From assembly GCA_017502165.1 (NCBI GenBank), contig JAFVVO010000031.1, positions 1 through 64,000 of the forward strand: a DNA stretch of 64,000 bases. Reading direction: 5' to 3'. The translations under genes and the position numbers were made by a program. A model generated the notes under the pieces. That model worked only from the letters and a program-made list of their open reading frames with translations, made no database searches and was not told where the DNA came from. Position 1 is the first letter of the stretch, and each line of letters opens with the position of its first letter. The DNA comes from Clostridia bacterium. Lineage in GTDB: Bacteria; Bacillota; Clostridia; Christensenellales; QALW01. Shown here piece by piece: positions 1 through 64,000 of the stretch.

Positions 1-339
1 GATACCGCCAAGAAATGCCTTTACCCCCTCATATTTCAGCAAGTTACATATCAAGGCTGCGACTATAAGAATGATAATAAATGACGGCAATACCACACCA
101 AGTGTAGCAAGAAGTGCTCCGAAGAAACCGCCTTGTGAAGAACCGACGAAGGTTGCCATGTTGACCGCTATAGGTCCGGGCGTGGATTCAGCTACGGCAA
201 TCATATTGAGCATTTCTTCCTCGGTAAGCCAACCGTACGTCAAGACTTTTTCTCTGATTAACGAGATCATTCCGTATCCGCCTCCAAAGGAAAAAGCACC
301 GATTTGAAGGAAGGTTAAGAACAATTCAAGATAGATCAT
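1..339 (-). CDS. Chromate transporter family protein, partial (3' end outside window)
   Basis: The reverse strand from ATG at 339 reads without a stop to the window edge, giving the first 113 residues. The N-terminus carries the family motif FSFGGGYGMI, and further on AESTPGPIAVNMATF, both hallmarks of the CHR domain. At least three hydrophobic segments are visible. It overlaps the 3' end of the preceding CHR gene by 14 bp (326-339), so the two are translationally coupled. Paired short CHR proteins are known to form a two-subunit chromate/anion transporter in Firmicutes. The true substrate cannot be read from sequence. The end lies beyond position 1. Confidence 0.88.
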   Translation of the reverse strand, partial: MIYLELFLTFLQIGAFSFGGGYGMISLIREKVLTYGWLTEEEMLNMIAVAESTPGPIAVNMATFVGSSQGGFFGALLATLGVVLPSFIIILIVAALICNLLKYEGVKAFLGGI

Positions 340-925
340 GCTTCTTCTCCTTCCTGATTTTGCCGAGAAGATATACCACTACACCGCAGATTCCGCTGAT
401 CAGTATGTAAAATATCGTTGAAAACTTCACCGCGAACAATGAAAACACGACCATACAAACACGTGTTACCAAAATAATGATCATGTTAAATACGTTTTTC
501 TTCATCTGCTTCAGCATCTTCAGCCCTGCTGTGAGAATCAAATACACCACGCATATCTGAATACCCTTGAAAGCGTATGCAACCAACGTCAACGAAAGAA
601 ATGCATCAAAAAACAGTGATATAGCGTAGATGATAACAAAGGACGGAATGCAAATGCCAAGAGTCGCAATCATTGAGCCGATCACTCCGGAATTTTTGTA
701 TCCTATATAAGTTGCGGCATTGATGGCAATAGGACCGGGCGTGGATTCGGCAATCGCCGCAACATCCAAAAACTCATCTTTTTCAAGCCATTTCTTTTTT
801 TCTACAAACTCATTTTCAAGCAGAGCGATCATGGCATATCCACCACCAAAGGTGAATAACCCTATTTTCAGCATTGTCAAAAAAAGCCAGAGATAGCCTT
901 TTATTTTTTCCACAAGAGCCTCCAT
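326..925 (-). CDS. Chromate transporter family protein (short CHR subunit)
   Basis: A 199-residue integral membrane protein with one CHR domain. FTFGGGYAMI lies near residues 24-33 and ESTPGPIAINAATY near 60-73, followed by about five hydrophobic helices and a basic C-terminal tail. It is half the length of the long two-domain ChrA proteins, as expected for a member of a short-chain pair, and its partner gene starts inside its last codons (14 bp overlap). Both probably sit in the cytoplasmic membrane and export an oxyanion such as chromate; the substrate is inferred only from the family. Confidence 0.9.
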   Translation of the reverse strand: MEALVEKIKGYLWLFLTMLKIGLFTFGGGYAMIALLENEFVEKKKWLEKDEFLDVAAIAESTPGPIAINAATYIGYKNSGVIGSMIATLGICIPSFVIIYAISLFFDAFLSLTLVAYAFKGIQICVVYLILTAGLKMLKQMKKNVFNMIIILVTRVCMVVFSLFAVKFSTIFYILISGICGVVVYLLGKIRKEKKHDLS

Positions 926-1002
926 TTATCTCACTTACAAATTCTTAATTATCGGTTAGTTGTATTATAGCACAACTTGACTAACAAAGAAAGAGATTAT
1001 TA

Positions 1003-1038
1003 AAAACACCCGCAGTTTTAAAAAACTACGGGTGTTTT
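1003..1038. terminator. Bidirectional hairpin terminator
   Basis: Two 17-nt arms (AAAACACCCGCAGTTTT and its near-exact complement, one mismatch) with A/T runs on both sides. The left arm of the minus-strand reading contains the stop codon of the short remnant at 1026-1142. Confidence 0.7.
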
Positions 1039-1142
1039 GTGTCGCGGATAAGACCTGATGCCAAGGCAATATACGGACGGTACTTACCGAACATAAGCAT
1101 TAAAACATAAGCAAGGGCAAAAACTATAATTGCCAACTCCAT
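1026..1142 (-). pseudogene. 38-residue N-terminal remnant resembling an ArsB/NhaD-type permease
   Basis: From ATG at 1142, preceded by AAGGAG at a good distance (7 nt), the frame encodes 38 residues starting MELAIIVFALAYVLMLMFGK and then a KYRPYIALASG segment, and stops at TAG inside a terminator hairpin. The first helix plus KYRPYIAL resembles, from memory, the extreme N-terminus of ArsB/NhaD/SLC13-like permeases, which normally run to about 400 residues. The remainder of such a gene is absent. It may be a decayed transporter or a genuine small membrane protein. The resemblance is unverified. Confidence 0.45.
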
Positions 1143-1184
1143 AAATGCACTCCTTAATTGAAATATTATAAAAGAAAATTGCTT

Positions 1185-1910
1185 TTAATCGTGCCGTTGC
1201 TCTGCGTTATCAAAGGTTTCACAGAATCTGCCTGAAAAGGACGGCTCTTCTCCCCCTGCATACAGGTGGGAAATATCACCCAATCCGCTTGCCCTGAAAT
1301 AAGCAATTCCTTTTCTTCTTTCTTCTGTTATCAGCGTTGTAACCGAGGTGGGCGCGGCAAAAAATCCGTGCCACAAAACCAAGGGAGAAACGTTAAGCAA
1401 ATGGCTTAAAAGCACACATTCCAGTCCAAAATGGCAGAAGAAAACTATTGTGTCCTCGTTTGCATTTTCAACTCTGTAATAGTTGTTTTCGCGTTTGTAG
1501 CCGTGCTGTGCAAGAACCTTATCGAGCTCGGAATTTACGCGGTCAAATTCCTCCTTAACCTTGCCGTTTTTCATATTGGAAACGCTTCCCCAAGCGTCTT
1601 TATCAAAAAATTCCTCTTTGTCCGTCCAGTCCTCAGGAAGCCAGTCCCACGCAATAGAATGAGCTCTGTTAGGCTTATCGATAATCGGTGGAAACTCCTT
1701 AAGCCATTCGCAAACTTCAGCAGTCCTGCCCATTTTATCAAGAGTATATTGTGCAGTTGCCCGCGCTCTGCCGAGAGTTGACACATAGAACTTTTTAACG
1801 TCAAGCTTGCTGATTCTTTCGGATAAAAGCTCTGCTTCTCGTCTGCCCTTTTCGGTTAAGGAGTCGATTGAATAATCCGGATCTCCGTGTCGAATAATTA
1901 AAATCTTCAT
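1185..1910 (-). CDS. Histidine phosphatase (phosphoglycerate-mutase-like) family protein
   Basis: The 241-residue product starts MKILIIRHGDPDY, giving the RHG phosphate-binding motif with catalytic His8 right at the N-terminus. A second conserved His lies in VFFCHFGLE, as in the branch-2-like histidine phosphatases. I start it at 1910 rather than an upstream in-frame codon at 1952 because AAGGA lies 8 nt before this ATG and the longer form would overlap the upstream gene and displace the motif. It follows the NSS transporter gene by 13 bp, so the two are probably cotranscribed. The substrate (phosphosugar, nucleotide or phosphoprotein) is unknown. Confidence 0.85.
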   Translation of the reverse strand: MKILIIRHGDPDYSIDSLTEKGRREAELLSERISKLDVKKFYVSTLGRARATAQYTLDKMGRTAEVCEWLKEFPPIIDKPNRAHSIAWDWLPEDWTDKEEFFDKDAWGSVSNMKNGKVKEEFDRVNSELDKVLAQHGYKRENNYYRVENANEDTIVFFCHFGLECVLLSHLLNVSPLVLWHGFFAAPTSVTTLITEERRKGIAYFRASGLGDISHLYAGGEEPSFSGRFCETFDNAEQRHD

Positions 1911-1923
1911 TTGTTTTTCCTTT

Positions 1924-3294
1924 TTACACCGTAAGTATTCCGCAGGCCTCAAGAATCGAGAAGGCCAAAATAAGAACTATACAAATCGGTGCCACGTATT
2001 TTATAACTACTGTAAAAAGGCGCTTCGCCTTGAACGTATTTCCCTCCGCTTCCGCCTCTTCAATTAAAGCCTTGGGCTTAAGCACGTATCCGATAAAGAT
2101 GCAGGTAATAAGCGCAACTATCGGCATAAGCACACTGTTGCTTGCAAAATCGCAGAAGTCAAGGAAGCCAAAGCCAATAATCTTAAAGCCGCTTAAAATG
2201 CCTTCACCGTTACTAAGGGCAGACGGAATACCTAAAATAAGGCATATAGCAAGCACTATAGCACAGCTCAGCTTTCTGCCAAGCTTAAACTTATCCTTTA
2301 CGATAGATACAACCGTTTCCATTAAGGATATTGACGATGTTATTGCCGCAAAGAAAACAAGAGCAAAGAAAATAAAGCCAATAACAGCGCCGCCGGGCAT
2401 TTTGGCAAAAACCTTGGGCAGAACGATAAACATAAGTCCCGGTCCCTTTGCCATTTCTACACCCTGAGTTGCAAAAACCGCAGGCACGATCATAAGCCCT
2501 GCAAGGAAGGCTATGCCGGTATCAAAAATTTCAATATTATGTACCGAAGATTCTACATTGACGTCTTTTTTCATATAGGAGCCGTAGGTTATCATTATTC
2601 CCATTGCCAAGGACATTGAATAGAAAAGCTGTCCCATAGCCGCTAAAATGGTGGTTGCCTTAAAGTTATTAAAATCGGGAACAAGATAATATTTAACGCC
2701 TTCAATCGCGCCGGGCTGGCACAAAACGTAAACGGAAACACCCAATACCATAACCACTAATATGGGCATCATAATTTTGCTTACACGTTCTACACCCTTT
2801 TCCACGCCAAAGAGAACTACTACCGCAGTTACTCCCAGAAACAGCAAGAACCAGCCGATTGGTTGAATGGGATTGGAAATAAACTCGGTAAAATACCCGT
2901 CCGCTGCAGCGGCATTCATTTCGCCAAAGGCAAAGGTCGCGCTGTATTTCATTACCCAGCCACCTATAACGCAGTAATACGGAAGAATTATAACGGGGAT
3001 TATTGACGCAAGACTTCCTAAAAAAGAAAAACGTCCATCAAGCTTTTTGAATGCACTAACTGCGCTAAGCCCCGTTTTTCTGCCTATTAAAATTTCTGCT
3101 GCCATTAAAGCAAACCCCAAGGTTACCGCAAGCAGAAGATATACCAGCAAAAATATTCCGCCGCCATACTCTGCCGCAAGATAAGGGAATCGCCAGATGT
3201 TTCCCAAGCCTACCGCCGAGCCTGCCGCCGCAAGAACAAAACCTATTTTTCCTGTAAAAGTTCCTCTGTTTTCAAGCTTTGTTTTATTTTTCAT
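1924..3294 (-). CDS. Sodium-dependent neurotransmitter-symporter (NSS) family transporter
   Basis: A 456-residue polytopic membrane protein with about 11-12 helices. The first helix holds the family signature GSAVGLGNIWRFPYL, which forms the sodium and substrate sites in LeuT/MhsT relatives. Prokaryotic members use sodium to import amino acids such as tryptophan, tyrosine or leucine; substrate is not readable here. An AGAGG site precedes ATG at 3294. It heads a two-gene unit with the histidine phosphatase downstream and is transcribed away from the esterase gene at 3433. Confidence 0.93.
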   Translation of the reverse strand: MKNKTKLENRGTFTGKIGFVLAAAGSAVGLGNIWRFPYLAAEYGGGIFLLVYLLLAVTLGFALMAAEILIGRKTGLSAVSAFKKLDGRFSFLGSLASIIPVIILPYYCVIGGWVMKYSATFAFGEMNAAAADGYFTEFISNPIQPIGWFLLFLGVTAVVVLFGVEKGVERVSKIMMPILVVMVLGVSVYVLCQPGAIEGVKYYLVPDFNNFKATTILAAMGQLFYSMSLAMGIMITYGSYMKKDVNVESSVHNIEIFDTGIAFLAGLMIVPAVFATQGVEMAKGPGLMFIVLPKVFAKMPGGAVIGFIFFALVFFAAITSSISLMETVVSIVKDKFKLGRKLSCAIVLAICLILGIPSALSNGEGILSGFKIIGFGFLDFCDFASNSVLMPIVALITCIFIGYVLKPKALIEEAEAEGNTFKAKRLFTVVIKYVAPICIVLILAFSILEACGILTV

Positions 3295-3432
3295 ATTAAC
3301 CTCTGTAAAATATTATACTGATTTATTATCGCACAGTTTTCGTTTTATGGCAAGGAAAATCAATTTGCCGTATTGCTTTTTTTATTTTTTTAATATATAA
3401 TATAAAAAAATTAAAACAAGGAAAAATCAACT

Positions 3433-4650
3433 TTGAAAATGTGGTTTATAGTAATTTTGATAATACTTACCATGCTGCCAATTTCAGTAAGTGCAGAGAA
3501 GAATCTTTTTGCAGCAGACGACCCAAACATTAAATACATAGGCAGATGGATTAAAAATGAAGACGGATTTATGGAAGGCTCCTTTGAATGCTCGGCCGTT
3601 ATCCGTTTTACCGGCACTTCCTTAACCCTTGCCGCCAAATCGAATTACGATTTTATCTACGTCCGTGTTGACGGCGGAGAATGCACGCAGGTCAGCGGTT
3701 CACGGCGCCTCGCCCGCGGTCTTTCCCAAGGGGAACACACTCTTGAAATTTTCGCTTCAGCACAAAAAGCTTTCCCCATTATTTCAGGTATTGAGCTTGA
3801 CGAAGGAGCAAAGCTTTTACCTGCTGAGGATAAACCCGTAATAGAATTTATCGGTGATTCCATTTTGCAAGGCTACACAGTAGAAAACAGCGGCGCTATG
3901 TATTCTTACGGCAGTTTTGTTGCCGACAACCTTGGTTTTTACAGAAACATAGTTGCCTTTGGCGGTCTTGCGGTTGTTGAAGGCTATGGCGGCCCCGATA
4001 ACTATGGTATTATAAAGCGCTACAGTATGCGCAAGGAATATACCCCCGAAGCACCCGAAAGCGAACCTTGGGACCACTCAAAATTTGTTCCCGATTACGT
4101 TGTAATAAATTTAGGTACAAATGATTCCTCCTCTCCAAGCAAGGAATTTGAAGAAACTTATTCAGCCTTCTTAAAACAGTTGCGCAATTATTACAAAGAC
4201 GCAAAAATCTTTGTTATGGTTCCATTTAACGGCACCAAGAAAGCAGAAATCACTCGTGCCTTTAACGCTAATAAAGACGAAAACACGTTTCTTATAGAAT
4301 CAAACAAATGGCTGATTCCCAAGGGAAAAGATGCTCTTCACCCCGACAACAACGGTCATAAAATTATAGCGAACAAATTGACCCCCGTACTTCAAGAGTT
4401 ACTTGCAACTCCAGACCCTAACGCGACGCAGGCGCCCACCAACACAAGCGCGCCTAACACCCAAACACCGAATAATGACGATTCACAACAAAGCGTTGAC
4501 GCTTCCGCCACTCCAACCGCAAGCGCAGATAACAACGGTAAGACCGAAAACAATAATAACGGATTTATTGTTCCCTTAATCGTCGGGGCGGTAGTCATAG
4601 TTGCTATTGCAATAGGTGTTATAATCTTCATTAAGAAAAAGACCGCATAA
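3433..4650 (+). CDS. Secreted, membrane-anchored SGNH esterase (carbohydrate esterase family 2-like)
   Basis: The 405-residue protein begins with a signal peptide (about residues 1-21). A beta-sandwich-like region (about 25-130) follows, then an SGNH hydrolase domain with GDS at 141-143 (catalytic Ser143), GTND at 228-231 and DALH at 300-303 (Asp300/His303). This two-domain order is that of CE2 acetyl-xylan esterases. Residues 330-375 are a Thr/Asn/Pro-rich linker and 377-401 a C-terminal membrane helix followed by KKKTA, so the enzyme should face outward tethered to the membrane. The start is TTG: AAGGA at 3418-3422 is 10 nt away but 16 nt from the in-frame ATG at 3439. It probably deacetylates plant or host polysaccharide. 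Confidence 0.85.
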   Translation: MKMWFIVILIILTMLPISVSAEKNLFAADDPNIKYIGRWIKNEDGFMEGSFECSAVIRFTGTSLTLAAKSNYDFIYVRVDGGECTQVSGSRRLARGLSQGEHTLEIFASAQKAFPIISGIELDEGAKLLPAEDKPVIEFIGDSILQGYTVENSGAMYSYGSFVADNLGFYRNIVAFGGLAVVEGYGGPDNYGIIKRYSMRKEYTPEAPESEPWDHSKFVPDYVVINLGTNDSSSPSKEFEETYSAFLKQLRNYYKDAKIFVMVPFNGTKKAEITRAFNANKDENTFLIESNKWLIPKGKDALHPDNNGHKIIANKLTPVLQELLATPDPNATQAPTNTSAPNTQTPNNDDSQQSVDASATPTASADNNGKTENNNNGFIVPLIVGAVVIVAIAIGVIIFIKKKTA

Positions 4651-4652
4651 CA

Positions 4653-4692
4653 AAAAAGACCGCGTACGAATTGTCCGTATGCGGTCTGTTTT
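4653..4692. terminator. Bidirectional terminator between esterase and SulP genes
   Basis: A hairpin with 12-bp arms (AGACCGCGTACG paired with CGTATGCGGTCT) is flanked by an A-run and a T-run. It lies between two convergent genes and overlaps the SulP stop codon. Confidence 0.85.
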
Positions 4693-5963
4693 TATTCTTT
4701 TGTTGTTTTGCGTTTTTCTATTATTCTTTTTGCGAGCTCAATGACATAATGAACTATAAGCCCCACCGCTATTGCTTTAACAAGGTCAAATATTACGGTC
4801 AGCGCAAAGGTAAGCACAAGCACTAAAATGTCGTTCCATTTTTTTGTTTTAATTACTGCAACGAATTCTCTCCACTCGCTCATATTGTATGCCACAACGA
4901 AAAGTATTGAAGCAATAATCGGCATTGGAATATAAGAGGCAAAAGGCATTAAAAGCACTAACACCAGCAAAAGCACCGCCGAATGCACCATTCCCGAAAG
5001 CGGTGATTTTCCGCCGTTCTTAACATTTGCGGCAGTTCGCGCAATTGCTCCCGTTGCAGGAATTCCGCCAAATAAGCCTACAAGCACGTTGCCTGCCCCC
5101 AGGGCAATAAGCTCGGTGTTGGAATTATGCTTATCGTCAACCATTTTATCTGAAACCACGCAGGAGAGCAACGATTCAATTCCTGCAAGCAACGCGATGG
5201 TAAATGCACTTGGAAGCAATGCAAAAATTCTCTCCCACGTAATTTCGGGGAAGCTAAATTCAGGTAAATCCGATGAAATCGAATAAAGGGAGCCGATAGT
5301 GTTTGCGTTTATTATGGGAATAAGGCAAACAAGCGAGCCTACAAGCACGGCAATCAATGAGCCGGGAATTTTCTTTGAAATTTTGGGCCAAAGCACCAAT
5401 ATTGCAAGTCCAATCGCACCTACCAAGAATGCCCAGGGGTTAAAGGTTGAAATATTTTCTATAACCAAGGCTAATTTTTCCGTAGTCTCAATAGCAACGG
5501 TGCCCGAGGGATAAACAAGCCCTAAAAAGTCCTTTAACTGCCCCACCGCAAGCGTAACGGCTATACCTGAAGTAAAACCAACGGTAATGGTATGAGGAAT
5601 ATACTTAATAAGCGAGCCAACCTTAAGCACGCCCATAATTATAAGCAAAATTCCCGCCATAATGGTAGCAAGAAAGAGACCGTCTAAGCCTTGTGAAAGT
5701 ATGATTCCTGCAACTATAGTGGCAAACGCCGCCGTAGGACCGGTAATATTTACTTTACTTCCGCCTAAAAGCGCAGTTACAAAGCCTGCAATAATTGCGG
5801 TAAAAAGTCCCGTTTCAGGTGCCGCCCCTGACGCAATAGCCAACGCTATAGAAAGAGGCAAAGCAATAATTGCAACGATTACGCCTGCAACAACATCGGA
5901 AACGTAATCCTTTGATTTATAATTCTTAAAGGCAGTTAAAATTTTCGGTTCAAATATTTTCAT
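4692..5963 (-). CDS. SulP-family inorganic anion transporter lacking a STAS domain
   Basis: A 423-residue membrane protein with some 10-12 hydrophobic helices and the SulP core features: DVVAGVIVAIIALPLSIALAIASG in the first helices (shown in part) and GSKVNITGPTAAF near residue 70-80. SulP proteins carry sulfate, bicarbonate or other anions by symport or exchange. Family members usually run to 500-600 residues with a cytoplasmic STAS domain; this one ends in a short basic tail after the last helix. AAGGAG precedes ATG at 5963. No sulfur or carbon genes lie beside it, so the anion is unknown. Confidence 0.9.
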   Translation of the reverse strand: MKIFEPKILTAFKNYKSKDYVSDVVAGVIVAIIALPLSIALAIASGAAPETGLFTAIIAGFVTALLGGSKVNITGPTAAFATIVAGIILSQGLDGLFLATIMAGILLIIMGVLKVGSLIKYIPHTITVGFTSGIAVTLAVGQLKDFLGLVYPSGTVAIETTEKLALVIENISTFNPWAFLVGAIGLAILVLWPKISKKIPGSLIAVLVGSLVCLIPIINANTIGSLYSISSDLPEFSFPEITWERIFALLPSAFTIALLAGIESLLSCVVSDKMVDDKHNSNTELIALGAGNVLVGLFGGIPATGAIARTAANVKNGGKSPLSGMVHSAVLLLVLVLLMPFASYIPMPIIASILFVVAYNMSEWREFVAVIKTKKWNDILVLVLTFALTVIFDLVKAIAVGLIVHYVIELAKRIIEKRKTTKE

Positions 5964-6053
5964 AATTTTTCTCCTTAATTACGTGTATTATATACCAATT
6001 AATGTTATATGGCAATTAAAAAAGATGGAGAAAGTAGTAAAAAAAGGCAAAGA

Positions 6054-6115
6054 GAAGGGGATTACCAATCGTTTTCTTTTCGGCTGGCTCCTACCGTGGT
6101 GTTCGAATCCCCTTC
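6054..6115. repeat. 62-bp mini-element bounded by tRNA-Ser-like inverted ends (locus 1)
   Basis: The segment begins GAAGGGGATT and ends with its exact complement AATCCCCTTC. Both ends match the 3' part of the tRNA-Ser gene at 7324-7415. Its interior (6068-6104) shares about 37 bp with the longer element at 7121-7275, including CGTGGTGTTCGAATCC. The stretch 5964-6268 otherwise holds only this, a terminator and the tail of the next gene's transcript. Confidence 0.6.
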
Positions 6116-6129
6116 CAAACTTAGTGAGC

Positions 6130-6161
6130 AAAAAAGGAACTACTTTCGTAGTTCCTTTTTT
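6130..6161. terminator. Hairpin terminator
   Basis: AAAAAAGGAACTAC and GTAGTTCCTTTTTT arms around a 4-nt loop form a symmetrical intrinsic terminator. It lies downstream of the hypothetical gene at 6269-6820 on the minus strand. Confidence 0.8.
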
Positions 6162-6268
6162 GTTGCCTTAAATGAGTAAAAAGGTCAACTGAGGTAAGTA
6201 AAACTGAAAAAAAGGTCAACTTTTTCCCTGCTGCCTTCTCGACAAATTGAAATTTGTGTATGTGTCCT

Positions 6269-6820
6269 TTACTTTGAGATGCCATAATAAACACTTGATT
6301 TTGGCCATCTGGGAATTTCTTTAACATTAAGGTGCTCCTGAAACAAAGCAATTGTTTCATCATCAAAAGGAATAATGAGCACATCTCGCTTTTTAAGAGC
6401 TTGGTAGCCTCCCATTTCCTCATACGGCACACGGGAACCTGGTTTCCAAATCATAATAAATGGATACTTTGCTGGTGAATATCGACGAGCAAAGGACAGT
6501 TCTGTAGTGGATATGCAAAATGGCTGGTTGACATCTATCGTATAGCTTGTATCTTTAATATAAACAGCAAAAATAGTCCCATCAAATGACCACTTTGCTA
6601 AACAGTATTTCCGCAAGCGAAGATTTTGAAAATGGACTACACCGAATATAATTGCAAAAAACAAGGAAACCCAAACACCATCTAAATTCCTATGAGTAAT
6701 TGAGGGAATAATGAACATAAGATGTACTATTAATTCAAGAGGAAGCATTATAAGTCCCGCTTTTGTAAAAATCTTTCTTTCCTGCGCAGGAAACACATAT
6801 TGATTTTTAGAAACTTGCAT
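6269..6820 (-). CDS. Protein of unknown function with two N-terminal membrane helices
   Basis: The 183-residue product has two adjacent hydrophobic helices near residues 20-40 and 46-66 and then a soluble region of about 115 residues with alternating beta-like segments (for example IFAVYIKDTSYTID and RDVLIIPFDDE), a layout like small membrane-anchored PH/YcxB-type proteins. That comparison is only structural. I use ATG 6820, which has GGGG 8 nt upstream, rather than GTG 6829. The gene lies between repeats, next to tRNA-Ser, and is driven by a promoter at the end of a hairpin array, a setting shared with the unrelated unknown gene at 37820-38287. Likely an accessory gene. Confidence 0.75.
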   Translation of the reverse strand: MQVSKNQYVFPAQERKIFTKAGLIMLPLELIVHLMFIIPSITHRNLDGVWVSLFFAIIFGVVHFQNLRLRKYCLAKWSFDGTIFAVYIKDTSYTIDVNQPFCISTTELSFARRYSPAKYPFIMIWKPGSRVPYEEMGGYQALKKRDVLIIPFDDETIALFQEHLNVKEIPRWPKSSVYYGISK

Positions 6821-6862
6821 TACATTCACCCCTTTTTCAAATTCTTATTTATCGATGAGTTA

Positions 6863-6891
6863 ATTATACCACACTTTCGCCAATAAATCAA
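6863..6891 (-). promoter_or_regulatory. Sigma-A-type promoter at the end of hairpin array 1
   Basis: On the minus strand TTGATT (6886-6891), a 17-nt spacer and TATAAT (6863-6868), with TGTGG just before the -10. The -35 box abuts the terminal hairpin AAGGC-tac-GCCTT of the array. The same cassette recurs at 38310-38338. Confidence 0.85.
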
Positions 6892-7070
6892 GGCGTAGCC
6901 TTGCATATCATCCGCAACTTGTTGCGGTATATCATCAACACGAAGTGTTGTATATCATCAATCCGCAGGGAAATGCACGCTGGCGCGTGATGAGATACAA
7001 GGGCGGCTTGCCGCCCTTGATGATATGCGCCGCACTTCGTGCGTCAATGATATGCCAAGCCTGCGGCTTG
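6887..7070. repeat. Hairpin array 1 (ATATCATC spacer type)
   Basis: Short perfect hairpins alternate with a constant spacer. In order: AAGGCgtaGCCTT, spacer, CCGCAACttgTTGCGG, spacer, ACACgaaGTGT, spacer, a less regular centre, AAGGGCGGcttgCCGCCCTT, spacer, GCACttcGTGC, spacer, CAAGCCtgcGGCTTG. In the left half the spacer reads ATATCATC; in the right half it reads GATGATAT or AATGATAT, the reverse complement. The whole can fold into several small stems or into one long nested stem. No protein or known RNA family is recognised. Confidence 0.75.
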
Positions 7071-7073
7071 GAT

Positions 7074-7130
7074 AAACAAAAAGAACACTACGTGTGTAGT
7101 GTTCTTTTTGTTGGCGGAGAGAAGGGGATT
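7074..7130. repeat. 57-bp direct copy of the tRNA-Ser 3' end and its terminator
   Basis: Positions 7074-7130 are identical to 7286-7342, an offset of 212 bp. The copy includes a complete terminator hairpin (7078-7109) and 19 nt of the tRNA-Ser 3' end with the CCA complement. It resembles the duplicated tRNA end left by site-specific integration, but no integrase is in the window. Confidence 0.75.
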
Positions 7131-7275
7131 ACGCCTGTTTCACAGGCTTCCTGCTCGGCGACCGCTCCATTTGCTTCGCAATATTCGCAGTACCCGCCTC
7201 ACACAGCAAGCCTGAAAACGATTATCAATCGTTTTCTTTTCGGCTTGCTCCCACCGTGGTGTTCGAATCCTCTTC
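7121..7275. repeat. 155-bp mini-element bounded by tRNA-Ser-like inverted ends (locus 2)
   Basis: Bounded by GAAGGGGATT (7121-7130) and AATCCTCTTC (7266-7275), inverted with one mismatch. The interior has a hairpin AACGATTatcAATCGTT and near 7226-7280 repeats the right half of the 6054-6115 element. It lies between the two 57-bp direct copies. No coding sequence. Confidence 0.6.
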
Positions 7276-7289
7276 CAAACTTTACAAAC

Positions 7290-7321
7290 AAAAAGAACAC
7301 TACGTGTGTAGTGTTCTTTTT
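7290..7321 (-). terminator. Terminator of tRNA-Ser
   Basis: A perfect 14-bp stem (AAAAAGAACACTAC / GTAGTGTTCTTTTT) with a 4-nt loop starts 2 nt past the tRNA CCA end on the minus strand. Confidence 0.85.
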
Positions 7322-7323
7322 GT

Positions 7324-7415
7324 TGGCGGAGAGAAGGGGATTCGAACCCCTGAATGGGTATTAGCCATTACACGATTTCCAATCGTGCGCCTTCGACCAG
7401 CTCAGCCATCTCTCC
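7324..7415 (-). tRNA. tRNA-Ser (anticodon GGA)
   Basis: Ninety-two nucleotides with acceptor stem GGAGAGA/TCTCTCC, discriminator G and encoded CCA. The anticodon stem is CACGA/TCGTG around TTGGAAA, giving anticodon GGA that reads UCC/UCU. A long variable arm and the T-arm GGGTTCGAATCCC identify serine type. Partial copies of its 3' end occur at 7107-7130 and 6052-6063. Confidence 0.96.
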
Positions 7416-7503
7416 ACGCTATTAAATTTTGCTCTCAAGCGGAGCGTATCACACTCAAAAGCATAGTAATTATATCTGTCCCCTTTGATTTTGTCAAGCG
7501 TTT

Positions 7504-8235
7504 TTAATAAAAAACCTCGTCCATAGTAAGTCCTTTTGCGTCGGCAGTCATTCCTGCTTCTTTGCGGACTTTACCTTCAACGATTTCCTTAACCTGCCGG
7601 GGCGTTTTTTTGCCCTTGCCAACCTCAATTAAGGTTCCAGCAATTATGCGCACCATATTATAGAGAAAGCCGTTGCCCTCAACGATAATGCTTATAATGT
7701 CGTTTTCCTTTTCAACGTCAAGTCTCGAAACGGTGCGAACTGTGGTTTTTACGCTGCTTCCTGCGGCGCAAAATGCGGCAAAATCGTGAGTTCCCTTAAT
7801 TTCTTCTGCCGCGACACGCATTAAATCAACGTCGAGCTTTTCGGGAACGTGCATGGTAAATCTATTCATTAGCGCGGAAGCGTGGGGCGCATTTACTATG
7901 CGGTAGATATATCTTTTTCCTTTAGCAGAAAAGCGACAATGAAAATCCCCCTCCGCTTCCCAGCTTTTTTTAACACGAATGTCTCTTGGAAGGCAAGAAT
8001 TAAGTATAAATGCAAACTTTTCCGCAGGAATGTTGCTTTCAATATCAAAGTGACCGCATTGTCCCTTTGCGTGCACACCGCTATCCGTTCTGCCTGCGCC
8101 AAATACGGTTATATGCCCCTTGCCAAGAGTAAGCAGGGCTTGTTCAATTTTTTCCTGAACGGTTATGTCATTCTTTTGAATTTGCCAGCCTGCGTAATCA
8201 GTACCGTCGTATTCAACGATAAATGCAACTCTCAT
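7504..8235 (-). CDS. truA: tRNA pseudouridine(38-40) synthase TruA
   Basis: The 243-residue protein has the TruA catalytic motif GAGRTDSGVHA with nucleophile Asp51, an N-terminal VEYDGTDYAGWQ strand and the C-terminal FLYNMVRIIAGTL segment. It isomerises uridines in the anticodon stem-loop of tRNAs in the cytoplasm. It is the last gene of the run from tcdA, 2 bp after ecfT; the ecf-truA order is common in Firmicutes. Full length for the family. Confidence 0.96.
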   Translation of the reverse strand: MRVAFIVEYDGTDYAGWQIQKNDITVQEKIEQALLTLGKGHITVFGAGRTDSGVHAKGQCGHFDIESNIPAEKFAFILNSCLPRDIRVKKSWEAEGDFHCRFSAKGKRYIYRIVNAPHASALMNRFTMHVPEKLDVDLMRVAAEEIKGTHDFAAFCAAGSSVKTTVRTVSRLDVEKENDIISIIVEGNGFLYNMVRIIAGTLIEVGKGKKTPRQVKEIVEGKVRKEAGMTADAKGLTMDEVFY

Positions 8236-8237
8236 TT

Positions 8238-9059
8238 CTAACCTACTAAAAATATTTTTGAAAGTATTAAGTTATCTACAACAATAATCAGGCAGAATAT
8301 GCCCATTATCGCAAATGCCAAGGCGTCCTTTTTAGTCATTTTGAGCACCTTTAATCTCGTTCTTCCCTCTCCGCCGTGATAGCATCTTGCTTCCATGGCG
8401 TTGGCAAGCTCTAAGGCTCTGTGAAATGCGCTTACAAGCAAAGGAATTAAAAGGGCAACTATCGCCTTAACTCTTTTTGTAAGCTTCCCTTGGTCGAAAA
8501 CGGCGCCTCGAGCGGACTGTGCTTTCATTATTTTATCGGTTTCTTCTGACAAAATTGGGATAAAACGAAGGGCGATACTCATCATCATAGCAATTTCGTG
8601 GGCAGGGAAGCCGATCACCTTTAAGGGCGTAAACAGTCTTTCAAGCCCGTCGGTTAATTCAATGGGCGACGTGGTAAAGGTTAAAAGACCTGCTCCTACG
8701 ATTAAAAGAATTAAACGAATAGCCATAAACACCGCGCGGGTAATACCGCTGTCGGTTATTTTTATAATTCCGTATTCAAAAACTGCGTTTCCCTGGGTGA
8801 AAAAGAACAAATTAAGTAAGAACGTAAAGAAAATTATAAATCCTATTGCCTTTAAGCTCTTAAGCAGATTTTTAAGGGGGATTCGGGCAATAAAATCAAC
8901 GAGTAAAATAAACAATGCACAAATGCCCAATCCTGCAAATGTCTTAGAAATAAAGACAAATACAATCAAAAGCACCGTTAAAATTATTTTTGTGCGAGGG
9001 TCTAAGGAATGAACGGGGCTTTTTACGGGATAGTACTGTCCTAAGGTTATATCCTTCAC
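8238..9059 (-). CDS. ecfT: ECF transporter transmembrane subunit EcfT
   Basis: The 273-residue membrane protein has the two coupling-helix signatures AQSARG and NAMEARCYHGG through which EcfT grips the paired ATPases. I place the start at GTG 9059, which overlaps the ecfA2 stop (GTGA) and has GGGGGTG just upstream; an in-frame codon at 9104 would add 15 residues lying inside ecfA2. It forms the energising module with EcfA1/EcfA2 and serves separate S components; none lies in this operon, but a QueT-type S protein is at 31010-31492. Confidence 0.94.
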   Translation of the reverse strand: MKDITLGQYYPVKSPVHSLDPRTKIILTVLLIVFVFISKTFAGLGICALFILLVDFIARIPLKNLLKSLKAIGFIIFFTFLLNLFFFTQGNAVFEYGIIKITDSGITRAVFMAIRLILLIVGAGLLTFTTSPIELTDGLERLFTPLKVIGFPAHEIAMMMSIALRFIPILSEETDKIMKAQSARGAVFDQGKLTKRVKAIVALLIPLLVSAFHRALELANAMEARCYHGGEGRTRLKVLKMTKKDALAFAIMGIFCLIIVVDNLILSKIFLVG

Positions 9060-9904
9060 TTTTTCACCCCCGAAACAAACTGAACAAGGTCGTCTATTCT
9101 GCAAATGGTAGTGGGAATATTTTTGCCAAGCAAATTAAGCCTATAAACAAGCTCGCAAACCGATGGCAATTCAAGACCAAGCTCAAGAAGCCTCTCGTGC
9201 TGAGAAAACACCTCTTCGGTTTTTCCGTCGAGTGCCTTTCTTCCCTTGTGCATAACTACAATTCTGTCCGCAACCTCAACGACATCATCAATATTATGTG
9301 AAATCATAATGATGGTTGCGTTGTATTTCTTATGGTATTGGTCGATAACGGACAATATTTCCGCTTTACCCAGTGGGTCAAGGCCTGCAATGGGCTCATC
9401 AAGTACAAGAACCTTAGGCTTCATAGAAAGCACACCTGCAATGGCAACTCGGCGCTTCTGTCCCCCTGAAAGCTCAAAGGGAGATGCGGAAAACAATTCT
9501 TCCCCTACCCCCACAAGTGCCAGGGCTTCCTTGGCTCGTTTTTCTACCTCTTCGTTTGGCAGACCCATATTTTTAGGACCGAATGAAACGTCTTCAAGGA
9601 CGGTTTCCTCAAAAAGCTGATATTCAGGATACTGAAACACCATACCAACCTTTTGACGAACAGTTTTCATATCAGGCTTTTTAACGGTTAAATCAACGCC
9701 TTCAACAAGCATTTCCTCGACGCTTGTAGGCTTAAGCAATCCGTTAAGGTGCTGAACGAGAGTGCTTTTACCGCTTCCCGTATGGCCTAAAATACAAACG
9801 TATTCTCCGTCCTGAACCGAAAAGTCAACGTCCTCAAGAGCCGCCACAGAAAATGGCGACTCGGGGTCGTAAACATAATTCAGTTTTTTTATACTAATTG
9901 ACAT
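9056..9904 (-). CDS. ecfA2: ECF transporter ATPase EcfA2
   Basis: The 282-residue ABC ATPase has Walker A GHTGSGKST (40-48), the Q-loop region at MVFQYPE, signature LSGGQ (145-149) and Walker B VLVLDE (165-170). EcfA2 pairs with EcfA1 beneath EcfT and powers vitamin uptake. It overlaps ecfA1 by 16 bp upstream and ecfT by 4 bp downstream. Family comparison assigns A2 to the gene next to ecfT. Confidence 0.94.
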   Translation of the reverse strand: MSISIKKLNYVYDPESPFSVAALEDVDFSVQDGEYVCILGHTGSGKSTLVQHLNGLLKPTSVEEMLVEGVDLTVKKPDMKTVRQKVGMVFQYPEYQLFEETVLEDVSFGPKNMGLPNEEVEKRAKEALALVGVGEELFSASPFELSGGQKRRVAIAGVLSMKPKVLVLDEPIAGLDPLGKAEILSVIDQYHKKYNATIIMISHNIDDVVEVADRIVVMHKGRKALDGKTEEVFSQHERLLELGLELPSVCELVYRLNLLGKNIPTTICRIDDLVQFVSGVKK

Positions 9905-10719
9905 AATTCTTCCAAAAGCTCCTCAGGCTGCAATATGTTTGCATCTACGTTAAAGCCGTTTTCGGCTAATTTTTGTGCTATTTTAGTGCTTGGGGGAACC
10001 TCAAGAGCAAGCTGATTGATTTTTTCTGTATTGGCAAAAATTTCTTTGGGCGTCCCCTCTGCCTCAATTTTGCCGCCGCTCATGACAATTATTCTGTCCG
10101 CAAGCACAGTTTCTTCCATAAAATGCGTTATATAAACTACCGTTATGCCCTTTTCCTTGTTAAGACGGTGTACGGTTTCAAGCACCTCGCGTCTTCCCTT
10201 AGGGTCAAGCATTGAGGTAGCCTCGTCCATAATAATGATTTCAGGCTCCATAGCGATAATGCCTGCAATGGCAATACGCTGTTTCTGTCCCCCTGAAAGT
10301 CTGTTTGGTGCCGAAAGCGCAAACTGACGCATATCAACCGCGTCAAGAGCGTTATCAACACGTTGACGAAGCTCCGCTTGTTCAACGCCCAAGTTTTCGG
10401 GGCCGAAGGCAACGTCCTCCTCAACAATGGTTGCTACCATCTGGTTATCGGGATTCTGAAACACCATTCCTGCACGGGAACGAATAGGAATTAACAATTC
10501 CTCGTTTCTCGTATCCATTGAGCAAACGGTAACGCTGCCCGAGGTGGGAATAAGAAGTCCGTTAATAAGCTTTGCCAGCGTGCTTTTGCCGCAACCGTTA
10601 TGACCTAAAACGCACAAAAATTCTCCCTTTTTAACGTTTAAGTCTATTTGATGAAGTACCTCTTGGGATTCGTCCTCATATTTATAGCTTGCCTGTTTTA
10701 TCTCAATAATGTTTTGCAT
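9889..10719 (-). CDS. ecfA1: ECF transporter ATPase EcfA1
   Basis: The 276-residue ABC ATPase has Walker A GHNGCGKST (39-47), signature LSGGQ (141-145), Walker B IIIMDE (161-166) and the C-terminal extension typical of the group. It starts inside the end of rarA (17 bp overlap) and ends inside ecfA2, so all are read from one mRNA. It energises shared ECF uptake of vitamins and related micronutrients at the membrane. Confidence 0.94.
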   Translation of the reverse strand: MQNIIEIKQASYKYEDESQEVLHQIDLNVKKGEFLCVLGHNGCGKSTLAKLINGLLIPTSGSVTVCSMDTRNEELLIPIRSRAGMVFQNPDNQMVATIVEEDVAFGPENLGVEQAELRQRVDNALDAVDMRQFALSAPNRLSGGQKQRIAIAGIIAMEPEIIIMDEATSMLDPKGRREVLETVHRLNKEKGITVVYITHFMEETVLADRIIVMSGGKIEAEGTPKEIFANTEKINQLALEVPPSTKIAQKLAENGFNVDANILQPEELLEELCQLV

Positions 10720-12004
10720 TTTCTGCCTTTTCTTTTATCTTTTTTTCATAGCCCTGGTCTGACGGCTGATAATACTTTTTATCCTTTAATTCGTCGGGCA
10801 AATACTGTTGCTCAACGAAATGTCCTTCGTAATCGTGGGGATACTTATATCCTACTCCCCTGCCAAGCTCCTGATGGCCTGAATAATGACTGTCGCTTAA
10901 ATGGGCAGGCACACCCGCCCAAATTGAAGCGTCTGCCGCGGCGCTCTCTAACGCGCATACAACGCTGTTGCTTTTAGGGCTTGTGCAAATATAGATAATT
11001 GCCTGAGTAAGCGCTAAACGGCATTCGGGATAACCTAATTTTTCTACCGCTTCCATAGCCGCATTTGCCTGAAGCAGTGCCATAGGATCTGCCAAGCCTA
11101 CGTCTTCAGAGGAATGTGCTATCATTCTTCGGGCAATTATTCTTGGGTCAGCTCCGCCTTCAATTAAGCGCATTGCCCAATAAACTGCCGCATCGGGATC
11201 ACTGCCGCGCAGGCTTTTACAAAATGCGCTGAGCATATCGTAAAACAGACTTTCGTCCATTGCTATTACGGGCTTTTGGATGGATTCCTCCGCTATTGAA
11301 AGAGTAACCCTTATTCTTCCCTCGCTGTCGGGCTTAGTGGTTAAAACCGCAAGTTCCAAGGCATTAAGCGCGCTTCTGACATCACCTGATGAGGTATAAA
11401 CTATGTGCTTTATTGCATCCTCATCAACCGTAATATCCATATTGCCAAATCCGCGCTCTTTATCTTCTAAGGCGCTTAAAACTGCCTTGCGGATATCTTC
11501 GCTTGTTAAAGGCTTAAATTCGAAAATTCTGCAACGGGAAACAAGTGCTCTCGTTAAGCTGATATAAGGGTTTTCCGTTGTAGAGCCGATTAAACGGATA
11601 GTGCCGTTTTCAAGGGCAGGCAAAAGAGCGTCGGACTGTGCCTTGCTCCAACGGTGGCATTCGTCTAAAAGCAAAAAGGTACTTTTACCGTAAAGCTTCT
11701 GTCTTTCGCTTGCAGACGCAATAATTTCGCGCACCTCACCAACCCCTGCGGTAACTGCATTAAGCTTTTCGAAATGAGCCGAGCAGACGTTTGCCACGAT
11801 AGATGCCAAGCTTGTTTTACCGCATCCGGGAGGACCGTAGAAAATACAGCTTGAAAGCCTGTCCGCTTCAATGGCGCGGCGCAGAAGCTTTCCCTTGCCG
11901 ACTATATGCTCCTGACCGAAAAATTCATCGAAATTTCTCGGACGCATTCTGTCAGCGAGAGGTGCCGAGGAATTATTCTGTTTTGCCATAGAAAAAAGAT
12001 CCAT
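10703..12004 (-). CDS. rarA: Replication-associated recombination ATPase RarA/MgsA
   Basis: The 433-residue AAA+ ATPase has Walker A GPPGCGKT (57-64), Walker B LLLDE, and the family C-terminal tetramerisation region with HLSDSHYSGH. RarA acts at stalled replication forks. Its first residues, MRPRNFDEFFGQEHI, match the start of the conserved domain. It abuts prmA directly (12004/12005) and overlaps ecfA1. Length fits the family. Confidence 0.94.
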   Translation of the reverse strand: MDLFSMAKQNNSSAPLADRMRPRNFDEFFGQEHIVGKGKLLRRAIEADRLSSCIFYGPPGCGKTSLASIVANVCSAHFEKLNAVTAGVGEVREIIASASERQKLYGKSTFLLLDECHRWSKAQSDALLPALENGTIRLIGSTTENPYISLTRALVSRCRIFEFKPLTSEDIRKAVLSALEDKERGFGNMDITVDEDAIKHIVYTSSGDVRSALNALELAVLTTKPDSEGRIRVTLSIAEESIQKPVIAMDESLFYDMLSAFCKSLRGSDPDAAVYWAMRLIEGGADPRIIARRMIAHSSEDVGLADPMALLQANAAMEAVEKLGYPECRLALTQAIIYICTSPKSNSVVCALESAAADASIWAGVPAHLSDSHYSGHQELGRGVGYKYPHDYEGHFVEQQYLPDELKDKKYYQPSDQGYEKKIKEKAENAKHY

Positions 12005-12940
12005 TTATTTTCTCCAAACAAAAGCCGTCCATTCGCCTAAGGAACGGCGCTGTAATTTTGTAAATCCGCATTTTGTAATGCTTTCTTCTACCTCGTCGGC
12101 ACGCTCGTTGATTATGCCCGAGGTAATGTAAATTCCGTTTTCGTTAAGGTGCTCAAGGGCCTTGGGTGCAAGAAGCATAACCGCATCGGCAATAATATTC
12201 GCAACGATTATATCCACCTTATCGAAATTGTTTTCAAGTAAATTTGCGCAGGAAACGGTAATATCAAAGCCTCCTGTAGCCATATTTGCTTTGGCAACAC
12301 GAACCGCATCCTCATCAATATCAATGGCGTGAACCTTTTTAGCGCCTAAAAGTGAAGCGCACATAGCTAAAATTCCCGTTCCGCAGCCTACGTCCATAAC
12401 GGTCTTGCCACCTTCAACGTAGTCCTCTAAAAAGCCGATGCACATTTTTGTGGTTTCGTGACCGCCGGTACCGAATGCGGCGCCGGGGTCAAGCTCAAGC
12501 ACAATGTCCCCCTCCTGCTTTTCGTATTCCTCCCAGGAAGGCTTAATTACGATTTTATTTGCGGGCTTAAAGGGCTTGTAGTATTTCTTCCAGGTTTCGC
12601 CCCAGTTTTCGTCTTTAATATTTTCAACTATAAATTCAAGGCTTCCCCAAGGAAATTCGGGATTATTTTCCTTTGAAAATTCAATTTGTTCTTTTACAAA
12701 ATCAACTTTGCCGCCTGCTTCTTCATCGTCTTCAACGAAGCCGCGAACGCACACCTGCTCATCAAAAGCCGCAATAATTTCCTCGTCAATATAGTCCCAT
12801 TGCTCCTTAGGTCTGTCATAGGAAAGCACGTCGCGCACGTCTTCAACGATTACTCCGCCTGCCGAAACAGTGCTTAAAATCTCGGAAATAACGTCTGCGC
12901 CCTCCGTTGTAGTTTTAACAGTTATTCTTATCCAATCCAT
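12005..12940 (-). CDS. prmA: Ribosomal protein L11 methyltransferase
   Basis: The 311-residue protein has a PrmA-type N-terminal ferredoxin-like region, then LELDPGAAFGTGGHETT and a SAM-binding core VMDVGCGTGILAM, with IVANIIAD following. It trimethylates L11 in the ribosome. It is 11 bp after the SDR gene and contiguous with rarA in the long minus-strand operon. Confidence 0.94.
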   Translation of the reverse strand: MDWIRITVKTTTEGADVISEILSTVSAGGVIVEDVRDVLSYDRPKEQWDYIDEEIIAAFDEQVCVRGFVEDDEEAGGKVDFVKEQIEFSKENNPEFPWGSLEFIVENIKDENWGETWKKYYKPFKPANKIVIKPSWEEYEKQEGDIVLELDPGAAFGTGGHETTKMCIGFLEDYVEGGKTVMDVGCGTGILAMCASLLGAKKVHAIDIDEDAVRVAKANMATGGFDITVSCANLLENNFDKVDIIVANIIADAVMLLAPKALEHLNENGIYITSGIINERADEVEESITKCGFTKLQRRSLGEWTAFVWRK

Positions 12941-12951
12941 TTCTTGTCCTC

Positions 12952-13641
12952 TTAGATATACATTCCGCCGTTAACGGCAATAACCTGACCGGTAATATAA
13001 TCAGCATCACTTGAAGCTAAAAACAATGCCACCTTGGCAACGTCCTCAGGAGTTCCGAAGCGTTTAAGGGGAATTTGCTCTAAAAGCTCGTCTCGTTCTT
13101 TATCAGTTAAATGCTTATTCATTTTGCCTTCTATTACACCGGGGCAAATGCAGTTAACGTTAATTGAGGAATATTCCTTTGCCAGAGCCTTGGTAAAGCC
13201 TATAAGCCCTGCCTTAGACGCAGAATAAGCGCTTTCGCAGGCTGCTCCGCACTGTCCCCAGATGCTTGAAACGTTTATGATTTTACCGCCTGACCACATC
13301 ATATCCTCAAGCGCACACTTTGTGGTATTGTAAGCGCCCGTTAAATTAACGTCAATAACCCTTTTCCACGCGTCTGCATCCGTGTCACAAAGCATGGAAA
13401 TCTGCTGAATACCTGCATTGTTTATAAGCACGTCAATTTTGCCGAATTTTGCTCTTGCTTCAGAAAACATTTCCTTAACACTTTTTTCGTCTTTAACGTC
13501 TGCCTTAACCGCAAACACGTCAGGAATATTAACGGGATTAGAATTATACTGCGCTACCACGTTAAAGCCGTTTTGAGCAAAAATTCTTACGCAGGCTGAG
13601 CCGATATCTCCGGATGCGCCCGTAATTAAAACAGTTTTCAT
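12952..13641 (-). CDS. Short-chain dehydrogenase/reductase (FabG-like)
   Basis: A 229-residue classical SDR: TGASGDIG (7-14) binds NAD(P), NNAG is at 74-77, the catalytic Ser is at 125-126 and Tyr139/Lys143 form YSASK. The C-terminus ITGQVIAVNGGMY is typical of FabG-like proteins. Four nucleotides overlap tcdA (ATGA), so it is translationally coupled. No fatty-acid genes are nearby, so the true substrate is open; 3-oxoacyl-ACP reductase is only one possibility. Confidence 0.88.
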   Translation of the reverse strand: MKTVLITGASGDIGSACVRIFAQNGFNVVAQYNSNPVNIPDVFAVKADVKDEKSVKEMFSEARAKFGKIDVLINNAGIQQISMLCDTDADAWKRVIDVNLTGAYNTTKCALEDMMWSGGKIINVSSIWGQCGAACESAYSASKAGLIGFTKALAKEYSSINVNCICPGVIEGKMNKHLTDKERDELLEQIPLKRFGTPEDVAKVALFLASSDADYITGQVIAVNGGMYI

Positions 13642-14306
13642 TTTATCAACTCCTTTATAACCTTAGAAGCCATCATAAGCCCTGCCACAGAAGGCACGAA
13701 GGAAATGCTTGCAGGCTCACCCGTAACAGAAACGGGACTTTCCTTTGAATAAACAACGTCAAGCCTTTCAATGCCCGCTTTTTTAAGACGTGTACGCACC
13801 GCCCTTGCTAAAGGACAATACTGCGTCTCGGAAATATCCGCAAACTCAAACATTTCGGGATTAAGCTTGTTACCGGTACCCATGCAGGAAATAACCTTCG
13901 TTTTTGCCGAGTTAGCCTTAACTATAATTTCAATTTTAGATTGCACCGAATCAATACAGTCTAAAACGTAATCGTATGCGGAAAAGTCAATTTCATCGGA
14001 ATTTGTGCTATCGAAAAACATATCCTTTTCTATAACGGTGGCGCCGGGGTTAATATCTTTTATTCTTTCGGCAACAACCGCAGTTTTCTTTCTGCCGACG
14101 GTTGAATTAAGTGCAATAAGCTGACGGTTAATGTTGCTGACGCTGACCACGTCGGAATCCACCACCGTGATACTGCCTACCCCTGCCCGAGCAAGAGCCT
14201 CCACCGCATAGGAGCCTACTCCCCCTACGCCAAAGACGATAACGGACGAGTTATTAAGTTTTTCAACCGCTGAAGCGCCTATAAGCTTTTCCGTACGAGT
14301 GTTCAT
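13638..14306 (-). CDS. tcdA: tRNA threonylcarbamoyladenosine dehydratase (TcdA/CsdL)
   Basis: The 222-residue ThiF/E1-like protein has the nucleotide-binding GVGGVG (26-31), the RxxxN-Q element SNINRQLI and the TcdA-typical SCMGTGNK and ARAVRTRLKK segments. It cyclises t6A37 to ct6A in tRNA using ATP. It is the first gene of the minus-strand run that ends with truA; an extended -10 (TGATACAAT, near 14352) lies upstream. Confidence 0.92.
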   Translation of the reverse strand: MNTRTEKLIGASAVEKLNNSSVIVFGVGGVGSYAVEALARAGVGSITVVDSDVVSVSNINRQLIALNSTVGRKKTAVVAERIKDINPGATVIEKDMFFDSTNSDEIDFSAYDYVLDCIDSVQSKIEIIVKANSAKTKVISCMGTGNKLNPEMFEFADISETQYCPLARAVRTRLKKAGIERLDVVYSKESPVSVTGEPASISFVPSVAGLMMASKVIKELIK

Positions 14307-14456
14307 AAATTACTCCAAACCATATCTTTCCAATTGTATATTGTATCATATTTGCACTATATTTGGAAGCAATTTTTGTTTTTTAATGTAAAATTGCCAT
14401 CATTTTTATTTTTTTCCTTTAATTTTCACTTTTTGTACATACGAAGCGCTTACTTT

Positions 14457-14466
14457 ATGGTATAAT
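14457..14466 (+). promoter_or_regulatory. Extended -10 promoter of the MacB-like exporter gene
   Basis: ATGGTATAAT at 14457-14466 is an extended -10 box 29 nt before ATG 14495, with AAGGTGA as ribosome binding site. No good -35 box is 17 nt upstream. The divergent tcdA promoter shares this 188-bp gap. Confidence 0.65.
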
Positions 14467-14494
14467 ATCAGTAATCTAAAATTAAGGTGATATT

Positions 14495-17400
14495 ATGTTA
14501 TTATTAAAGGATATTAAAAAAACCTATTCATTAGGTGCAGGCAACACCTCCAACGCCTTGGATGGTGTCAGCTTAGCGTTTCGCAAAAACGAGTTCGTTG
14601 CCATTTTAGGACCCAGCGGAAGCGGTAAAACCACGCTGCTTAATATTATCGGCGGTCTTGACCAATACACCGAGGGCGATTTGGTTATTAACGGCAAATC
14701 TACCAAGAACTTTTCCGACGGTGACTGGGACACTTACCGCAATCATTCGGTGGGCTTTGTTTTCCAGAGCTACAACCTGATTCCCCATCAGAGTGTGCTT
14801 GCTAACGTTGAGCTTGCCCTTACCCTTTCGGGCGTTTCGCGCAAGGAGCGCAGAGCAAGAGCTAAGGAGGCCCTTGAGAGAGTTGGCTTAAGTGAGCATA
14901 TTTCGAAGCGTCCCAATCAGATGTCAGGCGGACAGATGCAGAGAGTCGCCATTGCCCGTGCACTTGTTAACAACCCCGACATTCTGCTTGCCGACGAGCC
15001 TACGGGCGCTCTCGATTCCGTTACAAGCGTACAGATTATGGAACTTCTTAAGGAGGTTTCAAAGGACAGACTGGTTATTATGGTTACCCATAACCCCGAG
15101 CTTGCCGACAAATACGCAAACAGAATCGTGCGTCTTAAGGACGGCTTGATTACCGACGACACCAATCCCTTTATTGAACAGCAGGAGCAAGACAATTCAA
15201 AGAAGGTTAAGAAGCCTTCAATGTCACTTTTTACCGCTCTTTCCCTTTCCCTTAATAACCTGATGACCAAAAAGGCGCGAACCTTCTTAACAAGCTTTGC
15301 AGGCTCCATCGGCATTATCGGCATTGCGGCAATTTTGGCACTTTCCAACGGTGTAAACGCCTACATTTCGCAGGTGCAGGAAGAAACACTTTCATCGTAT
15401 CCCGTGCAGATTCAAGCTGAGCAAAAGGATATGAGCAGTATGATTCTCGGCATTATGGATTCAAAGGATAAAAGCGAGGCTCACGGTAAGGACGCAGTTT
15501 ATGCAAGCAGCGTTATGTACGACTTAGCCAACTCCTTTAACAACGCTTCAACCATAACCAACGACCTTGAAAGCCTTAAAAACTATTTTGAAAGTGAAGG
15601 CTGCGATATAGATTCCTATACACGCACCATACAGTATCTGTACAACGTTCCCCTTAACATTTATGCAAAGAACACCGACGGCGAATATCAGAAATCTGAT
15701 ATTATGGAGGTTTTCGCAGGTATGAGCGAGGGCTCTACCATGGGAAACAGTATGGGCTCAATGAGTGAAATGTACGGAAGCTTCTCTTCCTTTAATTCTT
15801 GGGCAGAGCTGTTGCCCGGCACTGACGGTGCTCCCGTTTCAGATATGATTTCCGACCAGTACGAGCTTGTTGCAGGCTCCTGGCCCACAAAGAAAGAGCA
15901 CATAATTCTTGTACTTGACTCCAACAACGAAATTACCGATATTACTCTTCACGCGCTTGGCTTAAAGAGCACGGATAAAATTATTGCCGATATGATTTCC
16001 GCCGAAAAGGGCGAAACGGTTGAAATGGAAACCGCATCCTATTCCTACGACGAAATTTTAGCAACGCGCTTTAAGCTTATTTGCTCCCCCGATTATTATT
16101 CTAAAAAGGATAACGCTTGGGAAGACGTGCGAAACGATGCCGACGCTATGGACGTTATAATTTCAAAAGGTCTTGACCTTGAAATTGCAGGTATTATCCG
16201 TCCTAAAGAGGATGCCGCATCAACCTTCTTGGGTGCATCACTTTACTACACCCACGACCTTACGAAATATATTATAGACTACACTAACGACTCGGAAATA
16301 GTTAAAGCGCAAAAGGACGAAAGCAATAAAAACTTCGACGTTTTAACGGGTCTTCCCTTCGTGCTCGAAAACGAGGCGGAGCTTACAAATCAGGAAGCCG
16401 CAAAGGAAATGCGCGACTATTTTGCAACCTTAACGGAAAAGGAAAAGGCGGAAATGTTCCTTAAGGTTAAGGGCTTTACCCCCGAGAAAACTCTTGATGA
16501 AACCGTAGAGCAATATATGACCGCTTACCCGGACAGAGAATCCTTAGAAAAAATGATTTTCGAGAAATATTCCTCTGTTGCAGGTCTTGACGAGGATTCT
16601 ATCCGTTCCTTCATTGCTGAATATTCCGACGAGGAATTGCGTGAAATGGTTGAGGAGCAGATTCGTCAGGTAGTAGTTAATCAAAAAATGATTCAGGCGG
16701 AAAAGGAAGCAGAGCAAATTGCAAGCACCCCTTCCGACGAAGAGCTTGCACAGATTAAGGCTCAGATTACCGCAAAGCTTACTGACAGAAACACAAAAAC
16801 AATGTATCTTGTTTCCGAATACACAAAGGCAACCAATATGCCTGCCCAAACGGTTATGATGCACTTAATGAGCCTGACCGACGAGCAGATTGACCAAGAA
16901 GTTGATAAGCTTGTTACAGAATCAGCAAAGGCAATGTACGCGTCAATGGCAGGTGCCGCCCAGGGAGGCGCCGATAAAAAGGTTGCCGCCGCCTTTGACA
17001 AGCTTGTTTTGTCAATGAAGGACGAGGAACTGGCAGAAATGTATGACGAATGTATGCCGCCAAAAACCTCCTCATCTACCTTAAAAGAAAACCTTAAATC
17101 TCTTGGTGTTACCAGCACCGATTCCCCCTCTTCAATCAACATTTACGTTTCCACCTTTGAAGACAAGGATAAGGTTGCCGCACTTATTAAAGATTATAAC
17201 GCTTCGGTAGGTGAAGAAAAGGAAATCACCTATACCGATTTCGTTGCAATTATAATGTCATCCGTTACAACGATTATTAACGCTATAACGTACGTTTTAA
17301 TTGCTTTCGTTTCAATTTCCCTTGTAGTTTCCTCTATTATGATAGGTATTATCACCTATATTTCAGTTTTAGAGCGCACTAAGGAAATCGGTATTCTCCG

Positions 17401-17689
17401 TGCAATAGGCGCATCAAAGAGAGATATTTCAAGAGTATTTAACGCCGAAACGCTTATTATAGGCTTCACCTCAGGCTTGATTGGAATCTTAGCAACAATT
17501 CTGATTTGTATTCCTGCTAACGCCATTATCCGTTCGCTTTCGGGAATCGAAAGCCTCACCGCCTACCTGCCCATTGAAAACGCTGTTTTCTTAATCGCAG
17601 TCAGCGTGGTGCTTACGGTAATCGCCGGCTTGTTCCCCTCAAGAATAGCCGCTAAAAAAGACCCCGTAGTAGCACTGAGAACGGAGTAA
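14495..17689 (+). CDS. MacB-type ABC exporter, ATPase-permease fusion with a very large extracellular domain
   Basis: The 1064-residue protein starts with an ABC ATPase (Walker A GPSGSGKT 39-46; MSGGQ signature; LLADEPTGALDS Walker B). A first membrane helix follows near residues 278-300, then about 620 residues predicted outside the cell, and three C-terminal FtsX/MacB helices (about 925-1055) with the ERTKEIGILRAIGASKRDI loop. MacB-type proteins are mechanotransmitters that drive export or sense antibiotics rather than transport through the membrane. The external part is unusually large and its second half is rich in charged, helical repeats such as TDEQIDQEVDKL. No two-component system or partner permease is adjacent. 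Confidence 0.88.
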   Translation: MLLLKDIKKTYSLGAGNTSNALDGVSLAFRKNEFVAILGPSGSGKTTLLNIIGGLDQYTEGDLVINGKSTKNFSDGDWDTYRNHSVGFVFQSYNLIPHQSVLANVELALTLSGVSRKERRARAKEALERVGLSEHISKRPNQMSGGQMQRVAIARALVNNPDILLADEPTGALDSVTSVQIMELLKEVSKDRLVIMVTHNPELADKYANRIVRLKDGLITDDTNPFIEQQEQDNSKKVKKPSMSLFTALSLSLNNLMTKKARTFLTSFAGSIGIIGIAAILALSNGVNAYISQVQEETLSSYPVQIQAEQKDMSSMILGIMDSKDKSEAHGKDAVYASSVMYDLANSFNNASTITNDLESLKNYFESEGCDIDSYTRTIQYLYNVPLNIYAKNTDGEYQKSDIMEVFAGMSEGSTMGNSMGSMSEMYGSFSSFNSWAELLPGTDGAPVSDMISDQYELVAGSWPTKKEHIILVLDSNNEITDITLHALGLKSTDKIIADMISAEKGETVEMETASYSYDEILATRFKLICSPDYYSKKDNAWEDVRNDADAMDVIISKGLDLEIAGIIRPKEDAASTFLGASLYYTHDLTKYIIDYTNDSEIVKAQKDESNKNFDVLTGLPFVLENEAELTNQEAAKEMRDYFATLTEKEKAEMFLKVKGFTPEKTLDETVEQYMTAYPDRESLEKMIFEKYSSVAGLDEDSIRSFIAEYSDEELREMVEEQIRQVVVNQKMIQAEKEAEQIASTPSDEELAQIKAQITAKLTDRNTKTMYLVSEYTKATNMPAQTVMMHLMSLTDEQIDQEVDKLVTESAKAMYASMAGAAQGGADKKVAAAFDKLVLSMKDEELAEMYDECMPPKTSSSTLKENLKSLGVTSTDSPSSINIYVSTFEDKDKVAALIKDYNASVGEEKEITYTDFVAIIMSSVTTIINAITYVLIAFVSISLVVSSIMIGIITYISVLERTKEIGILRAIGASKRDISRVFNAETLIIGFTSGLIGILATILICIPANAIIRSLSGIESLTAYLPIENAVFLIAVSVVLTVIAGLFPSRIAAKKDPVVALRTE

Positions 17690-17704
17690 AAACAAAAAGC
17701 ATAA

Positions 17705-17736
17705 AAAAATCCGATAGCAATCGCTATCGGATTTTT
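17705..17736. terminator. Bidirectional terminator between exporter and rhaB
   Basis: CCGATAGC/GCTATCGG arms with a 4-nt loop, extended by A/T pairs on both sides, between two convergent genes. Confidence 0.87.
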
Positions 17737-17749
17737 ATTTTTTCTTTTC

Positions 17750-19225
17750 TTACTTACCCAAGCACTTTTCCTTAAAGGTTGCGTAAGCTGTATCCCAGCC
17801 TGCATCTCCTGAGGGAGTGTAAATGGCAGTTTCAGCAGAAGCTTTAATAACTTCGCGAACACCTTCAAGGCCTTTGATTTCGCCAAGAGCCATAAGCTGA
17901 ACTGCGATGTTACCCATAGCGGTTGCTTCAACGGGGCCTGCAACAACGCGTCTGCCCGTTGCATCTGCGGTCATCTGGCAAAGGAACTTATCCTTAATTC
18001 CGCCGCCTACCATATGGATAGTATCAATCTTTGTGCCGAGCATTTCTTCCATGCTTTCGGTTACGTAGCGGTATTTAAGAGCAAGGCTCTGATAGATGCA
18101 AAGAACAACGTCGCCCATAGTTTCGGGAACCTTAATACCGGCATTCGCACAGAATTCCTTAATTCTGCCGGGCATATCTCCGGGAGGTGTAAAGCCTGCA
18201 AAATCGGGGTTAACAAAGGATTCAAAGGGAGTGGACTGCTTTGCGGCATTTTCCATATCGTTGAAGGAGTAATCAAGGCCTTCGCGTTTCCACTGTCTGC
18301 GGCTTTCCTGAATGAGCCACAAGCCCATAATGTTGCTTAAGAATCTTGAAGTACGGTCAACACCGCCTTCGTTTGTAAAGTTAAAGGACATAGCCGTATC
18401 ATTAATAAGGGGCTTTTTAAGCTCGGTGCCCATAAGTGACCAGGTACCGCAGCTGATGTAAAGGCTTGTTGCAGGGTCATCAAAGGGAACAGAAGCAACG
18501 GCAGAGCCCGTATCGTGTGATGCAACGCAGATTACGGGAACCTCAGGCATCTGTAATTCCTTTGCAAGCTCAGGCTTAAGAGTGCCTAAAACTGTACCGG
18601 AATCAACGATATCCTTGAAGATTTTTCTGTCAATGCCAAGAGCATCGGTAAGAGAGAACTCCCATTCGCAGCTTACGGGATTAAGAATCTGTGTGGTAGA
18701 AACGTTGGAATATTCTGCCGCCATTTTACCCGTTAACAAGTAGTTGAAGAAATCGGGAATTAAAAGCAAGTGCTCTGCTCTGTCTAAAAGGGCAGGCTTA
18801 TTCTTTTTAAGGTTGCGAAGCTGATAAAGAGTGTTAAATGCAAGGAACTGAAGACCTGTTTTGTTATAGATATTCTCCTTGCCAAGCTCTGCAACGGTTT
18901 CGTCCATATTCTCAATTTTAGCATCGCGGTAGTGGTAGGGGTTAGCTAAAAGCTCACCGTCAGCGTCTAAAAGAGCAAAGTCAACTGCCCAGGTGTCAAT
19001 ACCGATTGCGGCAATATCCTTGTGACCTGCGGCAGAGCATTTAAGTATTCCCTGCTTGATTTCAAAGAATAAGCGTAAAATATCCCAGTAGAAGTGTCCG
19101 TTTACTTCAACGGGATCGTTTGAAAAGCGGTGAAGCTCCTCAAGCGTTATTTTTCCGTTATCGAAAGTACCTAAAATTGCGCGTCCGCTGGATGCGCCAA
19201 AGTCAAATGCAAGAACCTTTTTCAT
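17750..19225 (-). CDS. rhaB: Rhamnulokinase
   Basis: The 491-residue FGGY-family kinase has DFGASSGRAILG at the N-terminus (phosphate loop), IDTWAVDF near residue 77 and the RhaB-typical CGTWSLMGTEL segment. It phosphorylates L-rhamnulose to L-rhamnulose 1-phosphate in the cytoplasm. No rhamnose isomerase, transporter or regulator is adjacent; it stands alone under its own promoter. The matching aldolase is most likely the BMC enzyme at 54120-54920. A closely related kinase role (for example on fuculose) cannot be fully excluded. Confidence 0.9.
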   Translation of the reverse strand: MKKVLAFDFGASSGRAILGTFDNGKITLEELHRFSNDPVEVNGHFYWDILRLFFEIKQGILKCSAAGHKDIAAIGIDTWAVDFALLDADGELLANPYHYRDAKIENMDETVAELGKENIYNKTGLQFLAFNTLYQLRNLKKNKPALLDRAEHLLLIPDFFNYLLTGKMAAEYSNVSTTQILNPVSCEWEFSLTDALGIDRKIFKDIVDSGTVLGTLKPELAKELQMPEVPVICVASHDTGSAVASVPFDDPATSLYISCGTWSLMGTELKKPLINDTAMSFNFTNEGGVDRTSRFLSNIMGLWLIQESRRQWKREGLDYSFNDMENAAKQSTPFESFVNPDFAGFTPPGDMPGRIKEFCANAGIKVPETMGDVVLCIYQSLALKYRYVTESMEEMLGTKIDTIHMVGGGIKDKFLCQMTADATGRRVVAGPVEATAMGNIAVQLMALGEIKGLEGVREVIKASAETAIYTPSGDAGWDTAYATFKEKCLGK

Positions 19226-19257
19226 TTTATTCTCCTTAATTTGTTTAGTATGATAAT

Positions 19258-19286
19258 ATAATAACTCAAACCTTACTCAAAGTCAA
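19258..19286 (-). promoter_or_regulatory. Promoter of rhaB
   Basis: Minus-strand TTGACT (19281-19286), 17-nt spacer, TATTAT (19258-19263), located 33 nt before the rhaB start. The TTTTTGTTG repeats of the BMC aldolase promoter are not seen here. Confidence 0.75.
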
Positions 19287-19297
19287 TAATTTGTTAC

Positions 19298-21433
19298 TTA
19301 TTTAGGACTTTTCATAGTAAGAGAAATCCTCTTTTTTGCCGAATCAACCGAAAGCACCCAAACGGTTACCACCTGGCCAACCTTAAGCACCTCCATAGGA
19401 TGCTTAATAAAACGGTCGGTAATTTGCGAAATGTGCACCAAGCCGTCCTGATGAACGCCGATATCAACGAAAGCACCGAAATCAATAAGGTTACGCACCG
19501 TCCCCTTAATTTCCATACCTTCCTTTAAGTCTTCAAGCCCCATAACCTCACGCTTGAGCATTGGAGGAGGAAGCTCGTCACGCACGTCGCGTCCCGGCTT
19601 TTCAAGCTCGGAAATAATATCCTTAAGAGTAGGCACGCCAACGGAAATCTCCTTGGCGATTTTCTCTATACCAATCAAATTAACTCTGTCTGAAAGTCCC
19701 GTAAACTCTTTATCCTTCTTTACGTTGTATCCCGTGATTTCAAGAAGTTTTTCTGCCGCATCGTAGCTTTCGGGGTGAACTGCGGTGTTTTCAAGAATAT
19801 TCTTGCTTTCGGGAACTCTTAAAAAGCCTGCGCACTGCTCAAAGGCTTTAGGTCCAAGCTTGGGAATTTTCTTAAACTGTGCGCGGGAGGAAAATGCGCC
19901 GTTTTCTTCTCTATATGCAACAATGTTATTAGCAAGGGCATCACCGATACCTGCAACGAAAGACAAAAGTCGGGGTGACGCAGTATTAACGTCAACACCA
20001 ACGTTGTTTACGCAGTCTTCTACAACGCCTTCTAAAGTACTGTCAAGCTGTGCAGGAGGCATATCGTGCTGATACTGACCTACACCGATTGCTTTAGGCT
20101 CAATTTTAACCAGCTCTGCCAAGGGATCCTGCAATCTTCTTGCAATACTTACTGCGCTTCGGAGAGAAACGTCGTAATCAGGGAATTCCTTTGCCGCAAG
20201 GGGTGATGCAGAATAAACAGACGCGCCTGCTTCGGAGACTACCATATAGGAAATATCAAGTTTTTCTTCAGCAATAATATCTGCCACAAGCACTTCTGTT
20301 TCGTGGCTTGCAGTACCGTTACCGATAGCACAAACGTCAACGGAATGCTTTTTAATCAACTGCTTTAAGTACGCCTTTGCCTTTTCCTTGTCGTGATTGG
20401 GAAGCGTTGCATAAATTACGCCCGTATCAAGCACCTTGCCCGTTGAATCAACTACCGCAACCTTGCAACCCGTTCTGTACCCGGGGTCAAGACCTAAAAC
20501 ACATTTGTTTTTAATGGGCGGTTGCATAAGAAGCTGACGAAGATTTACGCCAAACACCTTAATAGCACTTGCGGTGGCTGAATCCGTTAATTCTGAACGG
20601 ATTTCGCGCTCAATAGCAGGAAAAATCAAACGCTTGTAAGCGTCAAGCGCCGCCTCACGCACCTGCTTTGCACATTCGTTGTCACCAAAGATATGAAGCG
20701 AAGAAATAATATTCATTGCTCTTTCTTCATCAAAATCAATACCTGCCCGCAAGAACTCCTCCTTTTCACCACGGTTAACCGCAAGGATTCTGTGACCTGC
20801 GACCTTGGTCAAAGGCTCGGAAAATTCCTTATACATTTCATAAACGCCCAAATCTTCCTTGTCGCCCTTAGCGAACAAGAAGCCGTTATGTAAGCAAACG
20901 TAGCGAAGGCGTTTTCTCGTTTCGGCATCGTCGGAAATCTTCTCTGCAATAATATCCCTTGCCCCCGCAAGAGCATCCTCTGTCGTTTCAACACCCTTTT
21001 CGGCATCAATATATTTTTCCGCCTCTGCAAAAACGTCCACGTTGCCCTGAAGATATATCAGCTCTGATAATGGCTCAAGTCCCTTTTCCTTAGCAACGCT
21101 TGCTCTCGTTTTACGTTTAGGTTTATAGGGGCGGTAAATATCTTCTATTTCCGTAAGAGTTTTTGCATTTGCTATTGCTAAAGCAATCTCTTCCGTCAAT
21201 GCTCCCTGCTTTTCTATTGCCCCAAGAACTTTTTGGCGAGCCTGCTCAAGCTTACGCAAAAAGTCAAGTCGGTCAGCAAAAGCACGAAGCACCTGATCGT
21301 CAAGCGACCCCGTTTTTTCTTTGCGGTATCTGGCAATAAAGGGAATTGTATTGCCTTCGTCAATCAAAGCAATAACGTTTTCCGCTTGCCAAAGGTTAAT
21401 ATTTAATTCTTCAGATAAAATTTTTGCTTCCAT
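19298..21433 (-). CDS. tex: RNA-binding transcription accessory protein Tex
   Basis: The 711-residue protein has the Tex N-terminal helices, a YqgF/RNase H-like domain around VLGLDPGYRTGCKVAVVD (about 318-335), helix-hairpin-helix segments, and a C-terminal S1 domain (about 634-705, IKGTVRNLIDFGAFVDIGV). It binds nucleic acid and influences transcription in the cytoplasm. It follows a small membrane protein gene by a few bases and ends just before the rhaB promoter. Confidence 0.95.
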   Translation of the reverse strand: MEAKILSEELNINLWQAENVIALIDEGNTIPFIARYRKEKTGSLDDQVLRAFADRLDFLRKLEQARQKVLGAIEKQGALTEEIALAIANAKTLTEIEDIYRPYKPKRKTRASVAKEKGLEPLSELIYLQGNVDVFAEAEKYIDAEKGVETTEDALAGARDIIAEKISDDAETRKRLRYVCLHNGFLFAKGDKEDLGVYEMYKEFSEPLTKVAGHRILAVNRGEKEEFLRAGIDFDEERAMNIISSLHIFGDNECAKQVREAALDAYKRLIFPAIEREIRSELTDSATASAIKVFGVNLRQLLMQPPIKNKCVLGLDPGYRTGCKVAVVDSTGKVLDTGVIYATLPNHDKEKAKAYLKQLIKKHSVDVCAIGNGTASHETEVLVADIIAEEKLDISYMVVSEAGASVYSASPLAAKEFPDYDVSLRSAVSIARRLQDPLAELVKIEPKAIGVGQYQHDMPPAQLDSTLEGVVEDCVNNVGVDVNTASPRLLSFVAGIGDALANNIVAYREENGAFSSRAQFKKIPKLGPKAFEQCAGFLRVPESKNILENTAVHPESYDAAEKLLEITGYNVKKDKEFTGLSDRVNLIGIEKIAKEISVGVPTLKDIISELEKPGRDVRDELPPPMLKREVMGLEDLKEGMEIKGTVRNLIDFGAFVDIGVHQDGLVHISQITDRFIKHPMEVLKVGQVVTVWVLSVDSAKKRISLTMKSPK

Positions 21434-21434
21434 T

Positions 21435-21671
21435 TTATTTTAAGTAGTCCTTTCTGTAAGAAATTATCCTGAATATAATTTTTATTATTGAATACACAAG
21501 CGTTGCCCCAAGACAGAGCCAATAGCGTGTACCGCCCCCGATCCACAACACAAATGCAACTATGCACATATTTACAATTATAGTGAGCACGTATTCAAAC
21601 GCGTGTTCTTTCAGATATTTTTTAAGTGAAAACGCTTTCTTTTGCTCTTCGCTGAACGAATAATTTTCCAT
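21435..21671 (-). CDS. Small membrane protein of unknown function
   Basis: The 78-residue protein has a charged N-terminus (MENYSFSEEQKKAF) and two or three hydrophobic segments, YVLTIIVNMCIVAFVLWIG and YWLCLGATLVYSIIKIIF, ending in basic residues. I start it at 21671 because GAGGTG lies right before that ATG; the longer frame to 21743 has no ribosome binding site. It ends 1 bp before tex. No family is recognised. Confidence 0.75.
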   Translation of the reverse strand: MENYSFSEEQKKAFSLKKYLKEHAFEYVLTIIVNMCIVAFVLWIGGGTRYWLCLGATLVYSIIKIIFRIISYRKDYLK

Positions 21672-21805
21672 ATTACACCTCAAAGCCTTTAATGCAATTA
21701 TTTTACCATAAAATCCGCAAAAAATCAAGGCACGCGGAAGCAAAATAACAAATAAAGCCTTGCAAACTTGATAAATAAATGATACACTATGATAGAGGTG
21801 AAATT

Positions 21806-22438
21806 ATGAACGCTATAGAAAAAAGAAACGCCCTTTTAGGCGAAACTTTAGTTAAAAATTTTAATTCCCGTTTTTTTGAAGCCTACTATTGCGCTACAAA
21901 GGAAGAGGCCGCACAAAAGGCTCTTTCCTTAATTGAAGAAGGCTCTTCTGTTTCCTGGGGCGGCGGAATGTCGCTATTCGAATGCGGTCTGATTGATGCA
22001 TTAAAGGAAGGAAATTACGTGCTTTACGACCGTGCAGCAGTTCCCCCTGAGCAAAAGGAGGACATCTATCGCAAGGCATTTTACGTTGATACTTATTTAA
22101 TGAGTGCCAATGCCGTAAGTGAAAAAGGCGAGCTTGTTAATATTGACGGCACGGGCAACCGCCTTGCCGCTATGTGCTTTGGTCCCAAACAGATTATCGT
22201 CGTTGCAGGCTTAAATAAGGTTACCCCTGATTTAGACAGCGCCATGAAGCGCGCTCGTGGCACTGCTTCACCCATTAACACGCAACGTTTCGGCTTAAAC
22301 ACCCCCTGCACTAAAACGGGTGCCTGTGCCGACTGCACAAGTCCCGACTGCATCTGCGCGCAAATTCTTACCACAAGAATTTCCCGTCCCAAAGGCAGAA
22401 TAAAAATAGTTTTCTGCGGAGAGGATTTGGGATATTAA
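21806..22438 (+). CDS. LUD-domain (lactate utilisation/DUF162) family protein
   Basis: The 210-residue protein has the LUD fold pattern with VSWGGGMSLFECGL near residue 50-63 and a C-terminal Cys-containing segment CTKTGACADCTSPDC, typical of the YkgG/LutC-like group. ATG 21806 has GAGGTG upstream and is preferred to 21779. Related proteins work in lactate oxidation with LutA/LutB, but those are absent here and solitary LUD proteins are common in Clostridia with unknown roles. A possible promoter (TTGCAA-17-TACACT) lies just upstream. Confidence 0.85.
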   Translation: MNAIEKRNALLGETLVKNFNSRFFEAYYCATKEEAAQKALSLIEEGSSVSWGGGMSLFECGLIDALKEGNYVLYDRAAVPPEQKEDIYRKAFYVDTYLMSANAVSEKGELVNIDGTGNRLAAMCFGPKQIIVVAGLNKVTPDLDSAMKRARGTASPINTQRFGLNTPCTKTGACADCTSPDCICAQILTTRISRPKGRIKIVFCGEDLGY

Positions 22439-22453
22439 ACATAAATAAAATTA

Positions 22454-22485
22454 AAACCCGAACTTGTGTTCGGGTTTATTTTTTT
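22454..22485 (+). terminator. Terminator after LUD gene
   Basis: AAACCCGAA/TTCGGGTTT arms, 6-nt loop, then ATTTTTTTAT, 16 nt past the stop codon. Confidence 0.87.
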
Positions 22486-22517
22486 ATTTATCTTTGAAAG
22501 CACGTTATTTGACGCAA

Positions 22518-23111
22518 TCACATCTCGCGTCTTCCGTCAAGAGCCTTTGCCAAGGTAACCTCGTCAATATACTCCAAATCTCCGCCAATGGGGATTCCGT
22601 GAGCAATTCGCGTGGTTTTGATGCCGAAGGGCTTAAGCAAACGGGCAATATAAACTGCAGTAGCATCGCCCTCCACGTCGGGATTGGTGGCAATAATAAT
22701 TTCCTTGGTGCCGTCTAAGCGTCCAAGCAATTCCTTAATGCGAATATCGTCCGGGCCTATTCCGTCGATTGGGGAAATAGTGCCGTGAAGCACGTGATAA
22801 ACTCCACGGAAGGAACCGGTTTTTTCCATGGCAATAACGTCACGGGGGTCTTTCACCACGCAGATAACAGATTTATCACGGCGGGAATCACCGCAAACGT
22901 CACAGATTTCCCCTTCGCAGAAGTTGCCGCAACAAGAGCAATATTTGATTTTTTCTTTTATGTCCTTAAGCGAATCAACTAAGTCGCAAATTTCGTCTTC
23001 AGGAGCGTTTATAACGTGATACGCTAAACGAAGCGCCGTTTTGCCGCCTATACCGGGCAATTTTGAGAAGGCGTTTACAAGCTTTGCCAGAGGCTCGATA
23101 TAAATACTCAC
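22518..23111 (-). CDS. recR: Recombination protein RecR
   Basis: The 197-residue protein has a helix-hairpin-helix ([13 protein letters not shown]), a zinc site C58xxC61...C70xxC73 and a Toprim domain starting [16 protein letters not shown]. RecR works with RecF/RecO to load RecA at gaps. It begins immediately after ybaB, in the conserved dnaX-ybaB-recR order. Confidence 0.96.
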
Positions 23112-23456
23112 TTAAAATAAGCCTCCGCCCATACCGCCGGTGATTTTGCCCATTTTCTGATTAGAAAGCTCGTTTGCCTGACGGAGCGCTTCCTTAACAG
23201 CGGCGCAAACCGTATCCTCAAGCATTTCAACGTCGTCGGGATCGACGATTTCGGGGTTGATTTTAATTTCCTTGATTTCGCCCTTACCCGTAACCTTACA
23301 TACTACCATACCGCCGCCTGACGAAACCTCAAGCTCGGTGTTTTCAAGCTCCTGCTGAGCCTTTTCCATATCCGCCTGCATCTTCTGTGCCTGACGGAGC
23401 AATTGCTGCATATTTGCCCCTCCGCCGAAGCCTCCGGGATAACCGCCTCTTGCCAT
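23112..23456 (-). CDS. YbaB/EbfC family nucleoid-associated protein
   Basis: The 114-residue protein has a Gly-rich N-terminus, then [20 protein letters not shown] and the beta-strand core [21 protein letters not shown], as in YbaB/EbfC DNA-binding dimers. The CDS is contiguous with recR (stop and start adjacent) and lies 33 bp after dnaX. Confidence 0.95.
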
Positions 23457-23489
23457 AATAATACCTCCGTAATCGAATAAAATAAATAA

Positions 23490-25175
23490 TTATGAAAATA
23501 AGTCTAACGCCGCTTTAAGCTTTTCGTTATCTTCATTTTGTTCTTGATTTTTTGGTTTTGTGCCTCTTACGGCTGAAACCGTGTATTCCTTGCCCGTTAA
23601 CTCTTTTAAGTAATTTGACAACGTACCTGCATTTTTCGTAACTATTGCTTCCTTGTTCTGCAGAGCATCGGGAACGTACACAACGAACTTACTTCCCTCT
23701 TCAAGCCCGTCAAGTCCGCGAATCATCATATAAAGCGGCGGGTCATTGGGACGGATTTTAGCAAGCAACCCTTGCCACAGACCACTGCTTGCGCCTGCTT
23801 GTGCAGGCTTCTGTTCTCTTGCCACAGGCTTTGTTTCCCGAGCCGCAGGCTTTTCTTCCCTGGCAGGAGCAGATCTTTCCTCTACCCTATTTTGTTTTTG
23901 CGCATCCGTTTCAAAATCAGGTGCCGGCACGTCCTCCCAGGGAGGCAGGTCGCTAAGCCTTGCCTTTGGCACTTCTTCCTTAGGTTTTTCCGCCTTAGGC
24001 TCCGCTTTTGCCGTAGCAATAACACCGCCTGCAAGCTTTTGCTCTAAAACGCTTATTCTGTCTACAAGCGCTTCAATATCGTCCTCAAAATTAGGTGAGC
24101 AAATTCTTACCACCGCAGTTTCAAACTGAATTTCAGGTCGGCTATGCACCTTAATTTCACTTTCAAGGCGCGAAAGAATTTCAAGGCCTCTTAAGATATG
24201 CTCACCGCTTGCATTTTTTGCCTGAGCAGAAAGCTTATCAAGCACCTCTTGCGGTAAATTCTCAAGTTCTTCGCTGTTAGGCGAATATTTGCAAAGCATA
24301 ATATCACGCATATGTGCCATCAGCTCACCTGCGAATACGCCAATATCCTTGCCTTCCTTTTCAAGCTCGTGGCAGGCTTCAAGGGCCTTGGCCGCGTCAC
24401 CGCTTATTAAAGCGTCGGCAAAGGAGGAAACGGCGCGTCTGTCAGAAATACCAAGCACGTTCATTGCATCCTGGCGGGTTACTCTTTCACCGCAGTAGGA
24501 AAGGCAAACGTCCGCAAGGGAAAGAGCGTCTCTCATTCCGCCCGAAGCGCTTTTTGCAATAAGCTCAATGGCACCGTCCTCAAAGGAAGCGCCAACCTGC
24601 GCAAGAACGTATTTTAATCTGTCAAAAATAACGTTTGCCGAAATAAGCTTAAAATCGAATCTCTGACAACGGCTTAAAATAGTTGCAGGAAGCTTATGTA
24701 TTTCAGTAGTGGCTAAAATAAATACAACGTGCTTGGGAGGCTCTTCCAAGGTTTTCAAAAGCGCGTTAAAGGCGCCGCCCGAAAGCATATGGGCCTCGTC
24801 AATAATATACACCTTATATTTGCCGAAGGCGGGGGCAAAAACTACTTTTTCGCGAATATCACGGATATTGTCAACACCGTTATTTGATGCGGCGTCAATT
24901 TCAATAATATCCATATTGTCTTCCGCGGTGTTCGCCTTGCAAGCGTCACATTCACCGCAGGGATTACCGTCGATAGCGTTTGCACAGTTAATCGCACGTG
25001 CAAAGAGCTTTGCCGTGCTTGTCTTTCCCGTACCTCTGGGGCCTGCGAACAGATATGCGTGAGCAATTCTGCCCGATTCAAGCTGATTAACCAAAGTACG
25101 AACTATATGCTCCTGCCCCACAAGCTCATCGAACTGCTGCGGACGGAATTTTCTGTAAAGTGCAACGTATCCCAT
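23490..25175 (-). CDS. dnaX: DNA polymerase III subunit gamma/tau
   Basis: The 561-residue clamp-loader ATPase begins MGYVALYRKFRPQQFDELVG. Walker A GPRGTGKT is at 45-52 and the zinc cysteines are C64, C73, C76 and C79; DEAHML and the SRC motif follow. Residues 360-470 are a Lys/Glu/Pro-rich linker before a C-terminal tau-like domain. The start at 25175 fits the family; its ribosome binding site is weak (GGTG). I saw no clear slippery heptamer for programmed frameshifting. First gene of dnaX-ybaB-recR. Confidence 0.95.
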   Translation of the reverse strand: MGYVALYRKFRPQQFDELVGQEHIVRTLVNQLESGRIAHAYLFAGPRGTGKTSTAKLFARAINCANAIDGNPCGECDACKANTAEDNMDIIEIDAASNNGVDNIRDIREKVVFAPAFGKYKVYIIDEAHMLSGGAFNALLKTLEEPPKHVVFILATTEIHKLPATILSRCQRFDFKLISANVIFDRLKYVLAQVGASFEDGAIELIAKSASGGMRDALSLADVCLSYCGERVTRQDAMNVLGISDRRAVSSFADALISGDAAKALEACHELEKEGKDIGVFAGELMAHMRDIMLCKYSPNSEELENLPQEVLDKLSAQAKNASGEHILRGLEILSRLESEIKVHSRPEIQFETAVVRICSPNFEDDIEALVDRISVLEQKLAGGVIATAKAEPKAEKPKEEVPKARLSDLPPWEDVPAPDFETDAQKQNRVEERSAPAREEKPAARETKPVAREQKPAQAGASSGLWQGLLAKIRPNDPPLYMMIRGLDGLEEGSKFVVYVPDALQNKEAIVTKNAGTLSNYLKELTGKEYTVSAVRGTKPKNQEQNEDNEKLKAALDLFS

Positions 25176-25296
25176 AAAACACCAAACCAAATTATAAATA
25201 ACTTAAAGCAGTAATGCTTCTATTATATTATATATCAAAAGGCCGTAATAATCAAGAAGTTGTTTTGAATTATTAGGAATTTACCGAATAAATTAA

Positions 25297-25321
25297 GCCC
25301 GAGTTTAATTAAAACTCGGGC
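25297..25321 (-). terminator. Hairpin after BMP lipoprotein gene
   Basis: GCCCGAGTTT/AAACTCGGGC arms with a 5-nt loop, 7 bp past the stop of the 25328-26434 gene. The following tract on the minus strand (TTAATTTATT) is T-rich but imperfect. Confidence 0.65.
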
Positions 25322-25327
25322 CGGATT

Positions 25328-26434
25328 TTATTTTTCGTGAACTGAAAAATCAACGGTAACAAATTCCGCGTTATAATCGGGAAGAGCGTTTGCGTTTACG
25401 GCTATCGTTCCTGCCGCAATGCTATCCTTAAGCTTGCCGTAGGCTTCTAAGGAGAAATCCTTGAAAAGCCAAAGCTCAGCATATTCGGGCATATAGATGT
25501 AGTTTCCATTCTCAAGGCCGAAATACTGTATCTTTCCCCCAAGGGACTCTGCCCAAGCGCCTGCAAGCACCTTTTCAAGCGTTGCATCAACACCCTCTCG
25601 CAAGCCCTTCATAGCGCTTGTCATAAAGGGATTATAATCAAAGTTTGCGCCCAGATAGGACTGATCGTTGTTGGTGCCTATAAGATAAGAAACGTTAGCC
25701 ACCGCATGCTCGGCACATTTCTGAGCAAACTCATCGTCAGCGCAGAGCATAAGAATTTCGGTGCCTTCCTCGTACCACTTTTTGCAGGCTTCTGCCGCCG
25801 CATCCTTGCTCTCAAAATCAGAAATATATCCAAGCTTGATTTCTATCTTCTTTTTAGCTTCTACCGCCGCATCATTTGCTCCCTGAACAAAGCCGCAGGC
25901 GTAGCCGAAATAGCTTTCAGATTCGTGGTCACCCATATAGGCAAGCTTCGTAAAGCCGTCCTTAACTGCACCGTAGCCTGCAAGGTAACCGCCCTGCTCC
26001 TGACGGAACATTACGCAATGGGTGTTGGTTTTAAGCTCTCCGATGCTGGAGGGTGAAACGTCAATGGCGATAAACTTAACTTCGGGATACTTAGCTTGCA
26101 TCTTGGCAATGGTGGGACCGAACACGTCTCCCATACAAACGATGACGGTGGCGCCTTCCTTTGCCGCGCAGTCAAACTGCTCTTCAATATCCGCCTCGGT
26201 CATTTCAGAGGGACGGTAATAGCCGTAATCGATACTGTTAGTGGTGGCGCAATCTACAATGCCTTCCCAAACGTCAGCATAGTTATAGTCAGTTTCAAGC
26301 TCAAGAGCAGTGGTAATAAGCGCAAGCCTTCCGATAGGCTCCACTACTCCCGAGGTATCGTTGGTCTTACAGCCTGCAGCAAAAAGCACCAATAAGCATA
26401 ATGCTGCGCATAAAATCTTCTTTAACTTAATCAT
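25328..26434 (-). CDS. BMP-family (PnrA/Med-like) substrate-binding lipoprotein
   Basis: The 368-residue protein has a lipoprotein signal with lipobox LFAAGC (Cys22) and a periplasmic-binding-protein fold of the basic membrane protein type (GRLALITTALE start, VIVCMGDVFGPTIAKMQAKYP, KLAYMGDHESESYFGYACG). Relatives bind nucleosides for ABC importers or act as regulators. No ATPase or permease accompanies it; it is coupled by 8 bp to a DUF308 membrane protein gene instead. Ligand not determinable. Confidence 0.85.
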   Translation of the reverse strand: MIKLKKILCAALCLLVLFAAGCKTNDTSGVVEPIGRLALITTALELETDYNYADVWEGIVDCATTNSIDYGYYRPSEMTEADIEEQFDCAAKEGATVIVCMGDVFGPTIAKMQAKYPEVKFIAIDVSPSSIGELKTNTHCVMFRQEQGGYLAGYGAVKDGFTKLAYMGDHESESYFGYACGFVQGANDAAVEAKKKIEIKLGYISDFESKDAAAEACKKWYEEGTEILMLCADDEFAQKCAEHAVANVSYLIGTNNDQSYLGANFDYNPFMTSAMKGLREGVDATLEKVLAGAWAESLGGKIQYFGLENGNYIYMPEYAELWLFKDFSLEAYGKLKDSIAAGTIAVNANALPDYNAEFVTVDFSVHEK

Positions 26435-26960
26435 TGAACTTCTTTACCTTTACTGCAATCCAGACGTTAAGAGCACCTTCAACCATAAGCATAATGCCCA
26501 TTACTACCGCTAAGGTTTGTATTGCCTGGTTTTTCAAAATTATAAGTGCAATTCCTGTGCCTATGGTTATAACCGACATAATAAGTGCTATAAACCAGTA
26601 TTTATACTTGTTTCTATACAGCTTTGCAGTACTCTGGCAATCTAAAATACCGTGGAAAAGAATAACTATTCCAATGGCAACCGCCACAAGATTCTGCAAA
26701 AATGCAGGATTGGATATAATATAAATGCCTATGGCACCGGCAATTAATCCGATTAAAAGCTCGTATTTATTATCCTGCTGAGCACTGCGAAGATATTTCA
26801 CAATACAAACTATGCCTAAAACCGCAACGGCAAGACCGATTGCTATGCACACGAAATTGATGGCAACGGAATAAAACACCGTTATAAGCAAACCGGCAAG
26901 CACGGTTAATATGGCGGAAAATGTCATATCCTTCCAAACGTTAGTAAAAAACTCCTTCAT
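26427..26960 (-). CDS. DUF308/HdeD-like membrane protein
   Basis: The 177-residue protein has six hydrophobic helices in three repeated pairs, each with a helix resembling LAGLLITVFY, AGAIGIYIIS or MGIMLMVEGALN, the repeat style of DUF308 (HdeD-like) proteins. ATG 26960 has GGAGG 7 nt upstream and is preferred to 26978. It overlaps the lipoprotein gene by 8 bp. Function in Clostridia is unknown. Confidence 0.85.
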   Translation of the reverse strand: MKEFFTNVWKDMTFSAILTVLAGLLITVFYSVAINFVCIAIGLAVAVLGIVCIVKYLRSAQQDNKYELLIGLIAGAIGIYIISNPAFLQNLVAVAIGIVILFHGILDCQSTAKLYRNKYKYWFIALIMSVITIGTGIALIILKNQAIQTLAVVMGIMLMVEGALNVWIAVKVKKFND

Positions 26961-27109
26961 TTCTTCGCCTCCTATCAAAGCAGTTTACTGCCTCGGAATT
27001 TTCTTACGTATTTCAACAGTTTTCGTACAATTTCATACTGAATATATTATATAACATTGTATTTTAATTGTCAATGTAATATTTTTGTAATATTTGCCTT
27101 TTTATTCGG

Positions 27110-27137
27110 TTGACAAATCAAATAAAGCGTGTAAAAT
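27110..27137 (+). promoter_or_regulatory. Promoter of yhbY
   Basis: TTGACA (27110-27115), 16-nt spacer, TAAAAT (27132-27137), 40 nt before the ATG. Confidence 0.8.
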
Positions 27138-27177
27138 ATATTTACTCTTAATTAATCGTTCTGAAAGGAATAAAATT

Positions 27178-27474
27178 ATGCTTACAAGCAAACAGCGTGC
27201 AAGCCTGAGAGCCTGCGCAAATAAAATGGAAACTATTATCCAAGTCGGCAAGGACGGAATTAACGATAACCTTATTGCCCAGACGGACAGCGCTCTTGAA
27301 GCCCGTGAGCTTATAAAGCTGAGAGTGCTTGAAACTGCCCCCTTATCAAGCCGTGAAGCCGCTTTTGAGCTGGCAGAGGCAACAAACAGTGAAAGCGTGC
27401 AAATAATCGGCGCCCGCTTCGTTCTTTTCCGCAGAAACAAGGATAAGGCAAAATACGATTACTTGTTAAAATAA
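27178..27474 (+). CDS. yhbY: YhbY family RNA-binding (CRM domain) protein
   Basis: The 98-residue protein is a single CRM domain: LTSKQRASLRACANKM, then IIQVGKDGINDN (GxxG-like RNA contact loop) and FVLFRRNKDKAKYD at the end. Homologues associate with pre-50S ribosomal particles. ATG 27178 follows AAAGGA by 7 nt. Monocistronic, with promoter and terminator visible. Confidence 0.95.
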   Translation: MLTSKQRASLRACANKMETIIQVGKDGINDNLIAQTDSALEARELIKLRVLETAPLSSREAAFELAEATNSESVQIIGARFVLFRRNKDKAKYDYLLK

Positions 27475-27489
27475 TTAAATCGAACACGC

Positions 27490-27524
27490 AAAAAGCGTCT
27501 TGGCAATGCCAAGACGCTTTTTTT
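27490..27524 (+). terminator. Terminator of yhbY
   Basis: AAAAAGCGTCTTGGC/GCCAAGACGCTTTTT, 3-nt loop, then a T-run. Confidence 0.92.
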
Positions 27525-27576
27525 GGATAAACTGTGCTTTTTTGCCCACAATAAAAAGAAAACGCAAGGAGGAAAA

Positions 27577-28086
27577 ATGAATTTTATTCCGTTTTTTGAA
27601 GGCGTTTTGTGGTCAATTTCGCCTATTGGCCTGCCGCTTTCAATCTCCCTCGGCTTCTTTATTTTTGCCTGCATAATCAACGCTCGGCACCCTCTTTCGC
27701 CGCTTATCAGCATAGCCGAGGTGCTTGTTTTTTTGCCCTTTACTTCTTTTTTAACTCTTAAAACGATGGAAAAGGGATTGCTTGCGGGGATTTTTCTCCT
27801 TTTATGCAGTATTATTTTTCTTACAAGGCTTTCCTCCGCCTTTTTTCCGGCAGTTTCCTGGGCATTAGCCTTTTTTACAGGCTTTATACCGAACTCCGCC
27901 CACGCCCACGAAAGCATATTGGAAGTATATTTTTATTCCCTTGGCATTTGTCTTCCCTTTTTACTTTGGTTTTTGACCATTTATTTTTTGGAGAAGGATT
28001 TTTCCTGCCTGCGTCTGAGGAGACCTTCGGTTTTTCTTTGCCTTTTCTCCGCCCTGATTTTACCGTTTTTTTACCTTGGAGGCTAA
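27577..28086 (+). CDS. Polytopic membrane protein of unknown function
   Basis: The 169-residue, Phe/Leu-rich protein has about five membrane helices (for example ISLGFFIFACIIN, GIFLLLCSIIFLT, ALILPFFYLGG). ATG 27577 has AAGGAGG 7 nt upstream. The second and third helices are separated by short charged loops (INARH, KTMEKG) and FTGFIPNSAHAHES lies in a longer loop. I do not recognise the family. It is followed after 1 bp by a 22-residue hydrophobic peptide gene, and together they form a small transcription unit ending in a strong terminator. Confidence 0.75.
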   Translation: MNFIPFFEGVLWSISPIGLPLSISLGFFIFACIINARHPLSPLISIAEVLVFLPFTSFLTLKTMEKGLLAGIFLLLCSIIFLTRLSSAFFPAVSWALAFFTGFIPNSAHAHESILEVYFYSLGICLPFLLWFLTIYFLEKDFSCLRLRRPSVFLCLFSALILPFFYLGG

Positions 28087-28087
28087 A

Positions 28088-28156
28088 ATGAGATCATTTC
28101 TTCTGCTTATTGTGTTAATTCTTTTATTTATCTTTTCCGCCAACGCGGTTACTTAA
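28088..28156 (+). CDS. 22-residue hydrophobic peptide, coupled to the preceding membrane protein
   Basis: ATG at 28088 lies 1 bp past the previous stop and encodes MRSFLLLIVLILLFIFSANA plus VT. It is a single Arg-plus-hydrophobic helix that looks like a signal peptide with an ANA cleavage-like end. The stop codon overlaps the terminator. GGAGG at 28077-28081 is well placed as a ribosome binding site. It may be a single-pass small protein; it may also be untranslated. Confidence 0.55.
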   Translation: MRSFLLLIVLILLFIFSANAVT

Positions 28157-28184
28157 AAAGGCCTGCTCGCGCAGACCTTTTTTT
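28156..28184 (+). terminator. Terminator
   Basis: AAAAAGGCCTGC/GCAGACCTTTTT with a 4-nt loop and T-run right after the 22-residue peptide stop. Confidence 0.87.
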
Positions 28185-28215
28185 GATATCAAACACTAAA
28201 AGCATTTTGCTCTTT

Positions 28216-29004
28216 TTAAGAGCTTATTTTTAACGAAAGGTTGTCCAGCATCAGCTTATCGGCAATTAACGCGATAAATTCACCGTTGGTGGGCTTATCG
28301 TTTTTACCGTAAACCTTAAAGCCGAACATATCGTTGATATTTTCTATTCTTCCCCTTGTCCACGCTACCTCAATGGCGTGGCGAATGGCTCTTTCTACTT
28401 TGGAAGATGACGTGGTGAACTTCCTTGCAATTCCGGGATACAGTTCCTTGGTAATTCTGTTTATGGAATCGGGATTTTCCACAACCATTTTTACCGCTTC
28501 ACGCAGAAAATGATAGCCTTTGATGTGGGCGGGTATGCCGATGGAAATAAACACACTGCTTATTTTTTCATCCAGAGTGGATACGGAGGCGCTCCTTTGC
28601 TGCACCGCCACCACGTTTTCGCCGTTAAGATTTATAACGTCGCGGACGCGATTTTTAAGATTCTCCTCGTCAAAGGGCTTTGCTATGTAGAATTTTGCCC
28701 CAAGCCCCAATGCTCTGAAAACAAAGTTCTCCTGGGTTAAAGCAGAGAGCACTATAACCTTGGGCATAATATTATGCTCACAAAGATATTCCATTACTCC
28801 AAAGCCATCAAGCTGAGGCATAATAATATCTAAAATAACTACCTCAGGCTTTAATCTGCTTATCATCTCTATTGCCGTCATACCGTTAGCGGCGGTTCCA
28901 ACGATTTCGACCTCCGGCATTTTATCAAACGTACTGCTTAAACGTTCACGTACCTCTTGACTGTCATCAACAATCAAAATTTTTGTTTTTTCAGTTTCCT
29001 TCAT
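28216..29004 (-). CDS. spo0A: Stage 0 sporulation response regulator Spo0A
   Basis: The 262-residue protein has a receiver domain with acidic pair Asp13/Asp14, phospho-acceptor Asp59 (VILDIIMP) and Lys in YIAKPF, then the Spo0A-specific C-terminal DNA-binding domain (IPAHIKGYHFLREAV, HAIEVAWTRGR). It is the master regulator of sporulation entry. ATG 29004 has GGAGT 8 nt upstream; an in-frame codon at 29037 lacks one. No histidine kinase or spoIVB (its usual neighbour) is in view. A candidate autoregulatory 0A box lies upstream. Confidence 0.97.
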   Translation of the reverse strand: MKETEKTKILIVDDSQEVRERLSSTFDKMPEVEIVGTAANGMTAIEMISRLKPEVVILDIIMPQLDGFGVMEYLCEHNIMPKVIVLSALTQENFVFRALGLGAKFYIAKPFDEENLKNRVRDVINLNGENVVAVQQRSASVSTLDEKISSVFISIGIPAHIKGYHFLREAVKMVVENPDSINRITKELYPGIARKFTTSSSKVERAIRHAIEVAWTRGRIENINDMFGFKVYGKNDKPTNGEFIALIADKLMLDNLSLKISS

Positions 29005-29119
29005 AATAATACTCCTTTTTCCCTTTTTGTTTATCATAAATCTGCATATATTTACTGTAATATTTTACCATTTATGTCAAGAAAAAGCAATATGTTTGTG
29101 CCGTATTTATTATATTTCG

Positions 29120-29126
29120 TTCGACA
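29120..29126 (-). promoter_or_regulatory. Candidate 0A box upstream of spo0A
   Basis: TGTCGAA on the minus strand matches the canonical Spo0A box exactly, 116 nt before the spo0A start. A weaker TGTCGTT lies about 15-20 nt further upstream. This suggests autoregulation, as in Bacillus. Confidence 0.6.
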
Positions 29127-29228
29127 TTTTTTGCTTGTAACGACAAAATCATTCTTCTTTAATTAAAAAGAAACTGCTTTATTGCAATATTGTGTCGGTG
29201 CGCGTTTTGTATGGATCAGCCAAAATAA

Positions 29229-29264
29229 AAAAATTCCCCGAATTGCTTCGGGGAATAAATTTTT
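29229..29264 (-). terminator. Terminator of solute-binding lipoprotein gene
   Basis: ATTCCCCGAA/TTCGGGGAAT with a 4-nt loop and a T-run on the minus strand, 7 bp past the stop. Confidence 0.88.
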
Positions 29265-29270
29265 CAAGAA

Positions 29271-30764
29271 TTACTTCCAGGAATAAGGTGAACGGATTTC
29301 GATAGCGTTGTTGATAGCGCCTGCGATACCGCTGAAGTAAGTCTGAGCAGACTGAGTCTGGTTAAGAATGTCATCTTCACCTTTACCAAAGAGAGCGTCG
29401 CAAACTCTGTTTGCATTGCCGAGTGAAACGGGAGCAAAGCTGTACATGAATACACGGAAGTGCTCTTTGTTGTTCTCGACAATATCGATGTTGTCTCTTG
29501 AATCCTGGTCACGACCGTACTGCATCTTTTCGTCTTCGTAAAGGTCGATAGCTTCCTGGCTATTCTTATCGTAAATGGGGGTGTAGAGTTCGCAAAGAAT
29601 CTGTACAGCGCCCTTTACGTTGCCTTCAGTGTCACGGAATACACAGTAGGGGTTCATGTGGGGGAAGAATGAATAATACTTGTTTTCGTTAGCTGCGTTA
29701 TCGGGTCCCTTGGGCCAAGGAACAATACCGTAATCGAACTCAGCCTTAGCAATTTCCTTTAAGGGGTTGGTTGAATATCCGTTGTAGAAGAATGCAACCT
29801 GACCTGCAAGGAAGTGCTCAAGGGGTTCTTTTGCGCCGGTAGAATAGTAGGTGGGTTCCATCCAGCCCTGGTTCTTGAACTTAATGAACTCGTCATAAGC
29901 ACGCATAAGTCTGTCGCCCTTGTCGCCGGAATAAACGAATGTATCCTGAATCTGACCGTTGGGAAGAGTTTCCTTACGAACGAATTCAGTACCGTTTGAG
30001 TTAGCAAGTGACCACATAACTAAAGCTTCGTTACCTCTTTCGATACCGTACTGGCCTTTAGCCTGAATGGTGGTAGCGGAAAGAAGAGTTTCGAACTTAT
30101 CCCAAGTCCAAGTGCCTTCGTCAACCCATTTGTAGATTTCTTCTGCAGATGAGCCTGCTGCTTCGATAAGCTTCTTGTTGAATACTAAAGCGTTACCGCC
30201 GCACTCGAAGTGGATACCGATTTCCCAAGGAATGAAGAACCAAAGCTTGTCGTTATATTCGCAAAGGTCATACTGTGAATATACGTTGAACTTGTTCTCA
30301 TCTTTGAGGTTATAAACGTCGGAATGGTCAGAAAGAGCTGTAAGGCAAACACCTGCGTTACCCTGATAGAGGTAGGTGTTCATCATTGTATGCAAGCCGC
30401 CTTCTTTTTGGCCTGTGATTTCAGGCATACCCTGGAAAGCTGACTGAAGCATAGCACCCTGGCTGGAGCCGGGAACAAACTCAATGGTAATGCCGTAAGA
30501 AGTCTGAATAGCTTCTACTCTTTCACGCATTGCCTGGCTACGTTCATCGTCGTCTGCATAGGGGTTGGTTGAATTGTACTGCCAGGAAGTGAAGCTATAG
30601 GTTTCACCGGGCTTTGTAAAGTTGCCGCCGGCAGAAGAATCGTTGCTGTTGGGAGCGGGAGTGGGGGTAGCATTGCTATCACCGTTGCCGCCGCAAGCTA
30701 CAGCGCAAACCATCATCAGAGCAATGAGTGCAGCCACAAATAAAAATTTGAGAGCTTTTTTCAT
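29271..30764 (-). CDS. Extracellular solute-binding lipoprotein (family 1, sugar type)
   Basis: The 497-residue protein has a lipoprotein signal peptide with lipobox AVAC (Cys24), a Thr/Pro/Asn/Ser-rich spacer (about 28-50) and a large binding-protein domain with FGKG, GQVAFFYNGY and GIVPWPKGPD, typical of family 1 solute-binding proteins for oligosaccharides. No permease or ATPase is adjacent, and the gene stands between its own promoter and terminator. It may serve a distant ABC importer with a shared ATPase. High, consensus-like promoter suggests strong expression. Confidence 0.88.
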   Translation of the reverse strand: MKKALKFLFVAALIALMMVCAVACGGNGDSNATPTPAPNSNDSSAGGNFTKPGETYSFTSWQYNSTNPYADDDERSQAMRERVEAIQTSYGITIEFVPGSSQGAMLQSAFQGMPEITGQKEGGLHTMMNTYLYQGNAGVCLTALSDHSDVYNLKDENKFNVYSQYDLCEYNDKLWFFIPWEIGIHFECGGNALVFNKKLIEAAGSSAEEIYKWVDEGTWTWDKFETLLSATTIQAKGQYGIERGNEALVMWSLANSNGTEFVRKETLPNGQIQDTFVYSGDKGDRLMRAYDEFIKFKNQGWMEPTYYSTGAKEPLEHFLAGQVAFFYNGYSTNPLKEIAKAEFDYGIVPWPKGPDNAANENKYYSFFPHMNPYCVFRDTEGNVKGAVQILCELYTPIYDKNSQEAIDLYEDEKMQYGRDQDSRDNIDIVENNKEHFRVFMYSFAPVSLGNANRVCDALFGKGEDDILNQTQSAQTYFSGIAGAINNAIEIRSPYSWK

Positions 30765-30813
30765 TTTGTGATTTCCTCCTTATATTTTTGTGCTATACCG
30801 CACGTTTGATTAA

Positions 30814-30842
30814 ATTATAACACGGCGTCAAAACTTATTCAA
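30814..30842 (-). promoter_or_regulatory. Promoter of solute-binding lipoprotein gene
   Basis: Minus-strand TTGAAT (30837-30842), 17-nt spacer, TATAAT (30814-30819), with a 49-nt leader and AAGGAGG-like site before the start. Confidence 0.85.
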
Positions 30843-30945
30843 TAATTTTTTTGCTTAGTTTGTTAACAAACTGTAAATATTGCTTTGGAATTAAACTTTT
30901 TTGCCATTTTTTTACTTTTATTTTGATTTTTTGAACGGTAAACAT

Positions 30946-30979
30946 AAAATTCGGTTGCCTTTTTCAACAACCGAATTTT
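30946..30979 (-). terminator. Terminator of queT
   Basis: AAATTCGGTTG/CAACCGAATTT arms, loop of about 10 nt, located 30 bp past the queT stop; T-run present on the minus strand. Confidence 0.75.
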
Positions 30980-31009
30980 ACACTGAATGATATCATTTAT
31001 TTTAGAATT

Positions 31010-31492
31010 TTATTTCAGAAAATCTATTTTTTCCGAGAGCTTATTTATCATTACAAGAAGCGGTATTCCGCCGCAATAGCACACTATAAGCTGGCTGACG
31101 CCAATACTTAAGCTTATAAGCAAATATGCAGTAAGAGTAAACTCCACCGACATCATTGTTACCACCGCCCCGACGATAACCGCATTAAAGATTACCGCAG
31201 GTAAGGGAGAAAACCACATTTTTCTTATTTTTGCAGTACAAATTGCCGCCAAAAGCGTTGCTAAGGTTCCAAACACCGCATCTAAAAAGCTACTGCACAA
31301 AATATTTGAAATGAAGCAACCGATACTAAGCCCCCAGATCGCTTCGGGCATAACAAAGGGAAGCACCGTAAGAATTTCTGATACTCTTAATTGCATGCTT
31401 CCGAAGGAAATAGGCGCAAGCAAAAGCGTAAGCGCCACGTACAAAGCGGCAATACAGCCGCCCCGTGCCAACTGTTTAACTGACATTTTCAT
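31010..31492 (-). CDS. queT: QueT family ECF S component (preQ1/queuosine precursor uptake)
   Basis: The 160-residue membrane protein has about five to six helices with the QueT pattern IAALYVALTLLLAPISFGS, RVSEILTVLPFVMPEAIWG and DAVFGTLATLLAA (quoted in parts). It is a substrate-binding S protein for the shared ECF module encoded at 8238-10719. The start is ATG 31492, 10 nt after the GGAG inside a preQ1-I-like riboswitch; an upstream frame to 31672 runs through the riboswitch and is not coding. Function: import of preQ1/preQ0 or queuine for tRNA modification. Confidence 0.88.
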   Translation of the reverse strand: MKMSVKQLARGGCIAALYVALTLLLAPISFGSMQLRVSEILTVLPFVMPEAIWGLSIGCFISNILCSSFLDAVFGTLATLLAAICTAKIRKMWFSPLPAVIFNAVIVGAVVTMMSVEFTLTAYLLISLSIGVSQLIVCYCGGIPLLVMINKLSEKIDFLK

Positions 31493-31502
31493 TTTTTCAA
31501 TT

Positions 31503-31560
31503 CTCCTTAGTTTTGTTTTAGAGCGCATACGCGCCAAGGCAGGATGGTTACGAACTGCCT
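31503..31560 (-). promoter_or_regulatory. PreQ1 class I-like riboswitch controlling queT
   Basis: Minus-strand order: P1 stem AGGCAG/CTGCCT closing a 12-nt loop TTCGTAACCATC, an extra hairpin GCGCgtatGCGC, then an A-rich tail AAAACAAAACTAAGGAG that contains the queT ribosome binding site. The loop and tail resemble the Thermoanaerobacter preQ1-I aptamer; the hairpin inserted between P1 and the tail is unusual. Ligand binding would hide the Shine-Dalgarno sequence, so control is probably translational. Confidence 0.75.
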
Positions 31561-31567
31561 GAAAAGG

Positions 31568-31576
31568 ATTATACCA
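31568..31576 (-). promoter_or_regulatory. Extended -10 promoter of the riboswitch-queT unit
   Basis: TGGTATAAT on the minus strand, 8 nt before the first base of the aptamer P1 stem. The -35 region is weak. Confidence 0.7.
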
Positions 31577-31697
31577 CGTTTTATAAAATTCCGCCACAAG
31601 ATTTTTGACAAATCTTGATAGGCAAGTAATCTTAGCGGATAGCCTAATTATTGTAACTTGAACCGGTTGCAATGTTTGGCTAACCTAACATCCCGCT

Positions 31698-31940
31698 TTA
31701 CTTAATTTCCTGATCCAAGCCGTCAAACTCAGGAGCAGAAAAGAACTCCCCTAAAGTTATTTCCAATCCGTCACAGAATTTCTTAATGGTTGTTATGGAA
31801 ATATCGCGTCTGCCCGCATCCATCATACTGTACGCAGTAGACGGCGTAACGCCCGAAATATTTGCTAATTCATTTATTTTTATATTTCTTTCATCACATA
31901 TATTTTTGAATCTTTCGGCAACAACATCTTTGACGCTCAT
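31698..31940 (-). CDS. XRE-family helix-turn-helix regulator
   Basis: The 80-residue protein is essentially one HTH_3 domain: VVAERFKNICDERNIKINEL, then ISGVTPSTAYSMMDAGRR as the recognition helix region and ITTIKKFCDGLEITLGEFF. GAGGTGAG precedes ATG 31940. It may repress itself or a neighbour; the 160-bp gap to cdaA is divergent. Its targets are not evident. Confidence 0.88.
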   Translation of the reverse strand: MSVKDVVAERFKNICDERNIKINELANISGVTPSTAYSMMDAGRRDISITTIKKFCDGLEITLGEFFSAPEFDGLDQEIK

Positions 31941-32104
31941 AATTCTCACCTCAAAATAATTGTATGACTTTTTCCATTGTAGCGTATACGCACTTGCGTA
32001 ATTATTTTTATTTGCAACTTTTTAATTTTACTCTTTCATTTTTGGCAGATATGTGGTATTATATAAAATAGGTAAATATACCATTGCCAATAAGGAGTAT
32101 TTTT

Positions 32105-32968
32105 ATGAGCGATTTCTTTACAAGAATTGGTTCCTGGCTTACCTCCGGTGCAATAAATATCATTGATATAATAGATATTTTCATCGTAGGCACGGTCCTG
32201 TATCAAATATTAAAGCTGTTTAAGAACACGAAGGCTATTCACGTTTTCAAGGGCTTGGCGTTGCTTGTTTTAGCCCTTGCTATTGCCTCCTGGATAGGTC
32301 TTCCCACTATAACCTGGTTGTTAAGCTCAATCTTTACATCAGGTATTATCGTTGTGGTAATTCTTTTCCAGCCTGAAATCCGTCTTCTTTTTGAAAACTT
32401 CGGCCGCGGCAAGCTTGCCGACAGCTTCTCTCACTCTGCCGATACGGAAAAAACGGTGAACGAGTTTATGTCCGCCATTAACCGCCTGGCAAAGAGAAAG
32501 GTTGGTGCGCTGATAGTTTTTGAGCAAAAGACCGATATAAAAGATATTATTGCTTCAGGTGTTACCCTTAACGCAGAGATTTCCGCAGGACTGATTGAAA
32601 ACGTTTTTGAGCCCAAAACTCCCCTGCACGACGGTGCTATGATAATAACCGGCTCAAAGATTTCCGCCGCAGGCTGCTTCCTGCCCTTATCGGAAAACCC
32701 CAACATAGAAAAGACCTTAGGCACCAGGCACAGAGCGGCACTGGGTATGAGCGAGCATTCCGACTCAATCGTTATTGTGGTAAGCGAGGAAACGGGCGTT
32801 ATTTCTTCTGCCCGAAACGGCAATCTTAACCGCTATCTTGATTCCGATGCGCTTCGTGCATTGCTGACAAAAATCTATTCTCAGCCCGAAGAAACGGCTA
32901 AGTCCGCTCTTACAAGGCTTATTGAAAAGGTGTTTTCCAAGGAGGACGAAGAAGATGAGAAAGAATAA
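32105..32968 (+). CDS. cdaA: Diadenylate cyclase CdaA
   Basis: The 287-residue protein has three N-terminal membrane helices (about 20-95) and a DAC domain with DGA (176-178) and GTRHRAA containing RHR (208-210), the two catalytic motifs that build c-di-AMP from two ATP. AAGGAG is 8 nt before ATG 32105. It overlaps cdaR by 14 bp. Clostridia use this enzyme for potassium and osmotic control. An extended -10 (TGTGGTATTAT) lies near 32050-32060. The usual third gene, glmM, is not next. Confidence 0.96.
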   Translation: MSDFFTRIGSWLTSGAINIIDIIDIFIVGTVLYQILKLFKNTKAIHVFKGLALLVLALAIASWIGLPTITWLLSSIFTSGIIVVVILFQPEIRLLFENFGRGKLADSFSHSADTEKTVNEFMSAINRLAKRKVGALIVFEQKTDIKDIIASGVTLNAEISAGLIENVFEPKTPLHDGAMIITGSKISAAGCFLPLSENPNIEKTLGTRHRAALGMSEHSDSIVIVVSEETGVISSARNGNLNRYLDSDALRALLTKIYSQPEETAKSALTRLIEKVFSKEDEEDEKE

Positions 32969-34241
32969 TTCCTCCAAGCGTCCCATTGCGTCATATTTTA
33001 CAAACAACCTTCTGTTAAAGGTTGCGGCGGCAGTATTTGCCATTATTCTCTGGAGCTTCGTTACTATTCAGACGAACCCCGAAAGAACGAAAACTCTTCG
33101 GGATATTCCCGTAGCCCTGCAGGGTCTTGAAACCTTGGAGAGCAACGGCTTTACCCTGCGCGACAAATTCAGTGAAAACCCGCCCGTTATTACGGTAAAG
33201 GTAAGCGCAAAATATTCCGAGTTTATGTACATTGACGAAAGCGTTGTGTTTGCAAGCATTGACGTTTCAAAGATTACTACCGACGGTGCGGCAGGCGTAA
33301 ACGTTGGGGTTACGTTTTCTAACGTTGCAGAGGCTACGCTTATTTCCGTTGAGCCCAGAACAATAAACGTAACCGTCGATAAAATAGCAACCAAGGAGGT
33401 TCCTTTAGAGTTAAACAAGCTTAATGCGCTTCCCGAAGGCTTAACCTCTCTGCATCCGCAAATGCCCGAAAACGTAAGCATTTCCGGCTCAAGCTATTAC
33501 GTTGAACGAATTTCCAAAGCGCTTGTGGACGTGGACTTATCTCTTTTAACCGACGGACAAATTATAAATCAGGCTTGCCGTTTCGTTGACGAAAACAATA
33601 ACCCCATAAAATTCGAGGGTTCCTCCGTTACCGTTGATATGGACGTGCAAACCCTTAAGGAGCTTCCCGTTAACACCAACGGCTCAATTAAAAACTCAGG
33701 CAAGGTCGCCGAGGGATATGAATTTACCGGTGTTTCGGTTGGCAAGGTTACCGTTTGCGGCCACGCTGACGATATTGCCAACTTAACCGAGCTCAATATC
33801 CGTCCCATAGATATTTTAGGAAAAAGTGAATCCTTCCAGCAACAAGCTCAGCTGATACTTCCTGCAGGAATTTCTCTTGTTTCCGAAGCTCCTCAAGCAA
33901 AAATAACCATTTCCGAAAAGAAGGAAACCGTAACCTTCGAATGCCCCGTCTCTGTTTCAAACCTTGCAAGCGGACACACGGCAGTTATAACCTCCTCAGG
34001 CAAAACGGTTAATATTTCTGCTGACGGAAATATTGATATTAAAGCCTCAGTTTCCGTAACGGCACCTAAATCGGTTTTAAGCTCCGTTAAAGCCACTGAC
34101 ATTATCGTGCGTCTTTCTCTGTTAGGAAAGGAAGCGGGCATTTATGAGCTGACTCCCGTGGTTACCTTAAACTCCTCCTTTGCTTCCAGCGTTAGTGCAC
34201 AAATAGTTTCTCCCACACAGCTTCACGTTACGATAAGCTAA
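32955..34241 (+). CDS. cdaR: YbbR-domain protein CdaR, regulator of CdaA
   Basis: The 428-residue protein has one N-terminal membrane helix (about 22-42) and a long extracellular part with about four YbbR repeats, each with a pattern like RDIPVALQG or KEVPLEL and ending ISVEPRTINVTVDK-like strands. CdaR binds and modulates CdaA from outside the membrane. ATG 32955 has AAGGAGG upstream and lies 14 bp inside cdaA. Confidence 0.93.
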   Translation: MRKNNSSKRPIASYFTNNLLLKVAAAVFAIILWSFVTIQTNPERTKTLRDIPVALQGLETLESNGFTLRDKFSENPPVITVKVSAKYSEFMYIDESVVFASIDVSKITTDGAAGVNVGVTFSNVAEATLISVEPRTINVTVDKIATKEVPLELNKLNALPEGLTSLHPQMPENVSISGSSYYVERISKALVDVDLSLLTDGQIINQACRFVDENNNPIKFEGSSVTVDMDVQTLKELPVNTNGSIKNSGKVAEGYEFTGVSVGKVTVCGHADDIANLTELNIRPIDILGKSESFQQQAQLILPAGISLVSEAPQAKITISEKKETVTFECPVSVSNLASGHTAVITSSGKTVNISADGNIDIKASVSVTAPKSVLSSVKATDIIVRLSLLGKEAGIYELTPVVTLNSSFASSVSAQIVSPTQLHVTIS

Positions 34242-34282
34242 ATAAAACTTTACATTTTCAAACTAAGTGTAACACTTTCAAG

Positions 34283-34313
34283 CCCGGAGTTAATTAACTC
34301 CGGGTTCTTTTTT
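34283..34313 (+). terminator. Terminator of cdaA-cdaR
   Basis: CCCGGAGTT/AACTCCGGG arms, 4-nt loop, then TTCTTTTTTATTT. Confidence 0.9.
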
Positions 34314-34355
34314 ATTTAATGTTGCATTTGATAGTATAACTCACCAAAACATTAA

Positions 34356-34381
34356 AAGCACCTGCCTCAAAGCAGGTGCTT
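34356..34381 (-). terminator. Terminator of the DUF1846 gene
   Basis: AAGCACCTGC/GCAGGTGCTT with a 6-nt loop, followed by TTTTAATG on the minus strand, 7 bp past the stop. Confidence 0.82.
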
Positions 34382-34387
34382 ATTTAT

Positions 34388-35863
34388 TTAATATGAACTT
34401 TTAGTTCTGCGAATAGGCTCGCAGGTGTAATTAACTCCAAGCTTTTTAAGCACCTTTTCGTCAGCATCGCAAAGCATAACGGAAGAGTGCATCTGCATTC
34501 CGCGAAGACGCGAAATAGTTTCCAATGCCTTATTTGCCTGAGGATTTACCACCGCAGAAGACGAAAGAGCTATAAGCATTTCGTTAGAATTAAGGTGGGA
34601 GGTTAAGGAGCCGAAGGTCTCTCTTTTAAGCTTAACGATAGGCTCAATAAAGGTTTGTGAAATAAGCGGAACGTCGTCATCAATGCCTGCCATAAGCTTC
34701 ATAGCGTTAAGAAGTGCCGCTGAAACAGAGCCTAAAAGGTTGCTTGTTTTGCCGGTAACTATCTTTCCGTTATCCAGCTCAATAGCTACCGCGTGGTTGT
34801 CAACCTGCTGTGCCTTATCAAGCGCAGGCTTAACTACCTTTCGGTCTTCAACGCTGACGCTTGCCTGCTTCATAATGGACTCAACCTTACTGATGGCGCT
34901 TTCCCCTACGTTGCCGAGCACCTTATCGCACTTAATTTTGAAATAGCGGCGGATAATCTCCTGCTTTGCCGCATCACACACGGCTTCATCGTCAAAAATG
35001 CATTTGCCCGCCATATTAACACCCATATCCGTAGGTGACTTATAGGGGCTTGAGCCTAAAATAGATTCAAGTATTGCCTTAAGAAGCGGGAATGCTTCAA
35101 CGTCACGGTTATAATTGGTGGTCATTTCACCGTAAGCTTCCAGGTGGAAGGGGTCGATCATATTAAGGTCGTTAAGATCTGCCGTTGCGGCTTCATAAGC
35201 CAGGTTAACGGGATGCTTAAGGGGAAGATTCCAAATCGGGAAGGTTTCAAACTTTGCGTATCCTGCAGTAATGCCCCGCTTGTGCTCGTGATAAAGCTGA
35301 GACAAGCAAGTTGCAAGCTTTCCGCTTCCGGGGCCGGGCGCAGTAACTATAACAAGGGGCTTCGTGGTTTCGATATATTCGTTTCTGCCGTAGCCGTCCT
35401 CGCTTACGATTAAAGGAATATTATTAGGATATCCCACAATAGGATAATGAAGGTATACCTTAACTCCAAGGTTAATAAGCTTCTTTTTGAACATATCGGC
35501 GGCATACTGACCGGTGTAGCAGGTAAGCACCACGCTTGAAACGGTCAAGCCTAAGTTTCCGAAAGCGTCAATAAGGCGGAGCACGTCGTTATCGTAGGAA
35601 ATACCTAAATCTCCGCGAATCTTGTTTCGTTCAATGTCTCCTGCATTAATGGCAATAATGATTTCGGCACAGTCCTTTAAGTGCAGAAGCATTTTAATCT
35701 TACTGTCAGGCTCAAAGCCGGGAAGAACTCGGGATGCGTGAAAATCGTCAAAAAGCTTACCGCCAAGCTCAAGATAAAGCTTGCCGTTGAACTTTTCAAT
35801 TCTTTCCTGAATATGCTGCGATTGCAATTTCAAATATTTTTCGTTATCAAAACCGATTTTCAT
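34388..35863 (-). CDS. DUF1846 domain-containing protein
   Basis: The 491-residue cytoplasmic protein matches the DUF1846 family from its opening KIGFDNEKYLKLQSQHI through VVTAPGPGSGKLATCLSQLYH (a P-loop-like GPGSGK) to KNLLGSVSAALLNA-type C-terminal segments. Members are about 490-500 residues, conserved in Firmicutes, and lack a settled biochemical role. It stands alone with its own terminator, upstream of dacF on the same strand. Confidence 0.9.
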   Translation of the reverse strand: MKIGFDNEKYLKLQSQHIQERIEKFNGKLYLELGGKLFDDFHASRVLPGFEPDSKIKMLLHLKDCAEIIIAINAGDIERNKIRGDLGISYDNDVLRLIDAFGNLGLTVSSVVLTCYTGQYAADMFKKKLINLGVKVYLHYPIVGYPNNIPLIVSEDGYGRNEYIETTKPLVIVTAPGPGSGKLATCLSQLYHEHKRGITAGYAKFETFPIWNLPLKHPVNLAYEAATADLNDLNMIDPFHLEAYGEMTTNYNRDVEAFPLLKAILESILGSSPYKSPTDMGVNMAGKCIFDDEAVCDAAKQEIIRRYFKIKCDKVLGNVGESAISKVESIMKQASVSVEDRKVVKPALDKAQQVDNHAVAIELDNGKIVTGKTSNLLGSVSAALLNAMKLMAGIDDDVPLISQTFIEPIVKLKRETFGSLTSHLNSNEMLIALSSSAVVNPQANKALETISRLRGMQMHSSVMLCDADEKVLKKLGVNYTCEPIRRTKSSY

Positions 35864-35896
35864 TTTGTGCCGTCCTTTTGTAATTAAATCTATTTC

Positions 35897-37327
35897 TTAC
35901 AACATAGTTCTGTTACCGGGGCGTGAGCCTCTTTTTCTGCGCCTGCCTGTTAAATTCTTCTGCCTTGCGCGGACACGAAGCATTTGACGCTTACGCAAGA
36001 ACAGTGCCAACATTATTAAAACTGCCAAACCGATAATAATACAAAACGGAATAAGGAAATATGGGCTCAACAAAAAGCCAAAGGAAATTCTTACTTTACC
36101 CTTAATTCCAAGGGAGGTCAAGTCCTCAAAGGTGGGAATTTCCGCATCAACGTTTCGTGCCGCCACCGCCTGCGCAACGTAGATAACCTCGTTTTTATAA
36201 ACAAATTCCACGTCACCCACATATTGACCTGCAATTACGGGTGCCTGAATATTAGGATACCGCACAGATACGGTTTTATCATCAAAGGCGCGTATCTTGG
36301 TGCCATCGTCACCGGTAACAGTTACAAATTTATCCTCATCATTTTTCTGAATATAAATTTCAAGCTGACCGTTTGATTCGTCTTCCTTATCGGCATTTTC
36401 AATATCAACAACAATCTTCTTCTGAGGAAGAATCTCGTTGGCGTTAAAGGTATCGAAATTAGTAAGGCAATGCTTTAATATGGCAACAGTGTCAGGGTCT
36501 CTGTCCCCCTTCAGTGAATTGGTTACGACTATAACTATTCTTCTGCCGTCTCTTTCGTAAAAGGTTGCAAGGCAGTTACCTGCAGTTGAAGTATATCCCG
36601 TTTTAATTCCCTTAAAGCCGGGGTATGGACTTGAGCCTTCGCGCAAAAGCAGGTTAGTGTTGTAATAGGTTACCTTGCTTTCGGCATTCATATCCCCTTT
36701 AGGATACACCGTTGCAGTATAGCTTACCTTTGAAAATATTTTCACAAGCTCGGGATTAGAAGCAAGCTCCGCTGCAAGCAGTGCCAAATCGTAAGTGGTA
36801 GTGTAATGCGCCTTAGCATCAAAGCCGTGAGCGTTTACGAAGTGAGAATTTTCCATTCCCAGCTCCTGCGCCTTTTCGTTCATCAGAGTAGCAAACGCTT
36901 TTTCTCCGCCCGAAACAACGAAAGCCAAAGTCTTTGCCGCATCGTTTCCGCTGGGAAGCATCATAGCAGAGAACAAATCTCTTATGCTTATTTTATCTCC
37001 TACGCTAAGGTTTGCACTTGATGAGCCCTCAGGAATATCTATCATTTCGCTTGTAACGGTAATAAGCTCATCGTGTCTGCCCTTGGTCTGCTCATAGGCA
37101 ACAAGAAGCGTCATCATTTTAGTTAAGCTGGCGGGAGTACACTGCTTGTTAATGTTCTTAGCATATAAAATAGAATCAGTATCTAAATCAATAGCGATAC
37201 CGCCTACGCCAACGATTGATGGTTGACCTGACGAAGACTGAAGAATAGGCTTCGCCTGAACGGAAACCGTTACGGTTGCAACTATAACCGCAAATAAAAG
37301 AAATTTATATAAAAATCTTTTAAGCAT
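35897..37327 (-). CDS. D-alanyl-D-alanine carboxypeptidase (S11 family, DacF/DacA type)
   Basis: The 476-residue penicillin-binding protein has a signal peptide (1-25), SLTK with nucleophile Ser67 and Lys70, SGN (126-128) and KTG (242-244). A C-terminal PBP5-like domain is followed by a membrane helix (about 425-447) and an Arg-rich tail (RKRQMLRVRARQKN). It trims pentapeptide side chains of peptidoglycan outside the cell. ATG 37327 has AAGGAG 8 nt upstream; the longer frame to 37495 has no supporting site. Whether it is vegetative (DacA) or sporulation-specific (DacF) is not decided. Confidence 0.93.
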   Translation of the reverse strand: MLKRFLYKFLLFAVIVATVTVSVQAKPILQSSSGQPSIVGVGGIAIDLDTDSILYAKNINKQCTPASLTKMMTLLVAYEQTKGRHDELITVTSEMIDIPEGSSSANLSVGDKISIRDLFSAMMLPSGNDAAKTLAFVVSGGEKAFATLMNEKAQELGMENSHFVNAHGFDAKAHYTTTYDLALLAAELASNPELVKIFSKVSYTATVYPKGDMNAESKVTYYNTNLLLREGSSPYPGFKGIKTGYTSTAGNCLATFYERDGRRIVIVVTNSLKGDRDPDTVAILKHCLTNFDTFNANEILPQKKIVVDIENADKEDESNGQLEIYIQKNDEDKFVTVTGDDGTKIRAFDDKTVSVRYPNIQAPVIAGQYVGDVEFVYKNEVIYVAQAVAARNVDAEIPTFEDLTSLGIKGKVRISFGFLLSPYFLIPFCIIIGLAVLIMLALFLRKRQMLRVRARQKNLTGRRRKRGSRPGNRTML

Positions 37328-37502
37328 AAGCCCTCTCCTTAATTTTGCCCTGTAAAGACAATAATACACCAATATAATATTACTATATAATACAGTATAA
37401 TATACGTTTCGTCTTTTGTAAACAACTTTTGCAAAAATAAATAAAAGTTTGTGCGCAAAAGATGCCCCACCACAATAAAAATGCTTTGCTTTCACGATGA
37501 AG

Positions 37503-37534
37503 AAAAAACGGCAAGCTCTGCTTGCCGCTTTTTA
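37503..37534. terminator. Bidirectional terminator
   Basis: CGGCAAGC/GCTTGCCG arms, 3-nt loop, A-run before and T-run after. It lies upstream of dacF and beyond hairpin array 3. Confidence 0.8.
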
Positions 37535-37605
37535 TGTCTATGTGCTACAAAAAAGATATTTTCGGCATTATTGAGTATGAATTCGAATTCTTACATTTTT
37601 AGTGA

Positions 37606-37770
37606 AGTATCGGCTAACGCCGATGTGAAGTTACGCCGTGGGCATAGTGAAGTTTTGTGCTGTCGCACAAAATGAAGTTAAGTGTGCCACCCACGCCCGC
37701 AGGCACTTAACGATGCGACGCATCGCTTCACGCGCCGAAGGTGTGCTTATCGTGCCACAAGGCACACTTA
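37606..37770. repeat. Hairpin array 3 (GTGAAGT spacer type)
   Basis: Spacer GTGAAGT occurs three times exactly plus ATGAAGT, alternating with hairpins CGGCtaacGCCG, ACGCCG..., TTGTGCtgtcGCACAA and a longer stem TTAAGTGTGCC/GGCACTTAA, then GCGACGCATCGC, a single reversed spacer CTTCAC, and GTGCCacaaGGCAC. The architecture matches arrays 1 and 2 but with its own spacer word. The whole 37535-37773 gap holds nothing else I can recognise apart from a short palindrome GAATTCGAATTC at 37580. Confidence 0.7.
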
Positions 37771-37773
37771 GTT

Positions 37774-37808
37774 AAAAAAAGACCTCGTCTTTCGATAAGG
37801 TCTTTTTT
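37774..37808 (-). terminator. Terminator of the unknown gene at 37820-38287
   Basis: AAAAAAGACCT/AGGTCTTTTTT arms around an 11-nt loop, 12 bp past the stop codon. Confidence 0.82.
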
Positions 37809-37819
37809 CTGGCTAATGA

Positions 37820-38287
37820 CTATAATTTTGATACAAATTTTTTCACAATGGTTACATTGCCAGAAGCATCTTTTTCAAAATGGGCATCAAAACAAAATCT
37901 TTTGTCCCATGCCCTTACGCTAAACGTATAGTCTTTGAGATCGTGGTAACCAAACTTAAACCTTAAAGAATCGTAAGTCAAATCATCCAAAACAGAGGTC
38001 TCAATTTCACCACCAAAACAGTTCACCCCGTCTTTGTAAAATTCAATAGCAGCCTTTTCTGCATTTGCAAAAGAGGAAATATAGCTTATCAAATCGTCTT
38101 TTGAAGAGGTATCTCTATGTTGTGTTGCAAAACGCAAAAGATATTTGTAGTAATCGTCAGGGTAATAGTCAATCACTATTGGAAAATGAAACAGACTATT
38201 CCTTATATAAACGGTTTCGGTATCATCTTTAACACAAATGTCAATGTCATATTCTGAAAATAATTCTTTCAAAAAATCAAAATGCAT
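37820..38287 (-). CDS. Soluble protein of unknown function between hairpin arrays
   Basis: The 155-residue protein is hydrophilic, acidic and aromatic-rich (for example FHFPIVIDYYPDDYYKYLLRF), with no signal or membrane helix. ATG 38287 has GGAGGAG upstream; the in-frame codon at 38338 lies in the promoter. It has a hairpin array on each side and shares its promoter cassette with the unrelated gene at 6269-6820. I do not recognise a family; an immunity-like or accessory role would be a guess. Confidence 0.75.
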   Translation of the reverse strand: MHFDFLKELFSEYDIDICVKDDTETVYIRNSLFHFPIVIDYYPDDYYKYLLRFATQHRDTSSKDDLISYISSFANAEKAAIEFYKDGVNCFGGEIETSVLDDLTYDSLRFKFGYHDLKDYTFSVRAWDKRFCFDAHFEKDASGNVTIVKKFVSKL

Positions 38288-38309
38288 ATCTACTCCTCCT
38301 TTCTTTTTA

Positions 38310-38338
38310 ACTATACCACACTCTCGCAAATAAATCAA
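38310..38338 (-). promoter_or_regulatory. Sigma-A-type promoter at the end of hairpin array 2
   Basis: Minus-strand TTGATT (38333-38338), 17-nt spacer, TATAGT (38310-38315), with the spacer ending GAGTGTGG. It is a near copy of the cassette at 6863-6891, including the adjoining AAGGC-tac-GCCTT hairpin. Confidence 0.85.
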
Positions 38339-38566
38339 GGCGTAGCCTTGTATATCATCCGAAACTTGTTGCGGTAGGTTTGCAGTGAAATATTCGGCTT
38401 GCGCCGAATGTGAAATAATTCACTGCGTGAATTGTGAAATATTGCTTCCTTTGGTCGCAATGTGAAATGAAATTTGCCCACATTCGCGTCAGCGAATATT
38501 TCACATTTGCGGAGCAAATATTTCACAGCGGAGCTATTTCACTTGCCCGCAAGGGCAAATTTCGTT
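38338..38566. repeat. Hairpin array 2 (GTGAAAT spacer type)
   Basis: After AAGGCgtaGCCTT and an ACTTGTTGCGG segment shared with array 1, the spacer switches to GTGAAAT(A): four forward copies alternate with hairpins such as TTCGGCttgcGCCGAA, ATTCACtgcGTGAAT and ATTGC...GCAAT. After a central stretch with TTCGCgtcaGCGAA, three reversed copies (ATTTCAC) alternate with TTTGCggaGCAAA, AGCggaGCT and TTGCCCgcaaGGGCAA. The array is thus a palindrome of palindromes. It lies between the unknown gene's promoter and the tRNA-Pro terminator. Confidence 0.75.
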
Positions 38567-38567
38567 G

Positions 38568-38610
38568 AAAAAAGCACACATTTGTCCGGTAGACAAATGT
38601 GTGCTTTTTT
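38568..38610 (-). terminator. Terminator of tRNA-Pro
   Basis: A perfect 18-bp stem (AAAAAAGCACACATTTGT and complement) with a 7-nt loop begins 1-2 nt beyond the tRNA 3' end. Confidence 0.9.
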
Positions 38611-38611
38611 C

Positions 38612-38688
38612 TGGTCTGGGTGAGAAGACTTGAACTTCCGGCCTCATGAACCCCATTCATGCACGCTACCAAACTGCGCCACACCCAG
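38612..38688 (-). tRNA. tRNA-Pro (anticodon GGG)
   Basis: Seventy-seven nucleotides: acceptor CTGGGTG/CACCCAG, discriminator A, encoded CCA. The anticodon stem CATGA/TCATG closes ATGGGGT, so the anticodon is GGG with G37. The C1-G72 pair is typical of bacterial tRNA-Pro. D-loop GTTTGGTAGC and T-loop GTTCAAGTC are present. Confidence 0.95.
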
Positions 38689-38821
38689 AAAACAAGCATA
38701 TTATATATGGAATGCTCGTTTATGTCAAGCAGAAATTTGACTATTTTTACGAAAATTTTTTAAGGGCTGTATAAACGGAAGAATGTTTGACAATAATTCC
38801 CTTTTGAAAGGAATGATTTGT

Positions 38822-39319
38822 TTGAAAAAAATTTTAAGCGTTATTTTTGTGATTATTACTTTAGTTTTAACGTGCTTTAACGTTAATGCCAAGAGCGACG
38901 TTGTGCGAATACATATCCGCGCCAACAGCAACAGCGAAGGCGACCAGCAGGTTAAGCTTTTGGTGCGTGATGAAATCAACGAATTTCTTGCGCCACTTTT
39001 GGTGCAGGCTAAAACGAAAAGCGAAGCCGAAAGCATAATAAAAGAAAATATCCCCCGTTTAGAAGAAATTGCCCGTTCAACCGCAAAATGCAACGTAAGC
39101 GTTGAGCTTAAGCAGGAATATTTCCCCGAAAAAACCTATAACCAAAGGGTTTATCCCGAGGGAGAATACACCGCCTTAATAATTTCTATCGGCAGCGGGC
39201 AGGGGCGTAACTGGTGGTGTGTGGCATTTCCTGCCATGTGCTATACCACCTCAAAGGAGAACAAGCCTCAATACAAATGGTTTTTCGTTGAATTTCTTGA
39301 AAGGATAGGTGTTTTATGA
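38822..39319 (+). CDS. spoIIR: Stage II sporulation protein R
   Basis: The 165-residue secreted protein has a signal peptide (about 1-22, ending NVNA) and the SpoIIR core: RIHIRANSNSEGDQQVKLLV and later YPEGEYTAL followed by GRNWWCVAFPAMC. SpoIIR is made in the forespore and triggers SpoIIGA to activate sigma-E in the mother cell. The start is TTG 38822, 9 nt after AAAGGA; the ATG at 38813 sits too close. It overlaps sleB by 4 bp (ATGA). Confidence 0.93.
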   Translation: MKKILSVIFVIITLVLTCFNVNAKSDVVRIHIRANSNSEGDQQVKLLVRDEINEFLAPLLVQAKTKSEAESIIKENIPRLEEIARSTAKCNVSVELKQEYFPEKTYNQRVYPEGEYTALIISIGSGQGRNWWCVAFPAMCYTTSKENKPQYKWFFVEFLERIGVL

Positions 39320-39945
39320 GAAAGATTTTTGCTCTGTTTTTAGTTGTTTCCCTGCTTTTTGTCTGCGTTTATGGTGCAACCTTGTCTTCAGGAAGCCGCG
39401 GTCAGCAGGTTAAGGAGCTGCAAATTGCCCTGAATAACAAGGGCTACGACGCAGGTGCCGCCGACGGAATATTCGGTGCAAAAACACGGTCTGCCGTTAT
39501 TCAGTTTCAAAAGGATTCAGGTCTGACTGCAGACGGTATCGCAGGGCCTAAAACCCTGGCAAAGCTGGGACTTCAGTCCTCGGCAAATATAAGCGACTCT
39601 GATATTTATTTAATTGCCCGCGCCGTTTACGGCGAAGCGCGGGGCGAGGTTTATTTAGGGCAGGTTGCCGTTGCGGCGGTAATTCTTAACAGAGTAAAGG
39701 ACCCGAATTTCCCCAACTCCGTTGCAGGTGTTGTGTATCAGCCGGGAGCCTTTGACGCAGTAAGTGACGGACAGATAAACCTTTCTCCCGACGAGCAGGC
39801 TATCCGCGCCGCCCGTGACGCCTTTAACGGCTGGGACCCTACCGACGGTTGCGTTTACTATTACAATCCCAAAACCGCCACAAACAAGTGGATGCTGAGC
39901 AAGGAAGTGACATTAACAGTTGGCAACCACGTGTTTTGCAGATAA
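39316..39945 (+). CDS. sleB: Spore cortex-lytic enzyme SleB
   Basis: The 209-residue exported protein has a signal peptide (1-20), a peptidoglycan-binding repeat (about 25-88, GSRGQQVKELQIALNNKGY) and a Hydrolase_2 domain (about 95-209) with ARAVYGEARGE including the catalytic Glu, and the C-terminal GNHVFCR. SleB is a lytic transglycosylase that degrades cortex at germination. It is coupled to spoIIR upstream and 39 bp before ypeB. Confidence 0.94.
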   Translation: MRKIFALFLVVSLLFVCVYGATLSSGSRGQQVKELQIALNNKGYDAGAADGIFGAKTRSAVIQFQKDSGLTADGIAGPKTLAKLGLQSSANISDSDIYLIARAVYGEARGEVYLGQVAVAAVILNRVKDPNFPNSVAGVVYQPGAFDAVSDGQINLSPDEQAIRAARDAFNGWDPTDGCVYYYNPKTATNKWMLSKEVTLTVGNHVFCR

Positions 39946-39984
39946 CAAGTTTAGCACAAATTCTTGAGTAATCCGGAGTAAAAT

Positions 39985-41271
39985 ATGAAAAAGATACTGT
40001 TATTCGTTCTCATTTTTGTTTTGTTTGCCCTTTTATGCGGTGTAAGCGTTGCGGCAATATTGGAATCCAACAAGGCTCTTGAAACAAAGCTCCGCCTTGA
40101 AAACACAATGCAGGAATCCTTCCAGAATGCAGTTAGCGAGATGCGCAATCTTGAGGCTGACCTTTCTAAAATTTTAATTACCACCAACCAACGTACTACC
40201 GTTAATTTGCTTTCAAGCCTCGCGCTGAAAAGCGCCGCCTGCTCCCAAGCTCTTTCAAAGCTTCCTATCGTGTCAACGGGAATACAAAGCACGCTGAAAT
40301 TTACCAATCAGCTTTCCTCATACTGCGCTACGATTCTTAAAAGCTTCTCTTTAGACGGCGTTCTGCCCGAAAATTTTTCTATTCAGATGCTTCAGTTTTT
40401 AGAAACGGCGCAAAAGGTAAACGCGGAGCTGGCAATATGCGAAAGTCAGGTGCTGTCGGGAGAAATTAAGCTGACGGAGTTTTCTCCCGAGGAGACAGAC
40501 AGCGAGGGTCTTTTCGGCAACGTGGACGAAAACGTAATAGAATATCCGTCGGTTATTTTTGACGGCCCCTTTTCCGACGGGCAGGAAAGCAACACTCCCA
40601 AGGAAAAACGGGCAGAGGTTTCCGTTCAGCAAGCCACAGAATTTGTTTCTTCCCTTAATCTTGGCTTAGAATTTTCAAAAGAGGTTAAGGGCGCGTTGCC
40701 TGCATACGAATTTTCGGCAGAAGAAAAATACTGCCAAATAACTAAAAACGGCGGAATGCTTCTGATGTACCTTTCCTCCCGTGCAGCGCAGGAAAGCGTT
40801 TTAACTTTGGAGCAAGCCTTAGAGCGCGCTCTGGATTTTGCAAACAAGCTTAATTACGGCAAAATTGAAAACGTATGGCAGGAATATTACGGCAACTTTA
40901 TCGTGTTTAACTTTGCGCCCGTAATTGACGACGTGATTGTTTATCCCGACCTTTTCAAAATCAAGGTTGCTCTCGATAACGGTGAAATCGTAGGATTTGA
41001 GGGTAAAAGCTACGTAATTAACCATCAGGAAAGAACCATTGAGGATATTATGGTATTAAAGGAAGAGGCGGCGCAGAATCTTAAGGAGGATTTTGCCCTT
41101 TCCTCCGCACGAAAATGCCTTATCTCCGTAAATAACAAGGAGCTTTTGTGCTGGGAATTTTTCGGCAAGTATAAGGATATGCGCTACGCCGTTTACGTTT
41201 CCGCTCTTGACGGTGAGGAAAAGGTTTCATTCCGCATAATAGGTACCGATTCGGGACAGATGGCAATGTAG
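39985..41271 (+). CDS. ypeB: Germination protein YpeB
   Basis: The 428-residue protein has an N-terminal membrane helix (3-25), a helical region and C-terminal PepSY-like repeats (GKIENVWQEYYGNFIVFNFAP quoted to 20: GKIENVWQEYYGNFIVFNFA). YpeB stabilises and localises SleB in the spore inner membrane. The sleB-ypeB order is conserved in spore formers. Weak ribosome binding site CCGGAG lies before ATG 39985. Confidence 0.92.
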   Translation: MKKILLFVLIFVLFALLCGVSVAAILESNKALETKLRLENTMQESFQNAVSEMRNLEADLSKILITTNQRTTVNLLSSLALKSAACSQALSKLPIVSTGIQSTLKFTNQLSSYCATILKSFSLDGVLPENFSIQMLQFLETAQKVNAELAICESQVLSGEIKLTEFSPEETDSEGLFGNVDENVIEYPSVIFDGPFSDGQESNTPKEKRAEVSVQQATEFVSSLNLGLEFSKEVKGALPAYEFSAEEKYCQITKNGGMLLMYLSSRAAQESVLTLEQALERALDFANKLNYGKIENVWQEYYGNFIVFNFAPVIDDVIVYPDLFKIKVALDNGEIVGFEGKSYVINHQERTIEDIMVLKEEAAQNLKEDFALSSARKCLISVNNKELLCWEFFGKYKDMRYAVYVSALDGEEKVSFRIIGTDSGQMAM

Positions 41272-41278
41272 TTTTTTC

Positions 41279-41307
41279 TTGCGAAAAACTAAAAAATATG
41301 ATAAACT
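41279..41307 (+). promoter_or_regulatory. Candidate promoter of the TtcA-like gene
   Basis: TTGCGA (41279-41284), 17-nt spacer, TAAACT (41302-41307). A weak hairpin AGTTTTTtcttgcgAAAAACT overlaps it at 41271-41290 and may end ypeB transcription. Confidence 0.55.
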
Positions 41308-41338
41308 GATTTTCGTAAAAACTTTTGCGGGAGGTTTT

Positions 41339-42088
41339 ATGGGAAAATCAGATATTAAAAGAGTTCTGGGCTCAATCCGCAGAGCAGACGAAAAATTCGG
41401 TTTAATAGAAAACGGCGATAAAATTGCCGTAGGTATTTCAGGGGGCAAGGATAGCCTTATGCTTCTGTTTGCCCTTTCCATTTACAAGAAATTCTGCAAA
41501 AAGGATTTCGAGTTATTGGCAATAACGGTCGATTTAGGCTTTAAGCCCTTTGATACTTCCCGCATCGAAGAGTTTGCCAAATCTCTTGGAATTGAATATA
41601 TCCGTGTTGAATCCGAAATCGGCGAGGTTGTGTTCTCTATCCGCAAGGAAAAGAACCCCTGCGCTCTATGTGCAAATATGCGCAGAGGTGCACTTAATAG
41701 CGCTGCCAAGGAAAACGGTTGCAACAAGGTTGCTCTCGCCCACCACGCAGACGATGCTATTGAAACCTTGATAATGAGTCTGTTTTTCGAGGGCAGAATG
41801 AATACTTTCTCACCGAGAACTTATCTTTCGCGCATTGATTTAACGGTTATCCGCCCCTTTGTGTTCGTTCCCGAAAGCATTTTAACCGGTTGTGCAAATG
41901 ATAACGAATTGCCAATAACAAACGCCCCCTGCCCCATTGACGGCAAAACCTCAAGGCAGGATATTAAGGATTTAATTTCAACCTTGCAAAAGACTTATCC
42001 CGATATTAAAGAAAAACTGCTTCACGCCCTTGACAACACCGAAACTTATAATTTATGGGATAAATACGTTGCAGATAATAAAGAATAA
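41339..42088 (+). CDS. TtcA/TtuA-like tRNA thiolation PP-loop ATPase
   Basis: The 249-residue protein has the PP-loop SGGKDS (34-39), a CxxC pair C108/C111 (NPCALCANMRRG) and HHADDAIETLIMSLFFEGR, which together define the TtcA family that thiolates tRNA with an iron-sulfur cluster. GGGAGG precedes ATG 41339. Firmicute homologues are often solitary and their exact tRNA target is uncertain, so I give no gene symbol. Confidence 0.87.
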   Translation: MGKSDIKRVLGSIRRADEKFGLIENGDKIAVGISGGKDSLMLLFALSIYKKFCKKDFELLAITVDLGFKPFDTSRIEEFAKSLGIEYIRVESEIGEVVFSIRKEKNPCALCANMRRGALNSAAKENGCNKVALAHHADDAIETLIMSLFFEGRMNTFSPRTYLSRIDLTVIRPFVFVPESILTGCANDNELPITNAPCPIDGKTSRQDIKDLISTLQKTYPDIKEKLLHALDNTETYNLWDKYVADNKE

Positions 42089-42096
42089 TATTGCTT

Positions 42097-42126
42097 TTGC
42101 CCAGCCAAACGGTTGGGCAAATTTTT
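42097..42126 (+). terminator. Terminator of the TtcA-like gene
   Basis: TTGCCCAGCC/GGTTGGGCAA arms with a 4-6 nt loop, followed by ATTTTTAT. Confidence 0.82.
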
Positions 42127-42135
42127 ATAAAAAAT

Positions 42136-42161
42136 AAACCTTGACAAAAGCGTCAAGGTTT
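42136..42161 (-). terminator. Terminator of the glycosyltransferase gene
   Basis: AAACCTTGAC/GTCAAGGTTT, 6-nt loop, then T-rich sequence on the minus strand, 5 bp past the stop. Confidence 0.85.
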
Positions 42162-42166
42162 AAGTG

Positions 42167-43096
42167 TTACAGATAAACTATCTGTCCTATTTTTCTGATT
42201 AAGGTGTTTTTCCAAAAACCGTATTTAATGCAGGTTTGTATTCTTTTGAATTTGCCCTGCTCAAGCATTTCACCGTAGGCTTTAATAACTGCATAGTTTT
42301 CACCCAGTTCTTCTTTATAAAGTTCTGCAATCATTTTTGCTTGGGCAAAGGTTCCCTGAAGGCTGTTTTTGTTCCCCTTGGAATCCATTGCCTTTTTTGC
42401 GATATATTCGGCGCTTGAAGCATCCTTTGCGCCCACCTGATTGCCGCCGTGCTGACGGTACAGAATAAGCGGTTCATCCACAAAGCCCACGTTGCCCGTG
42501 GCGCAGGCAAGAATTGATAAAAACCAATCGTGCATAAGCATTTGCTCTGTGTTCTTCTTTTTGCAGGCAAGCTCTTTAAGCGCGCGGTTTATCATCATTG
42601 TGCAGCCCGTTACGTTGTTTTGTATAAGCGTATTTTTAAGCATTTGGTGCTTTGAAAGCTTCTGCGAAGCAAACATGGAATCGGAAATCACGTTGAGCTT
42701 TCCGTCAACAACGAACAGATCACTGTGCACAAGAGCGGGACTATTGTTTCTTTCTATTTCGAGCATCTTCTCAAGCGTTTTTTCTATTTTATTCTCACAC
42801 CAAACGTCATCGTGGTCGCAAAACATATAATAATCGCTGTCTTCAGCTTGCAAAAGAAGGCGCATAAAGTTCCCCTGGGCACTTCCTGCAGGGCTTTCGC
42901 TATCTAATCTTTTAATGCGGCTGTCCTTTTTAATAAACTCATCAACTATTTTGTTGGTGCCGTCCTTTGAGCCGTCGTCACGAACGAGCACGGAAAAATT
43001 CTGATGCGTCTGTTTTATCAGGCTTTCAATTTGCTCGGCAATATACTCTTCACTGTTGAAGGTGGCAAGCAAAACGGTAACGGTTTTTTCCTTCAT
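42167..43096 (-). CDS. Family 2 glycosyltransferase (rhamnosyltransferase-like)
   Basis: The 309-residue cytoplasmic enzyme has a GT-A fold: VTVLLATFNSEEYIAEQIES, the VRDDGSKDGT nucleotide site (about 39-47), DHDDVW (94-99) in place of the DxD motif, and YRQHGGNQVG near residue 225. The DHDDVW and QHGGN elements are typical of rhamnosyl/galactosyl transferases that act on wall or capsule polymers. It stands alone, divergent from the LCP gene, which also belongs to wall polymer assembly. Sugar donor unknown. Confidence 0.87.
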   Translation of the reverse strand: MKEKTVTVLLATFNSEEYIAEQIESLIKQTHQNFSVLVRDDGSKDGTNKIVDEFIKKDSRIKRLDSESPAGSAQGNFMRLLLQAEDSDYYMFCDHDDVWCENKIEKTLEKMLEIERNNSPALVHSDLFVVDGKLNVISDSMFASQKLSKHQMLKNTLIQNNVTGCTMMINRALKELACKKKNTEQMLMHDWFLSILACATGNVGFVDEPLILYRQHGGNQVGAKDASSAEYIAKKAMDSKGNKNSLQGTFAQAKMIAELYKEELGENYAVIKAYGEMLEQGKFKRIQTCIKYGFWKNTLIRKIGQIVYL

Positions 43097-43282
43097 AATT
43101 CTCCAATCCTAACTGCTTTACGCAGTCTTCTTTTAGATATTATCACAAAGAAAATAGTTAGTCAATGATTAATATTTTGTAAATCTTAATATTTTTTTAA
43201 TAAAATAGGTGTACAGATGGTGGAAAATGGTGTATAATAAACTAAAATGCGACTAAAATGCAACTTGGAGGCGTTTTTTGTT

Positions 43283-44452
43283 ATGTTATTTGATACTCGT
43301 GACAGAGTAAGCTGGTGGCTGCAGGTAATTGCAGTTGCCCTTTCAATAGTAATAGTTTTAACCGGCGGTCTTTTGCTGGGCTGGCATTCCTTTTTCGGTC
43401 AGATGACAGACGGTGACGGCTATGACAGAAACCAGGGCGTTGATATTGACGACACCACCATTATTGACGGAGGCGACACACACCCCACTATTCCCGTGGA
43501 AGAAGAGGAAACTCCCGATATTAACTTTACACCTGACCCTAATCAGACGCAAGCACCCGTTATCCGTCCTTCTGCTCTTAATAACCTTAAAAGCAACATT
43601 AAAAACTGGATGAACAACGGCGAGCCCGTGCGTGACGGTAACGTCATCAACATTCTTTTAATCGGTATGGATAACACTAATCTTGCCCAGAATAGCCGTG
43701 CCGACGCTATGTGTATTCTTTCAATCAACAAGCTGACGAAAACTATTAACCTGGTTTCACTTTTACGTGACCAGTACAGCTACATTATTCTTAATAACAA
43801 AGGCTCTTATCAGAAGCTTCACCATCAGCTTTATGCAGGCCCCGAAAAGCTTATTCAGATGATTGAGCGCTATTACAAGGTTGTTATTGACAACTATGCA
43901 CTTGTTAACTTTGCATCTATTCCCAAGGTTATTGACGCCATCGGCGGTATTACCGTTACGCTGACTCCTGCCGAAGCCTATTACCTTAAAAACACTTGTA
44001 AGTGGAACGTTAACCCCAAGGGCGATACAGTTCACATTAACGGCGCCCACGCAGTTACCTATATGCGTATCCGTAAGGGCGGAACGGGTGACGATAACGG
44101 CCGTGTTGAAAGACAGCGCAAGGTTCTTATGATGATTCTGAACCGCGCAAAAGACTACGATATGGGTAAAATGATTTCCGTTGTTAACACTATGATTCCC
44201 TATGTTCGTACAGGCCTTACCTCAACCGATATTTTAGGCTACGCCACCACCGCTTTAGCAGAAGGCTGGCTTAAATACGAAATCAAACAGCTGACGCTTC
44301 CCGACGGCAAATGCGCCAAGGGCTTTACAAATCCCGAGGACGGATACTGGTACTGGAAGGTTGACTTCCCCGTTGCCGCGCAGAAGCTTCAAAAAGCACT
44401 TTACGGCAAAAGCAATATTCAGCTTGCATCTAACAGAACGCCGTGGATATAA
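43283..44452 (+). CDS. LytR-CpsA-Psr (LCP) family wall-polymer ligase
   Basis: The 389-residue membrane-anchored protein has one N-terminal helix (about 11-34), an acidic/Thr/Pro linker and an LCP domain with NILLIGMDN, RADAMCILSINK, LLRDQYSYI and GRVERQRKVL, which contain the conserved Arg and Asp residues that hold the polyprenyl phosphate. LCP enzymes transfer teichoic acids or capsule onto peptidoglycan outside the cell. ATG 43283 follows GGAGG by 11 nt. A TATAAT lies near 43233-43238. Confidence 0.92.
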   Translation: MLFDTRDRVSWWLQVIAVALSIVIVLTGGLLLGWHSFFGQMTDGDGYDRNQGVDIDDTTIIDGGDTHPTIPVEEEETPDINFTPDPNQTQAPVIRPSALNNLKSNIKNWMNNGEPVRDGNVINILLIGMDNTNLAQNSRADAMCILSINKLTKTINLVSLLRDQYSYIILNNKGSYQKLHHQLYAGPEKLIQMIERYYKVVIDNYALVNFASIPKVIDAIGGITVTLTPAEAYYLKNTCKWNVNPKGDTVHINGAHAVTYMRIRKGGTGDDNGRVERQRKVLMMILNRAKDYDMGKMISVVNTMIPYVRTGLTSTDILGYATTALAEGWLKYEIKQLTLPDGKCAKGFTNPEDGYWYWKVDFPVAAQKLQKALYGKSNIQLASNRTPWI

Positions 44453-44456
44453 CTTC

Positions 44457-44489
44457 AAAAAGGAAACTGTCGTACAGTTTCCTTTTTTT
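44457..44489 (+). terminator. Terminator of the LCP gene
   Basis: AAAAAGGAAACTG/CAGTTTCCTTTTT with a 5-nt loop and T-run. Confidence 0.9.
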
Positions 44490-44501
44490 ATAAAGCAAAA
44501 G

Positions 44502-44524
44502 CCCTGCAACACTCGATTGCAGGG
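44502..44524 (-). terminator. Terminator of the HAD phosphatase gene
   Basis: CCCTGCAA/TTGCAGGG with a 7-nt loop directly at the stop codon; T-rich on the minus strand (GCTTTTGCTTTA). Confidence 0.75.
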
Positions 44525-45235
44525 TTATTTTATATTCAAAATATATTCTTCTACGTCTTCTGTTTTGCCCGTTGCAACGAGCTTTGCGGATTCTCCTGCG
44601 GTTTTAGGGCAAATACAGTTTTTAGTTAAAAGCATCATAGGAACGTCGTTGGCGCCGTCACCGAAAACCACCATCTGATTTTCTGTAATCTGAAACTTCT
44701 CCATAAGCTTTTTAACGGCTTCGCCCTTATTGGCGTCCTTATGGCAAACCTCTAAAAATTCGTCGTCCTCAAAGCAAACGCGCAAGCCAAGCTCTACCGC
44801 TTTTTTCTTAACGCTAATAACGTCCTTACCGTTTTTCAGGAAAATAAGCTTAAAAATGTCACTGCTTAAAAACATAGGAAGCTGAAAGTGCTCCTGCTTT
44901 ATTGCCTTATTTTCTTCACGCAAGGCGGCAATGGGAGTTAAGCCGTTATCAAGGGCAAAAGCGCAGAGCTCCTTGGCTTTAAGGTTGCAGACAGTCTTTT
45001 TATAAAGCACGCAATTTTTATACATCATTTGCGCGCCATCATTTGCAATAAACACCGTTTGGGCGGAAATGGGACTAAGCAGCTTTTTAAGCTGATTATA
45101 CGGTCTTCCGCTGGCAACGGCAAAAATACTGCCGCGGCTTGAAAGCATATTAACTTTTGTAAAGAATTTTGACGAAAGCGTTTTGCCCTTTGGCACCAGC
45201 GTTCCGTCATAATCCGTAACAATAAGTCTGAACAT
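44525..45235 (-). CDS. Cof-type HAD-superfamily phosphatase
   Basis: The 236-residue protein has HAD motif I DYDGT (nucleophile Asp8, Asp10), motif II ASGRP, and motif IV FGDGANDVPMM, with a type IIB cap between. Such enzymes dephosphorylate sugar phosphates, cofactors or nucleotides. It is monocistronic between its own terminator and the BMC terminator; a role with the sugar BMC next door is possible but not shown. It lies just downstream of the BMC operon on the same strand. Confidence 0.88.
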   Translation of the reverse strand: MFRLIVTDYDGTLVPKGKTLSSKFFTKVNMLSSRGSIFAVASGRPYNQLKKLLSPISAQTVFIANDGAQMMYKNCVLYKKTVCNLKAKELCAFALDNGLTPIAALREENKAIKQEHFQLPMFLSSDIFKLIFLKNGKDVISVKKKAVELGLRVCFEDDEFLEVCHKDANKGEAVKKLMEKFQITENQMVVFGDGANDVPMMLLTKNCICPKTAGESAKLVATGKTEDVEEYILNIK

Positions 45236-45290
45236 TTTTATCCTTCAAATAATGAAATCGTTTTTTGATTTTATTCGCAATAATTTGGTT

Positions 45291-45315
45291 AAAGGCGGAA
45301 GTAATTTCCGCCTTT
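45291..45315 (-). terminator. Terminator at the end of the BMC locus
   Basis: AAAGGCGGAA/TTCCGCCTTT arms with a 5-nt loop, 3 bp past the pduL-like stop codon. Confidence 0.8.
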
Positions 45316-45317
45316 AA

Positions 45318-45971
45318 TTATTTTACTATTTTAACCATTGATTTACCTGAAAGGCCTGCGGCATTTGCGTCGTCGGTATCAAGATGCATTTCTAATCGGA
45401 ACTTGTCGCTAACGCGAACCTGAACGTCAAAGAATCTTGTTTTTCTTTCACCGCAAGCGTCAACGGTAACGTATTCGTTATCCTTAACGCCGTACTTGAT
45501 GCCGTCCTCAAGGCTCATATGAATGTGGCGGTTAGCAATAATGCATCCTTCCTTTAAGGTTACAACGCCCTTGGGACCGATAATGGTAATGGGGGCGCTG
45601 CCTGCAATGTCACCGCTTTCACGAACGGGAGGCTTTACCTTTAAGGTAAAGGAGTCCGTTCTTGAAATTTCCACCTGAGAAGCGGAACGAACGGGGCCTA
45701 AAACACGCACGTTTTCAATGGGGCGCAAGGAGGGACCGATAATTGTAAGAGTCTCCTTGCAAGCGTACTGACCGGGCTGTGAAAGATCCTTTAAGGGAGT
45801 AAGCTCATAGCCTGCGCCGAATAAGGTTTCCACGTCCGCCTTGCTTAAATGTATGTGGCGGTTAGAAACGCCTACGGGAATATCACCGTCGCAAATGGGA
45901 TTTTTAAGTCCGCCCTGCTCGGCGATAGCCTTTATAACTGCTTCTGTAATTGCTTGAACGTTTACGTCCAT
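45318..45971 (-). CDS. pduL: BMC phosphate acyltransferase PduL
   Basis: The 217-residue protein has the two PduL barrels with VGVSNRHIHLS (His39/His41) and IIANRHIHMS, whose histidines bind zinc. It exchanges CoA for phosphate on an acyl group; here the expected substrate is lactoyl-CoA. Residues 1-19 (MDVNVQAITEAVIKAIAEQ) form an amphipathic encapsulation helix. ATG 45971 has GGAG 7 nt upstream; the TTG at 45983 is in the ribosome binding site. It is the last gene of the BMC locus, after the aldehyde dehydrogenase. Confidence 0.95.
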   Translation of the reverse strand: MDVNVQAITEAVIKAIAEQGGLKNPICDGDIPVGVSNRHIHLSKADVETLFGAGYELTPLKDLSQPGQYACKETLTIIGPSLRPIENVRVLGPVRSASQVEISRTDSFTLKVKPPVRESGDIAGSAPITIIGPKGVVTLKEGCIIANRHIHMSLEDGIKYGVKDNEYVTVDACGERKTRFFDVQVRVSDKFRLEMHLDTDDANAAGLSGKSMVKIVK

Positions 45972-46007
45972 TTTGTTCTCCAATCTGTGCTAAAAGCACA
46001 AGGTAAA

Positions 46008-47495
46008 TTAGATAATTCTGAAGCTATCTGCCATTACGCAACGGCGCTGACGGGTAAAGCTTCTTGCGCTTGTGATACCTTCACCGGTAGGTCCTGCAAT
46101 GGTAAAGGTTGTATGACCCTCACCGCCGAAGCCGATACCTGCATAGCTGGGTGCGTTCTTAACGAAAATAGTGGTTTCAACAGCAGATGCAAACTTGGTA
46201 AGGTTATCAATATTCTTTGAGTGCATATGTGCGGTATGACGGTTGCCGTGCTCCGCTTTAACTGCAAGAGTAACTGCCTCGTCAATATTATCTACCGTAA
46301 CGATAGGAAGAATGGGCATCATAAGCTCTTCCTGAACGAAAAGGTGCTCGAAATTAGTTTCGCAGATAAGGCAACGAACGTCAGCAGGAAGCTTCTTGCC
46401 GGTACCTAACATATCATAAATAACGGAAGCGTCTCTGCCTACGCACTTACGGTTAACCTGCTTTTTGGTTTTGCCGGTCTTTTTATCTGTTACGTCAACT
46501 AAAACGATGTCAACAAGCTTATCTGCTTCTTCCTTAGTAAGCATATAAGCGCCGTTTTTAAGCATTTCGGTAATAAGCTGATCCTTGATGGAGCGGAAAG
46601 CAAAAACTTCCTTTTCAGCAATGCAGGGAAGGTTGTTATCAAAGGTGCAACCGTCAATAATGCATTTACCTGCCTTTACAATGTCAGCAGTATCGTCAAC
46701 GATTACGGGAGGGTTGCCTGCGCCTGCGCCGATAGCCTTCTTTCCTGAAGAAAGCACGCTGCGAACAACGCCCGGGCCGCCTGTGCAAACAAGCAAGCGG
46801 ATAGCGGGGTGAGAGTACATTGTCTGTGCTGAATCAAGGGTGGGCTTATCCATTGAAGCCACAAGCACCTTAGGACCGCCTGCAGAGAAGCAAGCACGGT
46901 TTACAAGGTCAACTGCATAGTTAGATGTACAAATTGCGCCGGGATGGGGGTTAAATACAACACCGTTACCTGCGGCGATCATACCGATACTGTTACAAAT
47001 AACTGTTTCGGAAGGGTTTGTACTGGGAGTGATAGCACCAACAACACCAAAGGGTGCCATTTCTACTAAGGTCAAGCCGTTATCACCGGTTTTTGCGGCA
47101 GATACGATATCTTCCGTTCCGGGAGTTTTGTCAGCAACAAGGATATGCTTAAGTCTCTTATGCTCAACCTTGCCCATACCCGTTTCCTTAACGCCCATTT
47201 CAGCTAAAATGGGAGCTTCGGCATAGGTAAGCTGACGGATAGCGGTAATAATCTTTTCTCTCTGATCAACAGTCATTTTGCGAACTGCCGTATAGCCTTC
47301 CTGCGCCGCGGCAATAGCATCATTCATATCAGAATAGATACCAACTAACTTTCTGCCGTTATACTCTGTTGAAGTAAATGAAAGAGTTGTTTTGGGCGCG
47401 CTTGCAGCAGCAACCGTCTCGGTTTTTGCACCGTTAACGTTTGAAATTACCTGACGAACGATCGCCTCAATTTGATTCTTATCTAATTCAGCCAT
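46008..47495 (-). CDS. BMC CoA-acylating aldehyde dehydrogenase (PduP/EutE type)
   Basis: The 495-residue enzyme has an N-terminal encapsulation helix (about 4-21, LDKNQIEAIVRQVISNV) and Ala/Thr-rich linker, then the EutE/PduP domain with PSTNPSETVICN, CTGGPGVV and catalytic Cys291 in DNNLPCIAEKE. It oxidises an aldehyde to acyl-CoA with NAD; in this locus L-lactaldehyde is the expected substrate. GGAGG is 6 nt before ATG. Its partner PduL follows 36 bp downstream, and the regulator precedes it by 16 bp. Confidence 0.95.
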   Translation of the reverse strand: MAELDKNQIEAIVRQVISNVNGAKTETVAAASAPKTTLSFTSTEYNGRKLVGIYSDMNDAIAAAQEGYTAVRKMTVDQREKIITAIRQLTYAEAPILAEMGVKETGMGKVEHKRLKHILVADKTPGTEDIVSAAKTGDNGLTLVEMAPFGVVGAITPSTNPSETVICNSIGMIAAGNGVVFNPHPGAICTSNYAVDLVNRACFSAGGPKVLVASMDKPTLDSAQTMYSHPAIRLLVCTGGPGVVRSVLSSGKKAIGAGAGNPPVIVDDTADIVKAGKCIIDGCTFDNNLPCIAEKEVFAFRSIKDQLITEMLKNGAYMLTKEEADKLVDIVLVDVTDKKTGKTKKQVNRKCVGRDASVIYDMLGTGKKLPADVRCLICETNFEHLFVQEELMMPILPIVTVDNIDEAVTLAVKAEHGNRHTAHMHSKNIDNLTKFASAVETTIFVKNAPSYAGIGFGGEGHTTFTIAGPTGEGITSARSFTRQRRCVMADSFRII

Positions 47496-47511
47496 AATTG
47501 CCTCCGATAAA

Positions 47512-48282
47512 TCAGTTATTTTCTTCGTAAACTATTTTTACGTTATTTTGCTTAAATCTTTCAAGCCAGATTTCGCTGGGCTTGGATTCTGTTACAATAG
47601 TGTCAATCTCGTTATATCCGCAAACCTTAACGAAGGAAGCCTTATCAAACTTGGAGCTGTCCACCGCCAAAAGTCTGTGATTTGCGGACTTGAAGAACGC
47701 TTTTTTGATTTCCGCGTCGCGTTCATTGGAATCGGTAATACCGTTATTCTCGTCAATGCCCTTGCAGGAGCAAATGGCAAGGTCAACGTGGAAGCCTGAA
47801 ATCATTTTTTCTGCCTGATAGCCCACCAAGGAAAGTCCGCCCTCTTTAAGCATACCGCCGGTAGATAAAATGTTCCATTCGGGCTTATTGCAAAGCTCAA
47901 GCAGAATTTCGATACTGTTAGTTATTAAGGTAATGTTCTTTTTATGAAGAATACTCTTAATAACACACAGTGCCGTGGTGCTTGAATCAAGCATTATGTA
48001 ATCGCCGTCGTTTATCATTTCACCGATTAAAGCGGCAATACGTTTTTTGCTTTCAACGTTGGTCTGCTTACGCACGTGGAATGGCAGATCAATATTGAAA
48101 TTCTCATTTTTTACGGCGCCGCCGTAGGTTTTACGGGCTAAACCGTCGTTGTCAAGCTTTTCAAGGTCACGTCTGATAGTTTCTTCAGTTACGTCAAACT
48201 CTGCCGCCAAATCTGCCACAAGAACCTTTCCGTCAACGGAAAGCTTGGACAAAATGGCATTTCTACGTTCAATTGCAAGCAT
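47512..48282 (-). CDS. DeoR/GlpR-family regulator of the BMC locus
   Basis: The 256-residue protein has an N-terminal winged helix (1-57: ILSKLSVDGKVLVADLAAEF, TEETIRRDLEKLD) and a DeoR C-terminal sensor with DSSTTALCVIKSI and VDSSKFDK, which bind phosphorylated sugars. It lies between shell and enzyme genes and is cotranscribed with them. Such repressors respond to a pathway sugar phosphate (here perhaps rhamnulose or fuculose 1-phosphate). A plausible operator is the repeat cluster at 54999-55038. Confidence 0.92.
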   Translation of the reverse strand: MLAIERRNAILSKLSVDGKVLVADLAAEFDVTEETIRRDLEKLDNDGLARKTYGGAVKNENFNIDLPFHVRKQTNVESKKRIAALIGEMINDGDYIMLDSSTTALCVIKSILHKKNITLITNSIEILLELCNKPEWNILSTGGMLKEGGLSLVGYQAEKMISGFHVDLAICSCKGIDENNGITDSNERDAEIKKAFFKSANHRLLAVDSSKFDKASFVKVCGYNEIDTIVTESKPSEIWLERFKQNNVKIVYEENN

Positions 48283-48299
48283 TTCTCACACACTCACTA

Positions 48300-48848
48300 T
48301 TACAAAATACTGTCCCAAAGCTTTTTGTCGGGGTTGGGAATTACCGAGCTATCAAGAAGCATTCCTCTGTCGCCTGCTTCGTTAACTGCTCTTTCGATAG
48401 CAGCAGAAACGGCGGAAACGCTTCCTGTTAATAATAAGTAGGATTTACCGCACATACCGCGTGCAAGGCGAAGCTCAATAAGCTCTACCATAGCGGTTTT
48501 AGCAGCTGCATCAGCGGCAACGATAGCGGTTGCGGCGCTGAAGGATTCCATAACGCCGAGGGCTGCAACGTCTTCAGGCTGCGCAGTACCGTAAATGGCG
48601 GTAAAAATGGAATCGTGGGGATTACCAAGGACAAAGCTGTCTATTACCTTTTCAGGTGCGAAAGCCTTTGCCGCTTCAACGGAAGCCTTAACTGCGCTAA
48701 GCTCACCGCTGATAATTACAATATATTTGCCAGGGCAAACCGTAGCACTTTCAATAACCTCAACCTCTGCGGTTTTAATCATACGGTCAGCACCGGTGAT
48801 ACCTGCAGAAACGGTTGAAAATTCAGCCATACCAATAGCCTTGCTCAT
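48300..48848 (-). CDS. pduT: BMC-T trimeric shell protein, PduT type
   Basis: The 182-residue protein contains two BMC domains (about 4-88 and 96-180). Cys38 in ATVCPGKY matches the cysteine that holds a [4Fe-4S] cluster at the trimer pore of PduT. A second Cys in RGMCGKSYL sits at the equivalent place in domain two. It lies next to the PduS-like gene, its known electron partner. AAGGA precedes ATG 48848. It would pass electrons across the shell. Confidence 0.93.
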   Translation of the reverse strand: MSKAIGMAEFSTVSAGITGADRMIKTAEVEVIESATVCPGKYIVIISGELSAVKASVEAAKAFAPEKVIDSFVLGNPHDSIFTAIYGTAQPEDVAALGVMESFSAATAIVAADAAAKTAMVELIELRLARGMCGKSYLLLTGSVSAVSAAIERAVNEAGDRGMLLDSSVIPNPDKKLWDSIL

Positions 48849-48863
48849 TTATTTATCTTCCTT

Positions 48864-50195
48864 TCAGATAGTTACTTTTACAAATTTATCGTTTACGTCC
48901 TGAACAACACCTGCAAAGGGCGTATGAATGTTTACACCAAGCTTATCTGCCGCCGCGGCACCTACAACCTGACCTGCCGTAAGCTTATCGCCTCTCGAAA
49001 CTACTGCCTGAGCAGGAGCGCCGATATGCTGTGAAAGCATAATCTTGATTGTTTTGGGCTTAACCTCAACGTCAACCAAAGGTGCGGGCTTATTATACTG
49101 AGTAAGACCGAGCCTTGCAGTTAAGCGTGCGTGGGACACCAGCTTCTGACTGCGAATGGGATCAACGGGTCCCATTTCAACCTGAGGCATTGCCACTCCG
49201 CCCTTACGCATACCGCCCTTAAACACGCTGATAAGTGTTTGAGCGTTAAGGTTCTGGAAGCAGGAGTACATTTCGCAAAGACCGCAAGCAGAACAGAAGA
49301 ATGTGTTAACATAAGGTTCGATATTTCCCGTTGCACCTGCCGAAAGAGCGTTCATAAACTTTGTGGGGTCAATGGGATAGCCAAGCATATGTCTTGAGCA
49401 AAGTGCAGTGCACATTCCGCAATGACAGCATGCCGACATTGCTCTGTTAACGGCAACCTGCGTGTTTGCCTTTTTCTTCTGAACAACGAACTGTGAGGGA
49501 GGAAGAACTATGTACGCATTGGAGGTTTTTGTAACAACGTCCGTTTCGGCACATAATCTGCCCGTCATAGGTCCGCCGGCGACGATTTCATATTCGTCTA
49601 TAGTGGCACCGCCTGCAAGAGCGATAACCTCTTTAACCGTCATACCCAAGGGAAGCTTAAGTGTTACGGGGTTCTTTACTGCACCGGTAATAGTGCAATA
49701 TTTATGCGTAACGGGACGGTTTTCTTTAATTGCATAATAGATATTAAGCATTGTTTCAACGTTGTAAACAATGCATCCAACCTCAATGGGAAGCTTGCCT
49801 GCGGGAACTACTCTGCCCGTTACCTCATAAATGGTGATAACCTCGTCACCTGAAGGGTAAACGGGAGGCAGTAAGCCGATTCTGGCGTTAACGTCAGAGT
49901 AATCAGGCAAAACCTCTTCAATAGCCGCAATAGCCTGCTTATAATTAGGCTTGATTGCAACAATAATATCCTTTGCGCCAACGGCCAAAGCAACCTCGTG
50001 CATAGCATCAAGGATTTCCTTTGCGTACTCAGCCATTACCTGACGGTGAAGCTTCAAAAGAGGCTCGCACTCTGCGCAGTTAAGGATTATAGTATCAGCC
50101 TTTTCATTTAATTTTGCGTAAGAAGGAAAGCCTGCGCCGCCGGCACCGACAACACCGCACTCCTTCATTACCTTTGAAAGTTCTGTTATATTCAT
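48864..50195 (-). CDS. pduS: PduS-like flavin/iron-sulfur oxidoreductase (RnfC family)
   Basis: The 443-residue protein has an RnfC-like N-terminus (VVGAGGAGFPSYAKLN, NCAECEPLL), an SLBB segment (about 165-215) and two [4Fe-4S] motifs: C256/C259/C262/C266 and C301/C304/C307/C312. PduS in Salmonella reduces cobalamin for diol dehydratase and docks to PduT. No B12 enzyme is present here, so it more likely moves electrons between internal NADH and the outside through PduT. It is 16 bp before pduT and 46 bp after the pentamer gene. Confidence 0.92.
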   Translation of the reverse strand: MNITELSKVMKECGVVGAGGAGFPSYAKLNEKADTIILNCAECEPLLKLHRQVMAEYAKEILDAMHEVALAVGAKDIIVAIKPNYKQAIAAIEEVLPDYSDVNARIGLLPPVYPSGDEVITIYEVTGRVVPAGKLPIEVGCIVYNVETMLNIYYAIKENRPVTHKYCTITGAVKNPVTLKLPLGMTVKEVIALAGGATIDEYEIVAGGPMTGRLCAETDVVTKTSNAYIVLPPSQFVVQKKKANTQVAVNRAMSACCHCGMCTALCSRHMLGYPIDPTKFMNALSAGATGNIEPYVNTFFCSACGLCEMYSCFQNLNAQTLISVFKGGMRKGGVAMPQVEMGPVDPIRSQKLVSHARLTARLGLTQYNKPAPLVDVEVKPKTIKIMLSQHIGAPAQAVVSRGDKLTAGQVVGAAAADKLGVNIHTPFAGVVQDVNDKFVKVTI

Positions 50196-50241
50196 ATTTG
50201 CCTCGTTTATTAAAAACCAATAGAATTGTGTTTACCGTTGT

Positions 50242-50505
50242 TTATTCCAAGCCAATAGAATTATCAACGATACCTACTATAGCGGCATCAACGGGTGCAT
50301 CTTCCATCGAGCAACCGATTCTGGCCGCGCTTCCGCAAGCAACAAGCACCGTTTCGCCGATACCTGCGCCAACGTTATCAACAGCAACGATTCTGCCTTC
50401 CTTTTCCATATTGGAGAAGGGCTCAACGATCATAAACTTGCTGCCTAAAAGCTTTTCATTTTTTCTTGTGGCAACTACGCTGCCAACTACTTTACCAACA
50501 ATCAT
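50242..50505 (-). CDS. BMC-P pentameric vertex protein (EutN/CcmL/PduN family)
   Basis: The 87-residue protein starts MIVGKVVGSVVATRK and carries the beta-barrel pattern GRIVAVDNVGAGIGETVLVACGS (quoted in parts: VAVDNVGAGIGETVLVACG). Five copies cap each icosahedral vertex of the shell. It is the only pentamer gene in the locus. A strong hairpin lies just upstream in the mRNA. Confidence 0.95.
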   Translation of the reverse strand: MIVGKVVGSVVATRKNEKLLGSKFMIVEPFSNMEKEGRIVAVDNVGAGIGETVLVACGSAARIGCSMEDAPVDAAIVGIVDNSIGLE

Positions 50506-50530
50506 TTTTTATCCTCTTTTTTTTCGGAAT

Positions 50531-50558
50531 TATCTGCGGCAATTTCTTGCCGCAGATA
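50531..50558 (-). other. Perfect 12-bp intergenic stem-loop in the shell operon
   Basis: TATCTGCGGCAA, loop TTTC, TTGCCGCAGATA between a hexamer gene and the pentamer gene. On the coding strand it is followed by A-rich, not T-rich, sequence, so it is not a typical terminator. It may act in mRNA processing or 3'-end protection to raise hexamer over pentamer expression. Confidence 0.7.
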
Positions 50559-50572
50559 TTCGCGAAAATGTA

Positions 50573-50851
50573 TTATTTAATTGACGGAAGAATTTTTTCA
50601 ACATCGCCGTGAGGACGGGGAATTACGTGAGTAGCTACTACTTCGCCTAAACGAGCAGCTGCATTTCCGCCTGCTTCGGTGGCTGACTTAACAGCGCCAA
50701 CGTCACCGCGTACCATAACGGATACAAGTCCGCTACCGATCTTCTCGGTTCCGATAAGAACAACGTTTGCTGCCTTTACCATAGCATCTGCTGCTTCAAT
50801 AGCTGCAACAAGACCTCTGGTTTCTACCATACCTAATGCTTCCTGTGCCAT
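50573..50851 (-). CDS. BMC-H hexameric shell protein (PduA/PduJ type)
   Basis: The 92-residue single BMC domain starts [20 protein letters not shown] and has the PduA-like pore loop K37-IGSG41 and ending [15 protein letters not shown]. It differs from the core of the next gene by only four residues. Highly expressed facets are expected: AAGGAGG is perfectly placed before ATG. Confidence 0.96.
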
Positions 50852-50904
50852 AAATGTTTCCTCCTTGTTAGATTTTGAATTTTTTTACTGCCCTAAGCAG
50901 AATA

Positions 50905-51381
50905 TTACTTAAGTGAAGGGAGAATCTTCTCAACGTCGCCGTGAGGACGGGGAATAACGTGAGTTGCTACTACTTCGCCTAAACGAGCAGCTGCGCTTCC
51001 GCCGGCTTCGGTTGCTGCCTTAACTGCACCAACGTCACCGCGTACCATAACGGATACAAGTCCGCTACCGATCTTTTCTGTGCCGATAAGAACTACGTTT
51101 GCAGCCTTTACCATAGCATCAGCAGCTTCGATTGCTGCAACAAGACCTCTGGTTTCTACCATACCCAATGCTTCCTGATTCATTTTGATTTCCTCCTTAA
51201 CAGATTCGATTTTAGTTTCTTTAATTTCTTTAACTACTTTAGTTTCTTTTGTTTCGCCTGCCGCCTTAGCTACTCTTGCAGCTGCTCTGCTTGCCGCAGT
51301 TGCTGCCTTTGGAGCTGTTTTTGTTGCAGGCTTTTTGGTTGTTGCGGTTTTTTTAGCCGCAGTCTTTTTTACTTCTGCCAT
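50905..51381 (-). CDS. BMC-H shell protein with Lys/Ala/Thr-rich N-terminal extension
   Basis: The 158-residue product has 66 N-terminal residues rich in Lys, Ala and Thr ([20 protein letters not shown]..., then [11 protein letters not shown] and a charged [16 protein letters not shown] helix), followed by a full BMC-H domain (67-158) nearly identical to that of the 50573 gene. ATG 51381 has AAAGGCGG upstream. A second, stronger start lies at 51183. The extension is basic and probably disordered, resembling histone-H1-like tails. It may tether cargo or bind nucleic acid; either idea is inference. Family members are normally about 90 residues. Confidence 0.92.
51181..51200 (-). promoter_or_regulatory. 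Internal ribosome binding site and start within the extended BMC-H gene
   Basis: AAGGAGG followed by 8 nt and ATG at 51183, in frame with residue 67 of the long form. Translation here would give a 92-residue hexamer protein, [13 protein letters not shown]..., with ordinary length. The site is better than that of the long form. Compare PduB/PduB', a known dual-start shell gene. Confidence 0.8.
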
Positions 51382-51399
51382 TTTGTTAACCGCCTTTCA

Positions 51400-51741
51400 T
51401 TAAACCTCTTGCAAGTACTTATCGTCACCTGCTTCGCGGCGTAATCTTTCCTCGTAGGTTCTGCGGGTTCTTGCAGCTGAAAGCTCAAGAATTCTTCTGG
51501 TTTCCTCACAAGGATTTGCGATTACTGCACTGGCAGCAAGTTCCTTAATACATTTTTCACCGGCAACCTCTACCGCCTGAGTTACTGCTGAAACGCTTCC
51601 CTCAACGATTATCGTTACCAGTCTGCCGCCCAAGCGGCGTTCCCAGGTTACAAATTCCACGTTGGCGGTTTTGCACATAATATCAAGTGCATCTACCGCC
51701 GCCGCAACGCTTTGTACCTCTATAAGTCCCAAAGACTTCAT
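51400..51741 (-). CDS. BMC-H shell protein with Arg-rich C-terminal helix
   Basis: The 113-residue protein has a divergent BMC-H domain (1-88) with the pore region WERRLGGRL in place of KIGSG, then about 25 residues rich in Arg and Glu (SAARTRRTYEERLRREAG) likely to be helical. It lies 18 bp after the extended hexamer's start. Possibly a minor shell component that contacts cargo or neighbours through its tail. Confidence 0.92.
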   Translation of the reverse strand: MKSLGLIEVQSVAAAVDALDIMCKTANVEFVTWERRLGGRLVTIIVEGSVSAVTQAVEVAGEKCIKELAASAVIANPCEETRRILELSAARTRRTYEERLRREAGDDKYLQEV

Positions 51742-51759
51742 AATAGACCTCTGCTTTTA

Positions 51760-52035
51760 TTAGATTTTGGGGAGAATTTTCTCAACATCGCCATGAGGAC
51801 GAGGAATAACGTGAGTAGCTACAACTTCACCTAAACGAGCAGCTGCTGCGCCGCCTGCTTCGGTTGCTGCCTTAACTGCACCAACGTCACCGCGTACCAT
51901 AACGGATACAAGTCCGCTACCGATTTTCTCTGTTCCGATAAGAACTACCTCTGCTGCTTTAACCATAGCATCAGCTGCTTCGATTGCTGCAACAAGGCCT
52001 CTGGTTTCTACCATTCCTAATGCTTCGTTTGACAT
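51760..52035 (-). CDS. BMC-H hexameric shell protein (PduA/PduJ type)
   Basis: The 91-residue BMC domain starts [20 protein letters not shown] with the same KIGSG pore as the two other standard hexamers and differs from them at few positions. GGAGG precedes ATG 52035. It is the third near-identical copy in 1.5 kb. Confidence 0.96.
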
Positions 52036-52066
52036 AATACATTTCCTCCGTCAATAATATTTATAA

Positions 52067-52378
52067 TTATTTTTTATCAAAAGCGTTAAGCTTAAGCATC
52101 TTTTCCGTATCACCCTCGGGTCTGGGGATGATGTGGGTGCAAATTACGCCCGATACCTTTTCGGCAGCTTCCTTGGCGGCTTCAATTGCAGAAGTTACTG
52201 CTGCAACGCTGCCGCGGAATTTAACTGCAACGATCAACGGTACCTTTAATCCATCGGGATTGCCGGGCTTGTTTTTATCAAAGGGTTCACTTATTACGTT
52301 TGCAGCCTTGCAGCCTGCATCACAGGCTACGAAAGCGGCAACTAAGCCGTAAACCTCAATAATTCCAACTGCTTCCAT
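52067..52378 (-). CDS. BMC-H shell protein with enlarged pore loop
   Basis: The 103-residue protein is a BMC-H domain (MEAVGIIEVYGLVAAFVACD start; THIIPRPEGDTEKML end). The pore loop is replaced by about 14 extra residues, 33-46 (FDKNKPGNPDGLKV), so the hexamer centre should differ greatly from the KIGSG paralogues. AAACGGAGG-like signal precedes the start. It lies between adh and the standard hexamers. A selective pore for a bulkier or charged solute such as the sugar phosphate is one guess. Confidence 0.92.
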   Translation of the reverse strand: MEAVGIIEVYGLVAAFVACDAGCKAANVISEPFDKNKPGNPDGLKVPLIVAVKFRGSVAAVTSAIEAAKEAAEKVSGVICTHIIPRPEGDTEKMLKLNAFDKK

Positions 52379-52389
52379 TATTTAACCTC

Positions 52390-53601
52390 TCACTTATTGA
52401 TTACTGCAATCTTTAAGCCCTGCATTGACAAGTTAGTCTGAAGAGCCTCGTTAATCTGCTCTAAGGGGAAGCGGTGAGTAATAAGCTTCTCCATAGGAAG
52501 ACCGATTGCCTTTGCACGCTTTAAGAAATCAAAGGTAGTTGCATAATCTCTGAGGGTGTAAACCCATGAGCCAACGGTTGTGATTTCCTTTGCACAAATA
52601 TCAAAGTGGGGGTTGATTGAAGCGTCACCGCCGTTAATGAAGAAGCCAAGCTCGCAAAGTCCGCCGCCGGAGCGAATGAACTTATAAATGTTTGCGTGGC
52701 CTACGGGTGAGCCGGTGCACTGGAAGGCAAAGTCGGCAAGATAGCCGCCAAATGCGTTCTTAACACCTTCGGTAAGAGCTTCAATACCCTTAAAGTCCTT
52801 AAAGTTAACGGAATTTTCTGCGCCCATTTCCTTTGCGAAAGCAAGTCTGTTAGCATCACCGTCAACGGCAACGATATTCTCGATACCCATTGTGCGAAGA
52901 ACTGCAATACAGATTAAGCCGATAGGTCCGCAACCCTGAACTACTACGCGAGAGTTAAAACGAAGAATTCCCGTGGTCTTTGCGCGCTCAACTGCGTGAA
53001 TCAATACTGCGCAGGGCTCGATTAAAATTCTTGAGTCAAGGTCAAGGTCACTTACGTTGAAGATTGTTGATCCCTTGCGAACAAAAATGTAATCTGCAAA
53101 CCAACCGTTGTGATGAATATCATCATCGGGAATCAAGCCGTAAACGTCAGCACCGCCAACGTTCTGCTTGTTAAGGTCATACATTGTAATATCGGGATTA
53201 TCCTTGAAGATCATGCAAGTTACAACCTTATCACCAATGTGAAGATCCTTGCCTGCGCTGTCCTTCTTAACGTTTTTACCCATTGCAACGATTTCGCCGG
53301 TTCCTTCGTGGCCTAATGCTACGGGGATAAGAGAGAAGGGATCGCGCTTAAATTCGTGTGCGTCTGTTCCGCAAACGCCGCAACCTTCTACTTTAACTAA
53401 AATATCGTCATCACCAAGAGCGGGAATGGGATATTCTTTAAGTTCAAACTTTTCAAGTGCAGTAAGCATTGCAACTCTTGCAGTTTTGGGAACTGCACCA
53501 ACGGGCTTTGCAGCAGTTGCGGTTGCAGGAGCGCTTACACCTTGCATAGAAGAAAGAACTTGTTTAACGATTTCTTCTATATTTGCTGAATTAACGTCCA
53601 T
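52390..53601 (-). CDS. BMC zinc alcohol dehydrogenase (medium chain)
   Basis: The 403-residue enzyme has an N-terminal encapsulation helix (about 4-20, NSANIEEIVKQVLSSMQ) and Ala-rich linker (21-40). The MDR domain has catalytic zinc ligands Cys77, His98 and Glu99 (GCGVCGTD, GHEG) and a Rossmann motif GCGPIGL. The four-cysteine structural zinc loop of most ADHs is not apparent. It would reduce lactaldehyde to 1,2-propanediol and regenerate NAD for the aldehyde dehydrogenase inside the shell. It lies 15 bp after the HbpS-like gene. Confidence 0.93.
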   Translation of the reverse strand: MDVNSANIEEIVKQVLSSMQGVSAPATATAAKPVGAVPKTARVAMLTALEKFELKEYPIPALGDDDILVKVEGCGVCGTDAHEFKRDPFSLIPVALGHEGTGEIVAMGKNVKKDSAGKDLHIGDKVVTCMIFKDNPDITMYDLNKQNVGGADVYGLIPDDDIHHNGWFADYIFVRKGSTIFNVSDLDLDSRILIEPCAVLIHAVERAKTTGILRFNSRVVVQGCGPIGLICIAVLRTMGIENIVAVDGDANRLAFAKEMGAENSVNFKDFKGIEALTEGVKNAFGGYLADFAFQCTGSPVGHANIYKFIRSGGGLCELGFFINGGDASINPHFDICAKEITTVGSWVYTLRDYATTFDFLKRAKAIGLPMEKLITHRFPLEQINEALQTNLSMQGLKIAVINK

Positions 53602-53616
53602 TATTGTCTATTCCTT

Positions 53617-54105
53617 TCATATATTCTTTATGCAAGCGGCTAAAATCTCGCCTCCCAGGTCTGCTAAACGCGTATCCTGGTCCTCAGAGCCACCGCTTAC
53701 ACCTAAGCCGCCGATGATTTTGCCTTCCTTATTATATAAGGGAACGCCGCCGCCAAAGATTACGATCTTACCGTTATTGGTAAACTGTATGCCGTAAAGG
53801 CTTTGGTTTGGCTGAGCAAGAGGCTTAAGAGTTTTTGTGGCCATTTTAAGTGCTACAACGGTGTATGCCTTATTAAAGGCAACGTCGTAGGAAGCTAAGT
53901 ACGAATCATTCATACACTGTACGCTTACGGGATTACCGCCGGAGTTTGAAATTGCAACAACGGCGTTAACACCCATTTTGCTTGCTTCCTGACGAACGTA
54001 ACTGCTTATAGCCATAGCCAGCTCAAGGCTCATTTCATCGGGTTGGGCTAAATATGCTTTTATTATTCTTGAAACTGCGTTTGACGTGTTTTCCATAAAA
54101 GCCAT
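53617..54105 (-). CDS. HbpS/GlcG-like (DUF336, PduO C-terminal type) protein
   Basis: The 162-residue protein matches the haem-degrading/GlcG fold: VAISNSGGNPVSVQ, DVAFNKAYTVVALKM, GIQFTNNGKIVIFGGGVPL and GGLGVSGGSEDQD. Such domains occur as the C-terminal half of PduO and as a stand-alone gene in many BMC loci; a haem or flavin role is suspected but not settled. Two starts are possible, ATG 54105 or 54096; AAAGG lies 3 or 12 nt before them. Placed between aldolase and alcohol dehydrogenase. Confidence 0.88.
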   Translation of the reverse strand: MAFMENTSNAVSRIIKAYLAQPDEMSLELAMAISSYVRQEASKMGVNAVVAISNSGGNPVSVQCMNDSYLASYDVAFNKAYTVVALKMATKTLKPLAQPNQSLYGIQFTNNGKIVIFGGGVPLYNKEGKIIGGLGVSGGSEDQDTRLADLGGEILAACIKNI

Positions 54106-54119
54106 CTGCCTTTAATAAA

Positions 54120-54920
54120 TTACTTACCTAAAGATTCAAGAACCTTTTTGGTGATTTCAGCAACTAAGTCAGCGTCAGCATTGCCGCTCTTACCGCAGGT
54201 GCAGTTGCCACCGCAAGAATGGCAGCTTGCCTTGCCGTTCTTAGCATTGGGGCAAAGGTTTGCAGGATGCTTACCCTTTAAGCCAAACTGACGACGGATT
54301 TCATAAAGACGCTCAACCTGCTGAGGTGTAAGCTCCTTGGGTCCGCCAAGCTGACGTGAAAGGTATAAAAGCTTTGCATAGAACTCAACTGACTCCATCT
54401 TGTGATATGCGTTAAGAAGAGAGTCGGAATAAGTTAATGCGCCGTGGTTCTCAAGAAGAACTGCGTCAAAGCTCTGAAGATGCTTTTCAACTGCATCGGG
54501 AATTTCCTCAGTTGAAGGTGTGCCGTAATCAGCAATCGGAACGCAGCCAAGTGCGATAACTGCTTCGGGCATGATGGGCTGAGTAAGAGGAATGCCTGCA
54601 ATAGCAAAGCTGGTTGCATAGATGGGGTGAGCATGAACTACTGACATAACGTCAGGTCTCTGCTTATAAACACGCATGTGCATTTTGATTTCTGATGAGG
54701 GCTTGAAGCCGGGGTTAGCCTGAATAACCTGTCCGTTAGCGTCAACCTTACAGATGTATTCGGGAGTCATGAAGCCCTTGCTTACGCCGGTGGGGGTGCA
54801 AAGGAATTCATTGTCGTTGAGCTTAACGGAGATGTTACCGTCGTTAGCTGCAACCATGCCCTGATCGTAGATTCTCTTGCCGATGTCGCAAATTTGTTTT
54901 TTGATCTCGTATTCTGTCAT
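54120..54920 (-). CDS. fucA: BMC class II aldolase (L-fuculose/L-rhamnulose 1-phosphate aldolase) with Cys-rich tail
   Basis: The 266-residue enzyme has the class II fold with catalytic Glu77 and zinc ligands His96, His98 (HAHP) and His159 (ENHGA). It cleaves the ketose 1-phosphate to DHAP and L-lactaldehyde. E. coli FucA is about 215 residues; this one adds a Cys cluster (C223, C233, C236, C240, C242) and a C-terminal encapsulation helix (250-266, ADLVAEITKKVLESLGK). It is the first gene after a strong promoter and repeated operator-like sites. AAGGAG lies 9 nt before ATG. Confidence 0.93.
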   Translation of the reverse strand: MTEYEIKKQICDIGKRIYDQGMVAANDGNISVKLNDNEFLCTPTGVSKGFMTPEYICKVDANGQVIQANPGFKPSSEIKMHMRVYKQRPDVMSVVHAHPIYATSFAIAGIPLTQPIMPEAVIALGCVPIADYGTPSTEEIPDAVEKHLQSFDAVLLENHGALTYSDSLLNAYHKMESVEFYAKLLYLSRQLGGPKELTPQQVERLYEIRRQFGLKGKHPANLCPNAKNGKASCHSCGGNCTCGKSGNADADLVAEITKKVLESLGK

Positions 54921-54965
54921 AATGTTTTTCTCCTTTTTTGTGGTTTACACATTTTTTATAACATA

Positions 54966-54994
54966 ATAATATCATAAACACAGAAGCAAGTCAA
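54966..54994 (-). promoter_or_regulatory. Promoter of the aldolase-shell operon
   Basis: Minus-strand TTGACT (54989-54994), 17-nt spacer, TATTAT (54966-54971), with a 45-nt leader to the aldolase start. It gives the aldolase a promoter separate from that of the upstream pduU-pduV pair. Confidence 0.82.
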
Positions 54995-54998
54995 CACA

Positions 54999-55038
54999 TT
55001 TTTGTTGTTTTTTGTTGGATTTGGCAACATTTTTGTTG
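54999..55038. promoter_or_regulatory. Candidate DeoR operator: three TTTTTGTTG repeats
   Basis: TTTTTGTTG occurs at 54999, 55009 and 55030 on the plus strand, spaced 10 and 21 bp (one and two helical turns), immediately upstream of the -35 box. The outer two also form CAACA...TGTTG inverted repeats. DeoR regulators usually bind such phased repeats. Confidence 0.6.
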
Positions 55039-55051
55039 GCTTTTTCTGTTT

Positions 55052-55546
55052 TTAGACCCTATTTGGATATTTCAGCCTCATAATTTCGGCTTTTTTCTTT
55101 ACTTTTTCTGCTTTGGGGTCAAAATCACGCAAGAACTCGTAAAGCTCTTTAACGCCTTCGCCCGTTACGGAAGAAAGATAGAATATTCTTTTTACTCCCG
55201 CAAGCTGTAGCCAGTTTGTTACCCTTGGAATGTTTGCGGTAGGCTTATCTATGCCCGTTACTATTCCTATAACCTCTCGGTTACACATATTTACTATATT
55301 AGGTGCAAATAAGCTGTAGGGCTCGTCTGCGCTCATAAGCAGACCGACGATATCGGATTCGTAAACAAAAACAGCAACTGCACCGCCCAAATGACGTTCC
55401 TGTATGTATTCCCCGGGAGTGTCAATAACGAAATCGCCGTTTTTAACGTCCTGGGTTTTTGCGTAGTGAACCTTTTCCCCGTGCAGTGCCTGAGTAAGCG
55501 AGGTCTTCCCCGCTCCGCTACGCCCGATAAAAATTACTTTGTTCAT
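55052..55546 (-). CDS. pduV: BMC-associated small GTPase (EutP/PduV family)
   Basis: The 164-residue protein has a P-loop GRSGAGKT (8-15), DTPGEY (switch II, about 42-47) and a GTGIDKP-like NKxD variant (VTGIDKP). EutP/PduV proteins associate with BMC outer surfaces; in Salmonella PduV affects motion of the particle. It starts 1 bp after the pduU-like stop. The C-terminus is Lys-rich. Confidence 0.92.
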   Translation of the reverse strand: MNKVIFIGRSGAGKTSLTQALHGEKVHYAKTQDVKNGDFVIDTPGEYIQERHLGGAVAVFVYESDIVGLLMSADEPYSLFAPNIVNMCNREVIGIVTGIDKPTANIPRVTNWLQLAGVKRIFYLSSVTGEGVKELYEFLRDFDPKAEKVKKKAEIMRLKYPNRV

Positions 55547-55547
55547 A

Positions 55548-55919
55548 TCAAGTTTTGGTTATGGGGCAAACGGTAAAGTTAAGTGTATTCTGTACGTATT
55601 CTATAACCGCACCGGTAGATGCTTCCACCTCGGAAACGGTGCCGGTTATAATTAAGGTACCGCTGAAGCGGTCAACAAAGCCAAGCTCAACGCCTGACGC
55701 CTTTGTTGCAATGTCCGCCATAATAATTGCCGTTTCAGCAGGCGAAACAGTTAAAATTCCGATAGCTCCCGAATGACCTTCAGCAGGGTCAAGACCAAGC
55801 TTAACGTAAATCTCGGGATCGGGGTTTGCAATTATATGAGCAAGGGTAATTTGCTTACCCGGAACAAGCTCTTGTATGATTCTTGTTTTTCCGTCATTGG
55901 AGTCCTGATAAACAGCCAT
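55548..55919 (-). CDS. pduU: BMC-H shell protein with permuted fold (EutS/PduU type)
   Basis: The 123-residue protein has the EutS/PduU N-terminal beta-barrel segment RIIQELVPGKQITLAHIIAN and the circularly permuted BMC domain after it (IGILTVSPAETAIIMADIAT, ending YVQNTLNFTVCPIT). Start ATG 55919 has GAGG upstream. First gene of the whole locus, with its own promoter and a leader hairpin. Confidence 0.94.
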   Translation of the reverse strand: MAVYQDSNDGKTRIIQELVPGKQITLAHIIANPDPEIYVKLGLDPAEGHSGAIGILTVSPAETAIIMADIATKASGVELGFVDRFSGTLIITGTVSEVEASTGAVIEYVQNTLNFTVCPITKT

Positions 55920-55935
55920 AATAAACCTCGTTTTA

Positions 55936-55954
55936 GGCAAAGTCCTACTTTGCC
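55936..55954 (-). other. Leader stem-loop before the pduU-like gene
   Basis: GGCAAAG, 5-nt loop, CTTTGCC, 16 nt before the start of the BMC locus, between the promoter and the ribosome binding site. It could stabilise the mRNA 5' end. Confidence 0.55.
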
Positions 55955-55969
55955 CATTATTTCACTACT

Positions 55970-55998
55970 ATTTTATTACAAAACAACAGGAATGTCAA
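55970..55998 (-). promoter_or_regulatory. Promoter of the pduU-pduV unit
   Basis: Minus-strand TTGACA (55993-55998), 17-nt spacer, TAAAAT (55970-55975). Just upstream are two CTGTTTTTT repeats 10 bp apart (about 56007-56025), a spacing like the operator repeats of the aldolase promoter but a different word. Confidence 0.85.
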
Positions 55999-56225
55999 TA
56001 CAAAAAACAGAAAAAAACAGTAAATTTTAGGAAAAAACCAAACAAAAACACCCAAAACCCAAAACAACCTGCCTTTTTTTATTGGTTTTTTATAGATTTT
56101 GCTATATTTTTTGTTTAAGCCTATCAATTTCCCACCCTAAATACCACAAAGAAAAAAGAAAAACAAAAAAGATAAACACACCACGCTACATATAGTAGGA
56201 AATAATTTGTTTGTTGCGGTGGATA
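55999..56225. other. A-rich intergenic stretch upstream of the BMC locus
   Basis: No gene, terminator or known RNA is recognised. The plus strand is strongly A-rich with runs such as AAAAAACAGAAAAAAACAG and CAAACAAAAACACCCAAAACCC, which may bend or hold regulator sites for the BMC promoter. Confidence 0.5.
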
Positions 56226-56254
56226 TTGTTTTACCTAAAGAATTATGATATAAT
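56226..56254 (+). promoter_or_regulatory. Promoter of the DUF559 gene
   Basis: TTGTTT (56226-56231), 17-nt spacer, TATAAT (56249-56254), 28 nt before ATG 56283. Confidence 0.75.
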
Positions 56255-56282
56255 ACAGAAAATAAACTATGGAGTAACGAAT

Positions 56283-56660
56283 ATGTCTCTTAATTATAAT
56301 AAAAACAACATCTCTTTGGCAAAGCACCTTCGTAAAAATCCAACACCGCAGGAAGCGCACCTTTGGTATGATTTTTTATCAACATACAAAATAAGATTTC
56401 AGCGGCAAAAAGCTATAGACAACTTTATTGCAGATTTTTATTGCCACAAGGCAAAACTTATCATAGAAATCGACGGTTCACAGCATTTCACGGAAGCAGG
56501 TTTGCAAAAAGACGAATTTCGTACAAACGTTCTCGAAAGATACGGCTTGACCGTTATAAGATTTACCAATAGGCAGATAGATACAAACTTTAACGGTGTA
56601 TGCGAGTATATTGATACTCTCGTTCAAGCCTCCCTCTCGGAGGGAGGGGAACCGCGTTAG
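56283..56660 (+). CDS. DUF559 (Vsr/restriction endonuclease-like fold) protein
   Basis: The 125-residue protein has the DUF559 pattern: LRKNPTPQEAHLWYDFL, FQRQKAIDNFIADFYC and the nuclease-like core LIIEIDGSQH (Glu and Asp metal ligands), ending RYGLTVIRFTNRQID. GGAG precedes ATG 56283 by 9 nt. Its last ten residues (SLSEGGEPR) are read from the first bases of a tandem repeat, so the gene and repeat appear to be one cassette. A DNA-cleaving role is likely but no partner is known. Confidence 0.88.
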   Translation: MSLNYNKNNISLAKHLRKNPTPQEAHLWYDFLSTYKIRFQRQKAIDNFIADFYCHKAKLIIEIDGSQHFTEAGLQKDEFRTNVLERYGLTVIRFTNRQIDTNFNGVCEYIDTLVQASLSEGGEPR

Positions 56661-56870
56661 CGGTGGAAGGAGTTTTTGGCAACACCCCCGACTCTTCCTT
56701 GCAATTAATCGTTCTCTCCCTCAGTCAGCTTACGCTGACAGCTCCCTCTCGGAGGGAGGGGGACCGCGTTAGCGGTGGAAGGAGTTTTTGGCACCCCCCG
56801 ACTCTTCCTTGCAATTAATCGTTCTCTCCCTCAGTCAGCTTACGCTGACAGCTCCCTCTCGGAGGGAGCC
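56630..56870. repeat. Tandem 110-112 bp repeat, two copies plus a partial third
   Basis: Copies start at 56630, 56742 and 56852 with CTCCCTCTCGGAGGGAG. Each contains that palindrome, ACCGCgttaGCGGT, a GGAAGGAG-rich middle, ATTAATCGTT and GTCAGCttacGCTGAC. Copies differ by a few bases and a small indel. The third copy is cut after its palindrome. The 56871-57044 remainder holds a terminator and no gene. Confidence 0.9.
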
Positions 56871-56944
56871 TTAAAAACGAATGGTTGTAAACGTCACTAC
56901 GATATAAAGCAAATAGTACGCTACCGCAAATTATCACAACCCAC

Positions 56945-56976
56945 AAAAAGCTCCTTGCAAACGCAAAGAGCTTTTT
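56945..56976. terminator. Hairpin terminator
   Basis: AAAAAGCTCcTTGC/GCAAaGAGCTTTTT with a 4-nt loop, A-run and T-run symmetrical. It lies between the repeat and the mazF stop. Confidence 0.82.
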
Positions 56977-57044
56977 ATTTTTATCAGTATATTTCACGAA
57001 AATATACCTTATATTATATATAGGGCAGTTTTGCCCGTTTTTTA

Positions 57045-57392
57045 TCAGATTTCCGTAAATCCTAAGCTTACGCGAAGTCCGTTTTCCACCTTATTCATGG
57101 CAAAGGCGTTAAGGCCGCCCAGCTTATCCTTTAACCGCTTTTTGTCTATAGTTCGTATCTGTTCAAGCAAAATAACCGAATCCTTTGGAAGACCGTGTTT
57201 TTCCCCTTCCACCTCAATATGAGTGGGCAGCTTTGATTTTCCCGTTTTAGAGGTTATTGCCGCAACTATTATAGTAGGACTGTAACGGTTGCCTATATCG
57301 TTTTGCAAAATGAGCACGGGACGTACTCCACCCTGCTCGCTACCCACAACGGGCGAAAGGTCGGCATAATAAATTTCGCCCCTTTTTATCAA
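57045..57392 (-). CDS. MazF/PemK-type mRNA interferase toxin
   Basis: The 115-residue protein has the MazF/NdoA pattern: [37 protein letters not shown] and [13 protein letters not shown]. It cleaves single-stranded mRNA at short sites. The start is TTG 57392 with AAGGGTGA 7 nt upstream. It lies 46 bp after its antitoxin gene, as in Bacillus ndoAI-ndoA. Confidence 0.93.
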
Positions 57393-57438
57393 ATCGGTTC
57401 ACCCTTCCTGAAACAATGAATATCTATACAAAAGAAAA

Positions 57439-57660
57439 TTAAAAATCTGCGTCCTCTTCAAGAATTTTAGAAAGACGCAAATTAAGGTTTCCGAAGGTAC
57501 GGTAGCCTTTTTTTAATTTTACTCTCTCTTTTATTTTATGATTTTTATCGAAAAATTGTTTAAGCGCCATATTGACGACGGTGGATTCGCTGAACTTTCC
57601 TGCCGTCTTTTTCAACAGACGAAAATTTCTGTCGCTTATCTGCAGCCGAATTTCTTTCAA
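57439..57660 (-). CDS. Ribbon-helix-helix antitoxin (MazE/EndoAI-like)
   Basis: The 73-residue protein starts with a beta strand KEIRLQISDRNFRLLKKTAG followed by a helix FSESTVVNMALKQFF, the RHH DNA-binding pattern, and ends in an acidic tail LSKILEEDADF that likely plugs MazF. Start TTG with AAGGAG 9 nt upstream. It precedes mazF on the same strand. Confidence 0.85.
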   Translation of the reverse strand: MKEIRLQISDRNFRLLKKTAGKFSESTVVNMALKQFFDKNHKIKERVKLKKGYRTFGNLNLRLSKILEEDADF

Positions 57661-57843
57661 GCAAGCATCTCCTTTCTTATTATTGCGCTATTATTTTTCC
57701 TTCATTCAAGAATTTTAATTGGCTGAAATTTTTTCTTTTATTTCTATTTTTTATTTTTGCTCCTTTAACCTATTTTATCTTCCTCGTTTTTTGTATATTT
57801 TGTGAAAATTTGAAAACAATTAGATTAAATCGTCCCAAAACCG

Positions 57844-57872
57844 TTGACAAATTGATTTTACCGTAATATAAT
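57844..57872 (+). promoter_or_regulatory. Sigma-A promoter of hrcA-grpE-dnaK-dnaJ
   Basis: Consensus TTGACA (57844-57849), 17-nt spacer, TATAAT (57867-57872). Confidence 0.93.
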
Positions 57873-57882
57873 TACAGTGTAG

Positions 57883-57909
57883 TTAGCACTCAACGAGTGC
57901 GAGTGCTAA
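57883..57909 (+). promoter_or_regulatory. CIRCE operator
   Basis: TTAGCACTC-N9-GAGTGCTAA, a perfect CIRCE inverted repeat, just after the transcription start region. HrcA encoded downstream represses here. Confidence 0.98.
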
Positions 57910-57934
57910 CAAAATTTGATTAAGGAGCTTCGTA

Positions 57935-58975
57935 ATGGATGATTTAAGCAAACGGCAAAAGCAAATACTTCAAGCCATAATTGAAGATTACATTTCAAGT
58001 GCCATGCCCGTTGGGTCACGCACCATATCAAAGAGCTTTGCCCTTTCTTCCGCAACAATCCGCAACGAAATGAGTGACCTTGAGGATTTAGGGTATCTTG
58101 AGCAGCCCCACACTTCTGCAGGAAGAATTCCCAGTGAAAAGGCGTACAGATTTTACGTTGACAATCTTATGAAGCTTTCAACCCTCACGGCGCCGGAGCT
58201 TAATTACATTCGTTCCTATTACGACAAACGAATTTGCCAAACGGGCGAGGTGCTTTCAGATGCGGCAAGAGTTATAAGCGACTTAACCGAATACGTTTCG
58301 GTAGTAACTCCCCCGAAAGTTTCAAGTGTTTTAGTTACCAGCATACAGCTGATGCCCATTAACCCCTCAACCGCAATGGTGGTGCTTGTAACCGACACGG
58401 GAATGATGCAAAGCACACCTATCGTGCTTCCGAGAAACGTTTCCCCTGACGAGCTGGAAAGTATGTCCCGCTTGCTTAACAAAATGTTTGCAGGCAGAAG
58501 CGTAACGGAAATTCATCCTCAAGCCCAATACGCAGTTGAAAGCGAAATTGCCGACCAAAAGCAAATTTTTGATACTATCTGTTCAGTGCTTGCATCAAGG
58601 CTTGAAAATCAAAAAGGCAAGGTTCTTATTCAGGGCGCCAGCAAGATGCTTGCCCACCAGGAATTTACCGACGTTAACAAGGCGAGAAGTTTTCTTCAGC
58701 TTTTAGAAGAAAACAGCCGTATAAGTGAAATAGTTTCTGCCGAATCAGATGAAATAAGCGTGCGAATCGGTCAGGAAACGGGCTTAGGTGACGTTAGCAT
58801 TGTAACGGCAACCTATTCCGCCGGTGGCAAGGATTTAGGCAAAATCGGTGTTATAGGCCCCACAAGAATGCAGTACGACAAGGTTTTGTCGGTGCTTGAC
58901 CAGGTAGGAAAAACCCTTTCGGAAATCTTTGCCGAAAACGTTAAAACGGAGGACGATACAGTTGAAGAAGAATGA
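57935..58975 (+). CDS. hrcA: Heat-inducible transcription repressor HrcA
   Basis: The 346-residue protein has an N-terminal winged helix (LSKRQKQILQAIIEDYISS, VGSRTISKSFALSSATIRNE in part), a GAF-like middle and the C-terminal HrcA signature GDVSIVTATYSAGGKDLGKIGVIGPTRM (quoted in parts). It binds CIRCE and is kept active by GroEL. AAGGAG precedes ATG 57935. It overlaps grpE by 14 bp. Confidence 0.97.
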   Translation: MDDLSKRQKQILQAIIEDYISSAMPVGSRTISKSFALSSATIRNEMSDLEDLGYLEQPHTSAGRIPSEKAYRFYVDNLMKLSTLTAPELNYIRSYYDKRICQTGEVLSDAARVISDLTEYVSVVTPPKVSSVLVTSIQLMPINPSTAMVVLVTDTGMMQSTPIVLPRNVSPDELESMSRLLNKMFAGRSVTEIHPQAQYAVESEIADQKQIFDTICSVLASRLENQKGKVLIQGASKMLAHQEFTDVNKARSFLQLLEENSRISEIVSAESDEISVRIGQETGLGDVSIVTATYSAGGKDLGKIGVIGPTRMQYDKVLSVLDQVGKTLSEIFAENVKTEDDTVEEE

Positions 58976-59507
58976 TAAAGACATAAAAAACGAAACACCC
59001 GAAACCGATTACGAGCAAACGCCTGAAACCGACGCAACGGGTGATTATGAAGAATGTGCAACAAGTGAAGCTACACCGAGCAAGGAAGAAGAATATCTCG
59101 CCCTTGCCCAAAGAATTCAGGCAGATTTTGATAATTACCGCAAGCGCAACGTTTCACTTCGTGCCGAAGCCATTGCAGACGGCAAGGTTGAAGCAATAAA
59201 AGCTTTCCTTCCCGTTATGGATAATTTAGAGCGTGCACTTGAAACAGAAAGAAAAAATAACACCGAAGGCTCTTTAATGGAAGGCTTAGAGCTTGTGCTT
59301 AAGCAGATGGCTCAGGCATTAGCTGACCTTGGTGTTGAAGAAATCGAAGCAGAGGGCAAACCATTTGACCCTGCTTGCCACAATGCAGTAATGCAAATTC
59401 CCTGCGCAGAGGGACAGAATCCCGGAGAGGTTGCTCAGGTCTTCTCAAAGGGATATAAAATCAAAGATAAAGTTATTCGCTACTCAATGGTACAGGTTAC
59501 CATATAA
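58962..59507 (+). CDS. grpE: Nucleotide exchange factor GrpE
   Basis: The 181-residue protein has an acidic, Thr/Glu-rich N-terminus, a long coiled-coil helix (ALAQRIQADFDNYRKRN...) and the C-terminal beta domain FDPACHNAVMQIP. It releases ADP from DnaK. Start TTG 58962 has GGAGG 8 nt upstream; no better ATG is present. The stop is 32 bp before dnaK. Confidence 0.95.
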   Translation: MKKNDKDIKNETPETDYEQTPETDATGDYEECATSEATPSKEEEYLALAQRIQADFDNYRKRNVSLRAEAIADGKVEAIKAFLPVMDNLERALETERKNNTEGSLMEGLELVLKQMAQALADLGVEEIEAEGKPFDPACHNAVMQIPCAEGQNPGEVAQVFSKGYKIKDKVIRYSMVQVTI

Positions 59508-59518
59508 AATAAAGTTAA

Positions 59519-61369
<1,851 letters not shown>

Positions 61370-61374
61370 TTTCT

Positions 61375-62487
61375 ATGGCCAACAAGCGTGATTATTACGA
61401 AGTGCTTGGTGTGCAGAAAAACGCCACCGATGATGAAATAAAAAAAGCGTTCAGAAAAATGGCAAAAAAATATCACCCGGATATTCATCCGGGTGATAAA
61501 GAATGTGAGGCAAAGTTCAAGGAAGTTAACGAAGCCTACGCTGTGCTTTCCGATTCCGAAAAGCGTGCCAATTACGACCAATTCGGCTTTGACGGTCCTC
61601 AAGGCTTTGGCGGCGGAGGTACATACTCCGGCTTTGGCGGAGCAGATTTCTCGGGCTTTGGTGACATTTTTGACACCTTCTTTGGCGGCGGCGGAAGACA
61701 GACCCGCAACCCCAACGCGCCTCAGCGCGGCAACGATTTGCGGTTTGATTTACAAATTTCCTTTGAAGAGGCGGTTTTCGGCTGTAAAAAGGAAATAGAG
61801 ATTCTCCGCGAGGAAGAATGTGACGTTTGCCACGGTAGCGGTGCAAAGGAAGGCACAACGCCTGAAACTTGCCCCGTTTGCCACGGTAGCGGTCAGGTAC
61901 GCACACAGCAAAATACTATTTTCGGTAGCTTTGCTTCTACCCACCCCTGCGAAAGATGTCGCGGTACGGGTAAAATTATATCCGACCCCTGCCCCCGTTG
62001 CAACGGCAAGGGCAGAATCCGCCGCAGACGTAAAATCAATATTACTATTCCTGCAGGTATTGATTCCGGTCAATCCATCAATCTTCGCGGCGAAGGCGAG
62101 CAGGGCAAAAAGGGCGGTCCCGCAGGCGATTTATTCGTTCGCATAACCGTTTCAAAACACGAAAAATTCGTTCGTCGAGGCAGTGATATTTTCCTTGACC
62201 TTGATATTGATTTTGCCAAAGCAGCCTTGGGCGGTGAGGTTACCGTACCCACCTTAGAGGGCGAAGCAACCTTAAAAATTCCTGAGGGAACTCAAACCGG
62301 AAGCCGATTCCGTATGAGAAATCAGGGCGTGGTTTACATCAACACTCAATCCAAGGGTGATATGTATGTTACCGTTAATATCGTTGTTCCCAAGCGCCTT
62401 ACGAATAAACAAAAGGATTTACTTCGTGCCTTTGACGAGGAGCTTAACGGAGCAAGCGAAAAGAAAAAGAAAAAAGGAATCTTCTGA
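61375..62487 (+). CDS. dnaJ: Co-chaperone DnaJ (Hsp40)
   Basis: The 370-residue type I J-protein has a J domain with HPD (34-36), a Gly/Phe-rich region and four zinc motifs [24 protein letters not shown] and CPRCNGKG, then a C-terminal substrate domain and a Lys-rich end. It starts 5 bp after dnaK. Confidence 0.97.
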
Positions 62488-62492
62488 TTTTT

Positions 62493-62525
62493 ACCCGACC
62501 GCAAAATCGGTCGGGTTTTTTATTT
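62493..62525 (+). terminator. Terminator of the hrcA-dnaJ operon
   Basis: ACCCGACCG/CGGTCGGGT with a 5-nt loop and T-run, 6 bp past the dnaJ stop. Confidence 0.93.
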
Positions 62526-62692
62526 TTCGTCAAACGCCTGCAATATTCGATATAATGCATAACTATTCATATATACATATTTGTGTTTTTGTCAGTTTTT
62601 CTAAAATTTACTTGGTTTTAGTTTTAATTTACTTGTCAACAATTGCATAGTGAAGTATAATATTATTAACAAATTATTTTCGGAGGTTTATT

Positions 62693-63037
62693 ATGGACGA
62701 TTTACTTTATTTCCAGGACGAAGCAGGTAACGAAATCGGTCTTATGATGATTGAAAATTTTGAGTTTGACGGCAAAAATTACGCTATTTTAGCAACGCCT
62801 ACCGATGCTGAGGACGGCGGAATCTACGTTATGCGTATGGACGAGAAGGACGGCGAGCTTGCTTTCTCAATGCCCGATGACATCGAGATGGAAAAGGTTA
62901 CCCCCTTTATTATGCAGCTTTTAGAAGCACAAAGCGGTGGTTGCACCCACGATTGCTCCTGCTGCTCAGGCTGCCACGGCGAAAACGAAGAGGACGAAGA
63001 GGATATGGAATTCCCCGGTTGCTCCTGCTGCGACTAA
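62693..63037 (+). CDS. DUF1292 family protein with Cys-rich C-terminal tail
   Basis: The 114-residue protein has the DUF1292 pattern (LLYFQDEAGNEIGLMMIENF, FDGKNYAILATP) in residues 1-78. The tail holds eight cysteines (84, 88, 90, 91, 94, 110, 112, 113) with two His and acidic stretch ENEEDEEDME, suggesting metal binding. GGAGG precedes ATG 62693. DUF1292 proteins usually lie next to yrrK/ruvX or alaS; that context is absent. Confidence 0.88.
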   Translation: MDDLLYFQDEAGNEIGLMMIENFEFDGKNYAILATPTDAEDGGIYVMRMDEKDGELAFSMPDDIEMEKVTPFIMQLLEAQSGGCTHDCSCCSGCHGENEEDEEDMEFPGCSCCD

Positions 63038-63051
63038 TTCTTTTACAAGCA

Positions 63052-63090
63052 AAACACACCCTTTGAAATCTCAAAGGGTGTGTTTTTTTA
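63052..63090 (+). terminator. Terminator of the DUF1292 gene
   Basis: AAACACACCCTTTGA/TCAAAGGGTGTGTTT, 4-nt loop, long T-run. Confidence 0.92.
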
Positions 63091-63104
63091 TTTTCTGAAA
63101 TTCG

Positions 63105-63974
63105 TTATCTATCCAAGCTATCAATGTACCCATTTATTAAAAGTGCATCGGTTGATAGCTGATTTATAAGTTCTTCTTTAGATGCAAACTTTTGCTCAGC
63201 GCGAATTTTTTTCAAAAATTCAATTTTAATTTCTTTACCGTAAATATTTTGGCTAAAGCCTAAAATATGCGTTTCAACGGAAAGCTTATTTGCCGACTGC
63301 ACCGTTGGGTTAACGCCGATGTTGGTCATTCCCTTATATTTTCTGCCCTCAAAATACACTCTCGTTGCATATACGCCCTTAGGCAGAAGTGCCTTGCGCT
63401 CGTCAAAGGATAAATTCGCAGTTTGAAAGCCCATTTTTTCTCCCAAGCCAAAGCCGTGAACAACGGTGCCCGAAAGAAAATAATTATACCCCAACATTTC
63501 TTTTGCTTTTTCAATTTCACCGGATAAAATGGCATTGCGCACGTTGGTGCTTGAAACAAGAGTACCTTCAGAATACACAGGTGGAATTGCCCTTACCTTA
63601 AAATTATATTTTTTGCCAAGCTCAAGCAAGGTAGAATAATTCCCTGCAGCATTTTTGCCGAATTTATGGTTGAAGCCGCAAACTATTGCCGAGGGTGAAA
63701 ACTTTTCAACCAGCTCAAGCACGTACTCCTCAGGGGTTTGGTTTGCAATACGCTCATCAAAGCTTTGCAAAAACACTTCGACGCCGTTTTTCTCAAGCAA
63801 TTGCTTCTTTTCGTCTTCCGTGGTTAATATTTTTCCGTCCTTTGAAAAATACAAAAAGGGCGGACTGTCAAAGGTGCAGGCTATTACTCTGTCACCCATC
63901 TCTTTAGCCGCTTGTATCAAGGCGCGGTGCGCCTTATGAACACCGTCAAAGGTGCCAAGAATCAAAACGCTCAA
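63105..63974 (-). CDS. ribF: Bifunctional riboflavin kinase/FAD synthetase RibF
   Basis: The 289-residue protein has an FAD synthetase domain with GTFDGVHKAH (7-16), VCGFNHKFGKNAAG and SSTNVRNAI, then a riboflavin kinase domain (about 165-289) with GFGLGEKMGFQTANL. The usual kinase motif is GFPTAN; here Pro is replaced by Gln. It makes FMN and FAD in the cytoplasm. Start TTG 63974 follows GGAGG by 10 nt. The gene is usually cotranscribed with truB or rpsO, which may lie beyond the window. Confidence 0.94.
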   Translation of the reverse strand: MSVLILGTFDGVHKAHRALIQAAKEMGDRVIACTFDSPPFLYFSKDGKILTTEDEKKQLLEKNGVEVFLQSFDERIANQTPEEYVLELVEKFSPSAIVCGFNHKFGKNAAGNYSTLLELGKKYNFKVRAIPPVYSEGTLVSSTNVRNAILSGEIEKAKEMLGYNYFLSGTVVHGFGLGEKMGFQTANLSFDERKALLPKGVYATRVYFEGRKYKGMTNIGVNPTVQSANKLSVETHILGFSQNIYGKEIKIEFLKKIRAEQKFASKEELINQLSTDALLINGYIDSLDR

Positions 63975-64000
63975 TTCTTATTTCCTCCCAGCATACATTT

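Follow-up and report, generated by a model that had tools for sequence, protein, structure and literature searches.

The window, by which we mean the entire 64,000-nt stretch analysed and not the array alone, contains at 6889-7071 a row of short palindromes, raising the question of whether such an array represents a structured RNA, a control region or a copy of a dispersed repeat, and in which molecule it acts.

Array design and placement behind tRNA terminators

The pattern as such proved real, with the boundaries proposed by an earlier sequence-only reading good to about two bases. The array comprises seven variable hairpins and one half-hairpin, separated by yATATCAT linkers that flip to ATGATATr between the two halves, congruent with the constant spacer reversing mid-array recognised in that reading. 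Hairpin parsing places the canonical first hairpin H1 (7055-7071, CCAAGCC-GCA-GGCTTGG) on the minus strand, followed by H2 (7028-7046), H3 (6998-7019) and H4 (6976-6989), with the first-half linkers, yAT[A/C]TCAT on the minus strand, at 7047-7054, 7020-7027 and 6990-6997. Next stands the half-hairpin X (6959-6969, CCTGCGGATTG on the minus strand), which complements the 5' half and loop of H1 except for one base. The second half, with its linker sense on the plus strand, consists of H5 (6936-6950), H6 (6912-6927) and the last hairpin, H7 (6889-6903), joined by yATATCAT linkers at 6951-6958, 6928-6935 and 6904-6911. Listed from H7 to H1, the linkers are CATATCAT, TATATCAT, TATATCAT, then ATGAGATA, ATGATATG and ATGATATG. 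The spacer is constant overall, with ATGAGATA as the one variant, and the stems differ in sequence while being self-complementary, as had been described; the epithet 'perfectly' applies to six of them, but not to H2, which holds two imperfect pairs, nor to 6959-6969, which is only half a hairpin.

Seven perfect hairpins were counted in the array, whereas 1000 Markov resamples averaged 0.56 with a maximum of 3, and no more than five occurred in any of 345 tiles of 185 nt. The motif ATATCATC is found six times in the window versus 1.1 expected, and the RNA folding z-scores of the array amount to -8.5 on the plus and -9.9 on the minus strand. CRISPR loci consist of a fixed repeat of about 23-50 nt and non-palindromic unique spacers. 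The arrays share with them the alternation of a constant and a variable unit, but the variable part is self-complementary, and the constant part spans 8 nt and reverses its orientation. As the segments between the 8-nt linkers were palindromic in 29 of 30 distinct cases from the own genome and related loci, CRISPR was ruled out, in agreement with the sequence-only reading, which was also right in setting aside a simple tandem repeat.

The array is extragenic and exists in many copies and two orientations. When the same genome was searched, as had been advised, linker-segment-linker matches numbered 16, spread over six contigs, compared to zero for the reversed pattern, and the window array belongs to a set of six such loci. 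Five copies can be aligned along their entire length at 82-90% identity and stand behind different tRNAs, with unrelated flanks. The query DNA matched 8 of 61 genomes, the own included, although some matches cover the terminator and tRNA end only. Across the order, in many species of which arrays recur, the two-linker pattern matched 55 of 297 genomes (a count of pattern matches, not all of them true arrays and several single ones due to chance) and the reversed pattern 6 of 297. Phylum-wide, 36 of 199 genomes matched, the own included; beyond the own genome, the 48 matches listed included no palindrome. A scan of named genomes yielded at least 118 stretches, mostly from gut and rumen Clostridia assemblies, which bears out the earlier impression of a pattern typical of gut Clostridia. 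Among the distinct segments of these stretches, 155 of 214 had at most one stem mismatch, as compared to 6 of 155 in 120 viral IMG/VR stretches. The latter look like coding repeats and served as a negative control, with one exception that carries a parsed array; a viral origin was rejected on these grounds, and a search for a phage homologue of the array itself found none. Other instances in the genome and conservation in relatives, on which the sequence-only reading had staked its pattern, were accordingly both found.

In the window, an intact tRNA-Ser (gga) gene (7324-7415, minus strand) lies upstream of the array, which abuts a terminator hairpin (7075-7112, minus strand; second copy at 7287-7324). 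Directly upstream of this terminator, a tRNA remnant (7113-7130, minus strand) forms a second copy of the 18-nt 3' end of tRNA-Ser, within a 57-nt direct repeat (7074-7130 and 7286-7342). Seen from the tRNA side, the layout is fixed: tRNA, terminator, H1-H4, X, H5-H7 and then often a promoter. Of 110 distinct arrays parsed, 58 have a tRNA within 900 nt on the 5' side and in the right direction, and none has one in the wrong direction only, versus 13 of 3285 random positions at the same loci; 30 of the remaining arrays are near the end of the fetched stretch, and 22 lack a tRNA despite long flanks on both sides. The terminator is preceded by a CCA-like end in 69 of 80 arrays with a terminator just before H1; this count follows a loose rule and includes remnants of tRNAs as well as two or more rows that are probably false. 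The same survey produced 42 rows without a terminator, mostly inner units read backwards, which were set aside by eye, and 7 more with too short a flank. Terminators of nearly identical sequence stand behind tRNAs for Ser, Trp, Arg and Ala, and terminator and array therefore seem to travel together. Moreover, of 76 canonical arrays, 66 have an X that complements, over 7 nt, the 5' half and loop of the accompanying H1, compared to 57 of 2978 pairings with an H1 of another type. The array is, in short, a dispersed repeat of about 185 bp directly behind tRNA terminators. These surroundings and the H1/X complementarity had escaped the sequence-only reading, as had the far-end promoter and the links to Gut-1 and PF05635 discussed below. 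At five loci, the array is preceded by no tRNA; its place is taken by a conserved stretch that ends in TTTTTTGTAGCCCATAGAC or close variants and sometimes lies behind another array in turn, yielding chains of arrays.

A tRNA-integrase island was weakened as a candidate, since a repeat of at least 12 nt within 6 kb beyond the array was detected in just 3 of 58 cases (13, 20 and 12 nt). Several neighbours beyond arrays are ordinary metabolic or transport genes, and much of the array cargo gave no informative Pfam match. When defence-gene cargo was sought, six of seven proteins returned nothing or weak matches and the seventh general HTH matches.

We then turned to a sister species of the same genus, G001, which is array-free. 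There, tRNA-Trp, its terminator and udg adjoin, with tRNA-Trp and terminator 55 bp from udg, whereas about 1.36 kb separate tRNA-Trp from udg in the present genome, holding a different terminator, an array and two ORFs. The comparison shows gain or loss of the array, though not the mechanism; no clean empty site with a target duplication was found in it, and no transposition was seen in the genomes compared. The tRNA-Ser locus of G001 likewise has tRNA end and terminator partially duplicated, with no array. In the window, at 7074-7342, a 212-nt stretch behind tRNA-Ser contains the terminator and the last 18 nt of the tRNA once more, and a related fragment, with GGTGTTCGAATCCCCTTCC, occurs at about 6096-6120 (region 6040-6180). 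The 3' ends of tRNA-Ser thus seem to be a place where another small element has inserted repeatedly.

At the far end of the window array, a sigma-70-like promoter (TTGATT-17 nt-TATAAT; 6863-6891, minus strand), the -35 of which overlaps the end of H7, is directed at a 186-aa ORF (6269-6829, minus strand) with no Pfam family at E 0.01. A TTGATT-16/18-TATAAT promoter formed with H7 terminates 21 of 78 canonical arrays. Such promoters, the position 3' of the tRNA in all 58 near-tRNA cases and the location of arrays upstream, not downstream, of PF05635 genes would suit a cis-acting, non-mobile control region that insulates the tRNA unit and carries the promoter of the next gene; where this gene is PF05635, its protein would perhaps control itself by binding to the array. 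The promoter is however missing from most of the 78 arrays, the stems are free to vary, and near-identical copies precede unrelated genes in one genome while being absent from the sister species. We regard a control region as unlikely.

Gut-1, loop polarity and the RNA question

The window harbours a second array (38383-38567, minus strand), downstream of a tRNA-Pro terminator, with linkers of another class, GTGAAATA / TATTTCAC, those of Rfam Gut-1. The Gut-1 model matched at 38383-38473 and 38493-38567, and 32 times in the same genome, 14 of these over the cut-off; at 6887-7071 the covariance model gave no match. The RF01706 alignment consists of three hairpins joined by GUGAAAUA. Gut-1 and the arrays thus share an identical hairpin-linker design and, in the window, the place behind a tRNA terminator, but differ in the linker and in that Gut-1 is annotated as an RNA gene. 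We conclude that Rfam 'Gut-1 RNA' is a piece of a second array class with another linker, cut from its inverted context. The right end of an ATATCAT array (H6, H7 and promoter; 38307-38376, minus strand) is fused to the Gut-1-class array, and this chimera (38307-38567) suggests that arrays recombine with, or insert into, those of another linker class. Elsewhere in the window, a stretch with TCCCTCTCGGAGGGAGG and GACCGCGTTAGCGGTGGAAGGAG is present in tandem copies at 56401-56880, behind an ORF that may resemble DUF559-type endonucleases.

Weinberg and others list Gut-1 as a noncoding RNA found in the human gut only (PMC2864571). This, and the strong RNA folding of both strands, would be expected of a structured RNA, as assumed by the Rfam entry, with the array being transcribed either by read-through of the tRNA terminator or from its far side and acting as RNA. 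To judge this possibility, it matters which structure and which strand are conserved. The sequence-only reading had proposed many small hairpins or, alternatively, a single long composite stem. Among 50 arrays with 3+3 linkers, the variable base of the linker showed no co-variation with the base nested opposite (83 Watson-Crick pairs in 150, 79 being expected; p 0.2), and complementarity to the nested partner was lacking in 45 of 150 linker cores, so that the composite stem was rejected. The conserved form is that of the small hairpins.

The loops of class ATATCAT conform to cGNAg or cGNNAg in the linker sense 122 times, versus 5 times as the reverse complements. The same polarity was recovered for the Gut-1 class (25:1) and for seven other linker patterns together (73:2), of which CATCAY and ATATCRC can overlap class ATATCAT units. 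Stem wobbles follow suit in class ATATCAT, with 41 G.T against 14 A.C in the linker sense (p 4e-4); split by half relative to the tRNA, the ratio is 25:3 in the first and 2:9 in the second, in a smaller and less clean set of 77 H1 candidates, a few of which are inner or unrelated hairpins. The bias is absent in other linker classes (3:3, 6:4, 8:8 and 5:3), and we count this against the explanation favoured below. The third base of GNNA loops is a purine in 22 and a pyrimidine in 22 cases, unlike in RNA GNRA loops. Work by Nakano in 2002 is said to have found d(cGNNAg) to be a stable DNA loop. The commonest loop is C(GAA)G (35 of 320), and GNA triloops closed by C-G constitute extraordinarily stable DNA minihairpins, GAA more so than GTA, according to PMC6479982, which cites Yoshizawa 1997 and Hirao 1994.

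As the two halves have their polarity on opposite strands, no single RNA can satisfy both. That loops and wobbles reverse together with the linker in mid-array is consistent with separate folding of the two halves, each as a single strand, and not with one RNA. The breadth of the GNNA loops beyond GNRA, the lack of linker-linker co-variation and the terminator between tRNA and array also argue against a structured RNA, which we deem improbable. Sequencing and structure probing of array transcripts, as suggested in the sequence-only reading, may address the wrong molecule, since the polarity points rather to DNA in single-stranded form.

PF05635 genes and comparison with known systems

Some ATATCAT-class arrays of other genomes are followed by a PF05635 ORF, the counterpart in the window copy being the 186-aa ORF without Pfam match. 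Eight of the 78 canonical arrays precede an ORF of one PF05635 subfamily, three of which were tested against Pfam. We also approached the link from the gene side, with PF05635 genes from 18 genomes, 17 of them chosen for ATATCAT matches, giving 44 listed matches at 30 loci. By eye, 25 of the 30 have a hairpin array with its own linker directly upstream (ATGATG, GTGAAG, ACGATGT, TGAATTG, GTTATAT, GCGATAT and others), three have heptamer tandem repeats and two could not be judged. Automatic scoring, which skipped three loci with short flanks, detected hairpins and inverted linker repeats upstream of 15 of 27 PF05635 genes versus 10 of 151 control ORFs (p 1e-8), nine of these ten being themselves at arrays. 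According to ARAGORN, 14 of the 30 loci contain a tRNA, which in many cases lies directly upstream, and two gut phage scaffolds carry PF05635 together with arrays, one with the TGAAAT linker of the Gut-1 class. Class-specific arrays of the same design are thus situated directly upstream of PF05635 genes, and co-inheritance of neighbours can explain the match of linker and protein subfamily without recognition.

The linker, picked from the upstream side, recurs downstream of the gene in only 1 of 21 cases, meaning that the gene is not bracketed. No known nuclease or transposase domain was found in the PF05635 protein, and, judged by sequence, the solved structure closest to the class ATATCAT protein is that of the uncharacterised 2rld. 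The only PF05635 gene of the present genome sits behind tRNA-Asp with another, non-matching repeat, and two further array-bearing genomes, G084 and G231, gave no PF05635 match.

Outside the order (same phylum; plasmids of cyanobacteria, Bacteroidota and Treponema), many PF05635 genes are preceded by degenerate heptamer repeats without hairpins. The best self-match at periods 6 to 9 has a median of 0.64 upstream of PF05635, with period 7 in most, versus 0.50 for 95 control ORFs (p 1.4e-6), and reaches at least 0.7 at 7 of 31 loci versus 2 of 95, the 31 including the two phage scaffolds and leaving out one locus. Inside the order, three loci have plain heptamer-type tandem repeats in place of hairpin arrays and are possible intermediates. 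At three loci, the sequence upstream of the PF05635 gene resembles 23S rRNA, as in classical intervening sequences, with heptamer repeats before the ORF.

Intervening sequences (IVS) of 23S rRNA with S23p are described for Coxiella in PMC4990558, where three GACAGAT heptamers precede S23p. As with some arrays of other genomes, a PF05635-type ORF directly follows short repeats in or beside a stable RNA gene, and IVS and arrays alike are suspected mobile elements; the same paper passes on the older idea that IVS-type elements were once mobile and required the ORF for mobility, and notes that Xanthomonas S23p is a homopentamer of four-helix bundles. The IVS, however, lies inside 23S rRNA and is excised by RNase III, whereas the arrays stand behind tRNA terminators, bear hairpins between the repeats and are mostly without a gene.

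A second comparison is with REP/BIME and TnpA-REP (REPtrons), likewise short, dispersed extragenic palindromes in two opposite orientations, with copies beside one protein gene and the hairpin of one strand being decisive. By the definition of REP given in PMC8266576, the same logic of single-strand hairpins, two orientations and a nearby gene would also suit arrays moved by a Y1 HUH transposase (TnpA-REP/RAYT), or an integron-like attC series. REPs, however, have a conserved GTAG and stem, while the arrays combine a free stem with a constant 8-nt linker, a PF05635 partner gene and a fixed place behind tRNAs. No GTAG-type tetranucleotide precedes the palindromes, the linkers being yATATCAT, ATTTCAY, CTTCAY and others. 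The Y1 HUH gene (PF01797) is absent from the own genome, which is 96% complete, and no Y1_Tnp match was obtained there or in four other array-bearing genomes; together with the ordinary genes beyond several arrays, this led us to reject a Y1/RAYT-driven REP, and such origins as a whole appear extremely improbable. Within the open-access literature searched (palindromic repeats in Clostridia, Gut-1, REP/RAYT with tRNA, PF05635/IVS), we found no description of the arrays or of the link between PF05635 and repeats.

Proposed mode of action and meaning

Aggregated, we lean, at slightly better than even chance, towards the array being a non-autonomous copy in a REP-like interspersed family linked to PF05635. 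From the observed placement, hairpin design, polarity and neighbouring gene, we infer mobility, action as a single strand and a role of PF05635. The working form would be single-stranded DNA, for instance during replication, in which each half may fold into a series of small hairpins with very stable DNA loops at their tips, presenting the linkers. H1 could open and pair with X, thereby closing the first half. A four-helix-bundle PF05635 protein of the matching class would recognise linker and hairpin, not the stem sequence, which would explain why stems drift freely. This protein, or a host pathway recruited by it, might spread arrays or keep them at tRNA 3' ends, with gene-less copies, the window array included, as putative satellites or relics, the far end of which would often provide a promoter to the next gene. 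Counting against this explanation are the lack of observed transposition and of a clean empty site with target duplication, the unbracketed gene and the missing catalytic domain, as well as arrays without a matching PF05635 gene in the own genome and the two others, and the 22 of 110 arrays without a tRNA.

A bolder proposal, which we advance tentatively and with less than even confidence, is that PF05635 (S23p/four-helix-bundle) proteins define a new, widespread mobile or repeat-maintaining single-stranded DNA system that lacks any recognised transposase. In the ancestral state, heptamer tandem repeats would adjoin the gene, whether within rRNA or at other sites, and in this order they would have become linkers between drifting hairpins and multiplied behind tRNAs, each linker class with its own protein subfamily.

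For the family, the findings mean that a catalogued orphan 'RNA', Gut-1, is re-read as part of a DNA repeat family, and that PF05635, a large family of obscure role so far known from 23S rRNA intervening sequences, gains a candidate DNA substrate. The arrays furthermore constitute a natural experiment, in which the stem sequence varies freely, pairing, loop type and linker are retained, and both strands are used in one element.

Follow-up and report, generated by a model that had tools for sequence, protein, structure and literature searches.

IVP (PF05635), the 23S rRNA intervening-sequence protein, is a pentameric, Avd-like four-helix bundle. IVP/S23 proteins were discovered in rRNA intervening sequences (IVSs) and have been orphans ever since; they have no known catalytic domain. 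IVSs have long been proposed to be mobile, by a mechanism that is not known. In Coxiella, where the IVS was proposed to be a selfish element, tandem GACAGAT heptamers are found just before the S23p/IVP gene (PMC4990558). The DGR accessory protein Avd belongs to a four-helix bundle family and is a homologue of PF05635 (PMC10053308). Gut-1 (Rfam RF01706) was described as an independent noncoding RNA, rated certainly RNA, and reported from human gut only (Weinberg et al. 2010, PMC2864571). Our literature search returned no paper tying Gut-1 or hairpin arrays to IVP. Here, we analyze a 180-base array of hairpins and heptamers, array 2, which is listed in Rfam as a small RNA but probably represents mobile DNA.

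Array 2 was found in a window of 64 kb (the whole stretch of DNA analyzed, 64,000 nucleotides of the Clostridia genome G000). It lies between the terminator of a tRNA-Pro gene and a protein gene and not in a 23S rRNA helix (table 1). A preliminary description of the sequence had reported four forward and three reversed GTGAAAT words, and these are indeed present at 38385-38542. It had also described variable perfect stems between them. Hairpins do separate the words, but hp3 has only a 5-bp stem with an 11-nt loop and hpC a 3-bp stem. The central pair of that description does not exist, as the center is made of the 11-nt S' block and a single hairpin, hpA. The proposed extent was 38338-38566; the conserved unit also takes in the tRNA terminator immediately past this end. 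According to sequence complementarity, the block containing the degenerate last word could pair with S' in place of its own terminal hairpin.

Table 1. Coordinates of array 2, its surroundings, and other repeats of the 64-kb window
Feature	Position	Strand	Remark
Array 1, word GATATCATC/GATGATAT, with terminator	6889-7112		architecture as array 2
56-bp direct repeat beside array 1	7075-7130 and 7287-7342	-	around a 156-bp insert
Conserved piece of ~58 nt (GCTACAAAAAAGATATTTT...GAATTCGAACTCTTACAT)	37542-37598		adjoins outer end of left arms
Second array, word GTGAAGT, S block TAAGTGTGCC/GGCACACTTA, terminator	37602-37811		3' end of 155-aa gene
155-aa ORF (172 aa if upstream TTG start)	37820-38287	-	adjoins array 2
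Promoter-like sequence	38310-38338	-	-35 TTGATT 38333-38338, -10 TATAGT 38310-38315, 17-nt spacing
Remnant of GATATCATC-type array, 39 nt: CAAGGCGTAGCCTTG hairpin + TATATCATCCGAAACTTGTTGCGG	38336-38374		also in array 1, 6889-6927
Gut-1 (RF01706) match, left arm	38383-38473	+	58.1 bits; gathering cut-off 50
Left arm	38385-38468	+	words and hairpins hp1-hp3
GTGAAAT words, left arm	starts 38385, 38410, 38434, 38462	+	word search
hp1	38392-38409		left arm
hp2	38417-38433		left arm
hp3	38441-38461		left arm
S' block GAAATTTGCCC, 11 nt, array center	38469-38479	+	exact reverse complement of 38553-38563
Right arm	38482-38542	-	words and hairpins hpA-hpC
hpA	38482-38497		right arm
Gut-1 (RF01706) match, right arm	38493-38567	-	67.1 bits; gathering cut-off 50
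GTGAAAT words, right arm (ATTTCAC)	starts 38498, 38520, 38536	-	word search
hpB	38505-38519		right arm
hpC	38527-38535		right arm
Terminal S hairpin	38543-38558	-	right tip, within 38543-38566
Block GGGCAAATTTC	38553-38563	-	half of terminal hairpin + degenerate last word ATTTCGTTG
tRNA terminator hairpin	38567-38611	-	between S tip and tRNA-Pro
tRNA-Pro (GGG)	38612-38688	-	CCA end towards array 2
Different repeat, three CTCCCTCTCGGAGGGAG hairpins	56629-56869		~110-bp unit duplicated (GTCAGCTTACGCTGAC...CTCCCTCTCGGAGGGAG)

As previously described, arrays 1 and 2 have a common start (CAAGGCGTAGCCTTG and the ACTTGTTGCGG piece), with 93% identity over 70 bp. This start is the leftover of a GATATCATC-word array joined to the GTGAAAT array. 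The sequence TATACCACACTTTCG, considered as a genome-wide repeat, occurs at just two sites, both in the window; the common end is therefore promoter-like and not a separate repeat family. By its match to the consensus, a promoter-like sequence with its -35 box adjoining array 2 is directed into the 155-aa gene. Array end and -35 box are similarly arranged at the IVP genes of loci L301 and L303. The 155-aa protein has no match to Pfam; a homologue in locus L066 is encoded directly after an array and an IVP gene. As a GTGAAGT array occupies its 3' end and array 2 its other side, the 155-aa gene is sandwiched between two arrays. The former is homologous to the array of L014, and GTGAAGT arrays were found in loci L014, L019, and L031. 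The ~58-nt piece next to it is also present in L021, L023, L025, L028, L097, and L141; its minus strand has a GTTCGAA that resembles a tRNA T-loop, and it is possibly a degenerate tRNA end.

Pattern and Rfam searches, which give lower bounds for copy numbers, identified about 20 arrays in G000, distributed among four word classes: GTGAAAT, GTGATAT, GTGAAGT, and GATGATAT. The single grammar with exchangeable words proposed in the preliminary description is thus recovered throughout the genome. The arrays cluster by word as had been anticipated, mostly with one word across both arms, but L013 and L023 mix two. Other Clostridia repeat the 4+3 layout, with about 25 such arrays. Across the family, the cognate heptamer is distributed over two inverted arms with about four words in each. 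Compared with array 2, the arrays of L126 and L131 show compensatory stem changes and exchanged hairpin modules: L131 combines the right arm of array 2 with hairpins 2 and 3 of the L069/L111 type. The arrays are not a simple duplicated sequence, in agreement with the initial view. Conversely, the suggested process building stems on a spacer finds no support, most arrays being homologous copies. The assemblies are MAGs, and several of these comparisons rest on related loci.

This organization is not expected by chance. GTGAAAT occurs 25 times in the window, seven of these copies belonging to array 2, compared with 11.3 expected and with no shuffle out of 100 reaching this number. When we searched de novo for 7-mers present as three or more forward copies and then as two or more reverse-complement copies, 46 arrays emerged from the fetched loci, compared with none after shuffling of the loci. 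Among the segments between words, 41% form a stem of at least 6 bp, against 0% after shuffling. A CRISPR array was rejected: the words invert at the center and the inter-word segments are self-complementary hairpins of 9-21 nt, whereas the direct repeats of a CRISPR are uniform and its spacers are unrelated and not self-complementary.

Pairing is constrained across the arrays. Complementarity of S to S' reaches 9 nt or more in 25 of the 33 arrays, involving 14 distinct sequences, against a control mean of 4.4 nt, and this long-range pairing covaries among arrays. In homologous hairpins, 81-96% of the pairs are standard ones, and most positions show between two and five pair types. The predicted fold of array 2 reaches a z of -7.6 as DNA (plus strand) and -5.6 as RNA (minus strand). 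Read in one direction, most loops are of the form C-GNA-G or C-GNNA-G, and a C-G pair closes 138 of the 148 hairpins, versus approximately 25% in control DNA. Loop orientation is mirrored between the arms, TN(N)C in the left and GN(N)A in the right (101 vs. 3 of the 104 classifiable). The RNA-stable tetraloop motif is GNRA; the third base of the GNNA loops is a purine in 33 cases and a pyrimidine in 21. GNA and GNNA loops with any N form extraordinarily stable DNA mini-hairpins (PMC4686876). The use of such loops suggests that the folded form of the array may be single-stranded DNA.

The preliminary description had held that a known repeat family would argue against it. This is in part the case: both arms score above the Gut-1 gathering cut-off, although this family is filed as RNA, in Rfam as an sRNA. 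Each arm of array 2 has the GUGAAAU linkers and the three-hairpin layout of Gut-1. According to an RNA interpretation, each arm would be a Gut-1 sRNA, or a cis-regulatory RNA produced by read-through of the tRNA terminator, binding a protein (perhaps IVP) via GUGAAAU. We consider this unlikely, despite the rating of Gut-1 as certainly RNA, the covariation, the RNA fold, and the location of the arrays behind tRNA transcription units, because it leaves aside the inverted arm pairs on both strands and the near-identical copies dispersed in genomes. The triloops and GNYA tetraloops also point to stability as DNA, and in Gut-1 orientation the left-arm loops are UNC or UNNC, not UNCG. The arrays may still have an RNA function, as GNRA-type loops are stable in RNA too and compensatory changes fit both RNA and DNA. 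In G000 and its relatives, Gut-1 matches come as pairs, "+ then -". Based on these pairs and on the 4+3 layout in MAGs, Gut-1 is seen as one arm of a two-arm element. Rather than an independent noncoding RNA, it is here half of an inverted, multicopy element belonging to an array family that has several word variants, can pair S with S', and is linked to IVP. Nor is it restricted to the human gut: among the matches listed, GTGAAAT arrays with hairpins were found in Clostridia MAGs recovered from the gut of roe deer, goat, sheep, cattle, and horse.

The link to IVP, whose nearest solved chain is 2rld, was observed at the level of the family. GTGAAAT arrays directly adjoin an IVP gene in L118, L126, and L120, whereas the array 2 locus itself carries none. 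Among 41 genomes, IVP is encoded by six of the seven with Gut-1 matches and by two of the 34 without (Fisher's P = 4e-5), although these genomes are related and the co-occurrence is not fully independent. Word arrays, defined as a 6-mer in at least five copies within 350 bp upstream of the gene, precede 63 of the 98 IVP genes of the order; 18 have one downstream. In controls, such arrays were found in seven of 182 window tiles and in no shuffle. Same-strand tRNA genes are located within 800 bp upstream of 32 of the 98 IVP genes, and opposite-strand tRNA genes in two cases. Between genomes, words are shared by 1-4% of IVP pairs below 50% identity, 42% at 60-70%, and 60% above 70%; within one genome, none of the 33 pairs below 60% identity have a word in common. 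IVP identity and word sharing are correlated (Mantel r = 0.27, 0/2,000 permutations). The word goes with the IVP subfamily and not with the genome. This correlation may reflect co-inheritance of a module rather than recognition.

The association extends to other phyla: IVP genes of Akkermansia and cyanobacteria also have word arrays in front, in some cases with hairpins and in some cases flanking the gene at either end, these numbers being indicative since 13 of 27 genes were located. In L406 (Akkermansiaceae), the IVP gene is flanked on both sides by arrays with hairpins whose word, GTGAAAT, is that of array 2. Conversely, arrays are missing from the IVP genes of certain clades (G033, several Bacteroidota), and the array-rich G032 has no IVP. 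The MDSPLI- and ENILIEKS-type IVP genes of L298, L300, L309, L344, L383, and L387 lie directly after a tRNA terminator and have inverted word arrays (TTCACTC.., TTCATTA..) nearly without hairpins. The one IVP of G000 belongs to another subfamily and is encoded close to the end of the contig that carries array 2. As the cognate type is missing, array 2 is an orphan in this genome.

The IVP-associated arrays resemble the 23S rRNA IVS of Coxiella in placing tandem heptamers before an IVP gene and in their connection with stable-RNA genes. They differ from it by their location outside rRNA, at tRNA 3' ends and without a bounding RNase III stem, and by the hairpins between their words, and most copies are devoid of an IVP gene. 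As in plasmid iteron arrays, 7-nt words are repeated next to a gene encoding a putative binding protein, and the word is specific to the protein type. In contrast to iterons, they have inter-word hairpins and two inverted arms, and are chromosomal and multicopy.

The sandwiched 155-aa gene raises the possibility that the arrays are attC-like recombination sites swapping single genes between tRNA ends, any gene between two arrays being a cassette. A GTGAAGT array is likewise found past the gene in L014 and L019, and IVP genes lie between arrays in L277, L292, and the Akkermansia loci. The mosaic structure of the arrays fits this hypothesis, as does the occurrence of one array type beside different tRNAs and genes. 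We nevertheless judge it rather improbable: no conserved core of the attC type was seen, and there is no second GTGAAGT array within the fetched flanks of L017, L021, L026, and L030. In L277 and L289, an IVP promoter and start codon are immediately followed by another terminator and array, as if the gene between the arrays had been deleted or replaced.

Near-identical arrays occupy unrelated sites. Those of L287 and L288 (C16 and C39) are 98.9% identical over 368 bp, and further examples include three copies in G004 and several in G003, many of them lying at contig breaks. Copies with different flanks (L287/L288, L283-285, L270-276) are dispersed as MITEs are. At the orthologous spoIIR/tRNA-Pro site of the congener G001, a terminator is present together with a different gene, and the array is absent. 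In other genomes, the array 2 type and its terminator are located beside tRNA-Ser (L126) and tRNA-Arg (L131). More generally, the S tip faces the 3' end of a tRNA gene, of many isotypes, in 20 of 38 arrays, and in none of the 38 is the tRNA on the other side. The arms are inverted; by eye, no target duplication was seen at the arrays, and no transposase was identified. The arrays share with MITEs their short, non-coding, and dispersed nature, inverted symmetry, near-identical copies, and lineage-specific sites, but differ by an internal grammar of words and hairpins.

Insertion into terminator loops, although striking by eye at L018 and L287, was rejected as a general target: flanks complementary over at least 10 nt were found at two of 16 loci (L018 and L287), no more than with swapped flanks (12%). 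Whole GTGATAT/GTGAAGT elements are present within a split terminator stem in L018 (C10), L287 (C16), and perhaps L288 (C39), the stem halves being AAAAGCGGAGTGA/TCACTCCGCTTTT and AAAAAAGCCAA/TTGGCTTTTTT. Carriage by phages found no support; among the matches listed, the exact GTGAAAT triple pattern is found in viral contigs, few of them with hairpins (best, L198 and L212). Other repeats were noticed in the window. The 56-bp direct repeat beside array 1 corresponds to the terminator together with 18 bp from the start of the tRNA-Ser 3' end. The 156-bp insert that it surrounds looks like another element of tRNA 3' ends, and a sequence similar to its start (CGCCTGTTTCACAGGCTTCCTGCTCG) occurs in G001 (L290). 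The distinct repeat carrying CTCCCTCTCGGAGGGAG hairpins resembles a hairpin (CGTCAGCTCCCTTT..AAGGGAG) of L285, in another genus.

The strong bias towards tRNA terminators, with a promoter -35 box at the opposite end, could also be that of bidirectional insulators or terminators maintained by the host at the ends of tRNA operons and spread by gene conversion. This is very unlikely, as most of the 41 genomes searched lack arrays, those of most members of the order among them, and the orthologous G001 site has none; moreover, many arrays are away from tRNAs, and their word tracks the IVP type and not the genome. Finally, REP/BIME-type repeats moved by a Y1 (RAYT) transposase, which are likewise dispersed, intergenic short hairpins in inverted pairs, can practically be dismissed: no Y1_Tnp gene was found in G000, G001, G003, G004, G013, or G019, the 0 matches in G000 excluding REP/RAYT for this genome, and the arrays keep the linker word and vary the hairpin sequence, which is the opposite of REP.

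We lean towards a reading of array 2 as mobile DNA: it would be a solo, non-coding copy of the cis-acting portion of a mobile element that resembles an IVS, is associated with IVP, and acts in the form of folded single-stranded DNA. The single-stranded array would fold either as a rod of word-word helices with hairpin arms or into an alternative form closed by S-S' pairing. By analogy with initiators reading iterons, IVP oligomers would read the repeated words. New copies of the folded arrays would then arise elsewhere, mostly downstream of tRNA terminators. Given that we know of no catalytic domain in IVP, strand cutting would come from another protein. Without a cognate IVP in G000, array 2 would behave as a stranded, MITE-type copy, its outer end possibly still providing the -35 box of the neighboring gene.

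More tentatively, we propose a new class of mobile elements in which IVP/S23 four-helix bundles would recognize heptamer arrays that are clade-specific and folded into mini-hairpins of single-stranded DNA, and would cause these arrays to spread to tRNA 3' ends and to other sites. It would occur in Clostridia, Akkermansia, Bacteroidota, and Cyanobacteria, with Gut-1 and the Coxiella heptamers as parts of this single system. If this is true, an Rfam entry rated certainly RNA becomes a DNA element, and the arrays would hint at how IVSs might move. For the widespread IVP/S23 family, they would represent the first cis partner and a testable candidate binding site, the clade-specific words making the protein-DNA pairing directly testable.
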